Below are positions 1-64,000 of a stretch of 64,000 nt of DNA, piece by piece. The first letter of the stretch is position 1. Each line of letters begins with the position of its first letter. Made by a program: the position numbers and the translations under genes. Origin of the DNA: Candidatus Accumulibacter phosphatis (lineage in GTDB: Bacteria > Pseudomonadota > Gammaproteobacteria > Burkholderiales > Rhodocyclaceae). Location: positions 1 to 64,000 of the forward strand of contig NZ_SPMY01000025.1 in assembly GCF_012939955.1 (NCBI RefSeq), written 5' to 3'. The notes under the pieces are model-generated. The model was not told where the DNA came from. It searched no databases and worked only from the letters and a program-made list of their open reading frames with translations.

Positions 1-1
1 C

Positions 2-289
2 ATCAGTTCTCGCGAGTTGACCGCCGAACAACTTGCCGTCGCCGTGCGAGGCCATTGGGCCGTGGAGAATCGACTTCACTGGGTGCTCGACGTCAGCTTC
101 GGCGAGGATGCCAGCACCATCCGCAAGGACAACGCTCCCCAGAACCTGTCGCTCCTGAAGAAGATCGTTCTCAATCTGATTCGGCTAGATACCACCGACC
201 AGAAGAAAACCAGCTTGCGCCTGAAGCGCAAGGCAGCCGCCTGGGATGACGACTTCCGGGTGAAGATCATGGGCCTCATCAGGCTATGA
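2..289 (+). CDS. ISAs1-family transposase, C-terminal end (cut by window edge)
   Basis: This is the last ~95 codons of a DDE transposase of the ISAs1 (H-repeat-associated) family, which would catalyse cut-and-paste movement of its own element. The frame is open from base 2, so the gene begins outside the window. Diagnostic family text is visible: the VRGHWAVENRLHWVLDVSFG block with its catalytic-region Glu, followed by GEDAS and the NAPQNLSLLKKI segment. The stop at 287-289 falls directly beside the 3' end of a truncated Crp-like gene on the opposite strand, so the element probably destroyed that regulator. Whether the element is complete cannot be judged here. Family assignment is from recognised sequence; the disruption is inference. 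Confidence 0.85.
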   Translation: MSSRELTAEQLAVAVRGHWAVENRLHWVLDVSFGEDASTIRKDNAPQNLSLLKKIVLNLIRLDTTDQKKTSLRLKRKAAAWDDDFRVKIMGLIRL

Positions 290-688
290 CAACCGAGTGC
301 CGAGGCCCTGGGGTCGGCATCCAGTTCTTCGTTGATCGCCGCCTTCGAGATGTGCAGTAGCAGCGAGTCGGCGAGCGCCTGCGCATAGACCATGAACGGC
401 CTGTCGGTGAACATGACTGCCTCGCCGAAGGTTTGCCCCTGCGGCAGGATGTCGACGACTTTTTTCGCCGCCTTGCGGTGAGGTGAATGCCAGCTTCACC
501 TGGCCATAGACGATCAGGTAGAAGCCGGTCGGTGTGTCGCCCTTGTGGAACAGGATGTCGCCACGCGTGGCTTTTATTTCGCGTGTGCCGCGCGCAAGGC
601 GCGCAATCTCCGCTTTCTCCAACTCGTTGAACAGTGGTACGTGCGCCAGTAGCGCTTCAATATTGATGCCGGGTTGGGGCGAATGCAT
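290..688 (-). pseudogene. Crp/Fnr-family regulator, truncated and frameshifted
   Basis: The first ~70 residues form the start of a cyclic-nucleotide-binding (cNMP) beta-roll: VPLFNELEKAEIARLARG, then DILFHKGDTPTGFYLIVYG and VKLAFTSPQGGEK. The frame breaks in a run of six A (six T on the + strand near 470-476). With five A the reading continues into a normal sequence (VVDILPQGQTFGEAVMFTD, then QALADSLLLHISKAAI). After about 130 residues the homology runs into the ISAs1 end near 290, so the whole helix-turn-helix domain is missing. The start at 688 is the first Met before the domain. Intact relatives sense cAMP, oxygen or NO; this one cannot bind DNA as it stands. The indel may be a sequencing error; the loss of the C-terminus is not. 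Confidence 0.75.
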
Positions 689-907
689 GGGCAGTTTCCG
701 AAACGGTCAGCCAGAAGTAGAAGTAACTGCGGGCAACAATATTCGCATGTGTATTCGCCGGGAGCAAGCTGCGCTCGGCCGTAGCACCTCGACGCCTGCC
801 AGCGAATGACATGTAGATTTCCCGTGATAAACGCCGGGCAGCGCCGCTCGTTTGGCATATCGCGCCGCCTGGCCGTATACTCGGCCGATTTTTTGCGTGA
901 GGCAATT

Positions 908-2314
908 GTGGATTCACACATGGTGACGCTTGGTTCGGACGCACCCCTAGTGCCGGAAATCGCTGCTGGCACGCCCGCCAGCTTGGCGCGTGCCTGGTTG
1001 TGGTTAGGGGTAATGGCGCTGATCGGCTCTGGCTTGTTGGCGGTTCTGCTGGTCCTGTCACGAACGCCGGGCATTCAGGATGTCTTCCCGCTCAAGGATT
1101 TGTTCCGTGCGGCGCTGGTGGTGCACGTCGACCTGTCGGTGGCGGTGTGGTTCATGGCTTTTGCCGCGGTCATCTGGTGTGCCGTCGGTGCTGCCGGTCT
1201 GGCGTGGCTGGGCTGGAGTGGTTTCGCCCTGGCGGCCCTGGGTACCGCGCTGATGACCGTTTCACCGTTCTTCCCGGGCGCCGAGCCGGTACTCAACAAT
1301 TACATCCCGGTGTTGAAGCAGCCGCTGTTTTTTACCTCGCTGTGGATCTTTGCCGTCGGCATCACTCTGACGGTAATGCGCGGGTTGATCACCATCTGGC
1401 CGCAACGCTTTCTCGGTGAGCCACTACGCCTTGGCGCTTTCCTGGGCGCGGTCGCCGCTTTCCTGGCGCTGGCCGCATTCTACTGGTCGTGGTTGCTGGT
1501 GCCCGAGGTCGAGGGAACGATCTATTACGAAGTGATGTTCTGGGGCGGTGGGCACACCCTGCAATTTCAGCACGCGCTGCTGATGGTTGTCGCCTGGTTG
1601 TGGATCGCCGCAGCGCTCGGCTGCCCGTCGGCGGCATCGCACCGTGCGGTGTCGGTGCTGTTCCTGGTCGCCGCGCTACCGCTGCTGGCGGTGCCGGCCA
1701 TCTATCTGTTGTTGCCGGTCGGTGAACTGCCGCATGTCGAGCTGTTCGCCAAACTGATGGAGTGGGGCCATCCGTATATGGGACCGCTGATCCTGCTCGG
1801 TGCCTTGTCCCTGTGGGGCGTGCGCTCCTTGCCCGCGGCACCGGCCAAGTCGGCGTTTATCGCTTCTTTCACGCTGTTCGCGCTCGGCGGTGTCCTCGGC
1901 TACATGATCCACGGCGTAAATGTTGTCATTCCGGCGCACTATCACGGCTCGACGGTTGGCGTCACGCTGGCCTTCATGGGCCTGGCCTATGTGCTCCTGC
2001 CTCGCCTCGGCTTCGGCCCGGTCGAAGGTCGCATGGCGCGCTGGCAGCCCTACGTCTATGGCGGTGGGCAACTGATCCATGTCCTCGGCCTGGCCTGGTC
2101 GGGAGGCTACGGCGTGCAGCGCAAGGTCGCTGGCGCCGAGCAGATGCTGACCACGCTGCCGCAGAAGATCGGCATGGGGATGATGGGCCTCGGCGGCCTG
2201 ATCGCCGTTATCGGCGGCCTGATGTTCGTTTTGGTGTGTCTGAAAGCGATGTCACGACGGCGCGCGCAGGCAGCGGAAAAGGTGGAAAAGGTGGAAAAGG
2301 AGCGGCGGGCATGA
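908..2314 (+). CDS. Heme-copper oxidase subunit I-like membrane protein (atypical CuB site)
   Basis: A ~468-residue polytopic protein of the heme-copper oxidase superfamily (cytochrome oxidase / NO reductase catalytic subunits). About twelve hydrophobic segments are visible. Likely ligands are His73 in HVDLSVAVWF (low-spin heme, helix II), His216 in FWGGGHTLQ (CuB, helix VI), His288 in EWGHPYMG (helix VII) and the His344-x-His346 pair in AHYHGSTVG (helix X, both hemes). The usual His-His pair of helix VII reads His-Pro here, so one CuB ligand seems to be absent. The GTG at 908 is chosen because GTGAGG lies 5 nt upstream; an ATG at 920 is the alternative. The stop overlaps the ATG of the TlpA-like gene, so the two are probably co-translated. 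There is no subunit II or cytochrome c gene beside it. Electron acceptor (O2 or NO) is unknown. Confidence 0.75.
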   Translation: MDSHMVTLGSDAPLVPEIAAGTPASLARAWLWLGVMALIGSGLLAVLLVLSRTPGIQDVFPLKDLFRAALVVHVDLSVAVWFMAFAAVIWCAVGAAGLAWLGWSGFALAALGTALMTVSPFFPGAEPVLNNYIPVLKQPLFFTSLWIFAVGITLTVMRGLITIWPQRFLGEPLRLGAFLGAVAAFLALAAFYWSWLLVPEVEGTIYYEVMFWGGGHTLQFQHALLMVVAWLWIAAALGCPSAASHRAVSVLFLVAALPLLAVPAIYLLLPVGELPHVELFAKLMEWGHPYMGPLILLGALSLWGVRSLPAAPAKSAFIASFTLFALGGVLGYMIHGVNVVIPAHYHGSTVGVTLAFMGLAYVLLPRLGFGPVEGRMARWQPYVYGGGQLIHVLGLAWSGGYGVQRKVAGAEQMLTTLPQKIGMGMMGLGGLIAVIGGLMFVLVCLKAMSRRRAQAAEKVEKVEKERRA

Positions 2315-2898
2315 ATCAGCAGCGTGCGCTGTGGGTGGCGGTAGTCGCCGGCGTATTGACCGTGGCCACCGTGGCACTGCTCGCCTATCGCGTCCTGGTT
2401 CTCGGCGGATTGCCTCCCGGCGACACCATTCCCGACAGCTTGCGCTCGCCGCCGCAACTCTCGCCGGAAGCAGCGCAGGCCGAAGTTGACGCGATCATGA
2501 CGCTGACTCTCGATGATCTTGATGGCCGCCCGCAGGCCATGGCGCAGTGGCAGGGCAAGGTCCTGGTGGTCAATTACTGGGCCAGTTGGTGCAAACCTTG
2601 CGTCGAAGAAATGCCGGTATTTTCCCGCCTGTACAGCCGCTACGCCGCGCAGGGCGTGCAGTTTGTCGGCATTGGCATCGACGAAGTCGACAATCTGCGC
2701 AGCTTCGTCAAGGCGACGCCGGTTTCCTATCCGCTGCTGCTGGGCGGCAAGAATGCCGGCGAGACGCCGGGCCTGCAGGTGAAGGCGCTGCCGTATACGG
2801 TGGTCATCGGGCGCGATGGGCGCTTCGCAAGCAGTCGCCTGGGGCGGCTGGATGAGGCGACACTCGAGCCGATGCTGAAGGAGCTGATCGGGAAGTAA
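2311..2898 (+). CDS. TlpA-family membrane-anchored thiol-disulfide oxidoreductase
   Basis: A 195-residue protein with one N-terminal transmembrane anchor (roughly residues 6-30) and a periplasmic thioredoxin fold. The active site is WASWCKPC, and the cis-Pro loop is seen in VKALPYTVVIG. TlpA/ResA-type proteins reduce cysteines of apocytochromes or copper-binding proteins in the periplasm. The start codon overlaps the stop of the upstream oxidase subunit by four bases (ATGA), which indicates translational coupling and suggests a role in maturing that oxidase (inference). Length and motif order are normal for the family. The specific substrate cannot be told from sequence. Confidence 0.88.
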   Translation: MNQQRALWVAVVAGVLTVATVALLAYRVLVLGGLPPGDTIPDSLRSPPQLSPEAAQAEVDAIMTLTLDDLDGRPQAMAQWQGKVLVVNYWASWCKPCVEEMPVFSRLYSRYAAQGVQFVGIGIDEVDNLRSFVKATPVSYPLLLGGKNAGETPGLQVKALPYTVVIGRDGRFASSRLGRLDEATLEPMLKELIGK

Positions 2899-2976
2899 GC
2901 GGACTAAGCTGTTTGAGCTGTTTGAGCTGGCGGTTGCTGGTGACCGATTGCTGCGGCGAGCATGGGGACGCGGCAG

Positions 2977-3708
2977 CTAGTTGCGGCCGGGGTGAGAGCG
3001 GTCTGCGCTGACCTGAGCGCGGTGAAGTTGCAGCCGGCCGTCCGAACGCGTGGCGCGCAGAGCAAAGTCGAAGCGATCGGCGTGCGCGCAGAGGCTGAGA
3101 TCGCTGGCAGGCAGGTTGGCGTTGCTGTCGGCCTGAAAGCGCCGCCCGAAATCGGAGTTGCGCACGCGGGCGGCGTACACTTCTGGATCGGGGTCTTCGC
3201 CGTGCAGCAGGGCTTCAATATAGTCTGCGCAAGCGATATCCTCGTCACCATCGCGGTCGACCCATTCGCCGGTGATCACGAAACAGACCTCGGCAGGCTG
3301 CAAGGCGAGAAGCGCCTGTGCCGTCGCCCGCCCGAGGACCAGGCTGCCGGCGAACAAGGCGCGGCAGGAGCTGAATCGCAGCAGCCCGCGAACTCCCGCG
3401 GCAGTGGTCTGAATGAGTGGTCGCCCGGCCAGCTTGGCGCCCTGCAAGGCAGACGGCGAATTGCCGAAGTCGAAACCGGGTATCGGGTCGCCACCGCCTA
3501 CCGCGCCAGTGGTCAGCGCGTCCGGCAGCGCGTGTTGCAGGTGAAAGGCTGCGGAGATCGTTTCCACCGGGTAGATGGTACTGGCGCCAGCGGCGAGAGC
3601 GTAGGCGGCCGTCGAGAAAGAACGCAGCACGTCAATCACCACCACGGCATCCTCGGGCTCGTGTTGTCCGGGATCGAGGCGGTTCAGGAAGAGGCGGCGG
3701 GTGTGCAT
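2977..3708 (-). CDS. ComB-like 2-phosphosulfolactate phosphatase family protein
   Basis: A 243-residue protein matching the ComB family: an N-terminal DAVVVIDVLRSFSTAAYAL block with the conserved acidic residue, GNSPSAL, then a GRPLIQTTAAGVRG block, and a C-terminal acidic D-x-D-x-D-E-D stretch likely to bind Mg2+. In methanogens ComB dephosphorylates 2-phosphosulfolactate for coenzyme M synthesis. Bacterial homologues are widespread without coenzyme M, so the substrate here is not established. The gene is monocistronic, oriented against the oxidase-tlpA pair with about 80 bp between the convergent ends. It starts at the first Met before the conserved block. Confidence 0.8.
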   Translation of the reverse strand: MHTRRLFLNRLDPGQHEPEDAVVVIDVLRSFSTAAYALAAGASTIYPVETISAAFHLQHALPDALTTGAVGGGDPIPGFDFGNSPSALQGAKLAGRPLIQTTAAGVRGLLRFSSCRALFAGSLVLGRATAQALLALQPAEVCFVITGEWVDRDGDEDIACADYIEALLHGEDPDPEVYAARVRNSDFGRRFQADSNANLPASDLSLCAHADRFDFALRATRSDGRLQLHRAQVSADRSHPGRN

Positions 3709-3756
3709 GCTTGCTTCAAACCCCTGTTCAACAAGACGAAAAGAACGATTGAGGCC

Positions 3757-4590
3757 TCAAGGTGAATCAATGAATTCGCGTAGATCGCGGACGAAGCGGT
3801 CGCGCTCCCACTGGTGCGGAGAGTGGTCCGTGCCTGCGTAGACATGCAGGATGGCACCGGCGATGCGGTTCTTGACGTAGTGTGCAGTTTCGCTACGGTA
3901 GTAATTGCTGTCGCCGCCGTAGACCAGTAGCGCCGGGATGTCGATACGTTCGAGAACGGACCGGTAATCGGCTTCGGTCAGGCTCTCCCAGCAGGCAATC
4001 AGCGGCTTCGCATCCTGCGCGCTCAGCCACTGCCGCGCTTTCTCCAGACCGGGCGAGTTTTCGTGATACTTCTGCCTGGCGCGGACATTGAGTCCCATGC
4101 CGCCAAGGCGAAGAACCGATTCGGCGAAGTCGTCTTCCAGATGCTTCAGGAAGGCTTGCGACTGCTCACGGTCGAAGTTGCCGTAGATGCCGTTGGACCA
4201 ACTGTCATCGGTCAGCAGTTTTGGCGACTGGTCGATGAAGACCAGCTTGTGCAGATTCCGGCAACCGTGTTCGCCGATGTACTGCCAGAGAGTCAAGGCA
4301 CCCATCGAGTGGCCGACGACCACCAGTTTGTCGAGTGCATAGTTCTCGATCAGGTTGTTCAGGTCTTGCGCCATGCGTTGCACGGTAGGCACCGTGGCCT
4401 GCGTCAGGCGGTGGCCACCATGACCGCGGGCATCCCATCGGAATACACGGTGGTGGGCGGTCAGTGCTTCGAGGAAGGGCTGCCATTCGCGGTGGCTGGC
4501 GGTCCAGCCGTGCAGCATGAGGATTGGCGAGCCATCGCCGGAAACCTGTACGTGGATTTTTTCGCCATCGTCGGCAAAGAAATGCGTCAT
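3757..4590 (-). CDS. Alpha/beta-fold hydrolase
   Basis: A 277-residue soluble hydrolase of the alpha/beta superfamily with no signal peptide. The oxyanion-hole motif LHGWT is at residues 26-30. The nucleophile elbow GHSMG has Ser95. An acid residue lies in LLVYGGDSN, and the catalytic His is in YAGTDHSPHQW near the C-terminus. The WDARGHG segment is typical of the epoxide-hydrolase / haloperoxidase-like branch. The gene is on the same strand as the ComB-like gene and starts 48 bp upstream of that gene's 5' end, so the two may share a transcript. Substrate is unknown; an esterase or a C-C hydrolase is equally possible. Confidence 0.85.
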   Translation of the reverse strand: MTHFFADDGEKIHVQVSGDGSPILMLHGWTASHREWQPFLEALTAHHRVFRWDARGHGGHRLTQATVPTVQRMAQDLNNLIENYALDKLVVVGHSMGALTLWQYIGEHGCRNLHKLVFIDQSPKLLTDDSWSNGIYGNFDREQSQAFLKHLEDDFAESVLRLGGMGLNVRARQKYHENSPGLEKARQWLSAQDAKPLIACWESLTEADYRSVLERIDIPALLVYGGDSNYYRSETAHYVKNRIAGAILHVYAGTDHSPHQWERDRFVRDLREFIDSP

Positions 4591-4802
4591 AGAAGGGGAT
4601 CAGCAGGAAAAATGCCAGGGTGTCACAAGCAGGTGACAACGGCAACAATAATTGCCATCTCGCAAGAAAGGTTTGGCTGTCAATTGCCGAGTGAGGAAAT
4701 CCTCGAAGTTTTCGCCACCGACCTGGATCTGAACGCCCAGGGACTCGACGTCTGGCTGGGCGCTCGCTCAGCGCCCGGTACGCGTCGAAAGAAGCGGCGT
4801 CG

Positions 4803-4946
4803 CGCGGGCGGCAATAGTGCGGGTGCAGCCGTCACCGAACAGCGCGGTCGGGCCGCCGATTTTGCAGTAGATGCCGCTGTCGCGAGTCGGAATGGCGCCT
4901 TCGACGACCAGCAGGGAGGCGCCCTTGTTCGCGGCCATGATCGTCC
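4803..4946 (-). pseudogene. [NiFe]-hydrogenase small-subunit fragment (relic)
   Basis: About 40 residues on the minus strand read like the conserved core of a [NiFe]-hydrogenase small subunit: MAANKGASLLVVEGAIPT followed by RDSGIYCKIGG. In intact small subunits this block is followed by the region leading to the GTC/GxCxxFGG cluster-ligand motif. Here recognisable homology stops within ~15 residues. No start, no N-terminal CxxC motif and no large subunit are present. The fragment ends where a kinase relic begins on the other strand. The match is from recall of family consensus and is too short to subtype. It is a decayed piece with no predicted activity. Confidence 0.55.
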
Positions 4947-5164
4947 TGCACTTTGCCGACAATGGCGCGGGCATCACCGAGGCCAATTTGGCGCGTCTCT
5001 TCGATCCCTTCTTCACCACCAAGCCGGTCGGGCAGGGTGGCCGGGGTCTCAGGCTGTCGATCGGCTATGGCATCGTCGAACCCCAGGGCGGCCGACTGGA
5101 AGCGGCGAACCGGCCGCAGGGTGGCGCTCTGTTCACCCTGAGCCTGCCTCTGGCGCCGCGCTAA
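4940..5164 (+). pseudogene. Sensor histidine kinase C-terminal fragment (relic)
   Basis: About 70 residues correspond to the end of a HATPase_c ATP-binding domain: FADNGAGIT (G1 box, N-terminal part), LFDPFFTTKPVGQG (F box), then a damaged G2 box reading GGRGLRLS where GTGLGLS is expected, and SIGYGIVEPQGGRLEAANRP ending in GGALFTLSLPLA. No dimerisation His box or sensor region is upstream; the sequence instead meets the hydrogenase relic on the opposite strand. HupT/HoxJ kinases are commonly encoded beside hydrogenase genes, so both pieces may come from one lost hydrogen-sensing locus (inference). The TAA stop is the first triplet of an interspersed repeat. Confidence 0.65.
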
Positions 5165-5288
5165 CGGTCATGACATGTCAGGATACCCCGGATCATGAAA
5201 TTCATGACCGTTTCCCCCTCTTCCCCGACCCTGCTCCCGCGAGCCGAGAAGGGAGTTTCGTGAGTCGCATTCGCGACTTTCACATTAA
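5162..5288 (-). repeat. TTAA-bounded interspersed repeat, copy 1 (tandem with copy 2)
   Basis: In the orientation used here (+ for the GTGAAAGTCGCG end on the left) this copy is reversed. It has three inverted-repeat modules: an outer GTCATGACCGTTA pair about 50 bp apart, a G/C-rich CCTTCTC...GAGAAGG hairpin (degenerate here) and a GTCGC-GAATGCGAC hairpin next to CACATTAA. The last four bases, TTAA, are shared with copy 2. The first bases supply the stop of the kinase relic. Confidence 0.85.
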
Positions 5289-5413
5289 CGGTCATGACAC
5301 GTGGAGACACCCCAAATCATGAAAGTCATGACCGTTTCCCTCTTCCCCCTGCCCCTTCTCCCGCAAGGGAGAAGGGGAGTTTCGTGAGTCGCTTGCGCGA
5401 CTTTTCACATTAA
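5285..5413 (-). repeat. TTAA-bounded interspersed repeat, copy 2
   Basis: A complete short-form copy with the same three modules, including a perfect CCCTTCTCCC / GGGAGAAGGG-type hairpin (here CCCCTTCTCCCGCAAGGGAG) and the GTCGCTTGCGCGAC hairpin. It is bounded by TTAA at both ends. The right-hand TTAA (5410-5413) contains the stop codon of fumC on the minus strand. It sits in the 3' untranslated side of fumC, where a hairpin array could stabilise or terminate the transcript (inference). Confidence 0.9.
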
Positions 5414-6810
5414 GCTGGGTCACCGCCGCCGGTCATTTCTCGCGCTTTAACCCAGCGGTCGAAGTCCTCGCCACTGACGTACTCCAGCTCCAGCGCTGCT
5501 TCGCGTAGCGTGCTGCCGGCATGGTGTGCGCGCTTGGCGATCTCGGCGGCGCGGTCGTAGCCGATGTGCGGTGCCAGCGCGGTGACCAGCATCAGCGAGC
5601 GCTCCAGCAACTCGCCGATGCGTTCGCGTCTGGCCTCGATGCCGCCAACGCAGTGCGCCTCGAAGCTGTTCATGCCGTCGGCCAGCAAGCGCACACTTTG
5701 CAGAAAGTTGTGGGCGATCAGCGGCTTGAAAACATTCAGTTCGAAGTTGCCGGAGGCGCCGCCGATGCCGATTGCGACGTCGTTGCCCATCACCTGGCAG
5801 CAGAGCATGGTCAGCGCCTCGCACTGCGTCGGGTTGACCTTGCCGGGCATGATCGAACTGCCTGGCTCGTTTTCGGGGATGCTGATCTCGCCGAGGCCGC
5901 AGCGCGGTCCCGATGCCAGCCAGCGGATGTCGTTGGCGATCTTCATCAGCGCGACGGCCAGCGTCCTGAGCGCGCCGTGTGCAGCGACCAGGCCATCGTG
6001 CGCCGCCAGCGCCGCGAACTTGTTGCTTTCCTCGATAAAGGGCAGGCCGCTTTCGCGGGCGAGTTCCGCGCTCACGCGCGCGCCAAAGTCTGCGGCGGTG
6101 TTGAGGCCGGTGCCGACCGCGGTGCCGCCAATGGCCAGCGGGTACAGCGAGGCCAAGGCGTCTTCGATCACCGCTTCGGCATGTTCGAGCTGGGCGACGT
6201 AGCCGGAAAACTCCTGACCCAGGGTCAGCGGCGTTGCGTCCTGGAGGTGAGTGCGGCCGATCTTGACGATGTCCGCAAAGGCTGCCGACTTGGCCGCCAG
6301 CGTCGTGCGTAGCCGGGCCAGTGCTGGCAGTAGTGCGCGCGTAATGCCGAGTACCGCCGCCACATGGATGGCCGTCGGAAAGACGTCGTTCGACGACTGG
6401 CCGCGATTGACGTCGTCGTTGGCGTGCACGCAGCGCTTCGCGCCGCGTTCGCCGCCGAGCAGTTCCGACGCGCGGTTGGCCAGGACCTCGTTGATGTTCA
6501 TGTTGCTCTGCGTACCCGAGCCGGTCTGCCAGACCGAGAGCGGAAACTCCTGGCGATGGCGGCCGAGCAGGATTTCCTCGGCGGCAGCAGCGATCGCCGT
6601 TGCCTTGCTCTCCGCCAACAACCCGAGCGCGCAGTTCACACGCGCGCAGGCCGACTTGACGGTGGCGAGGGCGAGCACCAGCTCCTCGGGCAGGCGCTCG
6701 CTGGAGATGTCGAAGTGTTCGAGTGAGCGCTGCGTCTGCGCTCCCCAGAGGCGATCGTTGGCTACCTCGATGCTGCCGAACGAGTCCTGTTCCCGGCGCG
6801 TCGTGCTCAT
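5410..6810 (-). CDS. fumC: Class II fumarate hydratase
   Basis: A 466-residue cytoplasmic enzyme that interconverts fumarate and malate in the TCA cycle, oxygen-stable and iron-free. The family signature [15 protein letters not shown] is present at about two-thirds of the length. Other class II features are [17 protein letters not shown] near residue 100 and the HANDDVN / [11 protein letters not shown] segment. Length equals that of typical FumC. Start at ATG 6810 gives the normal N-terminus. The stop codon lies inside the TTAA end of a repeat copy, so the repeat directly abuts the coding region. Confusion with aspartase is unlikely given the signature and length. Confidence 0.96.
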
Positions 6811-7034
6811 TGCCGGTATCGCCGCGGGTGGGGATTGGTTTGCCGGAATCGGCGCATCGCCTTTTCTCCTGACTGATGGAAGCGCGAATCATAGCTTCCG
6901 GGCCTGGCTACGGCTAGTAACGGCTAGTAACCGCCAGTCATCGGTTCCGGCCGATTTGCCAAAAATAAATTGTTAGATGTCACTTACTAAAAAAAATAGG
7001 TGCATCTCGGCCGGGCGCGTGCTATCGTTACTCC

Positions 7035-9656
7035 ATGGTTAATCGACTGGCACGTTACGAATTCAGCGAACGACTCGCCGACCTGCTCGGCGAGTCGCGG
7101 CGCGACCTGCGCTTTCGGGTCACCCTGATGGTCACCGGCGGGCTGGTGGCTCCTGGCCCCCGCGGTCGTGGTTCGCCACCGGCGACGCCGCAGTACGCGG
7201 CGCAGTTGTTGATCGGCGCGATGGCGGCACCGCAGCAGGCGCAGACCATCGAAGCCATCCGCTGCTATGAGGATTTGCGGCCGGCGGCGGTCGCGCCGGG
7301 GGGGAATACTCCCCGTGTCCTCTTCGGTCCGGCAGTGGCAAGGACCGACGCCGAGGAGCCACCGGCGGCGGCGATTGGCCTGCACGGCATGCGCTTTGGC
7401 GAAGCGCTGGCTCAGCTTCTGGAACTGGCCTGTGCCGAGGAGACGCGCGCCATCGTTGCCGGCGAACTTTTTGGCGTCTGGATCAACCGTGGTTGTCCGG
7501 TTGCCTCACTGCAATTCAGCGCCTGGTGGCAGGGCCGCCGCGCCGTCTTCAGTCACACCTATGGCCTGGCCCCGGGCGCTGCCCCGCCGGCCTGGCTTGA
7601 CCCCCAGCGTGGTGGATTGGTCGATCCAGGGCTGTTCCACACCGTTTTCCTGCCGGTCCGCAAATTGATCGAGATCGGTTCGCTTACCACCTTGTCCGAT
7701 GACAGGAGTAGTCCAATGCTGAACAAACTGGGCAACAAAATGGCCGCCATTGCGAATATGGCAAAACTCGCTGCCAAGACGCCGCACGGAAGTCGCTGGG
7801 AGAAGCTTCTCTCGACGCTGGCCTCGGTAAAAGCCTGGTCCGACCAGGTCGACGCGCAGGAAAGCCGCTTGCGCGAAGTCAGCGCCTTCGGCAGTAATCC
7901 CGGTGAATTGAAGATGTACACCTATCTCCCCGAGGGGCTGCCAGCGAACGCCCCGCTGGTCGTCGTCCTGCATGGCTGTACGCAGAGCGCCGCCTCCTAC
8001 AACAAGGGCAGTGGCTGGTCGACGGTCGCCGATCGGCATGGTTTCGCGCTGCTCTTTCCGCAGCAGCAATGGAACAACAATCCGCTGTGCTGCTTCAACT
8101 GGTTCCGCCCCGAAGACAACGAACGCGAACGTGGCGAGGCGCAGTCGATCGTACAGATGGTCGACAAGATGGTGGTCGAGCACGGCCTTGATGGTTGCCG
8201 GGTCTATGTGACCGGCACCTCGTCCGGTGGCGCCATGACGGCGGTGATGCTGGCCAGCTATCCGGAAGTCTTTGCCGGTGGTGCAGTCATCGCCGGGGTA
8301 CCCTACCGCACGGCCACGGGCTTGCAGGAGGGGCTGGAGAGCATTTTCCAGGGGCGAGTACGTTCTGGCCAGGAATGGGGGGCGCTGGTGCGCGCCGCGT
8401 CTGCACACCAGGGGCCGTGGCCGACGCTGTCGGTGTGGCACGGCGATGCCGACACAGCGGTGAAGCCGGTCAATGCCGAAGAGCTCATCAAGCAGTGGGC
8501 CGACGTGCACGGGCTGGACGCCAGGCCAAGCATCGAGATGCGCATTGACGGCTATCCGCGCCGGGTCTGGCAGGGCGCCGACGGCGAGGAGTTGATCGAG
8601 TCCTACACGATTACCGGTATGTCGCACGGCGCGGCGCTCGATCCCGGACCCGAGCCGCATCAGTGCGGCACCGCGGCGCCGTTCTTCAACGCCGTCGGGA
8701 TTTCGTCTACCCACCGTATTGCCGATTTCTGGGGCCTGCTTGCCGAGCGCCCGGCAAGCGCGCAGGCGCCCGGAGTCGTCGAAGGCGCCGGCGCGCGGGC
8801 AGCGAATACGGCGGCCGAGTCTGCTGCGGAAACGGCAGCGGCAGCGGAGCCTGCTCCGGCGGGCGCCAGTCGTGCCCGCCCCGTCGGTGTCGCTGAGCCC
8901 TTGCTTCGCGAGGAGCCCTCTGCAGGCGCAGGCGCCGGGAAGGCGCACGCGGGGCGCGCTGAAGAAGCGTCGGGGACTGCACATCGCGCCCTGGGTCTCG
9001 ATGTGCATGGCATCATTTCGGCATCGCTGCAGGCGGCGGGACTGCTCAAGCCGGGCAGCCGGCCACGCAGTTCCGCGCCACTGGGCATCGATGTTCCGGG
9101 AATCATTTCCACCGCGCTGGAAGCGGCGGGAGTGCTCAAGGGCGGTGCGCAGCGTTCAGGTCCGTTCAGCCCGTTTAGCCCGGAAACCTTGCGCAGCGCT
9201 GGCTGGGAAGGCGCCGGCTGGGATTTGCTGCACGATGATGCGCGTGCTTTTCGCGGTGGGTCGATGCTCTACGGGCATGCTTCGTCAGGCGATTCCGGGG
9301 CCGTCGGCGCGCGCGCGCAATCGATCTCGCGGCGTCTCACGCTCGGTCCGCGGCCGGAGCTGAGCTATGTGCGGCGGCTGGACCTGAACGCTGCGGTCAA
9401 TGACTACACCAGCGCCAGCTTCAGGGTTCTGGTCGATGGCATTGTCGTCGATGAAGTTACGGCGATTGGTATGGTCCACCAGGAGAACGAATGGCTGCGT
9501 CAGTCAGCGCTCGATCTGGCGCGTTTTGCCAACCGTGAGGTGACACTGACGCTCGAAGTGGCGGCCTATTCGAACATCTACAGCACGGTGTATGCCAAGG
9601 CCTGGGTGGATCAGGTGACGATCAGCAATACGGTCGATGTTGCGGCGCATTGCTGA
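7035..9656 (+). CDS. PHB depolymerase / esterase with extra N-terminal domain
   Basis: An 873-residue fusion. Residues ~1-225 resemble a small domain seen in phage and proteobacterial proteins (RRDLRFRVTLMVTGGLVA then GRGSPPATP), perhaps DNA-binding. From Met228 a PHB-depolymerase/feruloyl-esterase-type hydrolase begins: oxyanion segment VVVLHGCTQSA, nucleophile TGTSSGGAM (Ser near 397), Asp in WHGDADTAV and His in GMSHGAA. It would cleave short-chain polyhydroxybutyrate. After an Ala/Pro-rich linker a 30-residue motif is duplicated, and a ~100-residue beta-rich C-terminal domain follows. Met228 (7716) has AGGAG seven bases upstream, so the esterase could also be made alone. No signal peptide is visible, which fits an intracellular enzyme. 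A terminator follows the stop. Confidence 0.82.
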   Translation: MVNRLARYEFSERLADLLGESRRDLRFRVTLMVTGGLVAPGPRGRGSPPATPQYAAQLLIGAMAAPQQAQTIEAIRCYEDLRPAAVAPGGNTPRVLFGPAVARTDAEEPPAAAIGLHGMRFGEALAQLLELACAEETRAIVAGELFGVWINRGCPVASLQFSAWWQGRRAVFSHTYGLAPGAAPPAWLDPQRGGLVDPGLFHTVFLPVRKLIEIGSLTTLSDDRSSPMLNKLGNKMAAIANMAKLAAKTPHGSRWEKLLSTLASVKAWSDQVDAQESRLREVSAFGSNPGELKMYTYLPEGLPANAPLVVVLHGCTQSAASYNKGSGWSTVADRHGFALLFPQQQWNNNPLCCFNWFRPEDNERERGEAQSIVQMVDKMVVEHGLDGCRVYVTGTSSGGAMTAVMLASYPEVFAGGAVIAGVPYRTATGLQEGLESIFQGRVRSGQEWGALVRAASAHQGPWPTLSVWHGDADTAVKPVNAEELIKQWADVHGLDARPSIEMRIDGYPRRVWQGADGEELIESYTITGMSHGAALDPGPEPHQCGTAAPFFNAVGISSTHRIADFWGLLAERPASAQAPGVVEGAGARAANTAAESAAETAAAAEPAPAGASRARPVGVAEPLLREEPSAGAGAGKAHAGRAEEASGTAHRALGLDVHGIISASLQAAGLLKPGSRPRSSAPLGIDVPGIISTALEAAGVLKGGAQRSGPFSPFSPETLRSAGWEGAGWDLLHDDARAFRGGSMLYGHASSGDSGAVGARAQSISRRLTLGPRPELSYVRRLDLNAAVNDYTSASFRVLVDGIVVDEVTAIGMVHQENEWLRQSALDLARFANREVTLTLEVAAYSNIYSTVYAKAWVDQVTISNTVDVAAHC

Positions 9657-9673
9657 TGCTGGTGGGCAATACG

Positions 9674-9707
9674 CCGCGCGGGGCTGCAAGGCTCCGCGCG
9701 GTTTTTT
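9674..9707 (+). terminator. Rho-independent terminator after the PHB depolymerase gene
   Basis: A GC-rich stem (CCGCGCGG ... CCGCGCGG with flanking GGG/CTC) with an ~8-nt loop is followed directly by six T. It begins 18 bases after the depolymerase stop codon. It also separates this gene from the convergent enoyl-CoA hydratase gene. Confidence 0.8.
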
Positions 9708-9733
9708 ACGTTCAGCGGTTGGTGAAAGCCGCT

Positions 9734-10489
9734 TTACGTTTTTTCGACGAAGGCGGTCATGCCTTCTTTCTGATCGTCGAGGGCAAAAGCCGAGTGGAAA
9801 GCACGCCGTTCGAAGAGCAGGCCTTCGTTGAGCGAGCTCTCGTAAGAACGATTGATGCACTCCTTGATCATCATCACCACCGGTAGCGAGAAACCGGCGA
9901 TGCGGGTAGCGGTCGACATCGCCTCGTCGAGCAGCTTGTCGGCCGGCACGACGCGCGAAACCAGGCCAGAGCGTTCGGCTTCCTCGGCGTCGATATTGCG
10001 CGAGGCGAGGCACATTTCCATCGCCTTGGCTTTGGAGATGGCGCGTGGCAGGCGTTGCGTGCCGCCGGCGCCGGGCAGGATGCCCAGGCGCACTTCCGGC
10101 TGACCAAACTGCGCCGTGTCGGCGGCCAGGATGATGTCGCACATCATCGCCAGTTCGCAGCCACCGCCGAGGGCGTAGCCGGCGACTGCCGCAATTACCG
10201 GTTTGCGGCAATTCTTGACGCCTTCCCAGTTACGGCTGATGAAATCGCCTTTGTAGGCTTCCATGTACGTCAGCGATTGCATTACCGTGATGTCGGCGCC
10301 GGCCGCAAAGGCCTTGTCCGAGCCGGTGATGACGATCGCCCCGATATTCTCGTCGGCCTCGTAGGCGGCCAGCGCGCTACCCAGCTCGTCCATCAGTTCA
10401 TCGTTGAGGGCGTTCAGCTGCTTCGGGCGATTGAGGGTGATCAGGCCGACTTTTCCACGGACTTCGGCGATGATGTTGACGTAACTCAT
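9734..10489 (-). CDS. Enoyl-CoA hydratase/isomerase (crotonase family)
   Basis: A 251-residue crotonase-fold enzyme that probably hydrates trans-2-enoyl-CoA to 3-hydroxyacyl-CoA in beta-oxidation or PHA precursor supply. Visible features are [14 protein letters not shown], the oxyanion-hole segments KAFAAGADI and [18 protein letters not shown], and the two catalytic Glu regions: one in the GGGCELAM helix and one in [21 protein letters not shown] 10489 is preferred over an ATG seven codons earlier because GGAG lies about nine bases before it. It is on the same strand as the PhaC-like gene 290 bp upstream. Sequence is close to PaaF/Ech-type hydratases, but the exact acyl range is unknown. Confidence 0.92.
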
Positions 10490-10776
10490 AAAGGAAATCT
10501 CCAGATTCAAAATGGGTGATATTGAGTATCCACGACAAGGTGGGCACTCCTGTTGCTGCGCTTGACTTGGTTGTGCTGCTTGCCGCGACCGCTATCATGA
10601 ACGCCTTATGCCGCCGTCGCGTGCTCTGCCGTCGTTTTTTTCGCTGTACGCGAAGCCTGGCCAGAAGCGACGCGGCCGACCTAGACGATTCTCGTCGGGC
10701 CGGCCGCGTGATCTACAGCGGGTCAGAAGGCGATCGTCAGGTGCACGGCGCCGTCATTCCCTGGGATCCTCACTGC

Positions 10777-12243
10777 TCAGGAAATGTCCATCTGGAACTT
10801 CACCGGGCCGCGCGCCGCTTTGCCATTGGCGTCGGTGAACTCGCCGGTCACCGGTGCCTTCTTGCCATACGGGCTGGTCAGAATGGCGACGTGACCACCG
10901 TAGAAAGCGACCGACTCGAGACCGTCCCAGCCTTCCAGGAACTTGTTGCCGGCGGTGGCGCAAGCCGGCGTGACCAGGTCGTCCTTGATCGCGTAGTTCT
11001 GGTACCACGGCACTTTCAGGTCGATCAGGCTCTTGATGTTCAGCGGCTGGTCGAAGAGTTTCACCGGCAAGCTGCCATCGTCGGCAATAGCGTCCTGGAA
11101 GGTATGCGAACTCATGTTGGCGATGGCTAGTGGCAGGTGCACACGTTCCTTGAGCAGCCAGCGGAACAGGGCGGCGGGCGTCTTGCCCGGGTTCATGCCG
11201 GTGGCGCGCTGCAGCGAGGCCTGATCGAGCACCTTGACCAGCGGCGTTTCGCGGTCGATGGCCACAAAGCGCATGCCCAGGCTGAGCAGGTAGCCGTTGG
11301 CGACCTTGTTGCCGCTCGGCAGGGTGGTGGTGACAAAGTCGTGGTGCATCTGCGGCATGCCGCTGATAGCATCGCTGTAGGTGCCGTCAACCGGCGTTAC
11401 GTTGGTGATCAGGGCGTCGCAGACATCCTGCAGCTTGCCCGAGAGGATGTTCATCATGCAGATGTAGCCGCCCTGGCAAGTACCGTTCAAGGTGACTTTC
11501 TTGCCGTCGTTGAGCTCCATGATCTTGGCGCAGAGCTGGCGTGTCTGCTCGCAGTCCTCCTCCGGCGTCATCGTTTGCACCTTCTCGGTGGTCATGATGT
11601 CCTTGACGACGCGGACGTAGGTCGGAATGCCCTCGTTGGCAAAGGAGTGGCTGTAGCTCTTGTTCTCGAAAGGCAGGAAGGCCAGGATATGTACGCCGAG
11701 CATGTACGGCGGAACGAGCATGACCGGCTTCAGATCCTTGCGGACCTCGACGCCTTCTTTCAGCGGCAGCACCTGGTAGAGATCAAAGCTGTCTGTTTCG
11801 TGAACCAGTTTGTAGTTGGGAGTATCGAAGTGGAAGCCGAACTCGTCGCCAATGGCCTCGATCTGTTCGTTGAAGTTGGCAACCGCTTCCATGATTTCGG
11901 CTTCGCGGCGCATGTAGCCGCCGAGCTTCTCACCGTCGGAATTCAGGATCGTGTTCAGATAGGCACGGGTGCCTTCTTCAATCTGGTCGAAAGCGTAGTC
12001 GGCCATCTTCTCCTGCATGCCGGCAGATCCCTTGCGGGCCAGGCCGACACTATGTTCCATGACCTCGAAGCTTTCCAGCATGCTCATCGGGTTGTCGCGT
12101 GCGGCGGTCATGGCGATGTGCGCGGCAATGAACATATTGTCATTGAACTCGCCGACTTCGCGGTTGGAAGCGCGCGTCATCGCCAGCATGTATCTCCACC
12201 AACTCGTGGTGAAATCCGGCATTTCCCGTAGCAGTGAATACAT
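10777..12243 (-). CDS. PhaC-like alpha/beta hydrolase (possible PHA synthase relative)
   Basis: A 488-residue protein sharing the catalytic plan of PHA synthases. VKPVMLVPPYM-type text matches the PVMLVPPxI segment. The lipase-like box reads LNGTCQGGY with a Cys nucleophile (G-x-C-x-G-G, as in PhaC). The Asp is likely in YAIKDDLVTP and the His in FYGGHVAIL. The N-terminal ~130 residues are helical and unlike classical PhaC. ATG 12243 has a strong GGAGGT site upstream; longer in-frame extensions lack one. True PHA synthases polymerise 3-hydroxyacyl-CoA on granules. Here polymerase activity is possible but not shown, and a granule-associated hydrolase is an alternative. Neighbouring hydratase and depolymerase genes support a PHA link. 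Confidence 0.72.
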   Translation of the reverse strand: MYSLLREMPDFTTSWWRYMLAMTRASNREVGEFNDNMFIAAHIAMTAARDNPMSMLESFEVMEHSVGLARKGSAGMQEKMADYAFDQIEEGTRAYLNTILNSDGEKLGGYMRREAEIMEAVANFNEQIEAIGDEFGFHFDTPNYKLVHETDSFDLYQVLPLKEGVEVRKDLKPVMLVPPYMLGVHILAFLPFENKSYSHSFANEGIPTYVRVVKDIMTTEKVQTMTPEEDCEQTRQLCAKIMELNDGKKVTLNGTCQGGYICMMNILSGKLQDVCDALITNVTPVDGTYSDAISGMPQMHHDFVTTTLPSGNKVANGYLLSLGMRFVAIDRETPLVKVLDQASLQRATGMNPGKTPAALFRWLLKERVHLPLAIANMSSHTFQDAIADDGSLPVKLFDQPLNIKSLIDLKVPWYQNYAIKDDLVTPACATAGNKFLEGWDGLESVAFYGGHVAILTSPYGKKAPVTGEFTDANGKAARGPVKFQMDIS

Positions 12244-12949
12244 ATCCTTACCTCCAGCAATAAAATGAATCAAAACGAGCCAGCCCAAGCGGGGCGGCCC
12301 ACGCGTACCCTGGTCCCGCCGGCAGTCCTGATCGTAGTGGACTGGCCGCGGACGATGATCCTGTTGGTCCTTGTTGCCAAGCTGCAAAGCACTGAATCGG
12401 TGCCGCATATCTCGCCAGCGTCGGCCGGTGCCAGCCGACCTTGAATGAGCTGAAACGACCCCGAAAACGAGCGCCATTCCGCACCGCACAATTCATTCTA
12501 CTCCTCTGAGCCGGATTTGTTCACCCGGGCGACACTAATGGCTAATATTATCCGATAGATGGCAAAAAAGACCACAGCACCACCGTTTCAGCCCTTGGGC
12601 CAGCGCGGCGGAGGGCTTTCTACGGGTCGAGTCGCCAGCGAAAGTAGCTATGCGTGGCTTTTCGCTGTTGCCCGTGATGGCGTTATATGGTATTGGTATG
12701 TTGCGCTGCGATGCCGGTGCTCACGGCACGGCTTTCAGCCGAACCACTTGCTGGCGCAGCCCGGGTTCATGGGCCGCAGTGCTGCAGTGCGGCAATGCCG
12801 CGCCTAGGCATATCTCCCGGCGGCAGGTCAGGCCTGCCTGGTGCGTGCAGCGAGTTGCGCTCGTCGCCGATGTGCCGCGGAGTCAGTTCAAATTGAGGGC
12901 TGGCGCGCTTCGGTACGCGCGCCCCGGGTTTCGTCACAGGGAGGAAAAA
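12244..12949. other. Divergent intergenic region, no supported gene
   Basis: Seven hundred bases separate the divergent PhaC-like and acyl-CoA ligase genes. The segment 12535-12560 is AT-rich (CTAATATTATC) in a GC-rich background and could hold a promoter. Short open frames exist on both strands but none has a recognisable protein signature. No repeat copy, tRNA or convincing hairpin with a T run was seen. Confidence 0.4.
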
Positions 12950-14479
12950 ATGCTGCAACTAGCGACGCTCATCAAACACCACGCGCAGTTTCGGCCGGAT
13001 CAGGTCGCGGTCGTCTTCGAGCAGGAGCGTCTCACCTGGCGCGAGTTCGAGGCGCGCGTCAGCCAATGCGCTCGCTTGCTGACCTGGCTTGGCGTGCGCA
13101 AGGGTGACCGCGTGGCGACCGTCTTGTCGAACTGCCGCGAATTGCTCGAAGTCTACTGGGCCGTGCCGTCGATCGGCGCCGTCCTGGTGCCGCTCAGCCC
13201 CTTGCTGATGCCCTCTGGTCTCGCCAGTCTGCTGCGTGACTCGGGTGCCAACTGCCTGATCACGCAGCGTTCGATGGCGCCGATGCTCGATCAGGTGCGT
13301 GCCGAGCTGCCCGACCTGGCTGCCGCTCACGTGCTGATGGTTGACGGTTCGATAGCCGATTACCCCGACTACGCGTCGCTGCTCAAGACCTGTCCGCAAG
13401 GCGGCAGCGAGCCAGTGCGGGTCGGCGCCGACGATATTTTCAACATCATGTATACGAGCGGCACGACCGGACTGCCGAAAGGAATCATCCACAGCCATTT
13501 CGTCCGCTCGATGTACGGCACCTTGTTCGCGTCTGCCTGGCGGATGACTTCGGAGTCGGTGGTGCTGCACACCGGTGCAATCGTCTTCAACGGCGCCTTC
13601 GTGACCCTGATGCCGTGCTTCTATCTCGGCGCGCGCTACCTCCTGCAGCGCCAGTTCGACGCTGAAGAAGCCATCGAAATCATCGCCCGCGAGCGCGTTA
13701 CCCACACCATGATGGTGCCGGCGCAAATCATCGCGGTGCTCAATGCACCGAATTTTTCGCCCGAGAAGCTGGCCTCGCTGGAAATGATTCTCTCGCTCGG
13801 TGCGCCGCTGTACCAGGAGTACAAGGACCTGCTCAATCGCCTCTTGCCCGACCGCTTCTACGAACTTTACGGCCTCACCGAAGGTTTCTGGACCATCCTC
13901 GACAAGACACAATCGCTGCGCAAATCGGGTTCGGTGGGCCGGCCGCCCGCGTTCTACGAGATGCGCATCGTTCGTGAAGACGGCAGCGACGCACCGGCCG
14001 GCGGAGTCGGCGAGATCGTCGGCCGTGGACCTTCGCTGATGGGCGGCTACTACGGTCGCCTCGACTTGACCGAGCAGGCGATTCGTGACGGCTGGCTATT
14101 CACCGGTGACCTCGGCTATCGAGACGGTGAGGGCTATCTCTACCTCGTCGATCGCAAGAAAGACATGATCGACAGCGGCGGCGTCAAGGTCTACCCGAAG
14201 GATGTCGAGGAAGTCGCCGCCCGCCACCCGGCGGTCAGGGAAGTCGCCGTCTTCGGCGTGGCGCACGAAAAATGGGGCGAAACACCGGTCGCTGCCGTCG
14301 TCCTGAATAGCGGCGCCTCGATCACCGCCGCCGAACTGCGCGACTGGATCAACGAACGCGTCGGCGCCCGCTACCAACGCCTGCACGCCCTGCAGATCAT
14401 GGACGACTTCCCGCGCAACGCCGCCGGTAAGACGCTGAAGCGCGAAATGCGCGACGCTTATCAGGCGGCGGCAGGCTAG
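12950..14479 (+). CDS. Acyl-CoA synthetase (AMP-dependent, class I adenylating enzyme)
   Basis: A 509-residue ATP-dependent acid:CoA ligase. The P-loop-like A3 motif YTSGTTGLPKGIIHSH is at about residue 168. Also present are YELYGLTEG (A5), GWLFTGDLGYRDGEGYLYLVDR (core around A7/A8, GD and DR), and the C-terminal catalytic Lys in FPRNAAGKTLKRE (A10). ATG 12950 follows GGGAGGA at ideal spacing. Long- or medium-chain fatty acids or aromatic acids are possible substrates; the pocket cannot be read by eye. It stands alone, transcribed away from the PhaC-like gene, and may feed acyl-CoA into beta-oxidation/PHA metabolism (inference). Confidence 0.9.
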   Translation: MLQLATLIKHHAQFRPDQVAVVFEQERLTWREFEARVSQCARLLTWLGVRKGDRVATVLSNCRELLEVYWAVPSIGAVLVPLSPLLMPSGLASLLRDSGANCLITQRSMAPMLDQVRAELPDLAAAHVLMVDGSIADYPDYASLLKTCPQGGSEPVRVGADDIFNIMYTSGTTGLPKGIIHSHFVRSMYGTLFASAWRMTSESVVLHTGAIVFNGAFVTLMPCFYLGARYLLQRQFDAEEAIEIIARERVTHTMMVPAQIIAVLNAPNFSPEKLASLEMILSLGAPLYQEYKDLLNRLLPDRFYELYGLTEGFWTILDKTQSLRKSGSVGRPPAFYEMRIVREDGSDAPAGGVGEIVGRGPSLMGGYYGRLDLTEQAIRDGWLFTGDLGYRDGEGYLYLVDRKKDMIDSGGVKVYPKDVEEVAARHPAVREVAVFGVAHEKWGETPVAAVVLNSGASITAAELRDWINERVGARYQRLHALQIMDDFPRNAAGKTLKREMRDAYQAAAG

Positions 14480-14614
14480 GGCGGCTGAAGTGCTTGGCCT
14501 GCGCCGCGCTGATCACCGGCGCGGGCTACGCCTTAGGGGTTGTCATTGGGCGCGGAGTCAACAGGCAATCGCCGTGTGATGGCGGCCCCATGGCGAGCAA
14601 GGAAAGCGCTCGGC

Positions 14615-16714
14615 TCAGGGCTGCTGGCCCTTCGCCGTTTCCACTCCGGCGGTATTCTCCAGCAAGCTCCTGGTGGCAATTTGCAGGAAGGCTTCGAGCC
14701 TGGTTTTCAACTCCGGGGCGAGGTCGAGCGGAATGCGTTCGGCTTTCGGATTGGCACCCAGCTGGTAGCTGTAGAGGCGCGGCTCGAAGCCCTTGGGCTC
14801 GATCAGGATGCGCTGCGGGGTGACCAGAGCGACGGTCTGATCGCCGCCCGAGGGCTTGATCACACCGATGCCAAGGTCGCATTCCGGCAGATTGAGCAGG
14901 TCGCGTCCCCAGCACTGATGGCGTACCGTGCCGCCAAGGCGGCCCATGATCGTCGGCACCACGTCGACCTGCGTGCCGACGTGGTGATTGTGGCTGCCAA
15001 ACTTTTCCTGAATTCCCGGAGCGATCAGCAGCAGCGGCACATTGAAGCGGAAGAGATCCATTTCGGTCAGTTGCTGGTCGCTGCCGAAGCCATGGTCGCC
15101 GACCACGACGAACAGGGTGTGCTTGTAATACGCTGACTTGCGGGCTTTCGCGAAGAACTCGCCGAGCGCCCAGTCGGCATAGCGCATGGCGGTCAGGTGT
15201 TCGCTGAAAGTGCCGCGATCGGTGACCGGCTTGACCGGCAGGTTTTTCGGCAGTGCGTAGGGGGTGTGGTTGGAAAGAGTCTGCACCAGCGCATAGAAAG
15301 GCTTGTCGGCAGGCATCTTGTCGAGCTCGGCGGCGGCGCGGTCGAACATGTCCTGATCCGAAACGCCCCAGGTCGGGTCCATATACACCGGGTTGACGAA
15401 ATCTTCACGACCGATGAAGCGGGTCATGCCCTGGTTGCTGAAGAAGCCGGACTGGTTGTCCCACTGGAAGTTGCCGTTGTACACGTACAGGTTGTCGTAG
15501 CCGCGCGCGCTGAGCAGCTGCGGCAGACCGGAGAACCTGTGCGCGCCTTCCGGGGTGCGCATCAGGTACTCGAAGCCGGGCAGGTTCGGAAAACAGGCCA
15601 TGGTGGCGAACATGCCCTGGTGGGTGTGCGTACCATTGGAGAAGAAGCGGTCGAAGAGCAGGCCTTCTTTGGCCAAAGCGTCGAAGTGCGGGGTGATGTC
15701 GCCCGTGCCGCCCAGCGCGCCGACGAAACGGCCGGCGAAGCTTTCCATCAGAATCACCACCACGTTGCGAATCGGCAGCGTACGCTCGGCGGGTGGAGTG
15801 AAGTCACGGCGGATGGCCGCGCTGTCGGCGTCGACCAACTGGTCGTGCGGCGTCAGCAGCAGTTGGCGTACGGTCTGCAGCGCCTGTTCGTCGGGCATGG
15901 TCGCTTGCCAGGTATTGCTACGCTGTGAGGACATGCTGGCCTCGGCTGCGGAAAGCAGCGTCAGCGAACCGTTCAGGCCCAGCTGATTGGCGAACATCGA
16001 ACTGGTGGTATAAGCGTCACCCCAGCGTAGCGGCGGACCTTGACGCAGGTGGCCGCGGGCGGCGACCACGGCAAGCAGTGCGCAGAGGAGGAACAGGCCG
16101 GTTCGCCAGTACCAGGTCGGTGCGGCGTAGCTCGGCTGCGGCGGCGATGCCTCTGGCGCCGCCGGGATTGCCGGCCGGCTGAGCCGATCGAGGCCCTTGA
16201 ACAGTCTGGCCAGCAGCCAGGTGGCGGCCGCCCAGGCCAGCAGGTAGCGGCCAACCGGGAAGCCGTTCCACAACATGCTTCCCACCGTGGCCAGGTCTTC
16301 CTCGAAATACTGGAACATCAGGCCGTTCAGGCGCTGGTGGAATTCGCGGTAGAAATCCAGTTCGCTAATGCCGAGCAGCAGAGTGAAACTGGCGAAGGCG
16401 GTCAGCCACCCGCGCAGCAGGCCGCGGGCGGCCATGGCGCGGATGCTGAGCAGCGCCAGCAGCAGTGGCGTGAGCGCATAGACCACCAGGCGCACATCGA
16501 AACGCAGGCCATTGTAGAAAGCCTCGATAAAGGTCGCCGCTGGAGTGCTGCCGATCAGTTCGCGGTTGTAGAGCAGCAGCGCCAGGCGCAACAAGGTGTA
16601 CAGCGTGAGCAGCGCGGCGGCGCTGAGGAGGGTGAAGGCGAGGTGACTTTTCAGGGTCGGCTGGCTGATGTGGCGGCTGAGCGGCGGGCTGCGCTGGGCG
16701 AGGGTGGCGGTCAT
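14615..16714 (-). CDS. LTA synthase-family sulfatase-like transferase (membrane)
   Basis: A 699-residue protein with about five N-terminal membrane spans (residues ~25-215), then a large periplasmic alkaline-phosphatase/sulfatase fold. Visible elements are VILMESFAGRFV (metal-binding Glu), the FSNGTHTHQG segment with the expected Thr nucleophile, and VVGDHGFGS with metal ligands (Asp-His). Members transfer phosphoglycerol or phosphoethanolamine groups onto glycans or lipids at the outer face of the membrane; Gram-negative members modify periplasmic glucans or outer-surface sugars. The exact acceptor is unknown. It lies 14 bp downstream of the SMP-30-like gene on the same strand, so the two form an operon. 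Confidence 0.85.
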   Translation of the reverse strand: MTATLAQRSPPLSRHISQPTLKSHLAFTLLSAAALLTLYTLLRLALLLYNRELIGSTPAATFIEAFYNGLRFDVRLVVYALTPLLLALLSIRAMAARGLLRGWLTAFASFTLLLGISELDFYREFHQRLNGLMFQYFEEDLATVGSMLWNGFPVGRYLLAWAAATWLLARLFKGLDRLSRPAIPAAPEASPPQPSYAAPTWYWRTGLFLLCALLAVVAARGHLRQGPPLRWGDAYTTSSMFANQLGLNGSLTLLSAAEASMSSQRSNTWQATMPDEQALQTVRQLLLTPHDQLVDADSAAIRRDFTPPAERTLPIRNVVVILMESFAGRFVGALGGTGDITPHFDALAKEGLLFDRFFSNGTHTHQGMFATMACFPNLPGFEYLMRTPEGAHRFSGLPQLLSARGYDNLYVYNGNFQWDNQSGFFSNQGMTRFIGREDFVNPVYMDPTWGVSDQDMFDRAAAELDKMPADKPFYALVQTLSNHTPYALPKNLPVKPVTDRGTFSEHLTAMRYADWALGEFFAKARKSAYYKHTLFVVVGDHGFGSDQQLTEMDLFRFNVPLLLIAPGIQEKFGSHNHHVGTQVDVVPTIMGRLGGTVRHQCWGRDLLNLPECDLGIGVIKPSGGDQTVALVTPQRILIEPKGFEPRLYSYQLGANPKAERIPLDLAPELKTRLEAFLQIATRSLLENTAGVETAKGQQP

Positions 16715-16728
16715 GGTTGCTCAGAGTT

Positions 16729-17589
16729 TCAGAATGAGGCGGGGCGGGCGAGTTTCAGGATGCGCTGGCGCCCCTGTTCGGCCAGCAGGTAACTGCCGGC
16801 AGCGAGGGGAATGATGGTTTGCGCGGAACGCAGGTGGGTCAGGATGACCTGCAGCTGGCCGCTGGTGTCGAGCAGCAGCACACGTGCCATGTGCGTTGCG
16901 TCCTCGGTGATCCAAAGGCCATCCGTAGTGCATTGTACAAAACCGGGTGCGTTGAGGCCATCGGCGACGACGATGTCCGGGCCCTTGGCCTGCCATTGCT
17001 TGACCCAGCCCTGGCGCTTCTCGGTATAGAACAGCCGGCCGTCGGCGCACAGGCTGACGCCCTCGCCATCGTCCAGCCCGTCACGAAGCACGCTCAGTTC
17101 ACCGCTGTCGGGGGTAAAGCGCAACAGGCGGCCCGGCCGCGCATCCTCGATGGCGTAGAGCACCTGGCCGTCGGTGGCGATGCCCTCGATGCCGTTGCCC
17201 TCGAAAAGCGTCTCGGTCTGGCCGTTGCGCAGCCACAGCACCGGCAGCTTGCCACCTTCCTGGCCGGTCACCAGGCCGCCACGGAAAATCACCTGGCCGT
17301 CCGGTTTGGAAAGCCCGCTGAGTATCTCCGTGAGGTCGCCGTCGGGCGTCAGTTTGAGGATCTTGCCCTTGCCGCTGGCGATCTCCTGGCTGATGTAGAG
17401 ACCGCCCTGGCCGTCCAGTGCCAGCGCGCTGACCATGGGAATCTCGTCGCGATAGACCTGCACCTCCCAGCCCGCCGCGGCAGTCACCGGGTAGAACTGC
17501 CGCCAGCTGGCATGGATCAGATACAGCGTCAGGGCGGCGCCGAAGACGGCGAGAGTTGCGCGCCAGTAAGGCTTCAGGAGCAAGGGCAT
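16729..17589 (-). CDS. SMP-30/gluconolactonase-like beta-propeller protein, membrane anchored
   Basis: A 286-residue protein with an N-terminal hydrophobic anchor (about residues 10-27) and a periplasmic beta-propeller. The blade repeats show the loop pattern ALDGQGGLYIS, GNGIEGIATDGQVLYAI and LCADGRLFYTE. The family includes lactonases and strictosidine-synthase-like proteins with divalent-metal sites. A clear catalytic assignment is not possible here. The gene is immediately upstream of the LTA-synthase-like gene, suggesting a joint role at the cell surface. Start ATG 17589 places the anchor correctly. Confidence 0.65.
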   Translation of the reverse strand: MPLLLKPYWRATLAVFGAALTLYLIHASWRQFYPVTAAAGWEVQVYRDEIPMVSALALDGQGGLYISQEIASGKGKILKLTPDGDLTEILSGLSKPDGQVIFRGGLVTGQEGGKLPVLWLRNGQTETLFEGNGIEGIATDGQVLYAIEDARPGRLLRFTPDSGELSVLRDGLDDGEGVSLCADGRLFYTEKRQGWVKQWQAKGPDIVVADGLNAPGFVQCTTDGLWITEDATHMARVLLLDTSGQLQVILTHLRSAQTIIPLAAGSYLLAEQGRQRILKLARPASF

Positions 17590-17923
17590 GCTTTCGTCTT
17601 TCCTTTGTATTCGGTATCTGAAGTCGCGTCGGCGATCGGCAGGCTGGCGTTGTCGCCAGATCTTGCCGGCCTAAGTGGTGTCAATGATGGGTGCAAAAAC
17701 GACGGTCTCTGCGACTCTGTCGAAATTTCTTGGTGGTCGCTCCTTTGATGCACGTTAATGCACGCGAAAGTCGCGTGGGAGCGAAGATAGCGAGCGGGAA
17801 TTAGGGGAAGCTTAGGGGCAAGGGCTTACTGCTGATCCGGCGTGGACAGGAATCGTGCGCTAATGCTGGACAGCGGACAAGATCCGCATTCCTGCCGCCA
17901 GATGTTCTCCATGCACCCTACCG
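17590..17923. other. Intergenic region with a decayed repeat end
   Basis: No gene is supported between the SMP-30-like gene and repeat copy 3. Around 17753-17777 there is a short match to one repeat terminus (TTAATGCACGCGAAAGTCGCG), which looks like an eroded or rearranged repeat copy. The promoter of the downstream minus-strand operon probably lies near 17600-17720, but no clear hexamers were identified. Confidence 0.35.
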
Positions 17924-18050
17924 TTAATGTGAAAGTCGCGCATGCGACTCACGAACCTCCCTTCTCCCCCTGCGGGAGAAGGGCCGGGGGGAAGAGGGGG
18001 ACGGTCATGACTTTCATCATCCGGGGGTATCTCGACTGTCATGACCGTTA
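17924..18050 (+). repeat. TTAA-bounded interspersed repeat, copy 3
   Basis: A full short-form copy: TTAATGTGAAAGTCGCG, the GCATGCGAC hairpin arm, CCCTTCTCCCCCTGCGGGAG hairpin, then ACGGTCATGACTTTCATCAT and the closing GTCATGACCGTTA. It stands alone between divergent transcription units, ~120 bp upstream of the GH18/GT2 gene. Confidence 0.9.
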
Positions 18051-18171
18051 GCTCGCGAACCGACAATCGGGGGTGACGCCGCGCGCGGCGTTTTCGCTCC
18101 CGCAGCAGGAAGACCAGCCCGCCAGTGCGGGTGGTGCGTGAAGCGCATTTTCACAGGCCGCTGATCTCCAC

Positions 18172-20938
18172 ATGTCGCAGCCCTCATCCGTCGCCCCATC
18201 GCTCAGGTCAGACGGCGGCCCAAAAATCGCCGCAGCCGTATTTTTCGATCCGGCCAAAAAGCGCTGGCCGCGTCTCCGCCTGGGCATGCTGCTGGTCGGT
18301 GTCGCCCTGACCCTGCTTCTCGGCGGACTGCGGCTCAGTGTTCTGGCAGCGCCGGTCTTGCCGGCGCTACGTCTGCCGAACGTCAGTTTTCTGCCGCACG
18401 GCGCGCACGCCGTGCCGGATATCCCGGCGCTCGCTCCCGAACGACCCACGACCCGCCGCGAACGCGCCTTGCGTAACGAGCAGCTCAAACTCGCCCGCGA
18501 GCGTGAGCGCAGCCTGCGCCAGCTGCTACAGCCAGCGCGCGCGAACGCCGCGAACGCCGCGAACGTGGATCACCAGCCCTTGGCGATTGGCTTCTTCGTC
18601 AACTGGGACGATGCCAGCATGAGTTCGCTGAAGGAGACCCTCGGCAGCCTGGATACGGTGATCGCCGAGTGGCTGCACCTGGCGGGTGAGGACGGCACGC
18701 TGCGCGAGAACGATGCGCTGCGCACCGCACACGTCAGCGACTACATTCGCGCCCGCCGACCCGACCCGACCCGACCTGTCGCTGGTGCCGCTGGTCAACA
18801 ACTGGAACGGCCATGAGTGGGAAGGCGCCAAACTGGGACGCATGCTCGCCGATCCGGCTGCACGCAAGCGAACGATCGAGCAGATTCTCGTCTTGGTCGA
18901 AGCGCATCGCCATGCCGGCATCAGCATCGACTTCGAGAATATTGCCGCCAAGGCGCAAGCCGACTTCCAGCGCTTCATGGCCGAGCTGTGTGCGGTGATG
19001 CATCCGCGCAAGCTGCTGGTGTCGGTCAACGTGCCGGCTGCCGACGCCGCTTTCGATTACCGCCGCCTGGTGCGCAATGCCGACTATCTGATCCTGATGG
19101 CCTACGACGAGCACTGGGCCGACGGCTCGCCGGGGCCGATCGCCAGTCTGCCGTGGTTCGCGCGCGTCCTGCGCGCCAGGCAACGCGACATCCCGGCCGA
19201 GAAAATGATCGTCGCCATCGGCAACTACGCTGACGATTGGGGCCCCCGGCCAGCCGGCCGAGGAGCGCACTTGCGAAGAGGCCGTTCTCATTGCCAAGGA
19301 ATCGGACGGCAAGCCGCGGCTCGACCCCGCCTCGCTCAACCCGACCTTCTCTTGCGCCGACGATGACGATCGCCGCCATCACGTCTGGCTGCTCGATGCC
19401 ACGACTGCCTTCAAGCAGCTGGTCACCCTGCGCTCGCTGCAGCCGCGCGGCGTCGCCCTGTCGCGGCTTGGCAGTGAGGATCCCGCCTTGTGGAAGGTCT
19501 TCGCCAGGAAAGGTCCGCTCGACGCCGCACGCGCCGAGGAACTGGCCGAAATTCGTTTCGCCTATGGCGTCGACTACGAAGGCCAGGGCGAAGGCCTCGA
19601 GGTCACTGCGCAGCCGCAGATCGGCCGGCGGATCATCAAGTTCGACGCACAGCGCGGCCTGATCTCCGGCGAGCGTTTCAGCGCTTTTCCGTCGCCCTAC
19701 GTCATCACCCGCCACGGTAGCGCCAAGCACAAGATTGTCCTCACTTTCGACGACGGGCCCGATCCCAAGTCCACGCTACTGATTCTCGACGCCCTGCGCG
19801 ATGCCGGCGTGCCGGCGACCTTCTTCATCATCGGCGCCAACGGCCAGAACCATCCGGAATTGCTGCGCCGCGCGATCGCTGAAGGGCACGAGTTGGGCAA
19901 CCACACGTTCACCCATCCCAATATTTCAAGCATCTCGCCGCAGCAGCTGGAACTCGATCTTTCTGCCACGCAACACCTGCTGGCCAGCGAAGTCGGTCGG
20001 CACTCCCTGCTCTTTCGCTCGCCCTATGCCACCGGTGCCCCCCGAAGAGCAGCTGCGCAGCCGCTTCGACGGCGCCGCGTTTGCGGTTATCAACTGGGCT
20101 GGCGCGGCGATCGACTGGCTGTTCGTCCTCGCAAGGACCCGCGCGTCGCTGCCGTCGCCGGCAACACCAAAGTCGGCAATCGCATCAATCTGCTCACGCG
20201 CTGGCAGGTGCTCGATTACATCACCAGCCAGAATCTCGATCGCCGCGCCTTCGCCGTCCTCAACTGCATCACCGTCGTTCCCGGCGCCGTCGGCGCCTGG
20301 CGGCGCGAGCTGGTCGAAAGTGCCGGTGGTTTCAGGAACGACACCCTGGCCGAAGATGCCGGCCTCACCCTGGCCATTCGCAAGCTTGGCAAGCACATCG
20401 TCTACGAAGAAGAAGCCATCGCCCAGACCGAAGTGCCGGACACCGTGCGCGGTTTCATCGGCCAGCGCTACCGCTGGATGTACGGCACCATGCAAGCGGC
20501 CTGGAAACACCGTGACGTGCTTTTTCGCCGGCGGTACGGCGCCTTGGGTTTTGTCGTCTTGCCCAATGTCGTCATTTTCCAGGTGCTCTTTCCGCTGATC
20601 TCGCCGATCATGGACCTACTCCTGATCGGCTCGCTGGGATCGGCCGCCTTCAGCTACTCGCACCACCCGGAGGAGGAGGAGTATTCGGCCGACAATCTCT
20701 GGCGCGTCCTTTTCTACTACGCGCTCTTCGTCAGCGTGGACTACCTGGCCGCCATCCTGGCCTTCGCCCTCGAACGCAAGGAAAGCTGGGGGCTATTGAT
20801 ATGGCTGTTCTGGCAGCGTTTCTTCTATCGCCAGCTGATGTACTACGTGGCCATCAAGAGCACCATCACCTCGTTGAAAGGCGTGCTCGTTGGCTGGGGG
20901 AGGCGGAGCGTAAAGCGAGCGTGCAGGTGGAGGCTTGA
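18172..20938 (+). pseudogene. GH18 / polysaccharide deacetylase / GT2 multidomain protein, disrupted
   Basis: Three modules of a large membrane polysaccharide enzyme follow in order. First is a membrane anchor and GH18-like domain (VNWDDAS, GISIDFENI, LILMAYDEHW). Next comes a NodB-type deacetylase (LTFDDGPDPKS, GHELGNHTFTHPN). Last is the end of a GT2 synthase (AVAGNTKVGNRINLLTRW, LAEDAGLTLAIRK, GQRYRWMYGT) with membrane spans. Lesions: a CGACC tandem repeat shifts frame at 18757-18776. One extra C in CCCCC near 19245 and one extra G in GGGGG near 20895 shift it again; correcting the last gives a normal end at TGA 20936-20938. Between ~20035 and 20140 the end of NodB and the first half of GT2, including the nucleotide-sugar DxD, are missing. 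Function as written is lost; the indels could be consensus errors. Confidence 0.75.
18757..18776. repeat. Pentanucleotide tandem repeat, (CGACC)x4
   Basis: Four perfect head-to-tail copies of CGACC lie inside the GH18-like domain coding region. The reading frame before and after differs by one base. Two copies would restore one continuous frame reading IRARRPDLSLVPLVNN. Slippage in such a tract could switch the gene on and off, or it may be an assembly artefact. Confidence 0.7.
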
Positions 20939-20965
20939 TCGTCGCTTGGCGATGCCGGGCGAGCG

Positions 20966-21133
20966 AACGGTCATTACGGTCCTCCTCTCACTTGCAGTGC
21001 GCATTCCGGCTTGCACGCCGGAATCGTTCGCCGGGCAGGGAGCATGCTCCCTGAATTCCCCGCCTCACCCCTGGCCGTTTTCCCGCGAGGGAGAACGGAG
21101 ATTCGTGAGCCGCTTGCGCGACTTTTACATTAA
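20966..21133 (-). repeat. TTAA-bounded interspersed repeat, copy 4 (long form)
   Basis: A reversed long-form copy. In addition to the GTCGCG hairpin and the CGTTTTCCCGCGAGGGAGAA hairpin it carries the middle module with two further palindromes: AGGGAGCATGCTCCCT and TTCCGGCTTGCACGCCGGAA. The ACGGTCATTACGGTC end is degenerate. Its TTAA end at 21130-21133 contains the dsbD stop codon. Confidence 0.88.
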
Positions 21134-22948
21134 CCCAGACGCGCCAGCAAGCTGAGGAATTCGTCGGCGCTCATGAAGCCGACGACGCGTACGCCGTCGA
21201 TCTCCCGGCCCTGGCCGTCAAAGAAGATGATCCCTGGCGGACCGTAGAGATTGAAGCGCTGCAGCAGGGCCTTGTCTTCGTCCGAATTGGCGGTGACGTC
21301 AGCTTGTAGCAAGGTCCACCCTGCCAGCCTGGCGCGCACGCGCGCATCGGAAAAAGTGAAACGTTCCATTTCCTTGCAGGACACGCACCAGTCGGCGTAG
21401 AAGTCGAGCAGCACCGGCTGGCCAGCGCTCTCGATGCGGCTCTCGAGTTCGGCGAGAGTCCGGACGCGGGTGAACGGCAGCGGCCGGATTTCGACCTCGG
21501 CGGCACTGCTGCGCAGTACCGACAGCGGCTGCAGCGGGTCGCGCGAGCCGGCCAGTGCGCCGAGCAGCATCGCCGTGCCGCCGATGAGCATGAAAATCCC
21601 GATGCCTTTCCAGAAGCGCAGCCAGCCTTTGCTGTGCGCCGGCAGCGGATCGAGGGCGTGCAGGTAGATGGCCGGGATGATGAGCAGCAGGGCCCAGGCA
21701 ATCATTTGTGCGACGACCGGGATGACCGGCGAAAGCAACCACACGGCGGTGGCCAGCAGGAGCACGCCAAACGCTTTTTTGACGGCCTCCATCCACGGGC
21801 CAGAGCGCGGCAGCAGGATACCGGCCGACAGGCCGACGGCGAGCAGTGGGGCGCCCATGCCGAGCCCCATGGCGAACAGTGCTGCGCCGCCGAGGACGGC
21901 GTCGCCGCTGCGCCCGATGTAGAGCAGGGCGCCGGCCAGGGGGGGCGGCGACACAGGGGCCGACGATGATCGCCGAGAGCACGCCCATGGCCGCGACAGC
22001 GGGAAGCGAGCCGCCGCGCAGGTGGCTGGCTTCCTCGGAGACCTTGCTTTGCAGGAAAGTCGGCAACTGCAGTTCGTAGAAACCGAACATCGACAAGGAC
22101 AGGGCGACGAAAACCAGTGCGAAGCCACCGAGCACCCAGGCGTTCTGCAAGGCCGCGGTGAGCAGCGTGCCGGTCAGCCCGGCCGCGACTCCGGCGGCGG
22201 CGTAGGTAATGGCCATGCCCAGGACGTAGGCCAGCGACAGCAGGAAGCCGCGCGCGTGCGAAACGCCGCGACCGTCGCGACCGGAGCCGACGATGATGCT
22301 CGACAGGATGGGAATCATCGGGAAGCAGCACGGCGTCAGGGACAGCAGCAGCCCGAAGCCGAAGAAGCTGGCGACCAGCAACCAGAAGCTGGCATTCTTG
22401 AACAACTGCGCGATGCGTCCGGACTCGTCGTCGCTGAACTTCTCGCTCGCTGCACCGGTGGCGCTGGTGGCTATTGGCGTTGTCGCCGGGTCCGGCAACT
22501 CGAGCTTGAGCGTCTGTCTTTGCGGCGGATAGCAGATGCCGGCGTCGGCGCAACCCTGGGAAGTGACTTTCAGGGTCAGCGGCAGTGGCCCGGAGCTGTT
22601 ACGTTCCACGGGAATGCGGATCAGCGCTTGCTGGTAATAGACCTCGACGTCGCCGAAATTGGGATCCTCCTTGACCTTGCCCGGTGGCAGCATCGGCGTG
22701 CCCAGTGGCACGCTCTCGGGTTCGGCGGCGAAGCGGAATTTGTCGCGGTAGAGGTAATAGCCCCGGGCGATCTCGAAACGCACTTCGATGGTCTGCCCGT
22801 CGATGGCTCGTGCCGTCGGTTTGAAGGCAACGGCCGGGTCGAGGAACTCTTCGCCCTGCGCTGGCCAGGCGAGCAGCAGCAGCGAAAGGAAGAACGGCAG
22901 CAGGGAGGAGCGTCGGATTGGGCGCGGGAACGAGAACAGCCAGGTCAT
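21130..22948 (-). CDS. dsbD: Thiol:disulfide interchange protein DsbD (frame broken by one base)
   Basis: DsbD carries electrons from cytoplasmic thioredoxin across the inner membrane to periplasmic DsbC/DsbG and cytochrome-maturation proteins. All three domains are seen. After a signal peptide comes the immunoglobulin-like alpha domain with CADAGICYPP. The eight-span beta domain follows with TPCCFPMIP and the second conserved VGPCVAAP. Last is the thioredoxin-like gamma domain with YADWCVSCKEME. The frame breaks in a C7 tract (G7 at ~21942-21948 on the + strand) right after VGPCVAAP; six C restore a continuous 605-residue protein of normal length. The lesion is therefore probably a sequencing error. 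The stop lies within a repeat end. The gene follows cutA by 12 bp, a common pairing. Confidence 0.9.
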
Positions 22949-22960
22949 TGCGGTGCGTTT

Positions 22961-23296
22961 TCAGTCTTCAAGGTCGTCTGAGGCGGGCGTTTCGGCAGCT
23001 ACCCAGGCGAGATAGTCGGGTAGCCCGGCGGTCACCGGCAAGGCGATGATTTCCGGAAGCTCATAGGGGTGGTGCTGGCGAATCGCTGCTTCGAGCGCCG
23101 CGTAGCGTTCGCTGCGGGTCTTGATCAGCAGCGGCACTTCGCTGGCAGTTTCGAGCTCCCCCTGCCAGCGGTAGATCGAGTGGCAACCTGCCAGCACATT
23201 GACGCAGGCGGCCAGACGCGTTTCGACGAGTTCTCTGGCCAGCGCTTCGGCAGAGAGTCGGTCGGGTAGATTGGTCAGGACGAGAAGGGTGGTCAC
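22961..23296 (-). CDS. cutA: Divalent-cation tolerance protein CutA
   Basis: A 111-residue small trimeric cytoplasmic protein. Family features are the N-terminal VLTNLPDRLSAEALARELVE, the ACVNVLAGCHSIYRWQGE block with the copper-binding-region Cys, EVPLLIKT and HPYELPEI. CutA binds divalent metals and has been linked to copper tolerance, though its cellular role is still unclear. It is the first gene of a cutA-dsbD operon. Start ATG 23296 gives the standard N-terminus. Confidence 0.93.
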   Translation of the reverse strand: MTTLLVLTNLPDRLSAEALARELVETRLAACVNVLAGCHSIYRWQGELETASEVPLLIKTRSERYAALEAAIRQHHPYELPEIIALPVTAGLPDYLAWVAAETPASDDLED

Positions 23297-23363
23297 AGGG
23301 TGGATTGTACTCCTCTACTCTTCGACGCCCCCGACGCTACCGCCACCCCGGCAGCGTCCGCGT

Positions 23364-24002
23364 TCAGTGGCGCCAGGCGCGACTGACGATTTCGCGGATG
23401 ACGTGAAGGCGACGGTGGAAGAAGTGATCGGCGCCGGGGACGACGATCACCGGTAGCTCTAGCGGCTTCGCCCATTCGATGACGTTGGCCAGGGGCACGG
23501 TGCTGTCTTCCGAGCCGTGGATGACGATGGTGTCGCCGGGCACGGCCTTGGTGTGGTACTGGCGCGCGCCTTCGACGAAACCGGACGCCGTGCCGACCAG
23601 CACCAGGCGCTGTGCCGGATGACCGGCTTCGAGCAAGGCCGCGGCGACACGCGTCTGCACGTAGGCGCCGAAGGAGAAACCGGCCAGCGCCACCGGCAGA
23701 TTGCCGTAGCGGCACTTGGCTTCGGCGAGTACGGCGAGCATGTCTTCGGTTTCACCGCGGCCGTCGTCGTGCGTGCCCTCGGTCTGACCGATGCCGCGGA
23801 AATTGGGGCGCAGCGCGACGTAGTCGAGATGGGTGAAGGTGCGCGCCAGTGTCTGCACCACCTTGTTGGTATTGCCGCCGCCAAACAAGGGGTGCGGGTG
23901 GCCGATCATGGCGATGCCACGCGGCGCGCCGGGGTTTTCGACGATGATCTCGATCTTGCCGACCGGTCCGTCGATGAGCAGGTGTTCGGGCTGTATTTTC
24001 AT
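23364..24002 (-). CDS. Alpha/beta hydrolase, dienelactone-hydrolase-like short form
   Basis: A 212-residue cytoplasmic hydrolase of the COG2945 type. Features in order are IGHPHPLFGGGNTNKVV, LRPNFRGIGQTEG, the nucleophile AGFSFGAY, an Asp in IHGSEDSTVP and His in PGADHFFHRRL. Many relatives are annotated only as alpha/beta hydrolases, and the substrate is unknown. ATG 24002 lies 28 bp after the stop of the 2Fe-2S ferredoxin gene, so the two are co-transcribed. An upstream in-frame extension overlaps the ferredoxin gene and is not credible. Confidence 0.88.
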   Translation of the reverse strand: MKIQPEHLLIDGPVGKIEIIVENPGAPRGIAMIGHPHPLFGGGNTNKVVQTLARTFTHLDYVALRPNFRGIGQTEGTHDDGRGETEDMLAVLAEAKCRYGNLPVALAGFSFGAYVQTRVAAALLEAGHPAQRLVLVGTASGFVEGARQYHTKAVPGDTIVIHGSEDSTVPLANVIEWAKPLELPVIVVPGADHFFHRRLHVIREIVSRAWRH

Positions 24003-24030
24003 GGCCAGGGTTTCCTCTCGCTGCCGTTTC

Positions 24031-24321
24031 TCAGATGCGCAGTCGTTCGACGACCCGCCCGTGTACCAGGTGTTCCTGGATGATTTCCTCGATGTCTTCG
24101 TGGTCGACGTAGCTGTACCAGACCTCTTCCGGATAGACCACCAGGACCGGTCCGTTGTCGCAGCGGTCGAGGCAGCCGGCGCGGTTGATGCGCACCTTGC
24201 CGGCACCTTTCATCTTCAGTTCGCCGATGCGGTCTTTGGCATAGGTCTGGGCGGCGGTCGCGCCCGCGTTGTTGCAGCAGGTCTCACCCTCGCCGCGCTG
24301 GTTGCAGCAGAAAAAAGACAT
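24031..24321 (-). CDS. Thioredoxin-like [2Fe-2S] ferredoxin
   Basis: A 96-residue protein of the thioredoxin-fold 2Fe-2S ferredoxin type (Aquifex Fd4 / NuoE-related). Likely cluster ligands are Cys residues in GETCCNNAG and the pair in INRAGCLDRCDNGP, followed by VLVVYPEEVWYSYV. It probably shuttles electrons in the cytoplasm; the partner is not known. The N-terminal MSFFCCNQRG adds extra Cys that may not bind the cluster. It is the first gene of a two-gene unit with the hydrolase. Confidence 0.88.
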   Translation of the reverse strand: MSFFCCNQRGEGETCCNNAGATAAQTYAKDRIGELKMKGAGKVRINRAGCLDRCDNGPVLVVYPEEVWYSYVDHEDIEEIIQEHLVHGRVVERLRI

Positions 24322-24562
24322 GATGCTTGAAGTAACTCATGCGCACGGGCTCCTGGCGACTGTTTGCTGATTGCGGCGGTCGATTCTAACCCCGATTCGT
24401 CTGCCGCAAGAGCTCTGCCGAGCGCCGCAGCGCGATGACTACAGGCCGAAGAGCGGAGGAAAGCTCGTCGATCGCGTAAAATTCGCCTGCTGTCGTGGCG
24501 TCCGTGGGCTCTTCTGTCTTCTGGTCACGGCAAGTTTTCAAGCTGCCAGAACTGCCCAATCA

Positions 24563-25705
24563 ATGACTATCTGTGAAGATCCTTTCGCCATTCTCGGTGT
24601 CAGCCCCGAGGCTTCGCCGGCCGACGTCAAGCGCGCCTATCGCCGGCTGGCCATGCACTGGCACCCGGATCGCAATCCGGCAGCGCTGGCCGAGGCCGAG
24701 TTCAAGCGCGTGAACGCGGCCTACGAGCTGTTTCTCGACCCGCAGCGGCTGGCCGAATGGCGACAGGCACAGGCTGCCAGCGAGGCCGGCGAACGCCGGC
24801 AGCGCGAAGGCAAGGGCAGCGCCAGCAAGGCGCGCGAGAGCAAAGGCGATGGAAGTAGTTCCGGCGCCCGCAAGGCGGCTGGCAAGCAGAATGAGCAGAG
24901 TGCCGGCGAAGACCTGACGCAGGCCTTGACGCTGACCTTCGAGGAGGCGGCCCTCGGTTGCCGGAAAACGATCGCCCTGGTGCAGGGCGTTCGCTGTGCC
25001 AGTTGTCGCAGCAGCGGCCGTGTGCAACACCGCAATTCGGTACCCTGCAAGCATTGCAGCGGTTGCGGTCGGCTTAGCCAAGGCGGCGGCGAGACCCGCA
25101 TCTGCACGAGTTGTGGTGGGCGTGGCTTTCTGCGTGAGACCGACTGTCCTGATTGCAGCGGCAGTGGTTGGCTACACCAACCACGCACGCTGTCAGTGAC
25201 CGTGCCAGCGGGCTTGCTCGCAGGTGAGCGCCTGCGGCTGGCTGGCCAGGCGCCGCTGCCTGCAGGCAGTGGCGGTGGCGGTAGCGACGCTGGCAAAGCC
25301 GGCGACCTGTACCTCGAGATAAAGCTGGCCGCGCATCCACTGTTCGTCCTGCACGGGCGCGACGTCCATTGTCAGGTGCCGGTGAGTGCCTACCGCCTGC
25401 TCTGCGGTGGGCGGATCGAGGTGCCGAGCCTGGGCGGCACCACGACGCTCGAACTCTCTACCGACCCGCAGCAGCCGCTTGAGTATCGTCTGCCGGGCCA
25501 GGGCTGGCCCGCAAAAGGACGGCATAAGGCCGGCGATCTGCTGCTGCAGTTGCAGCGTATTCAGCCGCAGAGCGTCAGTGCGCCGGACGTCGAGCTGCTC
25601 GAACGCCTGGAACAGCGTCTTGCCGGCGATCTCGCTCGACGCGCGCCAGAATTGGCCGTGTGGGAAGCGGCAATGCGGGCTCGGCGGAAGCTGGCCGGCG
25701 CGTAA
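24563..25705 (+). CDS. DnaJ-like co-chaperone (J domain plus zinc finger)
   Basis: A 380-residue Hsp40. The J domain is at residues ~5-70 with the HPD motif in MHWHPDRNP. An Ala/Ser/Lys-rich linker (~80-120) replaces the usual Gly/Phe region. The central zinc-finger region holds four CxxC pairs (CASC, CKHC, CTSC, CPDC). A C-terminal substrate-binding region follows (VTVPAGLLAGERLRLAGQ, then AGDLYLEIKLAAHPLF). It would stimulate a DnaK-type Hsp70 and bind clients. The gene stands alone, not beside dnaK, so it is a paralogue and not the main dnaJ. ATG 24563 is directly before the J domain. Confidence 0.85.
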   Translation: MTICEDPFAILGVSPEASPADVKRAYRRLAMHWHPDRNPAALAEAEFKRVNAAYELFLDPQRLAEWRQAQAASEAGERRQREGKGSASKARESKGDGSSSGARKAAGKQNEQSAGEDLTQALTLTFEEAALGCRKTIALVQGVRCASCRSSGRVQHRNSVPCKHCSGCGRLSQGGGETRICTSCGGRGFLRETDCPDCSGSGWLHQPRTLSVTVPAGLLAGERLRLAGQAPLPAGSGGGGSDAGKAGDLYLEIKLAAHPLFVLHGRDVHCQVPVSAYRLLCGGRIEVPSLGGTTTLELSTDPQQPLEYRLPGQGWPAKGRHKAGDLLLQLQRIQPQSVSAPDVELLERLEQRLAGDLARRAPELAVWEAAMRARRKLAGA

Positions 25706-25721
25706 CTCGCGTAACTCTTCG

Positions 25722-26840
25722 CTACAGGCGCCGCCCGAGCGCGGTCAGATAGGGCAGGGCGAGGAAAGGCCAGAGACTGGCGATCCAGCGGGTCAGGCCG
25801 TTGAAATTGAGGAAGTGACCTTGTCGCCAGGTGGCCAGTGCCGCTTCCGAGTACGGGTTGGGTGGCGTCAGATTGACCAGAGCCGCGCCGCCCATCAGGG
25901 CGACGCCGGCAAAGCCGATGCGCCAGGCCGCCGGCAGCATCAGCAGTAGTGAGAGCAGCACGCCGCCGATCAGCAGCCCGAGCCGCGCCCCCGGGGTCAA
26001 CCAGGCCAGGGCGTCATGCGGAGCGAGCAGTACCGCCGCGGCCAGCGTCCTGATCGCCAGCGCCAGCATGAAAAAGGCGAACAGCACCAGCTGTGGCGCG
26101 TTCCGGTCGGCGAGCAGGGTGCGCGCGAACAGACCGATGACGATCGTATTGCAGACGATGACTCCGGTTTCGAGCATGAAGAATGCCGGCGGGGCATACG
26201 GCACCGCCGGCGTTAGCCCCAGCACATGGCGCAGGTCACCAACGCCAAAGAGCAGTGTCTCCGGTGACAGCTGGGTTAGCAGCCACATGCCGATCAGCAC
26301 CAGGCCCAGTTCGGCGTGCGGAATTGGTGCCAGCAGCGCCTGCTGCAGCTGAGCGATGCCCCGAAAGATCGGCTTGCCCTTCCATACCGCGATCACCGCA
26401 CCGATCGCGCTTCCGGCGCTGTTGCACGCCAGGTCGAGATTCGAGGGCACACGCGCCGGTAGCCAGTTCTGCAGCCACTCCAGGGTGAGGCTGAGCAGGG
26501 CGCCGGTGCACAGCGCGGCGAGCGCCGCTGGCCAGCGGCCGGGCAGCCGGCGCAGGGCCAGCGCCAGCAGGAAGCCGAGCGGCACATAGACGATGACATT
26601 GACCGCGAGGTCGAAACCCGTCCAGTAGCGCGGCCAGGCGGCGCCGAGAAAGGCCAGCGGCGAGAGGCCCAGGTCGCGCCAGTTGGCGAGCGGGTAGAGG
26701 CTGGCGTAGCTGATCAGCACCAGGTAGGCGAGGGCCAGGTAGAGGGGCAGGCGCGTCGGTCGCGGCAGCGCTTGCAGCGCCTGCGCAGGAGTCTCGTCGG
26801 TCGGGGAAATAGCTGGGGGCGGTGCTTGCTCCATGCGCAT
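25722..26840 (-). CDS. VanZ-like domain membrane protein
   Basis: A 372-residue polytopic protein with about nine hydrophobic spans. The VanZ signature region is near residues 70-170: NVIVYVPLGFLLAL, then LTLEWLQNWLPARVPSNLDLACN and SAGSAIGAV. VanZ in enterococci gives low-level teicoplanin resistance, but most VanZ-domain proteins have no known function. The C-terminal half (four to five spans) is not recognised. It is convergent with the DnaJ-like gene (16 bp apart). Start could be ATG 26840 or the second Met at 26834. Confidence 0.72.
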   Translation of the reverse strand: MRMEQAPPPAISPTDETPAQALQALPRPTRLPLYLALAYLVLISYASLYPLANWRDLGLSPLAFLGAAWPRYWTGFDLAVNVIVYVPLGFLLALALRRLPGRWPAALAALCTGALLSLTLEWLQNWLPARVPSNLDLACNSAGSAIGAVIAVWKGKPIFRGIAQLQQALLAPIPHAELGLVLIGMWLLTQLSPETLLFGVGDLRHVLGLTPAVPYAPPAFFMLETGVIVCNTIVIGLFARTLLADRNAPQLVLFAFFMLALAIRTLAAAVLLAPHDALAWLTPGARLGLLIGGVLLSLLLMLPAAWRIGFAGVALMGGAALVNLTPPNPYSEAALATWRQGHFLNFNGLTRWIASLWPFLALPYLTALGRRL

Positions 26841-27015
26841 GGTGCCGAGCGTTATGAAGCCGCCATTCTAGCGCCTGCGAGCGCCGTCGCGACTCCCGTT
26901 CCTGCCTATGGCGACATCGGGTGCCGCTAGTGGCCCGATTTGTGCGACACTCTGCCCTTTTTCACCCTCCTTGGCCGTCGCCACGGCCAATTGCGAGACC
27001 AGCGGGAGAGACGCC

Positions 27016-27195
27016 TTGGCAAAACCAAATTATCAGTTCGAGAAGCGCCAGAGAGAACTTGAGAAGAAGCGCAAGAAGGACGAGAAGCGCCAAGTCGCTC
27101 TCGCCAGCAAAGATGCAGGGGCCAACGACACGGACGCTGCAGAGCAGCCAGCGGCGGCGGAAAGCGATGCACCGGGGACGACAACCGGCAGTTGA
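27016..27195 (+). CDS. Small highly charged protein of unknown function
   Basis: A 59-residue protein starting at TTG 27016 with GGGAG eight bases upstream. It begins with AKPNYQFEKRQRELEKKRKK, a run of basic and acidic residues likely to be helical, and ends in an Ala/Glu/Asp-rich tail. Similar small proteins occur widely in Betaproteobacteria with no assigned role. Charge pattern suggests nucleic-acid or ribosome contact (inference only). The non-ATG start makes it easy to miss. Confidence 0.65.
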   Translation: MAKPNYQFEKRQRELEKKRKKDEKRQVALASKDAGANDTDAAEQPAAAESDAPGTTTGS

Positions 27196-27375
27196 GCAAA
27201 GCGGCGATCACGGCCTGCGTCCTGCCGTAGCTAGGCGTGGCCTGCGCACGGCCCGGGTCTGGTGCTGTGGCGCCGAGCCCGGGCCGTGTGCTTTCGTTGC
27301 GGCTGCCGCCGGCCTGGTTCTTGCCGGCAGATGGGCGGACGACAGAGACGACAGCGAAGACAGCGAATTGCGCAC

Positions 27376-28587
27376 ATGTTTTTGACGCTCATTCTCCTTT
27401 GCGTGCCTGCTTTTCTGGTCGCGGCGGCAGGGCTTCTGGCGGGCCTCGTCTTCTTGTCTCGTCTGTCCATGCCCAGGGTGCAGCGCAGCGGTACGGTGAC
27501 CCTGATCCTGCCTTTGACCGGTGAAGCCGACGGACTTGTCGCCCTGCTGCGCGCGCTCGCGGCGCAAACGCTGCCCGTACGGCGCCTGTTGATCTGCGTC
27601 GAGGGCGTGCATGACCCGGCCTATGCCCGGGCGACGGAACTGGCGAGCACGAGTAGCACGAAGAGCACGATCAGCCTGCCGATCGAGATTCTGATTGCCG
27701 GCGAGGCGACGCATTGCGCCCAGAAGTGCTGCAATCAGATTGCCGGTCTGGCGCGCATCGATGCGCGTGACGAGGTGGTCGTCCTGTTCGACGCGGACAT
27801 CGTGCCGCCGCCGTGGTGGCTGTCGGCGCTGGCGACTCCGATTCTTGACGGCAGTGCCGATATCGTTACCGGTTACCGCTGGCCGCTGCTCAGCGGGCAG
27901 GGCTGCGGTGCTCCGCTTGGCGCCATGCTTGCTGCACAGATCGCCGCGGCGATTGACCGGGGAATTGCCTTGTTGCCGCGCCTGGCTGCCTTTCCGGTCA
28001 CCTGGGGCGGGTCGCTGGCGCTGTCGCCGCGCGCCCTCGAAAAACTCGACGCGGCGCGTCTTCTCGGCGGCACCCTGTCGGACGACTGCAGCATTGGCGC
28101 GCAGGCCGCCGCCCTCGGCTTGCGCGTGCTCACCCGGCGCGCGCTGCTGGTGCCGACGCCGGCGAGCGACGGTCTGGCGGCGCTGTGGCGTTTCGGTCGC
28201 CGGCAGTATCAGATCATCCGCGTCTATCGGCCGCCGCTGTGGTGGCTCGCCTGCCTCGCGCTGAGCAGCCGGGTGATCGCCTGGGGAGTTCTGCTGGCCA
28301 ACTTCGGGGAGGTCTGGGCGCGCCTGGCGACGCTGGCGCTGCTCGTTATCGCGTTGGCGGCAGTGGGCGTCCAGGTGTTCGTCGGACGGCGTTTGGGAGT
28401 GGCGGATCCGCTGGCGGTGACGGTGCTGCAGGTCGTTGTCGCGCTGTGCAAACCGCTCGTCGATGTCTTTCACTGGAGCCTGATGCTGGCCGCCTGGGAC
28501 ACGCGCGTCATTCGTTGGGGTCATCTCGGTTATCGCGTCTTCGGGCCCGGACAGATTGCCATCGTGAGTCGTCGCCGATGGGGCTGA
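27376..28587 (+). CDS. Family 2/21 glycosyltransferase, membrane bound
   Basis: A 403-residue processive-type glycosyltransferase similar to ceramide glucosyltransferase/HpnI-like GT21 enzymes. It has an N-terminal membrane span, then the GT-A domain: LPLTGEADGLVALLRAL, the DxD in VVLFDADIVPPPWW, a conserved Asp in GGTLSDDCSIG, and the RRQYQIIRVYRP motif equivalent to QxxRW. Three or four hydrophobic segments follow. GT21 enzymes glycosylate lipid carriers such as ceramide or hopanoid-linked acceptors. The gene overlaps the start of the P450 gene by ten bases, so they are translationally coupled. Lipid glycosylation is an inference. Confidence 0.78.
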   Translation: MFLTLILLCVPAFLVAAAGLLAGLVFLSRLSMPRVQRSGTVTLILPLTGEADGLVALLRALAAQTLPVRRLLICVEGVHDPAYARATELASTSSTKSTISLPIEILIAGEATHCAQKCCNQIAGLARIDARDEVVVLFDADIVPPPWWLSALATPILDGSADIVTGYRWPLLSGQGCGAPLGAMLAAQIAAAIDRGIALLPRLAAFPVTWGGSLALSPRALEKLDAARLLGGTLSDDCSIGAQAAALGLRVLTRRALLVPTPASDGLAALWRFGRRQYQIIRVYRPPLWWLACLALSSRVIAWGVLLANFGEVWARLATLALLVIALAAVGVQVFVGRRLGVADPLAVTVLQVVVALCKPLVDVFHWSLMLAAWDTRVIRWGHLGYRVFGPGQIAIVSRRRWG

Positions 28588-30020
28588 TCCTGTCACTTGC
28601 CGGCCGTCTCGCCGGTCGCTCGGCGCTCATGACGCGCCTGGCGGGGCGTTTGGTGGCGCGCGAGTTGCGCCACCTCAAAGGCAAACCGGTCGAGCGCCAG
28701 TTACTGGTCTACGACCTGCCGGAAACGCAACTGGCCCTGGCCAACGATCTGCGCGTCGTCGACACCCTGCTCAGCGATCGGGCGGGAACCTTCCCCAAGG
28801 CGGCGGCGCTCGAGCGCCTGCTCCGGCCGCTGGTCGGCGGCGGTGTTTTCGGCCAGCCCGGGGGCGACGCCGTCAAGCAGGCGCGGCGCATTTTCCTGCG
28901 CGCGCTGGTGCGCATCCCCGAGCAGCGGGTAACTGGCGTGGCCCGCGAGCTGACGCGCGCCTATCTGGCCGACTGGCAACGGCAAGGCCAGCCCGTGGCG
29001 ATCCCCAGCGAACTGTCGCGGCTGACCATCGACATCGTCAGCGAGGCCAGCCTGGGCGGGCGTTTCAGCGCCGCGGAGGGGAAGCGTTTCGTCGAGCTGT
29101 TCTTTGCCTATCACCAGCGCGCCAATCCGGTACTGCTGCTGCTCGGCGGCCAGGCGCCGGCCACGCAGCAGGCATTGGTCGAACGTATGGGGCTGGCGGC
29201 GATCGGCGCCGAGATGCGCGCCTTGATCCGCCAGCGCTTCCTGGTGCCCTTGCTGGAAGACCGGCCGCTGGCCGAGCGTGCGCCGTTCGCCGCTGCCTTG
29301 CTCGAAGCCGCCGCCATGGGGCGGGGTGTGGAGGTCTCGCTGGCGCAGGATGAGGCGCGCCAAACGGCGATGCTCGACGAGATCGCGGTGATGCTCCTTG
29401 CCGGACACGAGACGACCGCCTCGGTGCTCAGCTGGCTGCTCTGGGAACTGGCCGACGCGCCGCAGGAGCAGGACACTGCCGCCCGCCTGATCGCCGCGGC
29501 AAGCCTCGGCGAGGGGCAAAATGGCGACGCTGACGCCAGCCAGCAGCAAGCCGCCGTTGACGGCGGAAAAGCCGCCGCCAGGCAGTTGGCGGCGCTGACT
29601 CAGGAGGCGCTGCGTTTGTATCCGCCGATTGCCTTCCTGTTGCGTGAAACGACCGCCGCGGTGAGCTTTCGTGAACGGCCCATCTGTGCCGGCGGCTTCG
29701 TTGTCGTTTCGCCATGGACTCTTCAACGCCACCGGGCGCTGTGGTCCGCGCCCGATCGTTTCGATCCCGGGCGCTGGCTGGCTGCCGAGCCGCCGCCGGC
29801 GATGGCGGAGCGCCTGGCGATGATTCCTTTCGGTTACGGTCCGCGCGTCTGTCCGGGCAAGCGTTTTGCCGAGGTCGAGATGCAAGCCATCCTCTCCGAG
29901 CTGCTCGGCAGCTGCCATATTGCACGCGGCCGCGGCCGGGCGCCCAATCCGCTCGGCACGCTGACTTCGCGGCCGGACTACGACTTTCGTCTGCAGGTCA
30001 CGCCGCGTGGCCCTGGCTGA
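28578..30020 (+). CDS. Cytochrome P450
   Basis: A 480-residue P450 monooxygenase. Diagnostic motifs are AGHETT in the I helix (oxygen activation), the K-helix ExxR in QEALRLYPP, and the heme-binding loop FGYGPRVCPGKRFAE with the axial Cys. No reductase or ferredoxin domain is fused, so it needs external electron donors. An acidic insertion with QQQ sits after the I helix (about residues 310-335). Start ATG 28578 overlaps the glycosyltransferase 3' end. Its stop overlaps the methyltransferase 5' end, making a tight three-gene unit. The resemblance to CYP families that act on fatty acids or terpenoids is general, and the substrate is unknown. Confidence 0.93.
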   Translation: MGLILSLAGRLAGRSALMTRLAGRLVARELRHLKGKPVERQLLVYDLPETQLALANDLRVVDTLLSDRAGTFPKAAALERLLRPLVGGGVFGQPGGDAVKQARRIFLRALVRIPEQRVTGVARELTRAYLADWQRQGQPVAIPSELSRLTIDIVSEASLGGRFSAAEGKRFVELFFAYHQRANPVLLLLGGQAPATQQALVERMGLAAIGAEMRALIRQRFLVPLLEDRPLAERAPFAAALLEAAAMGRGVEVSLAQDEARQTAMLDEIAVMLLAGHETTASVLSWLLWELADAPQEQDTAARLIAAASLGEGQNGDADASQQQAAVDGGKAAARQLAALTQEALRLYPPIAFLLRETTAAVSFRERPICAGGFVVVSPWTLQRHRALWSAPDRFDPGRWLAAEPPPAMAERLAMIPFGYGPRVCPGKRFAEVEMQAILSELLGSCHIARGRGRAPNPLGTLTSRPDYDFRLQVTPRGPG

Positions 30021-30969
30021 GCGCATGTCCGACTTGCTCCCTCCGTGCCCGATTACCGGCCGACCGGCGCGCCGCCGCGTGCATGGCGTGTCGACGCGGG
30101 CTCTGTTGGCGATGTGGCGCGCGGCCGGCGCTGGCGATCTGAGCCATTTGTTTCCCGAAGCACCGCAGGTGGTCCTCTACGAGTCGGATACCGGGCTGTA
30201 CTTTTTTGCGCCCGCGGTTGCCGGCGATGCCGGTTTCTACCAGCACTTCTACGCCACCCACGCCGCACATGCGACGCTCAGCGCACATTCCGAAGCGCGG
30301 CGCGAGTTCGTCAATGCCGCCCGCTGCATCACTGCCGGGTCGCAGGTGCTCGACGTCGGCTGCGGCAGTGGCGCTTTTCGCGACCACCTGCCGCTTGGCA
30401 CTTATCGCGGACTTGATCCGTATGCCGAAGCCGGGGTGGCAGGCGACGTCATCCGCCAGAGCCTGAACGAGCATGTCGACGAAGCGCGTGGGCGATACGA
30501 CGTGGTGACTGCCTTTCAGGTTATCGAACACGTCGCCGACCCGCTCGGTTTCACTCGCCAGCTGGTCGCCCTGCTGCGTCCAGGCGGCACGCTTATCATC
30601 TGCGCGCCGCTGCACCCCTCGCCTCTGACCGAGATTCCCAATTTCCTGATCAATGCTCCGCCGCACCACCTCACTTGGTGGACTGCCAGTGCCTGCCAGG
30701 CCCTCGCCGACGCGGTCGGCGTCGAAGTGCTTGAAATCGTCGCCGTCGCGGCATCGCCTCACGAGGCCATCGTTTACTGGATGCACCGCTTTTCCCTGCT
30801 GCACGCGCGCCCCGGACCGGGCGAGCGCTATTTCGCGCACCGCTGGAGCTGGCACCTGAACCTGGCGCTCAGTTACCTGTTGGCGCGCGTGGCAACGGCG
30901 GTGCTGCCGCCACCACGCGGCGGGCGGCCCTGCAACGTGATGCTGATCGCGCGCTCGCCGCAGCCTTAG
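30007..30969 (+). CDS. Class I SAM-dependent methyltransferase
   Basis: A 320-residue protein. After ~105 residues containing aromatic-rich LYFFAPAVAGDAGFYQ comes a Rossmann-like methyltransferase core. It shows motif I VLDVGCGSGAF, an acidic residue in YRGLDPYAE, the post-II/III region VVTAFQVIEHVADP, and LLRPGGTLIICAP. The organisation resembles UbiG/type 11 methyltransferases used in secondary metabolism and glycan or lipid methylation. Start may be GTG 30007 (overlapping the P450) or ATG 30025. With the glycosyltransferase and P450 it forms a modification cassette. The methyl acceptor is unknown. Confidence 0.85.
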   Translation: MALAERMSDLLPPCPITGRPARRRVHGVSTRALLAMWRAAGAGDLSHLFPEAPQVVLYESDTGLYFFAPAVAGDAGFYQHFYATHAAHATLSAHSEARREFVNAARCITAGSQVLDVGCGSGAFRDHLPLGTYRGLDPYAEAGVAGDVIRQSLNEHVDEARGRYDVVTAFQVIEHVADPLGFTRQLVALLRPGGTLIICAPLHPSPLTEIPNFLINAPPHHLTWWTASACQALADAVGVEVLEIVAVAASPHEAIVYWMHRFSLLHARPGPGERYFAHRWSWHLNLALSYLLARVATAVLPPPRGGRPCNVMLIARSPQP

Positions 30970-31027
30970 CCAGTCTGGTAAACTCTGCCGCCCGAGAGTG
31001 ATCGCCGCAACCATTGGAGAGCTTTGT

Positions 31028-31084
31028 ATGTGTGACGACCAGGCCGTGCTCATCAGTTGCCGCGCAAGCGTGCCTGCCCGCTGA
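31028..31084 (+). CDS. Possible 18-codon leader peptide upstream of bluB
   Basis: A short frame beginning ATG 31028, with TTGGAGAG about nine bases upstream, encodes MCDDQAVLISCRASVPAR and stops at TGA 31082-31084. The stop overlaps the bluB ATG (TGATG). Such an arrangement normally means translational coupling, so ribosomes finishing this peptide could reinitiate on bluB. No known leader family is recognised. It may instead mark an alternative bluB 5' region. Support is spacing and overlap only. Confidence 0.4.
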   Translation: MCDDQAVLISCRASVPAR

Positions 31085-31755
31085 TGAATGAGCATCGTTA
31101 CCCGGCGGCGGATGTGGCCGCCATCGAGCGGGTCATCCGCGAGCGTCGCGATATTCGGCAGTTCGCCGAGGGGGCGCTTCCCGAAGGTCTGCTCGGCCGC
31201 CTGATCGAGGCCGCTCATCGCGCGCCGTCGGTAGGTTACATGCAGCCCTGGCGTTTCGTGCGCATCGTCACTGCCCCGACCCGCGAAGCACTGTGGCGCA
31301 TCGTTGATGTTGAACGTCTGGTGACTGCCGCGAGTCTGCCGACGCGCGCTGCCGCGTTCTTGAAACTCAAGATCGACGGCATTCGCGAGGCCGCCGAAGT
31401 GCTGGTGGTGGCGCTGATGCCGGATCGGGAAGCGCATATTTTTGGCCGCCGCACGATGCCGGAAATGGATCTCGCGTCGACCGCCTGCGCCATCCAGAAT
31501 ATGTGGCTGCTGGCGCGGGCCGAAGGTGTCGGCCTGGGCTGGGTTTCGTTTTTCGACCCTGAAGCGGTTAGTGATTTGCTCGAGATGCCGGCTGGCAGCC
31601 GTCCGATCGCCATCCTCTGTCTTGGTCCGGTGGCCGAGTTTCCACCGCAACCGGTGCTTGAATCGAAAGGTTGGGGTAGCCGCTTGCCGCTTGATGAGGT
31701 GCTCTTCGAGGACCGTTGGCGAGCCGGCGCCGGTGGCACGCCGACGGCGTATTGA
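31084..31755 (+). CDS. bluB: 5,6-dimethylbenzimidazole synthase
   Basis: A 223-residue flavin-destructase that cleaves FMNH2 with O2 to make 5,6-dimethylbenzimidazole, the lower ligand of cobalamin. BluB-specific text separates it from ordinary nitroreductases: RRDIRQF, RAPSVGYMQPWRFVRI, LKIDGIREAAEVLVVAL, HIFGRRTMPEMDLAS and AIQNMWLLARAEGVGLGWVS. ATG 31084 is preferred because it overlaps the stop of a short upstream frame; a TTG nine codons earlier is possible. It is the only cobalamin-synthesis gene here, but a cobalamin riboswitch and btuBCD lie 11 kb away, consistent with active B12 economy. Confidence 0.93.
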   Translation: MNEHRYPAADVAAIERVIRERRDIRQFAEGALPEGLLGRLIEAAHRAPSVGYMQPWRFVRIVTAPTREALWRIVDVERLVTAASLPTRAAAFLKLKIDGIREAAEVLVVALMPDREAHIFGRRTMPEMDLASTACAIQNMWLLARAEGVGLGWVSFFDPEAVSDLLEMPAGSRPIAILCLGPVAEFPPQPVLESKGWGSRLPLDEVLFEDRWRAGAGGTPTAY

Positions 31756-31849
31756 TTGCCATCGCCATTGCCCAGGCTCGCTTGCCCGGCGAGTGCTTCC
31801 GGGTACGCCGGCCTGATCAACCGCTGCGGCTTGAACCTGGGCGTGCCCG

Positions 31850-32350
31850 GTGAGCGAGCCGAGCAGCCGTCGCAATTTTCTGCGTGGCCGATTTTCGCGC
31901 CGCCCGGCCGCGCTGCGGCCGCCGTGGGCGCTTGCCGAAGCCGCTTTTCTGGAGGCCTGCACGCGCTGCACTGACTGCCAGTCGGTCTGCCCAACGGGCA
32001 TCATCAGCAACAGCGATAGCGGCTATCCGGTGCTTGATTTCAGTCGTGGCGAGTGTTCGTTCTGTGCGGCTTGTGTAGATGCCTGCAGCAGCGGCGCCTT
32101 GCAGCGCGCAGCGGCACAGCCGCCGTGGTCGCTGCGCGCAGCGATTGGCGAGCACTGCCTGGCGGCCAAGCAGATCGAATGCCGGATCTGTGGCGACTAT
32201 TGCCTGGTCGGCGCCATTCGCTTCGTGCCGCGGGTCGGTGGCGTTTCGCTGCCGGTGGTGGACACTGCACGCTGTACCGGTTGTGCCGCCTGCTTCGCGC
32301 CGTGTCCAACCCAGGCCATTCGTATCAGGGAAATCGATGATAAAACGTGA
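31850..32350 (+). CDS. napF: Ferredoxin-type protein NapF
   Basis: A 166-residue cytoplasmic iron-sulfur protein. After a basic N-terminus (SRRNFLRGRFSRRP) there are cysteine clusters CTRCTDCQSVCP, CSFCAACVDAC and CTGCAACFAPCP, each suited to a [4Fe-4S] centre, plus an additional CRICGDYC that keeps the general NapF order. NapF helps mature NapA with its cofactor before Tat export. GTG 31850 is the start. Unusually it is not in the nap operon: it is on the opposite strand, separated from napB by the 2.8-kb acyl-ligase fusion gene. Confidence 0.88.
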   Translation: MSEPSSRRNFLRGRFSRRPAALRPPWALAEAAFLEACTRCTDCQSVCPTGIISNSDSGYPVLDFSRGECSFCAACVDACSSGALQRAAAQPPWSLRAAIGEHCLAAKQIECRICGDYCLVGAIRFVPRVGGVSLPVVDTARCTGCAACFAPCPTQAIRIREIDDKT

Positions 32351-32431
32351 GCACTGGCAGGGAAGTAAATCCTGCATCGCCGCTTCGCACTTGCTGTGCG
32401 CTGCAGTTGGCGCGGGCGGGGAGCCGAGACC

Positions 32432-35266
32432 GTGAGCGTCGCACAGCCGCAAGAACCGCAAGCATTGCCAATGGCCTCGGAGCGCTTGCTGAGCGTGCTC
32501 ACCGCCCTGGTCGCCGAGACACGCCCGGGACGGGTTGAACGGGTGAGCATGAGCAGCCATCTCGAGCGCGACCTGGGGCTGGACAGCCTGGCGCGCGTCG
32601 AGCTTCTGTTGCGTGTCGGTAGTGAGTTTGGCCGCTCCTTGCCGGAAACGGCGCTGGCCGAGGCGGAAACGGCGCAGGATTTGCTGCGCTTCATTGCCAG
32701 TGCCACGGCCGAAGAGCGTTCGACGACGCGCATCGATTTGTCGACCTCCAGCGGCCCGATCAGCGTTCCGACACAAGCGACGACCCTGGTCGAAGTGTTC
32801 GAATGGCATGTGCAACAGCATCCGCAACGCACGCATGTGCTGCTCTACGGAAGTGGCGGCGAGCGGGGTGAGTTCCATCCCGAGGCCATCTCCTACGCCG
32901 ATCTCTTCGAGCAGTCGCGCCGCATCGCCAGCGGTCTGGTGAGCCGCGGGCTGTTGCCGCAGCAAACGGTGGCCTTGATGCTGCCCACCAGCCGCGACTA
33001 TCTGAGCAGCTTTTTCGGGGTGCTCCTCGCCGGTGGAATTCCGGTGCCGATTTATCCGCCGGCGCGGCTGGCGCAGATTGAGGATCACCTGTGCAGGCAC
33101 GCGCGCATTCTCGCCAACGCGGAAGCGGTGTTCATCATTACGGTGCCGCAGGCAAAAGGCGTCGCCGCGCTGCTGCGCCGCGACGCGCCGAGTCTGAGTG
33201 AAGTGCTCACGCCGGCGGAACTCGATAGCGAGCCGATGGAACTGCTGTATCGCGCACAAGCCGACGATATTGCTTTCCTGCAGTACACCTCGGGCAGCAC
33301 CGGCGACCCCAAGGGTGTCGTACTCAGCCACGCCAACCTGTTGGCCAATGTGCGCGTGATGTGTGAGACCTGCGCGGTCAGCAGCGACGACGTTTTTGTT
33401 TCATGGCTGCCGCTCTACCACGACATGGGACTGATTGGCGCCTGGTTCTGTCCGCTCTATTCCGGGATGCAACTGGTGTTGATGTCGCCGCTGGCTTTTC
33501 TGTCCCGGCCGGTGCGCTGGCTGCGGGCCATCTCCGACCATCGCGGAACGATTTCGCCGGCGCCCAATTTTGCTTATGACCTCTGTGCAAAAAAACTCGT
33601 CGACAGCGACCTGCAGGGACTGGATCTCTCGTCCTGGCGTCTGGCACTGAACGGCGCCGAACCGGTGAGCCCGGCCACGCTGCAAGCTTTTGCCGAGCGC
33701 TTCGCCCCTTATGGTCTGCACGGCGAGGCCATCACGCCCGTCTATGGCCTCGCCGAATGCTCGGTCGGGCTGGCCTTCCCGGTGTTGAAGCGCGGTCCAC
33801 TGATTGATCGGATCGAGCGCGACGAATTGATCAAGCGGAAATGCGCGGTACCGGTCAGCGGCAGCGATGGCGAAGCGATGCTCGTTCCGGCGTGCGGGCG
33901 GGCCTTGCCCGGGCATGAGGTTCGTATTGTCGACGCGGAAGGTTGCGAGCTGCCGGATCGCAGTGTCGGGCGACTACAGTTCCGTGGCCCTTCGGCGACG
34001 CGTGGCTATTATCGCAACCCGGTGGCGACGCAGGCCTTGTTCAGCGATAGCTGGCTCGACTCTGGGGATTGCGCGTATACCGTCGCTGGCGAAATCTATC
34101 TGACCGGCCGGGTCAAGGATTTGATCATCCGCGGCGGAAGAAACCTCTACCCCTACGAACTGGAACAGGCGGTGGGCAATATTCCGGGCGTGCGCAAGGG
34201 CTGCGTGGCCGTTTTTGCCAGCAAGGATACGCTCAATGCCAGCGAACGGCTGGTGGTTCTGGCCGAAACACGTGAGGAAGAGGCCAGCGCGCTAGAGGCC
34301 ATGCGGCAGAAGATCGACGCTGCCGCGATTGACGCAATTGGGATGCCGGCTGACGAAATCGTCCTGGCCCCGCCGAATTCGGTGCTCAAGACTTCGAGTG
34401 GCAAGATACGTCGCAACGCTTCGCGCGACGCCTACGAGAATGGCTTGATTGGCGCTCCCACGGTGCCAGCCCGGCAACAAATGTTGCGCCTCGGTATCGC
34501 GTCCCTGCGTGCGCGTTTGGGAGAGGCGGCACGGCGCTTTGGCAGGCGCGCCTATGGCCTCTGGTGCTGGAGCGTTTTTGTCGTCCTCGGTGTGCCGACT
34601 GCGGCGGTAGTTGTCGTCCTCGGTAAACTGCTGCGCTCGCCGGCGAGCGGACGCCGCCTGGTGCGCCGGGTGGCGCGGCTCTTCTTTGCGCTGGCCAGGG
34701 TTCGCTTGCAGACTAGCGCGGCGGTGGATTTGCCGGCAGTGCCGCATCTGCTACTGGTCAACCATTGCAGCTATCTCGATGCGCTGGCCCTTTGCGCGGC
34801 CCTGCCGCCGAGCCAGGCCTACGGCTTTGTGGCCAAGCGCGAGTTGGTCGAACAGCCGGCGATCCACGCTTTTCTGAGCGCGCTCGGCACGCTGTTCGTC
34901 GAACGCTTCGCGGCGTCCAGGAGCGCCGAGGACGTCGACGAGATTGCCGGCGCGCTCCGGCAGGGACAGAATCTGGTCATTTTTCCGGAAGGGACTTTTT
35001 CTCGCGAAGCCGGGCTGAAACCGTTTCGCATGGGGGCTTTCGTCGCCGCTGCGCGGGCGGGGACGCCAGTGCTGGTGGCTGGTCTATGCGGGTCGCGCCG
35101 GATGTTGCGCGATCAGACCTGGATGCTGCGGCGAGGTCGCCTGGCACTCGCCTTCGGGCCGCTACTGGCCCCGGCGGGTGACGATTGGGCGGCGGCGGTG
35201 GCTCTGCGTGATGCGGCGCGCAAGGAAATGCTCAGTCTGTGCGGAGAGCACGATCTGGAACGCTGA
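32432..35266 (+). CDS. ACP – fatty acyl-AMP ligase – PlsC acyltransferase fusion
   Basis: A 944-residue three-domain protein. Residues ~15-90 are an acyl carrier domain with LGLDSLARVEL (Ser52 for phosphopantetheine). Residues ~110-690 are an adenylating domain of the FAAL/acyl-AMP ligase type: YTSGSTGDPKGVVLSH at ~284, YGLAECSVGLAFP, and LVKDLIIRGGRNLYPYE-like text near 570. A hydrophobic stretch (~710-735) follows. Residues ~755-940 form a glycerolipid acyltransferase with NHCSYLD and FPEGTFSREAG. It could activate a fatty acid, hold it on its own ACP and transfer it to a lipid hydroxyl. GTG 32432 follows GGGGAG; ATG 32471 is the alternative. It sits just downstream of napF. Product unknown. 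Confidence 0.87.
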   Translation: MSVAQPQEPQALPMASERLLSVLTALVAETRPGRVERVSMSSHLERDLGLDSLARVELLLRVGSEFGRSLPETALAEAETAQDLLRFIASATAEERSTTRIDLSTSSGPISVPTQATTLVEVFEWHVQQHPQRTHVLLYGSGGERGEFHPEAISYADLFEQSRRIASGLVSRGLLPQQTVALMLPTSRDYLSSFFGVLLAGGIPVPIYPPARLAQIEDHLCRHARILANAEAVFIITVPQAKGVAALLRRDAPSLSEVLTPAELDSEPMELLYRAQADDIAFLQYTSGSTGDPKGVVLSHANLLANVRVMCETCAVSSDDVFVSWLPLYHDMGLIGAWFCPLYSGMQLVLMSPLAFLSRPVRWLRAISDHRGTISPAPNFAYDLCAKKLVDSDLQGLDLSSWRLALNGAEPVSPATLQAFAERFAPYGLHGEAITPVYGLAECSVGLAFPVLKRGPLIDRIERDELIKRKCAVPVSGSDGEAMLVPACGRALPGHEVRIVDAEGCELPDRSVGRLQFRGPSATRGYYRNPVATQALFSDSWLDSGDCAYTVAGEIYLTGRVKDLIIRGGRNLYPYELEQAVGNIPGVRKGCVAVFASKDTLNASERLVVLAETREEEASALEAMRQKIDAAAIDAIGMPADEIVLAPPNSVLKTSSGKIRRNASRDAYENGLIGAPTVPARQQMLRLGIASLRARLGEAARRFGRRAYGLWCWSVFVVLGVPTAAVVVVLGKLLRSPASGRRLVRRVARLFFALARVRLQTSAAVDLPAVPHLLLVNHCSYLDALALCAALPPSQAYGFVAKRELVEQPAIHAFLSALGTLFVERFAASRSAEDVDEIAGALRQGQNLVIFPEGTFSREAGLKPFRMGAFVAAARAGTPVLVAGLCGSRRMLRDQTWMLRRGRLALAFGPLLAPAGDDWAAAVALRDAARKEMLSLCGEHDLER

Positions 35267-35411
35267 GTAGCGTGGCTAGCGCCCGGGGAAAGGGAGGAAA
35301 GGCTCTGACAGTGCCAGAGCGGTAGCGGCACGGTGGCACGGTGGCGTGGCGGCTTTCCCGAGCTGAGTGGCCGGCACTTGGCCGGCCCACTCCCTGATGC
35401 TACTTCCTGGC

Positions 35412-35880
35412 TTAGTTCTTCTTGACCGGCTTCTTGACGGCGTCGCCCTTGAAGGTGTTGTCGACCAGCGGCGGCGCGTCAATCTGTGGCACGTGGCACT
35501 GCACGCAGCTGTAGCGAGCGCCGGTCGCTTCGGCGTGTTTCTTGCCGTCGCGGTCGATGAAATGGCTATCGCCCATCTTTGGTGCTTTTTTTCTTCTCAT
35601 GGGTTGCTGCCGAGTGGCAGTCCATGCACTGGTTTTCTTCGAGGTTGATTTCGTCGAAGTTCTCCACTGCGTGCGGGATGACCGGTGGCTGCGTGCTGAA
35701 GGTGCGTGCGACCGGCGCTTCGGTGCCGGGGCGTTTGCCGGCGTAGTCCTTGACCGCGGGCGCCGGGCTGGGTGCGGCGACGTCGATGCCGCGCATGGAG
35801 GTTGTGGCGTCGGCGGCAAAGACCAGCGAAGTCAGGCAACTGGCGACGATGGCGATGGTAAGTTTCAGTGAGTGCTTCAT
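35412..35880 (-). CDS. napB: NapB, diheme cytochrome c of periplasmic nitrate reductase (frame broken)
   Basis: A small periplasmic electron-transfer partner of NapA. It has a signal peptide (LTIAIVASCLTSLVFAADA), then two heme-binding motifs, CMDCH and CVQCH, in the NapB context ENQCMDCHSAA and YSCVQCHVPQ. The frame breaks in a seven-A tract (T7 at ~35586-35592 on the + strand) between the two hemes. With six A the protein reads through as 155 residues (KKAPKMGDSHF...), normal for NapB. The indel is most likely a sequencing error. It is the last gene of the nap operon, 53 bp after napH. Confidence 0.88.
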
Positions 35881-35933
35881 GGTTGGTGTTCCCTCCACGT
35901 CAAAAAAATGATTTCTGATGTTTCTCGAGTACT

Positions 35934-36836
35934 TCAGTTGCCGTTTGTCGCTGCTTGCGGTGTGACCTGCCTGCCGTTGTCCGGCGGGTTGTCGAAGCGC
36001 AGGCCGAAAGTGAACACATCTTTGGAGCAGACATCGATACAGCGCCCGCAGTTGGTACAGTTGCTGGCCAGAATGACCGGGCCGACACCTTTGCCGGCGC
36101 CCTTCAGTGCCGGGCGAATGACCTGTGGCTCGGGGCAGACTTCGAAGCAGTCCATGCAGTCGTTGCAGGCTGCACGCTTGCTGGCCGTCACGCGCAGCGG
36201 ACTGCCCTTGCCGAGCAGGCTGTAGAAGGCGCCGACCGGGCATAGGTGGCCGCACCAGCCGCGGCTCATCACGAACAGGTCAAACAGAAAGACAGCCAGC
36301 ACGACGGCCCACGCGGCGCCCAGTCCGAAGAGCAGTCCGCGATGCAGCATCGATACCGGATTGACCAGTTCCCAGGCGATGCTGCCGGTGAGTGCCGCGA
36401 GCAGCAAGCTCATCGCCAGGATCCAGTAGCGGCTGCTGCGCGCGATGTGTGCGCTGCCCTTGATCCCCAGCCGGCGGCGCAGCCAGCCGGCGAGGTCGGT
36501 GACCGGATTGATCGGGCAGACCCAGGCGCAATAGACACGGCCGCCGACGAGAAAATAGAAAACCACAACGATCGAGACGCCGATCAGCGCGAGTTTCTCG
36601 GGCCAGTTGCCAGCCAGTAGCGATTGCAGCAGCACGTAGGGGTCGGTCAGCGGCAGGGTGTCGAGGGTCAGGCTATACGCCAGATTCCCTTTGATGATCC
36701 ATACGGCCGCCAGGGGGCCGAGCAGGAACAGGGCCAGAATGGCCAACTGGCACAGGCGGCGGGCCAACAGCCACTGGTGGGCAGCGATCCAGCCCTTGGT
36801 GGCAACTGCCTCGGCACCGGTGCGCTTGCTGCTCAT
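35934..36836 (-). CDS. napH: Quinol dehydrogenase membrane subunit NapH
   Basis: A 300-residue inner-membrane protein with four to five spans. It has two conserved CxxxCP motifs on the cytoplasmic side (CAWVCPINP and CGHLCPVGAFY) and two C-terminal [4Fe-4S] ferredoxin motifs (CNDCMDCFEVCP and CTNCGRCIDVC). With NapG it passes electrons from quinol toward NapB/NapA. Its ATG overlaps the napG stop by four bases. Since no napC is present in the operon, NapGH is the likely quinol route here. Confidence 0.93.
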   Translation of the reverse strand: MSSKRTGAEAVATKGWIAAHQWLLARRLCQLAILALFLLGPLAAVWIIKGNLAYSLTLDTLPLTDPYVLLQSLLAGNWPEKLALIGVSIVVVFYFLVGGRVYCAWVCPINPVTDLAGWLRRRLGIKGSAHIARSSRYWILAMSLLLAALTGSIAWELVNPVSMLHRGLLFGLGAAWAVVLAVFLFDLFVMSRGWCGHLCPVGAFYSLLGKGSPLRVTASKRAACNDCMDCFEVCPEPQVIRPALKGAGKGVGPVILASNCTNCGRCIDVCSKDVFTFGLRFDNPPDNGRQVTPQAATNGN

Positions 36837-37789
36837 CGCGCAGCCTCGGCAGGCAAGGCATTGACCCCACTGCCCGGCGCAGCGGGACCACCGAGACCCG
36901 GCGGCAGGCTGGGAAGCGCCGGGCCGTTAGCCGGCATTCCTGCCGGCACTTGCTCGCTACCTGGATCGAAGTGGCCTTCGAGGTGCATGCCGTCAGGCAT
37001 GCGGTCTGGCAAATCAACGATGCCCCTGTCTTCGACCAGCGAATGCCCGCCGGCCTTGCTTTTCTCGTCCCAGCCGAGGCGGTAATGCTTGCCGAGTGAG
37101 CCTCTTACCAGTTTGGCGGGCAGCACCTTGATTGATGCTTCTTCGGTGACGCAGGCGCTTTCGCACTTGCCGCAGCCGGTGCAATGCTCGGAGTGTACGG
37201 TCGGGATGAACATCGCGTGCCGGCCGGTACGGGTGTTTGGGCGTACTTCGAGGGTGATTGCCTTGTCGATGACCGGGCAGACACGGTAGCAGACGTCACA
37301 GCGCAGACCGAGGAAGTTGAGGCAGGTCTCCTGGTCGGAGAGAACGGCCAGGCCCATCCTTGACTGGTTGATGTCGGTCAGGCGGTGGTCCAGGGCGCCT
37401 GTCGGACAGGCCTTGACGCAGGGGATGTCTTCGCACATCTCGCAGGGTCCGCTACGGGCAGTGAAATAGGGTGTGCCCGTGGCAATCGGCGACTCTGGTC
37501 GGGCCAGTTCGAGAATGTTGTAGGGGCAGTCGCGCACGCACATACCACAGCGAATGCAGGCGCCGAGAAAGTTGTCTTCGCTGGCCGCGCCTGGCGGACG
37601 GATCGCCAGCGCTGGCAAGGCCTTCGCCTGTTTGGTGTACGCCGCGAGGCCCAGTCCGAGTACGCCGACACCGCAAAGCAGTCGTGCCGAATCGAAGACG
37701 AACTGGCGGCGCGCCAGCGACTGGATATGGGTGGTTGCGGTGGTCGCACGCGCGGGCAGGCGACTACTGTTTTTGTTTGCCGTGGGCAT
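36833..37789 (-). CDS. napG: Ferredoxin-type protein NapG
   Basis: A 318-residue periplasmic iron-sulfur protein. After a twin-arginine-like signal (LARRQFVFDSARLLCGVG) come four [4Fe-4S] sets: CIRCGMCVRDCP, CEMCEDIPCVKACP, CDVCYRVCP and CTGCGKCESAC. It forms the quinol-oxidising module with NapH. ATG 37789 is chosen because longer frames would translate a repeat copy; it puts the signal at the N-terminus. The C-terminal ~60 residues are Pro/Gly-rich and longer than in many homologues. It is preceded by a repeat copy that separates it from napA. Confidence 0.92.
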   Translation of the reverse strand: MPTANKNSSRLPARATTATTHIQSLARRQFVFDSARLLCGVGVLGLGLAAYTKQAKALPALAIRPPGAASEDNFLGACIRCGMCVRDCPYNILELARPESPIATGTPYFTARSGPCEMCEDIPCVKACPTGALDHRLTDINQSRMGLAVLSDQETCLNFLGLRCDVCYRVCPVIDKAITLEVRPNTRTGRHAMFIPTVHSEHCTGCGKCESACVTEEASIKVLPAKLVRGSLGKHYRLGWDEKSKAGGHSLVEDRGIVDLPDRMPDGMHLEGHFDPGSEQVPAGMPANGPALPSLPPGLGGPAAPGSGVNALPAEAAR

Positions 37790-37820
37790 TGTTGCGTAGC
37801 CAGAAACCGGGCAGGTGCCT

Positions 37821-37980
37821 AGTGTGAAAGTCGCGTCCGCGACTCTCGAATCTCCCTTCTCCCCCTGCGGGAGAAGGGCCGGGGGTGAGGCGGGGCATTC
37901 AGGGAGCATGCTCTCTGCCCGTCGAACGATTCCGGCGTGCAAGCCGGAATGCGCACTGCAAGCGAGAGGGGGCGGCCATG
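37821..37980 (+). repeat. Interspersed repeat, copy 5 (long form), inside the nap operon
   Basis: A long-form copy with GTGAAAGTCGCGTCCGCGAC, the CCCTTCTCCCCCTGCGGGAG hairpin, AGGGAGCATGCTCTCT and the TTCCGGCGTGCAAGCCGGAA palindrome. The terminal GTCATGAC module is reduced to GGCCATGA. It lies between napA (stop at 38040) and napG (start 37789), so any hairpin formed would be in the polycistronic mRNA. Confidence 0.88.
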
Positions 37981-38039
37981 AGGCGGGCGATGTTCTGCCC
38001 GCCCTGGCTCTCCCTGATTGCCCTGCGTTCGCGCGTCGA

Positions 38040-40562
38040 TCAGGCCTTGACCACCTTGCACGCGCATTTCTTGAAGTCGGTTTCCTTCGAGATGGGACAA
38101 GTGGCGTCGAGCGTCAGCTTGTTGACCAGGCGATGCTCGTCGAAGAACGGGATGAACACCAGGCCGGCTGGTGGCTTGTTGCGGCCACGCGTTTCGACGC
38201 GCAACTCGATCTCGCCGCGGCGGGTGCTGGTCTTGACGACGTCGCCGCGTTGCAGGCCGCGCTTCTTGGCGTCGGCTGGATTCATGTAGATCCAGGCGTC
38301 AGGCATCGCCTTGTACAACTCGGGGACACGGCGGGTCATCGAGCCGGTATGCCAGTGTTCGAGAACACGCCCGGTGCACAGCCAGAGGTCATACTCCTGG
38401 TCGGGCATTTCGGCGGCCGGCTGGTAGGGCAGCGCGAAAATGACTGCCTTGCCGTCCGGCTTGCCGTAGAACTTCACGCCTTCGCCAGCCTTGACGTAGG
38501 GGTCGTAGCCCTCGCGGAAGCGCCACAGCGTTTCCTTGCCGTCGACCACCGGCCAGCGCAGGCCGCGTGCCTTGTGATAGGTATCGAACTCGGCCAGGTC
38601 GTGAGCATGGCCGCGACCAAAGGCGGCATACTCCTCGAACAGGCCTTTCTGCAGGTAGAAGCCGCAGGCTTTTGCTTCGTCGTTGTCGAAGCCCTTGTAG
38701 GTCTGGCTGATCGGGAACTTGTCGACCTGGCCATTGGCGAAGAGCACCTCGTAGAGAGTCTTGCCCTTGTACTCGGGGTTCTTGGCGAGCAGTTCTGCCG
38801 GCCAGACTTCGTCGGTCGTGAAACGCTTCGAGAACTCGATGTACTGGATCAGGTCGGAGCGGGCCTCGCCCGGGGCCTTGACCTGTTGGCGCCAGAACTG
38901 TGTGCGGCGTTCGGCGTTGCCGAAGGCACCTTCTTTTTCCATCCACATGGCCGAAGGCAGGATCAGGTCACCGGACATCGCCGAAACCGTCGGATAGCAG
39001 TCGGAGACGACGATGAAATTGTCGGGGTTGCGCCAGCCCGGGAAGACCTCGTCATTGACGTTCGGCCCGGCCTGCATGTTGTTGGTCGTCGTCGTCCAGT
39101 AGAAGTTGATCTTGCCGTCCTTGAGCAGGCGGCTCTGCAGTACGGCGTGTGCACCGACCCAGTCCGGAATCGTTCCGGCAGGCAGCTTCCACACTTTCTC
39201 GCTCGCCTCCCTGTGCTTCGGATTGGTGACCACCATATCGGCCGGCAGGCGGTGCGAGAAGGTGCCGACTTCACGGGCCGTGCCGCAGGCCGAGGGCTGG
39301 CCGGTCAGCGAGAACGGGCTGTTGCCGGGCTCGGAAATCTTGCCGACCAGCAGGTGCACGTTGTAGATCATGTTGTTGGCCCAGGTACCACGCGTGTGCT
39401 GGTTGAAGCCCATGGTCCAGAACGAGGTGACCTTGGCGTTCGGATCGGCGTAGGCCTTGGCCAGTGCTTCGAGATTCTCTTTCGGTACACCGGAGATCTC
39501 GTGCGTCTTGTCGAGCGTGTATTCGGCGACAAAAGCCTTGAATTCGTCGAAAGTCATCGGGCTGGCGCCGCCGGGGTCGCCCTTGGGTTTGCCGTCTTCA
39601 CCCGGATAGCCGTTGTTCATTGCCACTTTTTCGAGCGGATGATTCGGTCGCAGGCCGTAGCCGATGTCGGTGACGCCCTTCTTGAAGTTGACGTTGCGGG
39701 CGACGAATTCTTCATTCACCGCGTTGTTCTGGATGATGTAGTTGCAGATGTAGTTGAGAATTGCCAGATCGCTCTGCGGCTTGAAGATCAACTCGTTGTC
39801 GGCCAACTCCGTTGAACGATGGCCAAAGGTCGAAAGCACGTGGACCTTGACGTTCTTGCCGGTCAGGCGGCGATCGGTGAGCCGCGACCACAGAATCGGG
39901 TGCATCTCGGCCATGTTCGAACCCCAGAGCACGAAAGTGTCGGCATGTTCGAGGTCGTCGTAGCAGCCCATGGGTTCGTCGATGCCGAAAGTGCGCATGA
40001 AACCGGCGACCGCAGAGGCCATGCAGTGACGGGCATTCGGATCGATGTTGTTGCTCAGCAGCCCGGCTTTCATCAGTTTGGCGGCAGCGTAGCCTTCCCA
40101 AATCGTCCATTGCCCGGAGCCAAACATGCCGATGTTGCGCGGACCGCCTTTCTTGAGCGCGGCCTTGCATTTTTCGGCCATGATGTCATAAGCCTGGTCC
40201 CAGGAAATCGGCGTGAACTCGCCGTTCTTGTCGAACTTGCCGTCCTTCATGCGCAGCAGGGGAGTGGTCAGGCGATCCTTGCCGTACTGGACCTTGGAGA
40301 GGAAATAGCCCTTGATGCAGTTGAGTCCTCTGTTGACGGGTGCGTCCGGATCGCCCTGGGTGGCAACGATGCGGCCGCCCTTGGTTCCGACCAGCACGCC
40401 GCAACCTGTTCCGCAGTAGCGGCAGGCGCCTTTGTCCCAGCGCACGCCGTCGGACTTCGCGGGGGCTGCCTGGGCGATGGCGGGAATGCTGATGCCGGCC
40501 GCGGTGGCGGCGGCGACGGCGTTGCCCTTGATAAAGTCACGCCTGGTCAACGTCAATTTCAT
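38040..40562 (-). CDS. napA: Periplasmic nitrate reductase catalytic subunit NapA
   Basis: An 840-residue molybdenum enzyme that reduces nitrate to nitrite in the periplasm. It starts with a Tat signal ([17 protein letters not shown]). The N-terminal [4Fe-4S] ligands are in [13 protein letters not shown], closed by the fourth Cys in [11 protein letters not shown]. The Mo-ligating Cys is in [14 protein letters not shown]-terminal MGD-binding text includes [19 protein letters not shown]. Start ATG 40562 follows GAGGAAGC; the napD stop lies just upstream, so both are coupled. Length and all motifs match Nap, not assimilatory Nas. Confidence 0.97.
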
Positions 40563-40563
40563 C

Positions 40564-40812
40564 TCATGCTTCCTCATCGGGATGGGGTTCAAACTGGTGG
40601 TAAACCAATGCTGCGGAGAGTACCCCTGGCTGCTTACTGACCGTGGTGAACATGTCGGCTGCAGCGCGATCGCTGTCGGCTTCGATGGTCACGATCAGTT
40701 GCCCCTTGTCGGTCGCGGCGTGTACTTCAACACCGGCCAGGAGCAGCAGACCCTCCTGCACCTGCTGTTGAACTTCGGGGCGGGCATTGACCAGCAAGCT
40801 GGAAATATTCAT
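40564..40812 (-). CDS. napD: NapA chaperone NapD
   Basis: An 82-residue cytoplasmic chaperone that binds the NapA Tat signal and delays export until cofactors are in. The family pattern is visible: N-terminal [12 protein letters not shown], the [23 protein letters not shown] strand-loop-strand (ferredoxin-like fold) and the [12 protein letters not shown] end. It is the first gene of napDAGHB. The FNR-type box is 117 bp upstream. Confidence 0.92.
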
Positions 40813-40900
40813 CGGATCGAGGCTCTCCTGTTGGCAAGCTGAGTGCGGGTGTCGCCGATGCGGCGGAACACAACGTCAAGCAATCTTGCATCTGGCAAAT

Positions 40901-40942
40901 ACTCTAAGCGTCCGGTGAGGTGTTTTGCTTGATCCAGGTCAA
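40901..40942 (-). promoter_or_regulatory. FNR/ANR-type class II promoter upstream of napD
   Basis: TTGATCCAGGTCAA at 40929-40942 differs by one base from the FNR consensus TTGAT-N4-ATCAA. On the minus strand a -10-like TAGAGT lies at 40906-40901, so the box would be centred at about -41.5 from a start near 40894, the standard position for FNR activation. It predicts anaerobic induction of napDAGHB. Spacing was counted by hand. Confidence 0.75.
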
Positions 40943-40961
40943 GCGGGAAGGAATTCAGCGT

Positions 40962-41010
40962 GCAAGCCGGAATGCACACGGCAAGTGCGAGGTGAGAGGT
41001 GATGACCGCT
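40962..41010 (+). repeat. Remnant of the long-form interspersed repeat
   Basis: Only the right part of the long form is left: CGTGCAAGCCGGAATGCACA, GCAAGTGCGAGG and a degenerate GTGATGACCGCTAGC terminus. It lies just upstream of the nap promoter. Confidence 0.6.
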
Positions 41011-41023
41011 AGCGGAAGGGGGG

Positions 41024-41063
41024 CGCAAAAAAAAAGCGCGGGACCAAAGGTTCCGCGCTTTTA
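41024..41063 (-). terminator. Rho-independent terminator after 6S RNA
   Basis: On the minus strand GCGCGGAACC-TTT-GGTCCCGCGC forms a ten-pair stem followed by a long T run (the A tract near 41025-41035 on the + strand). It directly follows the predicted 6S RNA and ends the zapB/zapA/ssrS unit. Confidence 0.85.
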
Positions 41064-41067
41064 AATT

Positions 41068-41250
41068 TTGTCCCCGCAAGTGCCGTCAGGCCGGCATCCT
41101 GAACCTGGGTTCAGATAGGTCACTTTCCTTCCGCATCAGGTATGCCCGACTTGAGGGGCACACACAACAACGGTTTCTATGGTCGGCGACCAATGCCAAT
41201 TAGCATTGGTTCAAGGAATCTATGACCTTAACAAACACCGCAGGGAACTC
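41068..41250 (-). ncRNA. ssrS: 6S RNA
   Basis: A ~183-nt transcript is predicted on the minus strand directly after zapA, the standard position of 6S RNA in Proteobacteria. Its ends pair: GTTCCCTGCGGTG (41248-41236) with CACTTGCGGGGAC (41082-41070), giving a closing stem with a small internal loop. Between them are a long imperfect hairpin and an open central region, as in 6S RNA, which mimics a melted promoter and sequesters sigma70 RNA polymerase. A strong terminator follows. No family-model score could be run. Confidence 0.8.
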
Positions 41251-41282
41251 TCTCGGAGTCTTCGGAACCTGCTATCAGGGCT

Positions 41283-41618
41283 TCAGCACGGGGGCTTCAG
41301 CGCTGCCTCAAGTTCCGTCTCCATGTGGCAAATTCTACGCCTAAAGGCGTCGATGTCCAGCGCTATTTCTGATTCAATTCTCTGATCTTCCGTGGCTACA
41401 CTCTGATTTCCGGAGAGGTGCTCGTGGGCAATGTTCAGCGCAGCCATCACCGCGATGCGCTCGGTGTGATTGCTCCTGGTTTTCTCGGCGATGTCGCGCA
41501 TCTTGCCATCAACATAGGCCGCAGCATTGAGTAGCGCGGCGCGCTCATCCGCTGGGCAGGCGACACGGAACTCCTTGCCAAGGAGGGTGATATCCAGAAA
41601 ATTGGCTTCGTTGGGCAT
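41283..41618 (-). CDS. zapA: Cell division protein ZapA
   Basis: A 111-residue FtsZ-ring stabiliser. The N-terminal globular part reads LDITLLGKEFRVACPADERAA and ALLNAAAYVDGKMRDIAE, with NHTERIAVMAALNIAHEHL and then a C-terminal coiled coil. It crosslinks FtsZ filaments at midcell. ATG 41618 is selected because longer frames run into the preceding ZapB-like gene. It is 13 bp after that gene and just before 6S RNA, a conserved order. Confidence 0.93.
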   Translation of the reverse strand: MPNEANFLDITLLGKEFRVACPADERAALLNAAAYVDGKMRDIAEKTRSNHTERIAVMAALNIAHEHLSGNQSVATEDQRIESEIALDIDAFRRRICHMETELEAALKPPC

Positions 41619-41631
41619 CGGACAAGAACCT

Positions 41632-41832
41632 TCAGGCTTTGGCTTCGGGGAGCTGCTGGGCAAGCTGCTCAAGTCGGGCGGAGGCCGCTCCCATGCGCTC
41701 GGCGAGGCCTTGTCTGTCCCCTTCGGCGACAGCGAGTTGCTCGCGGAGGTGGTCATTTTCCGCGCGCAGGCTGTGACAGAGGGTCACCACCTGGCCAATC
41801 TTGCTCTCGAGCGTGTCTAGTTCATTCAGCAT
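41632..41832 (-). CDS. ZapB-like coiled-coil cell division protein
   Basis: A 66-residue, almost entirely coiled-coil protein (LDTLESKIGQVVTLCHSLRA, then ENDHLREQLAVAEGDR). Small proteins of this type precede zapA in many Betaproteobacteria and are treated as ZapB-like. It probably links ZapA to the divisome or nucleoid. Sequence is low in complexity, so the assignment rests mainly on size, heptads and synteny. Confidence 0.75.
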   Translation of the reverse strand: MLNELDTLESKIGQVVTLCHSLRAENDHLREQLAVAEGDRQGLAERMGAASARLEQLAQQLPEAKA

Positions 41833-42027
41833 GGCCAGACTATAGATTCAAGAGGCGTCCCCGGTCAAGGTGTGCAGCGCTTCGCGGCTGTGCCTGCTTG
41901 CCTGGCAGCGGTGGCTTTCGGTGGCGATGGCGGGCCGCCGGCCGTCTGGCGCGCTATAATCCGCCCTTTCGTCGACTGCGGTTAGCGAAAAACCATCGTG
42001 CAAGGTGCCGCAACGCAGATCCTCTGC

Positions 42028-42180
42028 AGCGGTTAAACGGGAAGCAGGTGCGTGTTCTCAGGAACACCATGCCTGCGCTGCCCCCGCAACGGTAAGCGAG
42101 TGCGGGTGTGTCGAAATGCCACTGGGCGCCGGCCTGGGAAGGCGACACACCAAGACTCGCGAGCCCGGATACCGGCCTTC
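42028..42180 (+). promoter_or_regulatory. Cobalamin (AdoCbl) riboswitch
   Basis: The conserved core is readable: GGGAAGCAGGTGCG at the start, CTGCCCCCGCAACGGTAAGC, the B12 box GCCACTGGGCGCCGGCCTGG, GGGAAGGCGACA and the closing CGCGAGCCCGGATACCGGCC. It precedes btuB by about 145 nt, leaving room for an expression platform that would hide the btuB ribosome site (AGGGAG at 42313) when cobalamin is bound. Confidence 0.95.
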
Positions 42181-42324
42181 GCACACATTTGACGCAAGTG
42201 CCGCGGGGAAGCGGACACGAAACGCTCGGCTGCGCCGCTCGCCTCGTTGTTTGCTCCCTCGTGCATTTGATATTTGTTTGCTCGCCGGCTTGCGGGGACG
42301 CGTGCCGGATCCAGGGAGAAACCC

Positions 42325-44201
42325 ATGAGATATCAGAGGGCGCCGCGCGCAGGTTCTGCCGCGGCATTGGCCACGCTTTGCGGCGCGCTATTTCCGGTGG
42401 CGGCCAACGCTGCCGATCAGCAGCTTGATCCTATCGTGGTCACCGCCACGCGACAGGCGACGCGCGCCAACGAATTGACCAGCGACGTGTCGGTGATCAC
42501 CCGCGAAGAAATCAATGCGGCCGGACAATCAACGCTCGAGCAACTGCTGTCGCGGCAAGCCGGCATTCAGTACACGGCCAATGGCGGTCCTGGCACCAAC
42601 AGCGGCGTGATTATCCGCGGCGCCAGCAGCAATCAGTCGATCGTGCTCATCGACGGCCAGCGCATCGGTTCGGCGACGACCGGCAGTGCGGCGCTGGCGC
42701 GCATTCCTCTTGACCAGATCGATCGCATCGAGATCCTGCGCGGCCCGGCTTCGTCGCTGTACGGAGCCGACGCCATTGGTGGCGTCATCCAGATCTTCAC
42801 TCGCAAAGGCGAGGGTCCGACGCGACTGAATGCGAGTACGGGCTATGGCACTTACGGGACCACTGACACCACGGTCGGCGTCTCCGGTGGGACAGATCTG
42901 GTTTCCTACAGTGTTCAGGCGGGTTATCTGGATACTGGCAGTTTCAACGCCATTCACAACAAGTCGGACATCAATTACAACCCCGACGATGATGGCTATC
43001 GCAACAGTAACCTGAGTGCGAACTTCTCCGTGCGTCCGGCAGCCGGTCAGGAAATTGGCGTCAACCTGCTCGCCAGCGACGGTAGCAACCAGTACGACTC
43101 GAACGACTTCAGTGCCGTCGGCGCCGACAAGAACTACACCAACGATCAGCTGCTGGAGTCCTATTCGATCTACTCGCGCAACCGCTTGAACCAGGTATGG
43201 ACGAGCACCCTGCGTCTCGGTACCAGCACCGACGCCTCCAAGGGCTATGCCGGTAACATCAGGGAGTACACCATACGCACGGACATGGATCAGGCTTCGT
43301 GGCAGAACGATATCGTCCTGCCCATCGGCGAAGCGCTGCTGGCCGTCGAGTACACCAAGCAGAAAGTGTCTGGCAGCACTGACTACACGGTGACCGAACG
43401 CACGATTCGCTCGCTGCTCGGTGGCTGGAACGCCAGTATCGAGAAGCACCGCTTGCAGTTCAACCTGCGCCGTGACGACAACTCCCAGTTCGGCGATGAA
43501 ACGACGGGTTCCGCTTCCTACGGCTACCAGTTCACTCCGGACTGGCGCGCGCACTTATCGTATGGGACGGCATTTCGCGCGCCGACTTTCAACGAACTGT
43601 ATTTTCCCCCCGAGCGCTTTCTTCTCCGGCGGTAACCCCGATCTGCAGCCGGAACAGGCGAAGAACACCGAGGTGGGTGCGAACTGGGAGCGCGGCAATC
43701 ATCGTGCGTCGCTGGTCCTGTACAACAATGTTGTCACCGACCTGATCGAGTTCCGGCCACCGACCTATGCGCCGGTCAACGTCAGCAAAGCCTTGCTGCG
43801 TGGTGCAACACTGACCTACGACGGACGCTTCTCGGAATGGGGGGGCGGGCGCTGCCGTCGATTTCCTCGATCCGAAAAACGAGGAAGACGGGCCGAACAA
43901 GGGCAATCGACTGGCCCGCCGCTCCACACAACAGATGAGCAGTTACATCAGCCGAACGCTTGGCAACTGGGATTTGCGCGGCGAGTGGCAACTGGTCGGC
44001 AATCGCTACGACGACCCGGCCAACACCAATCTTCTCGGTGGCTACGGTCTGGTCAACCTGTATGCCGACTATCGCCTGCAACGTGACTGGACCCTGTTCG
44101 CTCGCGCCAACAACATTTTCGACAAGTACTACGAGACGATTGACAACTACGCCACTGCGGGAGCGAATGTCTTCGTCGGTGTCCGCTACGCACCCAAGTA
44201 G
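42325..44201 (+). CDS. btuB: TonB-dependent cobalamin receptor BtuB (two frame breaks)
   Basis: An outer-membrane beta-barrel transporter for vitamin B12. A signal peptide ends near AANAADQQ and the Ton box is in LDPIVVTATR. The plug domain follows (SVITREEINAAGQSTLEQLL, RIEILRGPASSLYGADAIGG), then barrel strands ending in ANVFVGVRYAPK with an aromatic/hydrophobic last strand. Two frame breaks occur: an extra C in CCCCCC near 43606-43611 and an extra G in the G7 tract near 43840. Removing both gives exactly 625 codons and a typical receptor. The gene is controlled by the riboswitch upstream and followed after 8 bp by btuC. Errors in the consensus are the likely cause of the breaks. Confidence 0.9.
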
Positions 44202-44209
44202 GAAGCTGG

Positions 44210-45199
44210 ATGCCCACCCGTCGCCGCGCTTTGCTGATTCTCGCAGCCCTCGCCGGGCTGTCGCAGTTGAGCATAGCGCTGGCGCTGATGGTGGGCAGTA
44301 TTTCGATCACCCCCTTCGAGGTCCTGGCGGCACTGGTCGACAACGGCGGCGGCACCGCTGGCGAGGTTGTGCGCAGCCTGCGCCTGCCGCGTGCCTTGAC
44401 CGGTTTCGCCTGCGGCGGCTTGCTGGCGTTGGCCGGAGCCCTGCTCCAGGTGTTGTTGCGCAACCCGCTCGCCGATCCCTACGTACTCGGCATTTCGGGG
44501 GGAGCCGGTATTGGCGCGCTGCTGGCCATCGTCTTCGGGTTCGGCGTTGCCGGGGTCAACGGCTTGGCTTTTGTGGGCGCACTCGGCGCCATGCTACTGG
44601 TCTTCGGCCTGGCGCATGGCGAGGGCGGCTGGACGCACTCACGCCTGTTGCTGACCGGGGTGATCGTTGCCGCCGGCTGCGGCGCGGTGGTCACCCTGAT
44701 GTTGGCCATTGCTCCCGAAGATCGGCTGCGCGGCATGCTCTTCTGGTTGATGGGCGACCTCTCGCAGACCGGAGACCCGAAATTGGTGCTCATCCTGCTC
44801 GCGATGGTGCTCCTGATCTCCCTGCCGTTTGCCCGTGAACTCAATCTCCTGGCGCGCGGAGCCGATGTTGCGCAGGCGCTAGGTGTCGCGGTCCGCCCTT
44901 TGCGCCGCGGTGTCTACCTGGTTGCCTCGCTGGCCACTGCCGCGGCAGTCACGCATGCCGGTGCGATCGGTTTTATCGGCCTGATTGTGCCGCATCTGGT
45001 GCGCCTGGCGACCGGTAACGACCAGCGTCTCTTGCTACCAGCCTCGGTGCTCGCCGGTGGTAGCCTGCTGGTGATTGCCGACACGCTGGCGCGGACCGTC
45101 CTGGCGCCACAGCAATTGCCGGTGGGTGTTCTGACCGCGTTGATTGGCGTGCCTGCCTTTCTCTTCCTGCTGACGCGCGGCGCTGCCGGGAGGGGATGA
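44210..45199 (+). CDS. btuC: Cobalamin ABC transporter permease (FecCD/BtuC family)
   Basis: A 329-residue inner-membrane permease with about nine to ten spans. Family text includes LRLPRALTGFACGGLLALAG, LLRNPLADPYVLGISGGAG and AGAIGFIGLIVPHLVRL followed by ADTLARTV, the region that contacts the ATPase. BtuC-type and siderophore permeases look alike; placement between btuB and an ATPase behind a B12 riboswitch decides the substrate. No periplasmic BtuF gene is present in the window. Confidence 0.9.
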   Translation: MPTRRRALLILAALAGLSQLSIALALMVGSISITPFEVLAALVDNGGGTAGEVVRSLRLPRALTGFACGGLLALAGALLQVLLRNPLADPYVLGISGGAGIGALLAIVFGFGVAGVNGLAFVGALGAMLLVFGLAHGEGGWTHSRLLLTGVIVAAGCGAVVTLMLAIAPEDRLRGMLFWLMGDLSQTGDPKLVLILLAMVLLISLPFARELNLLARGADVAQALGVAVRPLRRGVYLVASLATAAAVTHAGAIGFIGLIVPHLVRLATGNDQRLLLPASVLAGGSLLVIADTLARTVLAPQQLPVGVLTALIGVPAFLFLLTRGAAGRG

Positions 45200-45200
45200 G

Positions 45201-45980
45201 ATGGAGCAGACGGCGCCTCTCCTGACCACCCGTGCCCTTGCTGTCGGCATCGCTGGCCGGACTTTTTGCCGCGATCTGGAACTGAGCGTGCAGCCAGGTG
45301 ATTCGCTGGCCATTCTCGGCCGCAACGGCGCCGGCAAGTCGACCCTGCTTTCGGTGCTGGCGGGCTTGCGCGAGCCGGAAGGCGGCGAGGTGCGCATCGC
45401 CGGCGCCCGCTATGCGCAACTCGGTGCGCGTCGCTGCGCTCGTATTCGTGGCTGGTTGCCGCAGAGCCGCAGCGAAGCTTTTTCCTCGACGGTCCTGGAA
45501 ACGGCACTGGTCGGACGTCATCCCCATCTCGATCGCTGGGACTGGGAGTCCGAGGCAGATGCTCGGCAAGCCCGTCGGGCGCTGGCCTGCGTCGGCCTTG
45601 CCGACCTGGCGCAACGCGACGTGCAGACACTTTCCGGCGGCGAGCGGCAGCGCTTGGCCATCGCCACCCTGCTGACGCAGGCGCCGCAGCTCTACCTGCT
45701 CGACGAGCCACTGGCTCACCTCGATCTGAATCACCAGATCGCCACTCTCGAGTTGTTTGCGGCGCTCAATCGCGAAGAGCAGATGGCCAGCGTGATGGTC
45801 CTTCATGAACCCGGCCTGGCGGCGCGCTTCTGCTCGCGAGCACTGCTGCTTTTCGACGACGGCACGACGCTGCTGGGACGCAGTGACGAGGTCATCAGTA
45901 GCGATTCCTTGAGCCGGTTGTACGGCTATCCGCTGCGCGAAGTGGGCGCTGGCGAACTGCGCTGGTTCATGCCGGCGTAG
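45201..45980 (+). CDS. btuD: Cobalamin ABC transporter ATP-binding protein
   Basis: A 259-residue ATPase. Walker A reads GRNGAGKST, the signature is LSGGERQRLAIA, Walker B is LYLLDEPLAHLD and the switch His is in MVLHEPG (His followed by Glu). It powers BtuC-mediated import. ATG 45201 comes one base after the btuC stop, so translation is coupled. A repeat remnant lies 15 bp after its stop. Confidence 0.92.
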   Translation: MEQTAPLLTTRALAVGIAGRTFCRDLELSVQPGDSLAILGRNGAGKSTLLSVLAGLREPEGGEVRIAGARYAQLGARRCARIRGWLPQSRSEAFSSTVLETALVGRHPHLDRWDWESEADARQARRALACVGLADLAQRDVQTLSGGERQRLAIATLLTQAPQLYLLDEPLAHLDLNHQIATLELFAALNREEQMASVMVLHEPGLAARFCSRALLLFDDGTTLLGRSDEVISSDSLSRLYGYPLREVGAGELRWFMPA

Positions 45981-45994
45981 CGACGCTCGGCAGT

Positions 45995-46070
45995 CAGTGT
46001 GCAAGTCGCGGACGCGGCACACGATCCTTTCTCCCCTTGCCGGAGAAAGGCCGGAAAAGAGGGGGGGTCA
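45995..46070 (+). repeat. Interspersed repeat, partial copy 6
   Basis: Only the first two modules are present and both are diverged: AGTGTGCAAGTCGCGGACGC and CCTTTCTCCCCTTGCCGGAG. The GTCATGAC end is lost. It separates the convergent btuD and diguanylate cyclase genes and could act as a bidirectional terminator. Confidence 0.7.
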
Positions 46071-47822
46071 GGTGCTCGGCGTTGCCGGCCCACTGCGGCC
46101 ACTCTCCAGGCCTTGCTTGCGCCGGTACATGTCGGCATCGGAACACTGCACCAGCGATTCGACATCCTGCCCATCTTCGGGGTACATGGCCAGGCCGACA
46201 GAAGCGCCGGTGTTGGCATCCAGCGCCGTCGTATCGATCGACAGCAGTGGCGTGCCAAGCAGCTGCTCGATGTTGCTGCGCGCGCTCTCCGCGTCCTGGC
46301 GGTTGTTGACCGCATCGAGCATGACCACGAACTCGTCGCCAGCGTAGCGCGCGACCAGGTCGCGGCTGCGCAGTCCGCTGAGCATGCGCTGCGCGATTTC
46401 CTGCAGCACCTTGTCACCGACGTCATGGCCGAAGCTGTCGTTGATGTTCTTGAAACCGTTGAGGTCGATGAAGAGAATGGCGAAGGGGCGGGGCTCGGGG
46501 AGTTCGCGTTGCCGGGCCAGGCGGTCGTCGACGCGGCGCAGGAAGGCTTCGCGGTTGGCCAGCCCGGTCAAGCGGTCGCTGAGCAGTTTGCTCTGCATGC
46601 TCCGGAAGCTTTTCGCCAGGTCGCCGATTTCATCGCTGCGGGTGACATCGAAAGCCGCATTGAGGTCGCCGTTGCCGACCTTGCGGGCTGCCACGGCCAG
46701 TTCCTTGAGGTCGCGGGTGACGACCGAGAGGACCATGAAGCCGATGAAGATGGTCATCAGCGAGGCGAGCAAGGCGAGTAACACGGTGCGCTTGAAGTTC
46801 TCGGTGACGCCGAACAGAAAATCGCTGCGCGGTACCGCGACGACGATGATCCAGTCCAGTCCGGCGGCATCCTGGATGCGCGCATAGGCGGCTTCGACCG
46901 CCTCACCGTTGGCGCTTTCAAAGACCGCGGTTTGCGGGTGCGGGGCTTTGGCGGAAGGGTGTAGCAGCTTGCGGATCTCGCGGAAACTGGCGGCTACCAG
47001 GGGATCGTCGCTGTCCTGCACATTGAGTCGCACATTGCCCTCGGTGGCATCCTTGCGCAGGTGTGGGCCGCGTGAGGTGCCGATCAGCCGGCCGTCGGTT
47101 TCGACGACGTAGGCGATGCCGTTGGCGCTCAGTCGCAAGGAGCGCAGAAACTCGTTGACTCCTTGCAGCGACAGATCGGTGGCCACGACGCCCTGAAACT
47201 TGCCCTCTGCGTCGTTGACTCGTCTGGCACGGGTGGCGACCAGTTCCTCGGTTTTGAAGTCGATGTACACCGAGGTCCAGGTGTGCATCGTCGAGCTCTC
47301 GCCAGACTTGAACCACGGGCGTTCACGGGGCTCGAAGATGCGCATTTCGCGCACCGGGTCGCTCAGTTCGCCAGCGATCCCGGAAAAGCGATAGATCGTT
47401 CGCGGGCCATCGCCGGTGGTTCGCAGGCGCAATTCGGCGTCACTTTCGGAATGGCGCCAGAGTCCGAAAAAGTGTCCGCTACGATCGCCGTAATAGGCGT
47501 AGTTGTTGGGGTCGCGATGCACCGAGGTGGCCAGCCAGAAGCGCGTGCGCAGGTCGTCGAGGTCGTCGTCGATGTTGGCCGGCGCGGCCACGCCGGTGGG
47601 AAACGCCGTTTCGAGCACCGCACTGGCGCCAAAGACGTGCCGCTCAGCCGCCTGGGCGATTCGGTACACCATCTCCGAGAGCAGTTGATTCGACAGGGTG
47701 TCGACGGCAACGCGGCCTGCCGAATACGACAAGCCGCCGATGGCTGCCGCCAGCAGCAGAACCAGCACCACGTACGGCATGGTGAGCATCTGCCGCAGTG
47801 AAAGGATTTGCAGGAACTTCAT
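46068..47822 (-). CDS. Membrane diguanylate cyclase with dCACHE-type sensor
   Basis: A 584-residue signalling protein. It has an N-terminal membrane span (~15-35), a long periplasmic sensor (~40-300; RPWFKSGESS, VYIDFKTEELVATRARRV, TDLSLQGVNEFLRSL as in dCACHE domains), and a second span (~325-345). A HAMP helix pair and a GGDEF domain follow (LTGLANREAFLRRVDDRL, FIDLNGFKNINDSFGHDVGD). The active-site loop is AGDEF, an accepted variant. An inhibitory RxxD (RSRD) lies five residues before it, so feedback by c-di-GMP is expected. The ligand is unknown, though related sensors bind amino or organic acids. Monocistronic, with a repeat copy upstream. Confidence 0.92.
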   Translation of the reverse strand: MKFLQILSLRQMLTMPYVVLVLLLAAAIGGLSYSAGRVAVDTLSNQLLSEMVYRIAQAAERHVFGASAVLETAFPTGVAAPANIDDDLDDLRTRFWLATSVHRDPNNYAYYGDRSGHFFGLWRHSESDAELRLRTTGDGPRTIYRFSGIAGELSDPVREMRIFEPRERPWFKSGESSTMHTWTSVYIDFKTEELVATRARRVNDAEGKFQGVVATDLSLQGVNEFLRSLRLSANGIAYVVETDGRLIGTSRGPHLRKDATEGNVRLNVQDSDDPLVAASFREIRKLLHPSAKAPHPQTAVFESANGEAVEAAYARIQDAAGLDWIIVVAVPRSDFLFGVTENFKRTVLLALLASLMTIFIGFMVLSVVTRDLKELAVAARKVGNGDLNAAFDVTRSDEIGDLAKSFRSMQSKLLSDRLTGLANREAFLRRVDDRLARQRELPEPRPFAILFIDLNGFKNINDSFGHDVGDKVLQEIAQRMLSGLRSRDLVARYAGDEFVVMLDAVNNRQDAESARSNIEQLLGTPLLSIDTTALDANTGASVGLAMYPEDGQDVESLVQCSDADMYRRKQGLESGRSGPATPST

Positions 47823-47946
47823 GGATTCCTCGCTAGGGGCCGGCTGCGGAAATACTCGCTAGAGCGAATGCTATGCGAAGGCTGTGGGGCCCGCGCGTGA
47901 GGGATGTCACGATGCGTGGCGCAGCCTCGCTGTAAGGCGTCCCTGG

Positions 47947-48150
47947 TTAATGTGAAAGTCGCGTATGCGACTCACGAACCTCCCTTCTCCCTTGCGGGAG
48001 AAGGGCAGGGGGGTGAGGCGGGGAATTCAGGGAGCATGCTCCCTGCCCGTCGAACGATTCCGGCGTGCAAGCCGGAATGCGCACTGCAAGTGAGAGGGGG
48101 GACGGTCATGACTTTCATCATTCGGGGTATCTCGACTGTCATGACCGTTA
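47947..48150 (+). repeat. TTAA-bounded interspersed repeat, copy 7 (complete long form)
   Basis: The best complete long form, 204 bp, with all five palindromic modules in order: GTCGCGTATGCGAC, CCCTTCTCCCTTGCGGGAG, AGGGAGCATGCTCCCT, TTCCGGCGTGCAAGCCGGAA, and the ACGGTCATGAC...GTCATGACCGT pair. It lies between the divergent start of the diguanylate cyclase and the 3' end of the hemerythrin gene. Confidence 0.93.
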
Positions 48151-48199
48151 GCGGTTGACTGGCGGCAGTTCGAGTGAAGCCGGTAGCGCGTACCGGTCG

Positions 48200-48613
48200 T
48201 CAAGGCGTAGGAGTTGCGGCGGCCGCCTTGACGCTCGGCACGTAGTCGAAGTCGGCGACCAGGATGTGGTTGTAGAACCAGCCGTTGATCAGGAACTTTA
48301 CCTCGTCGGCAATCTCGTCGAGGGTCATCTGCTTGGCATTCTCCAGCAGCGTGAACAGCATTCGCCGGAATTCCGTGTGCAGTTGCCGATGCGCCTCGAG
48401 GCCAGGGTAATGGCAAGCGGCCATCATCTGCTCTTCTTCGCGCAAATGAACTTTCACGTACTCGGTCAGTATGGCCAGTGACTTGAGCACCCGGATTTGA
48501 TCCCCATCACCAGCAAAGGTCGCCGCAAGGTCGAACAATTGCCGATGCTGCGCATCAATGTTTGGCAAACCGACGAGTATCTTCGGCGACCACTCCACCA
48601 ACTCATATTTCAT
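48200..48613 (-). CDS. Bacteriohemerythrin
   Basis: A 137-residue four-helix diiron oxygen-binding protein. The expected ligand pattern is present: a His in the first helix (IDAQHRQLFDL), His and Glu in VHLREEEQMM, His in LEAHRQLHTEF and the last His plus Asp in FYNHILVADFDYV. It may store or sense oxygen for respiratory enzymes. It starts at ATG 48613, 36 bp downstream of the ABC-F gene on the same strand. A second, diverged copy is encoded at 58.1 kb. Confidence 0.92.
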   Translation of the reverse strand: MKYELVEWSPKILVGLPNIDAQHRQLFDLAATFAGDGDQIRVLKSLAILTEYVKVHLREEEQMMAACHYPGLEAHRQLHTEFRRMLFTLLENAKQMTLDEIADEVKFLINGWFYNHILVADFDYVPSVKAAAATPTP

Positions 48614-48649
48614 TTACTGCTCCAATTGCTGTGTAGGGGGCCAAGCACC

Positions 48650-50599
48650 TCACGAGATTGTCGGGCCGGCCGAATCGATCCGTTCGGCGAGCGTCAGCCA
48701 GTGCTCTTCCAGTTTCGCCAACTGCACGGCGATCTCGCTCATGCGTGTTCCCAGAGCCGCCAGATCAGCGGCGGCCAGTGGCTTCGACAAACGGCTCTCC
48801 AGAGAGTGCTGTTCTTGCTGCAGATCGAGCAGCTCCTTTTCGATCCGGCCCTGGTCGCGGGCCAGGGCTTTCAGCGTTCCGGGCCCTTTCCGGTTGGCCG
48901 TGGTGCTCACCGATGCTGCGGCTTGGCGCGGCTCCTTGGCGCTCTTCAGCGATTTCTTGAGACTGTCTCGGCTGCGTTTTGCTTCGTCAAGCAGGTAGCG
49001 CTGGTAGTCATCGAGATCGCCCGTAAAGTCGGCCACGCCACCGCGGCTGACCAGCCAGAACTCGTCACATACCGAGCGCAACAGCGAGCGGTCGTGGCTG
49101 ACCAGCATTACCGTGCCCTCGAATTCGTTGAGTGCGATCGACAAGGCTTCGCGGGTGCCGAGGTCGAGATGGTTGGTCGGTTCGTCGAGCAGCAGCAGGT
49201 TGGGGCGTTGCCAGACGATCATGCACAGCACCAGGCGTGCTTTTTCGCCGCCACTCATCGTGCCGACCGCTTGCTTGACCATGTCGCCACTGAAGTTGAA
49301 GGTGCCGAGGAAGCTGCGCAGATCCTGCTCGCGGCCGCTCTGGCCGTTGGGCAGTCCCTCCTTGGCCATGCGCACCATATGTTCGAGAGGTGTTTCGTCG
49401 GGGCGTAGAACGTCGAGCTCCTGCTGCGCGAAATAACCAATGTGCAGGCCTTTCCCTTCGGCGAGGCTGCCGCTGGTACAGCTGAGGACGCGGGCAATGG
49501 TTTTCACCAGCGTTGACTTGCCCTGTCCGTTGGCGCCCAGGATCCCGATGCGCTGGCCAGCCAGCACCGAGCGCGTGACCTGACGGACGATCACCGTCGG
49601 CGGGGTGCCGGCGGCTGCCTCGGCAGGTGCCGGGTAGCCGAAGCTGGCGTTGTCCATGATCAGCATCGGGTTGGGCAGGTTGGCGGCTTCCTTGAACTCG
49701 AAGCTGAACTCGGCATTGGCCAGTATCGGCGCCAGACGCTCGATTCTTTCCAGTGCCTTGACCCGGCTCTGCGCCTGCTTGGCCTTGGTCGCCTTGGCTT
49801 TGAAGCGGTTGATGAAGCTCTGCAGATGGGCGATCTTGTCCTGTTGTTTGGCGTAGGCGTTTTGCTGCAGTTCGAGCTGCTGGGCGCGGGTTTCCTCGAA
49901 AACGCTGTAGTTGCCGCCATAACGCGTCAATTGCTCGTTGTCGAGATGCAGCGTCACCGTCGAAATTGCGTCGAGAAACTCACGATCGTGACTGATAACC
50001 AGCATTGTGCCTTCGTAGCGCTTGAGCCAGCTCTCCAGCCACACCAGCGCGTCCAGGTCGAGGTGGTTGGTCGGTTCGTCGAGAAGCAGGAGGTCGGACG
50101 GACACATCAGCGCCCGGGCCAGCTGCAGGCGCATTCGCCAGCCGCCGGAGAAGCTGTGGACCGGATTGTTCAGTTCGGTAGTCTTGAAGCCGAGGCCAAG
50201 GATCAGGGCCTGCGCACGTGCCTGCGCATCGTGTGCGCCAGCGTCGTGCAGGGCCATGTAGGCATGTGCCAGGTCGTCGCCGTCGCCGCTCGCTTCGGCC
50301 AGGCGTACTTCCTCCTGGGCTGCGAGCAAGGCGGTGTCGCCGGTAATCACGAAATCGGTGGCGCTTTGCGAGGTTTCCGGCATTTCCTGCAGGACTTGCG
50401 CGAGGCGCCACTGGGCTGGCCGGAAGAACTCACCGGCGTCTTCGTGCAGGCTGCCGTCGAGCAGCGCGAAAAGCGTCGACTTGCCGGCGCCGTTGCGACC
50501 GATCAGGCCAACCCGTTCGCCGGTGTTGATGGTCACCGAGGTGTTATCGAGCAACACCCTGGCGCCGCGGCGCAGGGTAACGCCTTTGAGGGTGATCAT
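48650..50599 (-). CDS. ABC-F ATPase, YheS/Uup type
   Basis: A 649-residue soluble protein with two ABC domains and no membrane part. Domain 1 has GRNGAGKST and [11 protein letters not shown]; domain 2 has GANGQGKST, MSGGEKARLVL and [12 protein letters not shown] charged linker with QNAYAKQQDKIAHLQSFI lies between them. A C-terminal coiled-coil tail (~530-640) follows. ABC-F proteins act on the ribosome to relieve stalling. The N-terminal MITLKGVTLRRGARVLL and the tail match YheS. It is downstream of purU on the same strand. Confidence 0.9.
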   Translation of the reverse strand: MITLKGVTLRRGARVLLDNTSVTINTGERVGLIGRNGAGKSTLFALLDGSLHEDAGEFFRPAQWRLAQVLQEMPETSQSATDFVITGDTALLAAQEEVRLAEASGDGDDLAHAYMALHDAGAHDAQARAQALILGLGFKTTELNNPVHSFSGGWRMRLQLARALMCPSDLLLLDEPTNHLDLDALVWLESWLKRYEGTMLVISHDREFLDAISTVTLHLDNEQLTRYGGNYSVFEETRAQQLELQQNAYAKQQDKIAHLQSFINRFKAKATKAKQAQSRVKALERIERLAPILANAEFSFEFKEAANLPNPMLIMDNASFGYPAPAEAAAGTPPTVIVRQVTRSVLAGQRIGILGANGQGKSTLVKTIARVLSCTSGSLAEGKGLHIGYFAQQELDVLRPDETPLEHMVRMAKEGLPNGQSGREQDLRSFLGTFNFSGDMVKQAVGTMSGGEKARLVLCMIVWQRPNLLLLDEPTNHLDLGTREALSIALNEFEGTVMLVSHDRSLLRSVCDEFWLVSRGGVADFTGDLDDYQRYLLDEAKRSRDSLKKSLKSAKEPRQAAASVSTTANRKGPGTLKALARDQGRIEKELLDLQQEQHSLESRLSKPLAAADLAALGTRMSEIAVQLAKLEEHWLTLAERIDSAGPTIS

Positions 50600-50681
50600 G
50601 CGGCAGAAAACTCCAGGTGGTCGTCCAGCAGACTTGGTCGTGCCGAGACTTGAGGGTAATGGCTATCGGTGCTGGCGGGGC

Positions 50682-51553
50682 TCAGCGGAATATCACGGTC
50701 TTGTTGGCGTGCAGAAGGACGCGATCTTCGAGGTGATAGCGCAGCCCGCGCGCCAATACCGCCTTCTCGATGTCCTTGCCGTAGCGCACCATGTCTTCGA
50801 CGGAGTCCGAGTGATCGATGCGGATCACGTCCTGCTCGACGATCGGTCCCTGGTCGAGTTCGCGGGTGACGTAGTGGCAGGTTGCGCCGATCAGCTTGAC
50901 GCCGCGCTGGAAGGCTGGTGGTAAGGCCGGGCGCCGACGAAGCTGGGCAGAAACGAATGGTGGATGTTGATCATCTGTCCCGGGTAGCGGGTGCACATAT
51001 CGGCCGGCAGAATCTGCATGTAACGCGCAAGGACCATGGTGTCACCCTTGACTTCGTCGTAGATGCGACAGATTTCAGCGTGCGCCGCCTGCTTGTTGTC
51101 GGCGCTGACCGGCACGTGGTGGAAGGGGATGCCGTGCCACTCGACGAAAGCCTTGAAAGTGTCGTGATTCGAGATTACGCAGGGGATCTCGATGGCGAGC
51201 TCTTTCGATTGCCAGCGTGCGAGAAGGTCGTAAAGGCAGTGTTCCTGCTTGCTGACCATCAGCACCACGCGCCGCTTGACTGCCGAGTCGCTGATCTTCC
51301 AGTCCATCGATAGTTCAGCAGCCAGCGGCGCGAAGCGGTCGCGAAACTCGGCCAGATGAAAGGGCAGCGAATCGGCTTTCACCTGCATGCGCATGAAGTA
51401 GCGGCTGGCATGCTCATCGTTGCCTTCGTCGGCGTGATAGCTCGATTCGAGAATCCAGCCCTGGTGCTGGGCGATGAAGCCCGAGATGCGCGCGATGATG
51501 CCGATCTGGTCGGGGCAGGATCCGGAAAGGGTGTAGAAACGTTTGCTTTGCAT
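50682..51553 (-). CDS. purU: Formyltetrahydrofolate deformylase (frame broken by one base)
   Basis: PurU hydrolyses 10-formyl-THF to formate and THF. The N-terminal ACT domain reads [20 protein letters not shown], and the formyltransferase domain reads [35 protein letters not shown], and [20 protein letters not shown] with the catalytic Asn/His/Asp triad completed by [19 protein letters not shown]. The frame breaks after PYHQ near 50921, where one base (a C on the + strand) is missing. Restoring it gives exactly 291 codons and the normal [11 protein letters not shown] continuation. The gene follows thrH by 12 bp. The break is probably a consensus error, here a deletion. Confidence 0.9.
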
Positions 51554-51565
51554 GCGGCGGTAATC

Positions 51566-52183
51566 CTAGGCGGCGGCGCGCGTGGCGAAGGCTTTGTCGA
51601 TTTCGGCACGGAGGTCGGCGAAGGTCTGCGTGACCGGATACTGCGGGAACTCCTTGATCACTTTCTCCGGTGGGCGAAAGAGGATGCCGGCATGCGCTTC
51701 GCCGAGCATGGCCGTGTCGTTGTACGAATCGCCGGCGGCGACGACCGAGAAGCGGAGTTCCTTCAGGCGTTGCACGGCCTCGCGTTTCTGGTCCGGCATG
51801 CGCAGCCGGTAGTTCACCACCTTGCCGTCGGCGTTGGCTTCCAGACTGTGGCAGAACAATGTCGGCCAGCCGAGCTGGCGCATCAGAGGATGCGCGAATT
51901 CGTAGAAGGTATCCGAAAGGATGATCAGCTGATAGGTTTCGCGCAGTCCATCGACGAATGCGCGGGCGCCCTCGACCGGTCCCATCTCGGCGATCACTTT
52001 TTGTATGTCCGGCAGGCCCAGCTTGTTCTCGGCCAGGATGGCCAGCCGGTAGTTCATCAGCTTGTCATAGTTGGGCTCGTCGCGCGTGGTACGGCGAAGC
52101 TCTGGAATGCCGGTGCGCGCGGCGAATTCGATCCAGATTTCGGGGACGAGTACGCCTTCGAGGTCAAGGCAGACGATTTGCAC
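51566..52183 (-). CDS. thrH: Phosphoserine phosphatase / homoserine phosphotransferase ThrH
   Basis: A 205-residue HAD-family enzyme. Motif I is CLDLEGVLVPEIW (first catalytic Asp), motif II is ILSDTFYEF, and the Mg-binding motif is AAGDSYNDTAML. These and the HAGILFRPPEKVI block match Pseudomonas ThrH rather than SerB. It transfers phosphate from phosphoserine to homoserine or water, linking serine and threonine synthesis. GTG 52183 is chosen because GGAG lies six bases upstream and the domain starts at once; longer frames add ten unsupported residues. Confidence 0.88.
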   Translation of the reverse strand: MQIVCLDLEGVLVPEIWIEFAARTGIPELRRTTRDEPNYDKLMNYRLAILAENKLGLPDIQKVIAEMGPVEGARAFVDGLRETYQLIILSDTFYEFAHPLMRQLGWPTLFCHSLEANADGKVVNYRLRMPDQKREAVQRLKELRFSVVAAGDSYNDTAMLGEAHAGILFRPPEKVIKEFPQYPVTQTFADLRAEIDKAFATRAAA

Positions 52184-52442
52184 GGCAGGCTCCTGGTGGG
52201 TGAGGTTTGGCAAAAAGACGAGATTCTACCAAATCCGCCCTGCCAGGTCCGCAGAGCGACCGTGTTTGGGCGATCGCAGCGCTTGAACGGTGGTGATTGC
52301 GCCCGGCTCCGATTACGCTCGGTCACCAGGCTCGTTTATAGTACACGCGGCTAACAGGCGCATCAGTCTGCGCGCCGGTGGCGGTGACGCGAGCGAGCGG
52401 ACCGACCACTACCACTCGATGAGGATATGGAAGGGGAATTGC

Positions 52443-53021
52443 ATGCGTGCTGCGGGCGGTTTGCTGGCCCTGTTGATGTCGATCAGTGCTGCGGCGTCCG
52501 CCGACGAGCCTGTGCCGGTTCCCGTGCCGCAGACGCTGGAGCAGGCCGTGGCCCAACGTGAGCGGGCCGACGCGCTACGCGAGCAGGCCGAGGAGCGCTA
52601 TCAGGCCGAACAGAATGCTTGCTACGAGAAGTTCCTGATGAGCGATTGTCTGGTGGCGGCCAAGAAACGCCACGCGGCGTCGCTGGTCACGGCGCGCAAG
52701 CTCGACCAGCCGGCGATCGATTTCGAGCGTGCGGCGCGGCGGCAGGAACTCGACTCCAGGGAAGCGCAACGCGCTGCCGACAATCTTGCTCGCCAGTCCG
52801 AGGAGCCGGAGCGCGCTCAGCGCTACCGCGCCGAGCAAACGGCCAAGCTGGCCGAGCGCGAGGCGAAGCTGGCCGACAAGGCGAAAAAAGCCGAGGCGGG
52901 GCGGCAGAAGGCGGCTGCTGAGCAGGCCAAGCGGCAAGCCAAGCTCGACAAGCGGGCGCGGCAGGACGCCGAGAGAGAAGCCAGGAAAGCGGCCGAAGCG
53001 GCCGCCGCTGCGAGCAAGTAA
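52443..53021 (+). CDS. Predicted periplasmic charged coiled-coil protein, unknown function
   Basis: A 192-residue protein with a signal peptide (RAAGGLLALLMSISAAASADE) and a mature part that is nearly all helix. It has two Cys (in NACYEKF and DCLVAAKK) that could form a disulfide, and a C-terminal Lys/Ala/Glu-rich repeat region (KLAEREAKLADKAKKAEAG). Such proteins are common in Betaproteobacteria without assigned function. ATG 52443 follows AGGGGAA; an ATG eight codons earlier is less likely. Monocistronic, convergent with an ABC-F gene. Confidence 0.7.
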   Translation: MRAAGGLLALLMSISAAASADEPVPVPVPQTLEQAVAQRERADALREQAEERYQAEQNACYEKFLMSDCLVAAKKRHAASLVTARKLDQPAIDFERAARRQELDSREAQRAADNLARQSEEPERAQRYRAEQTAKLAEREAKLADKAKKAEAGRQKAAAEQAKRQAKLDKRARQDAEREARKAAEAAAAASK

Positions 53022-53144
53022 GGAAGCAAGGCGGTCGCCAGCCCGGTCAACTGATCCCGGCAAGGGTTTTGCCGGCGGGCCGGCCGGCGGGCCGATCGTC
53101 GCTGCTCTACGCCGGGCCGACGAGTGACCCGCGTCGCTGCCGGG

Positions 53145-54767
53145 TCAGGCCAGACCCTGGCTGGCGAGGTACTCTTCGTAAGTGCCCAGGTAATTGACCA
53201 GCGTGCCGTCGAGGCGAATTTCCAGGATCCGCGTCGCCAGTGACGAGACGAACTCGCGGTCGTGGGAGACGAAAACCAGCGTTCCCTTGAATTTCTCCAG
53301 GGCCGTATTGAGCGACTCGATGGATTCCATATCGAGGTGGTTGGTCGGCTCGTCCATGACCAGCACGTTTGTTTTCATGAGCATCAGCTTGCCGAAAATC
53401 ATGCGCCCCTGCTCGCCCCCGGAGATCACCTTTACTGGCTTGCGCACTTCGTTGCCCGAGAACAGCAGGCGGCCGAGGGTGCCGCGGATCAGCGTTTCGA
53501 GGTCGTCTCCCTCGCTCGCGCTGGCGCGTGCGTAGCCAGCGATCCAGTCGGTCAGGTTGACGCCGCTGTCGAAATCATGGGCATGGTCCTGAGCATAGTA
53601 ACCGAGGCTTGCTTTCTCGGCCCACTTGATGCTACCGCGTTGTGGCTGCAACTCGCCCATCAGCAGCTTCAGCAGCGTCGTCTTGCCGACACCGTTTTCG
53701 CCAATGATTGCCAGCCGGTCGCCGCCGTTGATGCTCAGAGTCAGCTTGTCGAAGATTTTCTGCTTGCTGCCCGGATAGGCGAAGCCAGGTTTTCGATTTC
53801 GACGGCCTGGCGGTGGAGCTTCTCCCGCTCATCGTATTCGAAGCGGATCCAGGGGTACTGTCGCGACGAAGGCTTGACGTCTTCCGGCTTGAGTTTTTCG
53901 ATCAACTTGACGCGTGACGTTGCCTGCTTGGCCTTGGAGGCATTGGCCGAAAAGCGGCGCACGAAATTCTGCAGGTCGGCAATCCGTTCCTTGGCCTTGG
54001 CGTTGGCGTTCTGCTGGCGTTCGCGTGCCTGCGCCGAAGCTTCCATGAAATCGTCGTAATTGCCCGGGTACACGGTGATCTTGCCGTAATCCAGGTCGGC
54101 CATGTGGGTGCACACCTGGTTCAGGAAGTGGCGATCGTGGGAAATGATGATCATCGTGCTGTTGCGGTCGTTGATCACGTTTTCCAGCCAGCGGATGGTG
54201 GCGATGTCGAGGTTGTTGGTCGGTTCGTCGAGGAGCAGGATCTCGGGGTTGGCAAATAGTGCCTGAATCAACAGCACGCGCAGCTTCCAGCCAGGAGCGA
54301 CATCGCTCATCGGACCGAAATGCTGTTCCGCCGGGATGCCGACCCCGAGCAGCAGTTCGCCGGCGCGTGCCTCGGCGGTGTAGCCATCGTATTCGGCAAA
54401 GCGGCCTTCCAGTTCGGCGGCGTGCAGGTAGTCCTCCTCGCTCGCTTCCGGATTGGCGTAGATGGCGTCCTTCTCGACCATGCAGGCCCACATTTCCGCG
54501 TGGCCCATCATCACCACGTCGATTACCCGCTGTTCTTCAAAGGCAAACTGGTCCTGGCGAAGGTAGGCCATCCGCTCGTGCGCGTCTTTTCGAGACGTTG
54601 CCGGCGGTCGCTTCGAGTTCGCCGTCGAGAATCTTCATGAAAGTCGACTTTCCGGAGCCATTGGCGCCGATCAGTCCGTAGCGATAGCCCTCGCCGAACT
54701 TGACCGAGACATTTTCAAAAAGGGGCTTGACCCCGAACTGCATGGTGATGTTGTTGGCAACGAGCAC
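53145..54767 (-). CDS. ABC-F ATPase, YbiT type (two frame breaks)
   Basis: A two-ABC-domain ribosome-associated ATPase. Domain 1 starts [20 protein letters not shown] with GANGSGKST and [11 protein letters not shown]; domain 2 has [21 protein letters not shown] and [14 protein letters not shown]. These words match the YbiT subgroup. Two compensating indels break the frame: an extra A in AAAA near 54588 and a missing T in a T3 tract near 53774-53777. Corrected length is 541 codons, normal for YbiT. GTG 54767 has GAGG eight bases upstream. A repeat copy lies 25 bp upstream of the start, within the probable promoter region. Confidence 0.88.
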
Positions 54768-54792
54768 TAAGAAACCTCGGTAAAATCACACC

Positions 54793-54912
54793 CGTGAAAG
54801 TCGCGTCCGCGACTCACGAAGCTCCGTTCTCCCCCTGCGGGAGAAGGGTTGGAGAAGAAGGGGACGGTCAAGGCTTTGGTGGTCGACGGCGTCTCGACAT
54901 CTCGTGACCGTT
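54793..54912 (+). repeat. Interspersed repeat, copy 8
   Basis: A short-form copy with diverged ends: GTGAAAGTCGCGTCCGCGAC, CGTTCTCCCCCTGCGGGAG, then ACGGTCAAGGCTTTGG and closing CTCGTGACCGTTGA. Module order is kept. It is immediately upstream of the YbiT-type gene on the opposite strand. Confidence 0.85.
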
Positions 54913-55128
54913 GAGGTGCAAAAAGGGCGATATTGTACCTCAGGGTTTGCTGGTGTGCTTGCCTGGCGCCCGCCATGGCGTACCTGCCCCGCCCGTGTGC
55001 GGCTGCGACGTGGCCAGCGTGCCAGGGCCCGGAATCAGCTGGAAGACGACAATCGCGGCAATGAAGCTCGAGTAGTTCTGAATCTCGAACACCTCGTTCT
55101 CTCCGCTGCGCTCGGCTGGCGTCGTCGC

Positions 55129-55641
55129 TCAGGCATGGTCGACGGCGACGCTGCTCACTGCCAGCAAGCGATCAAGCTCCAACCACAAGGGGTCGCAGAG
55201 GCCTGCGCGGTAAGCCGAGCGTCTGAAGCCCGCGTGTTCCTCGCGATAGACAGTCATCAGGCCGCGTTGGTCGTCGAGGACGCAGCTTCTGACGTTCGCC
55301 AGGCGGTCTGCGGCCTTGACCAGCAGGGCCACTTCGTTGGCGCCGGTGACCGTGGCCAGGAGGGCGTAGGTCTTCGCCTTGCGCTCGGCGCGGCTGGCTC
55401 CGGAGAGGTCGGTAAGCAAGCTGACACAGTCGGCGACCAGCGCGCCGAAGCGGGCGCGGATTTCGCTCTCGGTGACCGCCGTGTCCTCGACCACGTCATG
55501 CAGGTAGCCGATGACCTGTGCCTGGCTGCCGTAGGGGGCGAGTAGGGCGACGACCGCGTCAAGGTGAAAGGAATACGGCCGGTCGCCGTAGCGTTGGCTG
55601 CCGTGGGCAGCCAGGGCAAAGGAGCGTGCTTCGTCAAGCAT
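55129..55641 (-). CDS. HD-domain phosphohydrolase (MESH1/SpoT hydrolase-like)
   Basis: A 170-residue small HD hydrolase. It shows the pattern of ppGpp hydrolase domains: ARSFALAAHGSQRYG with the first His, PYSFHLDAVVALL, the HD pair in VIGYLHDVVEDT, and VKAADRLANVRS with the distal Asp. Small alarmone hydrolases and MESH1-like enzymes have this organisation and length; a nucleotidase role cannot be excluded. It lies 61 bp after the FmdE-like gene on the same strand. Confidence 0.75.
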   Translation of the reverse strand: MLDEARSFALAAHGSQRYGDRPYSFHLDAVVALLAPYGSQAQVIGYLHDVVEDTAVTESEIRARFGALVADCVSLLTDLSGASRAERKAKTYALLATVTGANEVALLVKAADRLANVRSCVLDDQRGLMTVYREEHAGFRRSAYRAGLCDPLWLELDRLLAVSSVAVDHA

Positions 55642-55702
55642 GGTTCTTTCCTTGCGGGCAGCCGTGCAACGGCTGCTGTTGGGCAGCGTTTCGCCAGCGG
55701 CT

Positions 55703-56305
55703 TCAGCTCAGCCTGACCAGGCCTGGGTCACTGAAGTGTTCGATCAGGATCCGCCGCACGCGATCCTGCCACAGCTCGGCGAACAGCGCTGCCTGCTCGG
55801 CATCGCCCTTGCCCGCGAGTAGCGCCTGCAGCAGCGGCGCGAGACGGGAGTCGGCAGGAACCTGGCCGAGGTGCAGCGAGGCGCACAGACTTTGCCCGTT
55901 ATCCTGACGGGTGAAGCGTATCTCGCCGGGCAACTCGGCTCCGAAGCTGAGCAGCTCGCGACGCGAGAAACGACCGGCCAGTCCCTTGAAGCCGCCAATT
56001 CCGGCGGCCCCGGTGAGCAGTCCGACCACCGCTGCGACGACGCCAGTCACCGCGCTCTCCTGCGCATCGCGGAAATCGACGCGCAGTTCACCGCGCAGCG
56101 GTATCTCGTCCGGATAAAGCGCCTGTAGTGCGCGGCTGCTGAGCAGATAGCTGCCAGCCACTGTCGGGCAGGAATGACCAGCCAGTTTGACGGCATCGGC
56201 GTAGCCGTATTCGATCAGGCCGCCAGCGGCGGCGCCGAGGAATTCGGCCAGGCGATCGCGCATGACGATCGTCGGCACGGCGGCGAAGAAGCTCGGGAAA
56301 GTCAT
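55703..56305 (-). CDS. FmdE-like protein of unknown function
   Basis: A 200-residue protein with the motif KLAGHSCPTVAGSYL near residue 41, then YPDEIPLRGELRVDF and a Gly/Ala-rich VVGLLTGAAGIGGFKG segment. The GHxCP motif and following text resemble FmdE/FwdE, a small protein of the formylmethanofuran dehydrogenase locus, without its C-terminal zinc ribbon. The His and Cys suggest metal binding. It begins 5 bp after the gloA stop, so it is co-transcribed with gloA. Function in a bacterium without methanofuran genes is unknown. Confidence 0.6.
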   Translation of the reverse strand: MTFPSFFAAVPTIVMRDRLAEFLGAAAGGLIEYGYADAVKLAGHSCPTVAGSYLLSSRALQALYPDEIPLRGELRVDFRDAQESAVTGVVAAVVGLLTGAAGIGGFKGLAGRFSRRELLSFGAELPGEIRFTRQDNGQSLCASLHLGQVPADSRLAPLLQALLAGKGDAEQAALFAELWQDRVRRILIEHFSDPGLVRLS

Positions 56306-56310
56306 GACCG

Positions 56311-56697
56311 TCAGCCTTTCTTCTGGATCAGCTCGATCTTGTAGCCATCGGGATCTTCGACAAAGGCAATCACCGTCGTTCCGTGTTTCATCGGACCCGC
56401 TTCGCGGACCACCTTGCCGCCACGCATCTTGATCTGCTCGCAGGCCGCGTAGGCATCGGCGACTTCGATGGCGATGTGGCCGAAGGCATTGCCGAGTTCG
56501 TAAGCCGGCGTATCCCAGTTATAGGTCAGTTCCAGCACCGCCTCTTCCGACTCCGGGCCGAAACCGACAAAAGCCAGGGTGAAGCGACCGCCCGGATAAT
56601 CCTGGCGGCGCAGTTGCTGCATTCCGAGGACCCCGGTATAGAAAGCCAGCGAGCGGTCCAGATCGCCAACGCGCAACATGGTGTGCAGAATTCTCAT
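56311..56697 (-). CDS. gloA: Lactoylglutathione lyase (glyoxalase I)
   Basis: A 128-residue metalloenzyme converting the methylglyoxal-glutathione hemithioacetal to S-lactoylglutathione. Metal ligands are seen as His5 in [13 protein letters not shown], Glu in [10 protein letters not shown], His in [11 protein letters not shown] and Glu in [10 protein letters not shown]. The sequence is of the Ni-type bacterial class in length and motifs. ATG 56697 gives the standard N-terminus. It leads a gloA-FmdE-like-HD unit. Confidence 0.95.
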
Positions 56698-56927
56698 GAT
56701 TTTTCCTTGCCGGTTTGCGCTTGCGATGCGATCGCGCGATTGCCGGAAAAGATACACCAGAAGTGCAGGCTTTTGTCGACCTGGAGTTAGCGTCGGGCTG
56801 GGCGGGGCGGGGCGCTGCCTTGCGCCGGGACGACGATGGGCATAACGTGTCTTCCCCGCTCACAGGATCGGGCGGTGTCGGCGTATCGCCAGCATTTAGC
56901 GGCGATACTGGGACGCTTGTCAACACG

Positions 56928-57055
56928 TTAATGTGAAAGTCGCGCAAGCGACTCACGAAACTCCCTTCTCCCTTGCGGGAGAAGGGGCAGGGGGAAGAGG
57001 GAAACGGTCATGACTTTCATGATTTGGGGGTGTCTCCACGTGTCATGACCGTTAA
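56928..57055 (+). repeat. TTAA-bounded interspersed repeat, copy 9
   Basis: A complete short form with TTAA at both ends: TTAATGTGAAAGTCGCGCAA, the CCCTTCTCCCTTGCGGGAG hairpin, AAACGGTCATGACTTTCATG and GTCATGACCGTTAA. It is near identical to copy 2, including the GGGGGTGTCTCCACGT centre. It lies between the divergent gloA and OmpA-lipoprotein genes. Confidence 0.92.
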
Positions 57056-57228
57056 GGCGATTGCCGGAAAAGTACGTACCAGATTGCGCCGGATTTTCGG
57101 CCGACTTCAAGGTGCGACAACAGGCGCATAGTCGAACGATGTAACTGTTGTCGTAACACAGAAGTCGGGCGAAAAGACAAGCAAGATGGTAGGTTATTTG
57201 CCAGAAATCGCCTAAGGAGGTAATGAGC

Positions 57229-57894
57229 ATGAGAAAGATCGTCATCTCGCTGCTAACCATGACCCTTGCTGCGAGCGGGCTGTCGGGTTGCGCCAATATG
57301 AGCGAGACGCAACGCGATACAGGAACCGGGGCCGCCATCGGCGCAGTCGCCGGGGCGGTAATCGGGCGCGCTACGGCCGGCGGCAACAAGGGCCGCAGTA
57401 CCGCCACCGGTGCGGCCATCGGTGCCGCGGCCGGTGCTGCCGGTGGTTATCTGTGGTCGCAGCGCATGCAGCAACAGAAGGCCTCGATGGAGCAGGCCAC
57501 GCAAGGTACTGGGGTCGCAGTGTCGCAGACTGCCGACAACCGACTCAAGCTGGACATCCCGAGTGATATTTCCTTTGACGTCGGCCGTTACAACATCAAG
57601 CCGAACATGAGCCCGCTGCTCGACGGCTTTGCCGCGAGTCTGAACCAGCATGCCGTGACCACAGTGACCATCGTCGGACACACCGACAGCACCGGCAGCG
57701 ATGCGATCAACGATCCGCTATCAGTAAATCGTGCCGCCGCGACGCGCGACTATATCGTTGCCCGAGGCGTAGCCGCCAACCGCATCGCCATCGATGGCCG
57801 TGGGTCGCGCGAGCCAGTCGCCGACAACGCCACCGCTTCCGGGCGGGCGATGAACCGCCGCGTGGAAATATTCGTCGCCGAGCCCGCTCGCTGA
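57229..57894 (+). CDS. OmpA-family lipoprotein with glycine zipper
   Basis: A 221-residue outer-membrane lipoprotein. The lipobox LSGC places the acylated Cys at residue 21. A Gly-zipper region follows (GTGAAIGAVAGAVIG, then GAAIGAAAGAAGGYLW). The C-terminal ~110 residues are an OmpA-type peptidoglycan-binding domain (TIVGHTDSTGSDAIN, LSVNRAAATRDYIVARG, GRAMNRRVEIFV). It is of the YiaD/Pal-like group and tethers the outer membrane to peptidoglycan. ATG 57229 is preferred over 57223 because GGAGG ends nine bases before it. Confidence 0.92.
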   Translation: MRKIVISLLTMTLAASGLSGCANMSETQRDTGTGAAIGAVAGAVIGRATAGGNKGRSTATGAAIGAAAGAAGGYLWSQRMQQQKASMEQATQGTGVAVSQTADNRLKLDIPSDISFDVGRYNIKPNMSPLLDGFAASLNQHAVTTVTIVGHTDSTGSDAINDPLSVNRAAATRDYIVARGVAANRIAIDGRGSREPVADNATASGRAMNRRVEIFVAEPAR

Positions 57895-57926
57895 GCAGCT
57901 CGCGGCGGTGGCCATTTTCTTGCCAT

Positions 57927-57958
57927 GCCGGCGCTGCGGAACGCTGGACAGCGCCGGC
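57927..57958. terminator. Strong hairpin after the OmpA-lipoprotein gene
   Basis: GCCGGCGCTG and CAGCGCCGGC form a perfect ten-pair stem with a 12-nt loop, 32 bp after the stop codon. No T run follows on either strand, so it may be a mRNA-end stabiliser rather than a true intrinsic terminator. Confidence 0.45.
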
Positions 57959-58103
57959 AAGCCTTCTGCGCGATTGGCCATCGCGGTGCTCTGGATGCCT
58001 TGCCGCTTGACAACGCCGCCTCCATACCGACTAATGTGGAATGTCGTGGCGGACTAGTCCCAAGAGTGCTCTCTCACCCGACGAAGGCGAAGGGAAAAAC
58101 ACC

Positions 58104-58601
58104 ATGAGTCTTGCGCCCGTATCTGGTCTTCACAACCTCTCCGAGTTTTCCCTCAAGCAACTGGTCGCCTGGGGCGACCACCTCAAGGTTCATCAACCGC
58201 AGATCGACGCGCAGCACGAGGCGATCTTCAATCTCGCGCTGGAAATCGCACACATCTGGCAGGATCATGGCGACCTCGATGAACTGAAGGCGCTCGCCGA
58301 GAAGCTCGACAAGGTGCTGCACGCGCATTTCCGCTACGAGGAGCAACTGCTGGCCGAGATCGGCTATCCCGAACTCGCAGCGCACAAGGCGGAGCATCAG
58401 GTGATGCTCCACGAACTGCAGATCATCCTCGACCGCCTCCACAAATCGCAATCCGGGAGTGTCGTTGGCGAACCCGGACTGGCCTTTCAGAACTATGTGC
58501 TTGGCCTCACGGTCGGGCACATCTTCAACAGCGACATGGATTACTGCCTGTATGCCCGCAAGGCAGCGAGCGATAAGGAACATGTCTGGCCAGGCAAGTA
58601 G
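58104..58601 (+). CDS. Bacteriohemerythrin (second copy)
   Basis: A 165-residue hemerythrin. Ligand-bearing segments are PQIDAQHEAIFNLA, LHAHFRYEEQLLAEIGYPE, LAAHKAEHQVMLHEL and VGHIFNSDMDYCLY. Compared with the copy at 48.2 kb it has a longer N-terminus and helix 3-4 loop. It likely binds O2 on a diiron centre. ATG 58104 follows AAGGGAA and leaves ~17 residues before the domain. Promoter not identified. Confidence 0.92.
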   Translation: MSLAPVSGLHNLSEFSLKQLVAWGDHLKVHQPQIDAQHEAIFNLALEIAHIWQDHGDLDELKALAEKLDKVLHAHFRYEEQLLAEIGYPELAAHKAEHQVMLHELQIILDRLHKSQSGSVVGEPGLAFQNYVLGLTVGHIFNSDMDYCLYARKAASDKEHVWPGK

Positions 58602-58689
58602 ATTCGCGGAAGGCACGCGGTGCCCGCGCGCGTAGCGTAGCGCTGCCGCTTCACCACCTGGCGACGAACTAATCTGTCTTCGCGGCCTG

Positions 58690-58830
58690 CCACTACCAGC
58701 GCGGGCAGGTCGCGGCGAGTCGTTTCAGTTCCTGGCGCGCGGCTCTCGGCTCGGTAGTCGGGGCACAGCCAGGCGACGATTGCCCAGAAGCGTGGGCCGT
58801 GGTCTATGGTGTGCCTTTCGGACCTTGCGA
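58690..58830 (-). pseudogene. Remnant of a YgjP-type metallopeptidase C-terminus
   Basis: On the minus strand ~40 codons read HTIDHGPRFWAIVAWLCPDY followed by RAESR, which parallels the end of YgjP-like peptidases (NHSPEFW...PDYR in the intact gene at 61.3 kb). The upstream HELAH active-site part is not found and the flanks have no homology. The rest of 58602-59152 shows no supported gene. It is an eroded fragment, probably of a different paralogue, since the wording differs from the intact copy. Confidence 0.45.
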
Positions 58831-59152
58831 ACCTCGGACAGGCACGAGAAAACCTGCCCTTCCGCGCACCATGCCTACCCGGCGTGCCTGACGCGGACGC
58901 ATCACGACCTCGATTGGACAGCCGCTGCCTACGACGGCAGCGACTACACCACTCTACGATGGTCGACCAACAAAGCCTCTGCCGGTCGCTTGGCGCGACC
59001 TTGACGAGTGGCTTCGGCACGGCGACGAATGAAAGCAGCGGCTGGTGAGGCAGGCGATTAGAATGCGCATGTCGGCACTCCGGTCGACGGCTGCGGTCCC
59101 TTGGGTTCGGGCCTGGCAAGGCGGATCGAACTTGTTGGAAAGGCGCAATTCC

Positions 59153-61195
59153 ATGTTCTCGCTCTCATCTCTTGGCGACAAGTTCATTAGCGATTCGTCA
59201 CCTTACAGCGATCCCGCAGCGGCGGCCCGGCGCATCAATCGGCGACGACTGCGCGTATTCCTCATTGTCTTCACCTTGAGCTTGCTGCCCGGACTGGCCT
59301 GGAATCTGCTCCGTTCGCCCGAATACCGGGCGACTGCACGCGTGCAAATTTCATCCGGCGCGGTGGCTGCCCAGACGGTAGCGAGCAGCGCTGGTTGGAA
59401 CGCGGAGCTGCGGCCTGCGCAGCCGATCGACGTGCTCACGCAGGCCCAGGTCCTCACCAGTCGCCCCCTTTTCGAGGAGGTCTCTCGCCGCTTGCTCAAA
59501 GACGGTCACGATGACCCCTTCGTGGGCGTCGATGCTGCACTTGCCCTGCAGAACGCGGTCACCGCCACCCCAATCCTGGGGACGGATATCGTCGAATTGC
59601 AGGCTACCGGGGCTTCGCCGCAACTGCTGACGAAAGTCGTCAATACGCTGATCGAAACCTATCATGAGCAGTCATTGACGACGCACAGCAATGCCTCCGA
59701 CGAAGCCATTGTCAATCTACGCGACGAAGTCGAGCGACTCGGCGACAGCATGGCCGAAAAACGCGCCCAATTGGCGGCCTTCCGGGAAACAAGCGGCGTC
59801 GTTTCGTCCGAACGTAGTGAAAATCAGGCCTTGGTGCGGATCAAAGGCCTCTCCGAGTCACTCAACAAGGCAAACGAGGATTTCGCAAAAGCCGATGCCC
59901 GGCTGCGCACCCTGCGCGAATCCGCGGCTAGCGGCCGCAGTCCCGTTCTTGCCAAAGACAACCCGACGCTGGCTTCGATAGAGCACCGCGTTTCTGTGAC
60001 CCGCGAGCAACTGCGGGATATGGAACGTAGCTATACGCCTGCGTTCATGGCCATGGACCCGACGGCGCGAGCCCTGCGCGCGCGCCTGAGCGAACTCGAA
60101 CAACAGTTGCTGAGCAGCCGCTCGGCCAGTCAGCAGGCGGCGCTGGCGAACGCCGAAGAAGACGCGGCGGGAGCTAGTGCGACGGTCGAACGCTTACGCG
60201 GCCAGCTCGACGAGCAACGGCGAACAGCGCAGGTGGCTGCCGCGAACTTCCAGGAAGCCAAGGCGATGGAAGACGATCTGGTGCGGCTCGAAGGAGCGCG
60301 ACGCAATGCCAGCGAACGCCTGGCCAAGCTCGAAGCGACTGAAAACACCCGCCAGCCAAAGCTGACGCTGATCGAGTCCGCCAGTGTGCCCGAGAAACCA
60401 TGGCGCCCCGACTATCTGCGCGATGGCCTGATCAACCTGGCCGCGTCCTTTTCGCTCGGCTTGCTGGCCATGTGGTTCGTCGAACTGTTCAATCGTTCGC
60501 CAGCGCCAGCAGCGCTCGGGACGACCACGGTCGTCGTCTCCCAGCCTTCACCGACCCCGAGTGTCGAAGCGCCGAAACCACTCCCCGGCTTGACCTACGA
60601 TGCCGCTTGCCGAGTCCTTCCACAACTGCCAACGGCGGCGAGCGTCGGCCGCGAACTGACTCAGGACGAGCTTGCCGCTCTGCTGGCTGCCGCCGACGGC
60701 GAGGCGCGTTTGCTGTGCGCGACGCTGCTTCTTGGGCTGACGCTAGATGAGCTCAGGGAACTGGCGGTCAAGGATGTCGACGGCGCGAGCTCGCACCTGA
60801 GCGTGCGTGGCGCCTGGGCAAGGACACTGGCGATGCCTGGCTGGCTGGCGCAGACACTGGAGAAACATGGCGGCGAAGACCCAGACAAGTTACTGTTCTG
60901 CGCTTCATCAGGGCAGCAACTTGCGGCATCCGAGATCATCTCCCGGATCACTTGCGCCGCGCTGGATGCTGGGCTGGACGCCGCCGCATCGGTATCGCCA
61001 GCAGCCTTGCGGCACACGTACATCATCAACCTGATCAATCAGAACGTGCGTTTCTCGGATCTTGGGCCCCTCGTCGGACGTCTGAGCAGCGAAGAGCTTG
61101 CGTCATACGCAGCCGTCAGTTCGGGGCCACGGCAAGTTCGCGGCGCTGACGTTGATACCATCATGCCGGCCTTGCGGAGCGCAGAAACGACTTGA
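59153..61195 (+). CDS. Wzz/GumC-type polysaccharide co-polymerase with tyrosine-recombinase-like C-terminus
   Basis: A 680-residue inner-membrane protein. TM1 is at ~33-52, followed by a periplasmic region with Wzz text (YRATARVQISS) and long coiled coils (~190-400). The GNVR-like KLEATENTRQPKLTLIESAS and PEKPWRPDYLR lead to TM2 at ~426-446. This is the layout of chain-length regulators of exopolysaccharide export. After a Pro/Thr linker, residues ~500-660 resemble a tyrosine recombinase catalytic domain: ELTQDELAALLAAADG, LLGLTLDELRELAVKDVD, LLFCASSG, SPAALRHTYIINLINQ and Tyr652. The first Arg, the Lys, the first box-II His and the LGH His are replaced; Arg620 and Tyr652 remain. Recombination is therefore unlikely. 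ATG 59153 is directly before the conserved start. Confidence 0.82.
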   Translation: MFSLSSLGDKFISDSSPYSDPAAAARRINRRRLRVFLIVFTLSLLPGLAWNLLRSPEYRATARVQISSGAVAAQTVASSAGWNAELRPAQPIDVLTQAQVLTSRPLFEEVSRRLLKDGHDDPFVGVDAALALQNAVTATPILGTDIVELQATGASPQLLTKVVNTLIETYHEQSLTTHSNASDEAIVNLRDEVERLGDSMAEKRAQLAAFRETSGVVSSERSENQALVRIKGLSESLNKANEDFAKADARLRTLRESAASGRSPVLAKDNPTLASIEHRVSVTREQLRDMERSYTPAFMAMDPTARALRARLSELEQQLLSSRSASQQAALANAEEDAAGASATVERLRGQLDEQRRTAQVAAANFQEAKAMEDDLVRLEGARRNASERLAKLEATENTRQPKLTLIESASVPEKPWRPDYLRDGLINLAASFSLGLLAMWFVELFNRSPAPAALGTTTVVVSQPSPTPSVEAPKPLPGLTYDAACRVLPQLPTAASVGRELTQDELAALLAAADGEARLLCATLLLGLTLDELRELAVKDVDGASSHLSVRGAWARTLAMPGWLAQTLEKHGGEDPDKLLFCASSGQQLAASEIISRITCAALDAGLDAAASVSPAALRHTYIINLINQNVRFSDLGPLVGRLSSEELASYAAVSSGPRQVRGADVDTIMPALRSAETT

Positions 61196-61309
61196 CCGAG
61201 ATGCCGAGGAGTAACGGTCTGTGCCGCCGAGCAGGCACCGCCGGCCGGCCCGGCCATCGCTACTGCGACCTTTGGCAAGCACGGCATGCTCCCGCCGGCA
61301 AACCACCTG

Positions 61310-62080
61310 CTAAAACCGTGCAAGACCCTTTGACACCTCGCGGAGTTCGGCACGCAAGTCCCTGTAATCAGGAACTATTGCACCAAGGATGCGCCAAAAC
61401 TCCGGGCTGTGGTTCATCTCGCGCAGGTGCGCGAGTTCGTGCGCCACGACGTAGTCGATGACTGTTGGCGGGAAATGAATCAGCCGCCAGTTGAGGTGAA
61501 TGCCGCTGCGCAGGCTGCAACTTCCCCAGCGCGTTCGCGCTGACGACAGCGACAGCCGTGGCAGCGTCACGCCGAGCAGCGGCGCGTAGTGGGCGAGGCG
61601 CTCGGCGAACAGCTCGCGGGCCTTTTCGCGCAGTGCTTTCTCGAGCACGCGTGCAGCTTCTGTCGGTGCGCGCAGGCATAGGGTGAGTGTCGGCTCGGTC
61701 GCCTGCAGGTTCCAGACGCCGCGATTGGCGCCGAGCGCGAGACGGATGCGCAGCGGCTTGCCGAGCACTGGTAGCTGCAGCCCGTCAGTGATCTGCAGCA
61801 CTTCGGGCGCTCGCCGCGTGGACCATTCGTCGAGTTTCTCGCCGATCCACTGACCATGCTGCAGGAGCATGCTTTCGACCTCGCGCAGCGAGGCACGGCG
61901 CGGTGCGCCGACGCGCAGGCCGCGGTGGTCGATGGTCAATCCGATGGTGCGCCGGCTGGCCCGGCGCAAGACATAGGCAACCGTGCGCTCGCCCAGTTCG
62001 ATGCTGCGGGCTGTTTCCCCAGCGGGTAGCGCAGGCAGTGAAGGCTCGCCGGGAGAGGCCGCGTCAGGCAGCCACGACAT
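61310..62080 (-). CDS. YgjP-like metallopeptidase (M48 / SprT-like)
   Basis: A 256-residue predicted zinc peptidase. The active site is VAHELAHLREMNHSPEFW, giving HExxH plus a third ligand His. Upstream text is YVLRRASRRTIGLTIDHRGLRV, typical of YgjP (DUF45). The cellular substrate is unknown. It is the last gene of a glyS-gmhB-plsC-ygjP run; its start overlaps the plsC 3' end by 17 bases. ATG 62080 gives a slightly longer N-terminus than E. coli YgjP. Confidence 0.88.
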   Translation of the reverse strand: MSWLPDAASPGEPSLPALPAGETARSIELGERTVAYVLRRASRRTIGLTIDHRGLRVGAPRRASLREVESMLLQHGQWIGEKLDEWSTRRAPEVLQITDGLQLPVLGKPLRIRLALGANRGVWNLQATEPTLTLCLRAPTEAARVLEKALREKARELFAERLAHYAPLLGVTLPRLSLSSARTRWGSCSLRSGIHLNWRLIHFPPTVIDYVVAHELAHLREMNHSPEFWRILGAIVPDYRDLRAELREVSKGLARF

Positions 62081-62816
62081 CTACGACAGCGGCAGGCGCC
62101 GGGTAGCGGTGCGGCGAGAGGCGGCGCATTTCTTCCTCTATCCAGGCCGCGGCCAGAGTGTTGATCCTGGCCGCCGATTTCTCGGCCGGGTCGATCGGCG
62201 GGCCGATGCTGACGGTGATCAGGCCGGGCTTGATCCGGAAGGCATCCCTTCCCCAGATTTCACCAGCGTTGTGCGCCACCGGTACCACCAGCGCGCCGGC
62301 GCGGACCGCCAGGTGCGCGCCGCCGGGCTTGTAGCGACAGGTTTCGCCGGGCGCGACACGGGTGCCTTCGGGGAAGATCACCACCCAGTAGCCAGCGGCG
62401 AGACGGTCGCCTCCCTGGTCGAAGATCTGCTTGAGAGCGTCCTTGGCGGCGGCACGGTCGATGGAGATCATTTTCAGCGCCGCCAGGCCCCAGCCAAAGA
62501 AAGGCACGCGCAGCAGCTCTTTCTTGAGCACGAAGACCAGCGGCGGAAAAATCTCCTGCAGGCCGACCGTCTCCCACGCCGCCTGGTGTTTGGCGAGGAC
62601 GATCGATGGCCTGGCGGGAATGTTTTCGCGCCCGATGACCTGGTAGCGAATGCCCAGAACGTGGCGCGAGAGGGCCATGAAGCCGCTTCGCCAGAAGGCG
62701 ATGATCGCGTAGCGCGCAGTGATCGGCAAGGCGATGGCCAGCGTGACGAGCACTCCGAAAGGGATCGTCCACAGGCTGACCAGGAGCAGGAACAGCGCCG
62801 AACGGATAACGATCAT
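62064..62816 (-). CDS. plsC: 1-acyl-sn-glycerol-3-phosphate acyltransferase
   Basis: A 250-residue membrane acyltransferase making phosphatidic acid. A hydrophobic N-terminus (~5-40) precedes the active motif KHQAAWET, where the usual H-x4-D is H-x4-E as in many betaproteobacterial homologues. Glycerol-3-phosphate-binding FPEGTRVAPGE and a VPVAHNAGE block follow. ATG 62816 overlaps the gmhB stop (TGATG); GTG one codon earlier is possible. This is a stand-alone PlsC, distinct from the fused domain at 34.7 kb. Confidence 0.92.
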   Translation of the reverse strand: MIVIRSALFLLLVSLWTIPFGVLVTLAIALPITARYAIIAFWRSGFMALSRHVLGIRYQVIGRENIPARPSIVLAKHQAAWETVGLQEIFPPLVFVLKKELLRVPFFGWGLAALKMISIDRAAAKDALKQIFDQGGDRLAAGYWVVIFPEGTRVAPGETCRYKPGGAHLAVRAGALVVPVAHNAGEIWGRDAFRIKPGLITVSIGPPIDPAEKSAARINTLAAAWIEEEMRRLSPHRYPAPAAVVDVVAA

Positions 62817-63355
62817 CACGAGGAGAGCAGAATATGCTCGGTGGCCGCCGCGAGATCGGGGAAGACCAGCGTTCCGTCCGGCAGGCCACCGGCCTCGACC
62901 GTCTGCGCGCCCAGGCCGGTCAGGACCAACAGCGGCTGGGCGCCGACGGCCGCTGCGGCGAGCAGGTCGCGCAGGGTATCGCCGACCGCCGGGACGCCGC
63001 TCAGATCGACATTGAAGCAGTCGGCAATACGCTCATACATGCCGGGCTTCGGTTTGCGGCAGGCGCAATGCGCGTCGACCGAATGCGGGCAATAGAAAAT
63101 GGCGTCGATGCGGCCGCCGCAGCTCTGCAGCGCGCGGCACATCTTGTCGTGGATGGCGTTCAGCGTATCCATGTCGAACAGCCCGCGACCGACGCCCGAC
63201 TGATTGGTCGCCAGGACCACCTTGTAGCCGGCCTGATTGAGGCGGGCGATGGCTTCCAGGCTGCCGGGGATCGGCCGCCATTCGGCCGGTGACTTGATGA
63301 ACTGCTTCGAGTCGTAGTTGATGACACCGTCGCGGTCGAGGATGACGAGTTTCAT
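62816..63355 (-). CDS. gmhB: D-glycero-beta-D-manno-heptose 1,7-bisphosphate 7-phosphatase
   Basis: A 179-residue HAD phosphatase of LPS heptose synthesis. Motif I is [14 protein letters not shown], motif II is [13 protein letters not shown], and the zinc loop is [18 protein letters not shown]. The [13 protein letters not shown] motif completes the site. It starts at ATG 63355, overlapping the glyS stop by four bases. Order glyS-gmhB-plsC is conserved in Betaproteobacteria. Confidence 0.94.
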
Positions 63356-64000
63356 ACGGCCAGCTTGGCGATGTCGGCGACCGCGTTGAACTGCTCGAAG
63401 AGCGCTTTCAGGAGGCCCAGACGGTTACCGCGCAGCGCGGGGTCGGGAACATTGACCATCACTTCGGCGAAGAAACGGTCCACCTCGGCGCGTACCGAAG
63501 CCAGTACTTTCAGCGCCTCGGCGTAGTCCTCGTTGGCGACGTGCGACTTGACCAGCGGGGCGATCAGGCGCACGCGCTCGAAGAGCGCTTTCTCGGCGTC
63601 TTCCTCGAGCAGCGCGACGTCCGCTTCGGGCAGGTTCGCATCGGCCTTCTTCAGGATGTTGCCGATGCGCTTGTTGGCCGCGGCCAGTGCCAGCGATTCG
63701 GGCAGCTGCTGGAACTCGCGTACCGCTGCCAGGCGGGCGGGAACCCGGTCGATGCGGGTCGGTTGTTGCGCCAGCACCGCTTCGATGACGTCGATCGAGT
63801 AGCCGGCGTCTCTGAGCGTGCCGCGCAGACGGTCGAGCATGAAGACCAGCAGCGGCTGGGTGACCGGTTCGAGCTGAATGCCCTGCGCCTGCAGTGCCTG
63901 CGCGGCGGTCTCGATCAACTCCGCCAGGTCGAGCGGCAGCGGCGTTTCCATCAGGATGCGCAGCACTCCGAGAGCGGCGCGGCGCAGGCCGAAAGGATCC
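63352..64000 (-). CDS. glyS: Glycine--tRNA ligase beta subunit, C-terminal part (cut by window edge)
   Basis: The last ~216 residues of GlyS, part of the alpha2beta2 glycyl-tRNA synthetase. The frame is open to base 64000 and begins [19 protein letters not shown], the conserved central motif. The C-terminal anticodon-binding (DALR-like) region contains [31 protein letters not shown] and [16 protein letters not shown]. The upstream portion and glyQ lie outside the window. It is the first visible gene of a four-gene operon. Confidence 0.95.

What the first reader, a model, noticed from the sequence alone, without database searches (positions are those of the whole stretch)
59153..61195. Polysaccharide co-polymerase fused to an apparently dead tyrosine-recombinase-like domain
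Seen: a Wzz/GumC architecture (TM1, coiled coil, TM2) with a ~180-residue cytoplasmic tail in place of the usual short tail or BY-kinase. The tail follows the order of a tyrosine recombinase domain: LTQDELAALL, LGLTLDELRELAVKDVD, a beta region ending in AMPGWL, LLFCASSG, AALRHTYIINLI, LVGR and a final Tyr652. Known: active recombinases need R-K-H-R-H/W-Y. Here the first Arg is Thr, the Lys position is not Lys, the box-II His is Ala and the LGH His is Arg; only Arg620 and Tyr652 remain. Inference: a recombinase fold reused as a protein- or DNA-binding, or tyrosine-phosphorylated, regulatory module for exopolysaccharide export. I do not recall a described system of this kind.
Basis: partly seen in the sequence, partly recalled or inferred. 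Interest (0 to 1): 0.82.

Follow-up and report, generated by a model that had tools for sequence, protein, structure and literature searches.

The report
Sugar-export protein with dead recombinase tail
Some environmental bacteria carry a membrane protein of the kind that controls surface-sugar chains, whose inner end is a DNA-cutting enzyme fold that has lost its cutting residues and its DNA-friendly charge, so it probably now serves as a protein-docking part.

Summary
Window 59153-61195 (+) encodes a 680-residue protein: a Wzz/Wzc-type polysaccharide co-polymerase (PCP) followed by a disordered linker and a tyrosine-recombinase catalytic fold (Pfam Phage_integrase above cut-off; tail model pLDDT 90.9, closest to XerA). 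It is no assembly join: 41 other aligned relatives, some on single-contig genomes, carry the same fusion (Candidatus Accumulibacter, Zoogloea, Azonexus, Aromatoleum, Thiodictyon and others). Of these 42, none has the box-I Arg or box-II His and 2 have the box-III His; Arg620 stays in 39 and Tyr652 in 35, and one clade lost both. Tail and PCP part evolve in step; the tail is under purifying selection in 9 of 9 pairs. New: 42 of 42 tails are net negative, against +4 to +11 for eight intact recombinase domains, and no core-binding domain is present. DNA binding is therefore unlikely; a protein-docking or ring-forming module standing where Wzc has its kinase is likeliest (inferred). Polysaccharide genes were recognised nearby in 3 of 31 neighbourhoods; the genome has three other PCP loci in apparent polysaccharide clusters. 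No description was seen in the papers listed by my searches.

The parts
59153..61195 (+). whole gene, 680 aa plus stop: polysaccharide co-polymerase fused to a catalytically dead tyrosine-recombinase fold
   Evidence: open frame and translation; conserved full-length relatives
59213..59311 (+). residues 21-53, long N-terminal helix taken to hold TM1 (no TM predictor was run)
   Evidence: full-length AlphaFold model; Wzz Pfam match 30-113, 19.9 bits, below its cut-off of 25.5
59321..60376 (+). residues 57-408, part taken as periplasmic: alpha/beta base and long helices (156-395)
   Evidence: model; profile matches to PslE and Wzc; Foldseek Wzc, WzzE, KpsE
60413..60493 (+). residues 421-447, helix taken as TM2 (no TM predictor was run)
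   Evidence: model
60506..60643 (+). residues 452-497, disordered variable linker
   Evidence: pLDDT under 50; dN/dS higher than in both flanking domains in 6 of 9 pairs
60653..61108 (+). residues 501-652, recombinase catalytic-core fold, ending at the former nucleophile position Tyr652
   Evidence: Pfam PF00589 501-655; PDB profile search; model and fold search
61010..61012 (+). Arg620, box-II Arg, kept in 39 of 42 aligned sequences
61148..61180 (+). residues 666-676, conserved C-terminal segment, roughly (I/V)D..(M/Y/H)P.L, with P672 in 41 of 42
   Evidence: short helix 672-679 in the model

Best explanation
This is a PCP-2-like polysaccharide co-polymerase in which the cytoplasmic position held in Wzc by the BY-kinase is held by a domesticated XerA/integron-integrase-like catalytic domain that can no longer cut DNA. 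Shown: architecture, fold, loss of catalytic residues, purifying selection, net acidic charge, no core-binding domain, and the tails grouping together against eight control recombinases. Inferred: the domain is a protein-protein module. Most likely the recombinase fold holds PCP subunits together, or docks a cytoplasmic partner of polysaccharide synthesis, using the old active-site cleft and helix groove together with its own conserved C-terminal segment. This would parallel the Wzc tail in the neighbouring kinase and the recombinase alpha-N helix in the neighbouring subunit, and would set PCP assembly without phosphorylation.
For: Fold. PCP half. Dead site: box-I Arg 0 of 42, box-II His 0 of 42, box-III His 2 of 42, while eight control recombinase domains keep these, the box-II Arg and the Tyr 8 of 8. 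One side of a branch against the controls, SH-aLRT 100; PCP and tail pairwise identities correlate at r = 0.91 over 861 pairs. dN/dS of the tail 0.08-0.39 in 9 of 9 pairs. Net charge of the tail -12 to -1 in 42 of 42, controls +4 to +11. Pro672 in 41 of 42. Parallels, passages read: Wzc octamer held by the tail in the neighbour's kinase site (PMC8285477); proposed phosphorylation-independent pseudokinase partner of a PCP (PMC12004946); alpha-N helix packing in cis or trans in one groove (PMC3646895).
Against: No oligomer was modelled and no partner was found. Polysaccharide genes were recognised near it in only 3 of 31 neighbourhoods, and XrtA presence does not separate carriers from non-carriers. 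The Pfam Wzz model is not reached above its cut-off in any of ten members scanned. Arg620 (39 of 42), Tyr652 (35 of 42) and the His after Arg620 (36 of 42) stay conserved more than a free scaffold would need, so some old active-site function (ligand or phosphate binding, or structure) may persist. Net charge of a domain does not exclude a local basic patch, and the eight controls are few and were chosen by me.
Confidence: 0.6

Rival explanations
1. The tail is a membrane-anchored DNA-binding regulator, like the dead recombinase repressor MrpR, tying PCP state to gene expression or to the chromosome.
For: A dead recombinase fold is known to work as a repressor: MrpR (PMC10516654, passages, abstract included); MrpR and YopR are among the fold matches (5.7e-3 and 3.2e-3).
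Against: 42 of 42 tails are net acidic while eight intact catalytic domains are basic; the core-binding domain that MrpR has is absent, the linker before the tail being about 45 disordered residues.
Confidence: 0.1
2. The tail binds a small ligand or phosphate-bearing molecule (nucleotide, nucleotide sugar, lipid-linked sugar) in the remodelled active-site pocket and gates the PCP.
For: Arg620 39 of 42, R557 41 of 42, E533 41 of 42 and the His after Arg620 36 of 42 are kept although catalysis is lost.
Against: The E533 position is Glu in 8 of 8 and the R557 position Arg in 6 of 8 control recombinases, so they may be structural; L074-L076 have lost Arg620 and Tyr652; no ligand known.
Confidence: 0.15
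3. The protein is no longer a polysaccharide co-polymerase; the PCP scaffold has been reused for another envelope task, with the tail as docking part.
For: 28 of 31 neighbourhoods have no recognised polysaccharide genes; the window's genome has three other PCP loci, in apparent polysaccharide clusters; scores lie far below the cut-offs of the PCP equivalog models.
Against: Next to a Wzx-type flippase gene in L071, inside a nucleotide-sugar cluster in L074 and before a family-2 glycosyltransferase gene in L125; N-terminal half well kept over its whole length.
Confidence: 0.15

Closest known systems
Wzc-type PCP-2a co-polymerase with BY-kinase domain
   Same: N-terminal helix, alpha/beta part, long helices, second membrane helix, folded C-terminal domain; profile and fold matches (the full-model fold match to Wzc has E 6.1e-9 but TM-score only 0.29)
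   Different: recombinase fold instead of the kinase; no Tyr-rich end
PslE of Pseudomonas (PDB 9v6l, 9v75)
   Same: best PCP match in the PDB by profile (1.9e-9 for the whole sequence, 7.2e-5 for its better stretch); similar length, with about 180 residues after the matched region
   Different: the tail profile does not match PslE at E up to 10; the fold of the PslE tail could not be compared here
EpsV-EcpK and HfsA-HfsB (PCP with pseudokinase partner)
   Same: dead enzyme fold proposed to assist a PCP without phosphorylation (PMC12004946, passages)
   Different: separate protein and kinase fold there; fused and recombinase fold here
MrpR/YopR, dead tyrosine recombinase repressor
   Same: recombinase fold without the full catalytic set; fold match
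   Different: two-domain DNA binder there; here acidic, fused to a membrane protein, no core-binding domain
XerA and integron integrases
   Same: nearest sequence and fold relatives of the tail
   Different: active enzymes with the full RKHRH-Y set

Membership tests
polysaccharide co-polymerase (PCP) | Wzz-type N-terminal region with two TM helices flanking a periplasmic domain | tested here: met
   model helices 21-53 and 421-447 (no TM predictor run); PDB profile PslE, Wzc; fold Wzc, WzzE. Against: Pfam Wzz above its cut-off in 0 of 10 members scanned
polysaccharide co-polymerase (PCP) | ring-like oligomer that acts with Wzy/Wzx/Wza | not testable with these tools
XrtA or EpsF PCP equivalogs (TIGR03007, TIGR03017) | score above the curated cut-off | tested here: not met
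   65.7 of 278.85 and 49.1 of 422.75 bits
PCP-2a with BY-kinase | BY-kinase domain and Tyr-rich C-terminus | tested here: not met
   no kinase domain in Pfam; NCBIfam kinase models match only residues 143-238; 29 of 42 have no Tyr from position 655 on, 7 have one, 5 two, 1 four
tyrosine recombinase superfamily | catalytic-domain fold | tested here: met
tyrosine recombinase, active | R-K-H-R-H/W-Y catalytic set | tested here: not met
   box-I Arg 0 of 42, box-II His 0 of 42, box-III His 2 of 42, Arg620 39 of 42, Tyr652 35 of 42; the Lys position was read by eye in the alignment
tyrosine recombinase, active | N-terminal core-binding domain | tested here: not met
   residues 452-497 disordered, nothing else between the second membrane helix and the catalytic fold
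MrpR-type DNA-binding pseudo-recombinase | DNA binding (basic surface) | tested here: inconclusive
   net charge negative in 42 of 42, which speaks against it; no binding assay or surface map

The most novel reading that the evidence does not exclude
A third kind of PCP cytoplasmic regulator: a domesticated site-specific recombinase whose subunit-to-subunit C-terminal exchange, once used to hold recombination complexes on DNA, now closes and opens a PCP ring at the membrane without DNA, ATP or phosphorylation.
Probability: 0.25. Interest if true: 0.82.

Novelty: new variant of a known kind. Interest (0 to 1): 0.62.

Why it matters
PCPs set the length and export of bacterial surface sugars; the known switch on their cytoplasmic side is the BY-kinase or its pseudokinase kin (PMC12004946, passages). 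A conserved branch with a dead recombinase there would be an independent solution, testable by deleting the tail. It would also be a case of a tyrosine-recombinase fold kept for a role that is apparently not on DNA. Carriers include Zoogloea and Candidatus Accumulibacter, bacteria of activated-sludge flocs and granules (recalled), where matrix formation is of practical interest.

Tried and rejected
Assembly join: rejected, the fusion recurs in other assemblies, single-contig genomes G010, G051 and G1264 among them. Pseudogene tail: rejected, dN/dS under 0.4 in 9 of 9 pairs. Plasmid-borne gene: no match in the 72,556 plasmid records at E 1e-5. Link to the XrtA system: 23 of 24 carriers and 23 of 26 non-carriers picked by hand have an XrtA match (above the cut-off 23 of 24 and 22 of 26), so no discrimination. 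RNA element in 58400-61500: one match to a snoRNA family, 17.7 bits against a gathering score of 39, taken as chance. Promoter and terminator scan of 58550-61500: one of each, both in line with shuffles. PslE tail: the tail profile does not match PslE at E up to 10; a PslE fragment found no homologue in 369 genomes at 1e-20 or in the plasmids, so its tail stays uncompared.

Rows dropped before the 42-row counts: L046, L058 and L061 (incomplete or without a tail on the contig), L062-L065 (copies of other rows), L131 (copy of L038). Loci beyond those fetched again were not aligned. The 34-row counts are an earlier subset. The eight controls were chosen from the recombinase-like frames listed; weaker or repeated ones there were not used. 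L127 is a long-branch row and is the one without R557 and P672. Three profile matches run past a stop codon (G099; G1280 and G1329); for G099 and G1280 the frame ends at the C-terminus of the protein, for G1329 this was not looked at.

Full report
Observation. The frame 59153-61195 (+) gives 680 residues. Pfam finds Phage_integrase at residues 501-655 (E 6.9e-8, above cut-off) and a sub-threshold Wzz match at 30-113; NCBIfam finds the XrtA and EpsF chain-length families (below their cut-offs) in the N-terminal half and XerA/XerC/XerD-type recombinases (also below their cut-offs) in the tail.

Fold. A profile of 23 tails matches XerA at 5.1e-13 in the PDB. The tail model (pLDDT 90.9, pTM 0.86) is closest to XerA (E 4.2e-7, probability 1.00, TM 0.65, rmsd 6.1), then Xer, integron, lambda, P2 and Cre recombinases, and lower the dead relatives MrpR and YopR. 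The full model (pLDDT 81.0, pTM 0.41) shows an N-terminal helix 21-53, long helices 156-395, a helix 421-447, a disordered linker 452-497, then the tail; its best fold match is Wzc (E 6.1e-9, TM 0.29). At pTM 0.41 the arrangement of the domains in the model is not to be trusted. TM1 and TM2 are assigned from the model and from kinship with PCPs; no TM predictor was run.

Distribution. Matches over the whole fusion: 8 of 61 near genomes, the window's own included, 6 of the 28 of its genus among them; 10 of 399 genomes of the order, own included and one of them cut by a contig end (14 genomes rang at 1e-20, of which four matched only the PCP part); 22 of 297 of the family; 6 of 369 of the class and 3 of 398 of the phylum, the last two each including the window's own genome and G051. 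These sets overlap. A scan of named genomes gave 25 loci, three of them partial (L046, L058, L061): Zoogloea, Candidatus Accumulibacter, Azonexus, Rubrivivax, Aromatoleum, Thiobacillaceae, Rhodocyclaceae, two MAGs labelled Alphaproteobacteria, Thiodictyon. Of nine further homologues scanned, Phage_integrase was reported at E up to 0.1 in eight, above its cut-off in three (L007, L025, L026); L029 had none. The distribution is patchy. The window's tail groups with Accumulibacter ACC003 and an Azonexus, while four other Accumulibacter-genus tails lie near Zoogloea, which suggests transfer or old duplication (inference).

Death of the active site. Over 42 aligned sequences, the window included: box-I Arg 0, box-II His 0, box-III His 2, Arg620 39, Tyr652 35, E533 41, R557 41, His621 36. 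In eight control domains (seven from the window's genome, one from G019 of the same genus) box-I Arg, box-II His, box-II Arg, box-III His and Tyr are each present 8 of 8. L074-L076 have lost both Arg620 and Tyr652.

Selection and origin. dN/dS (NG86, own script) in nine pairs: tail 0.08-0.39, PCP part 0.03-0.22, linker 0.08-1.23. Tails form one side of a branch against the eight controls with SH-aLRT 100 (quick tree, midpoint root), and PCP and tail identities correlate at 0.91 over 861 pairs: most simply one fusion, inherited as a unit. A wider set of recombinases could still break up the group.

Charge. Net charge of the tail is -12 to -1, none positive in 42; the median pI is 4.9 over the first 34. 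Controls are +4 to +11, pI 8.97-10.57. With no core-binding domain this makes a DNA role unlikely. The control set is small and near in kinship.

Surroundings. In the window the gene stands alone, with a hemerythrin-like gene upstream on the same strand and a YgjP-like metallopeptidase gene downstream on the other strand; these and most other neighbour names were read by eye from sequence. Of 31 neighbourhoods looked at (22, nine; L131 is a copy of L038, and L128 is nearly L053; flanks 4.5-9.5 kb where the contig allowed, genes called by an own script), three have recognised polysaccharide genes close by: L071 (Wzx-type flippase next), L074 (ManC, UDP-sugar dehydrogenase, epimerase, DegT) and L125 (family-2 glycosyltransferase next); these genes were confirmed by Pfam. 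Other fetched loci (for example L072, L075, L076 and most Zoogloea) were not read in this way. The window's genome has three other Wzz-family loci above the cut-off, on C20, C40 and C17, in what look by eye like polysaccharide clusters.

Mechanism. Shown: fusion, fold, dead site, selection, acidity. Inferred: docking or ring formation. The C-terminal segment is a family signature (P672 41 of 42) and falls roughly where recombinases carry the alpha-N helix that packs in cis or trans into one groove (PMC3646895, passages); that the two correspond is my inference. Wzc rings are held by a C-terminal tail in the neighbour's kinase site (PMC8285477, passages). A pseudokinase is proposed to guide a PCP without phosphorylation (PMC12004946, passages). 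I therefore put a protein-docking or ring module at 0.6.

Literature. Searches in open PMC papers: PCP with tyrosine recombinase, 0 papers; Wzz with phage integrase and fused, 0; GumC with integrase domain, 0; Accumulibacter with chain length determinant and exopolysaccharide, 1, on another subject; two of Wzz, tyrosine recombinase, domain architecture, 96, of which ten were listed; three of chain length determinant, integrase, fusion protein, Zoogloea, 1, on another subject; two of PslE, PCP, C-terminal domain, 31, of which twelve were listed. None of the listed papers, from title and start of abstract, describes this fusion; the unlisted ones were not seen, and subscription papers and preprints were not searched. 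Passages only were read of PMC6813494 (it does not describe the PslE tail in the passages shown), PMC10516654 and PMC8138268 (one passage, on the catalytic residues).

Noticed in passing
window 53145-54767 (-): An ABC-F-like gene appears in several pieces in different frames (with one piece at L062 5387-5614): pseudogene or assembly indels.
   Followed up: no
G000 C40:9533-11027 (-) and C17:108367-109717 (+): Two of the three other PCP genes of this genome are split between two frames, while the fusion gene is intact.
   Followed up: partly
L045:14121-15128 (+): Zoogloea LCSB751 carries a second, shorter PCP-like ORF (336 aa, 116 bits to the family profile) downstream of the fusion gene.
   Followed up: no
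L057:12068-16107 and L060:12336-16577: In two genomes the fusion gene is followed by signalling genes: response regulator, FecR-LysM and CHASE2 proteins in L057; a CHASE2-protein kinase (Pfam), then genes that look by eye like a PP2C phosphatase and an FHA protein, in L060.
   Followed up: partly
PDB 9v6l, 9v75 (PslE): PslE, the nearest PCP in the PDB by profile, also has about 180 residues after the matched region; their fold could not be compared here.
   Followed up: partly
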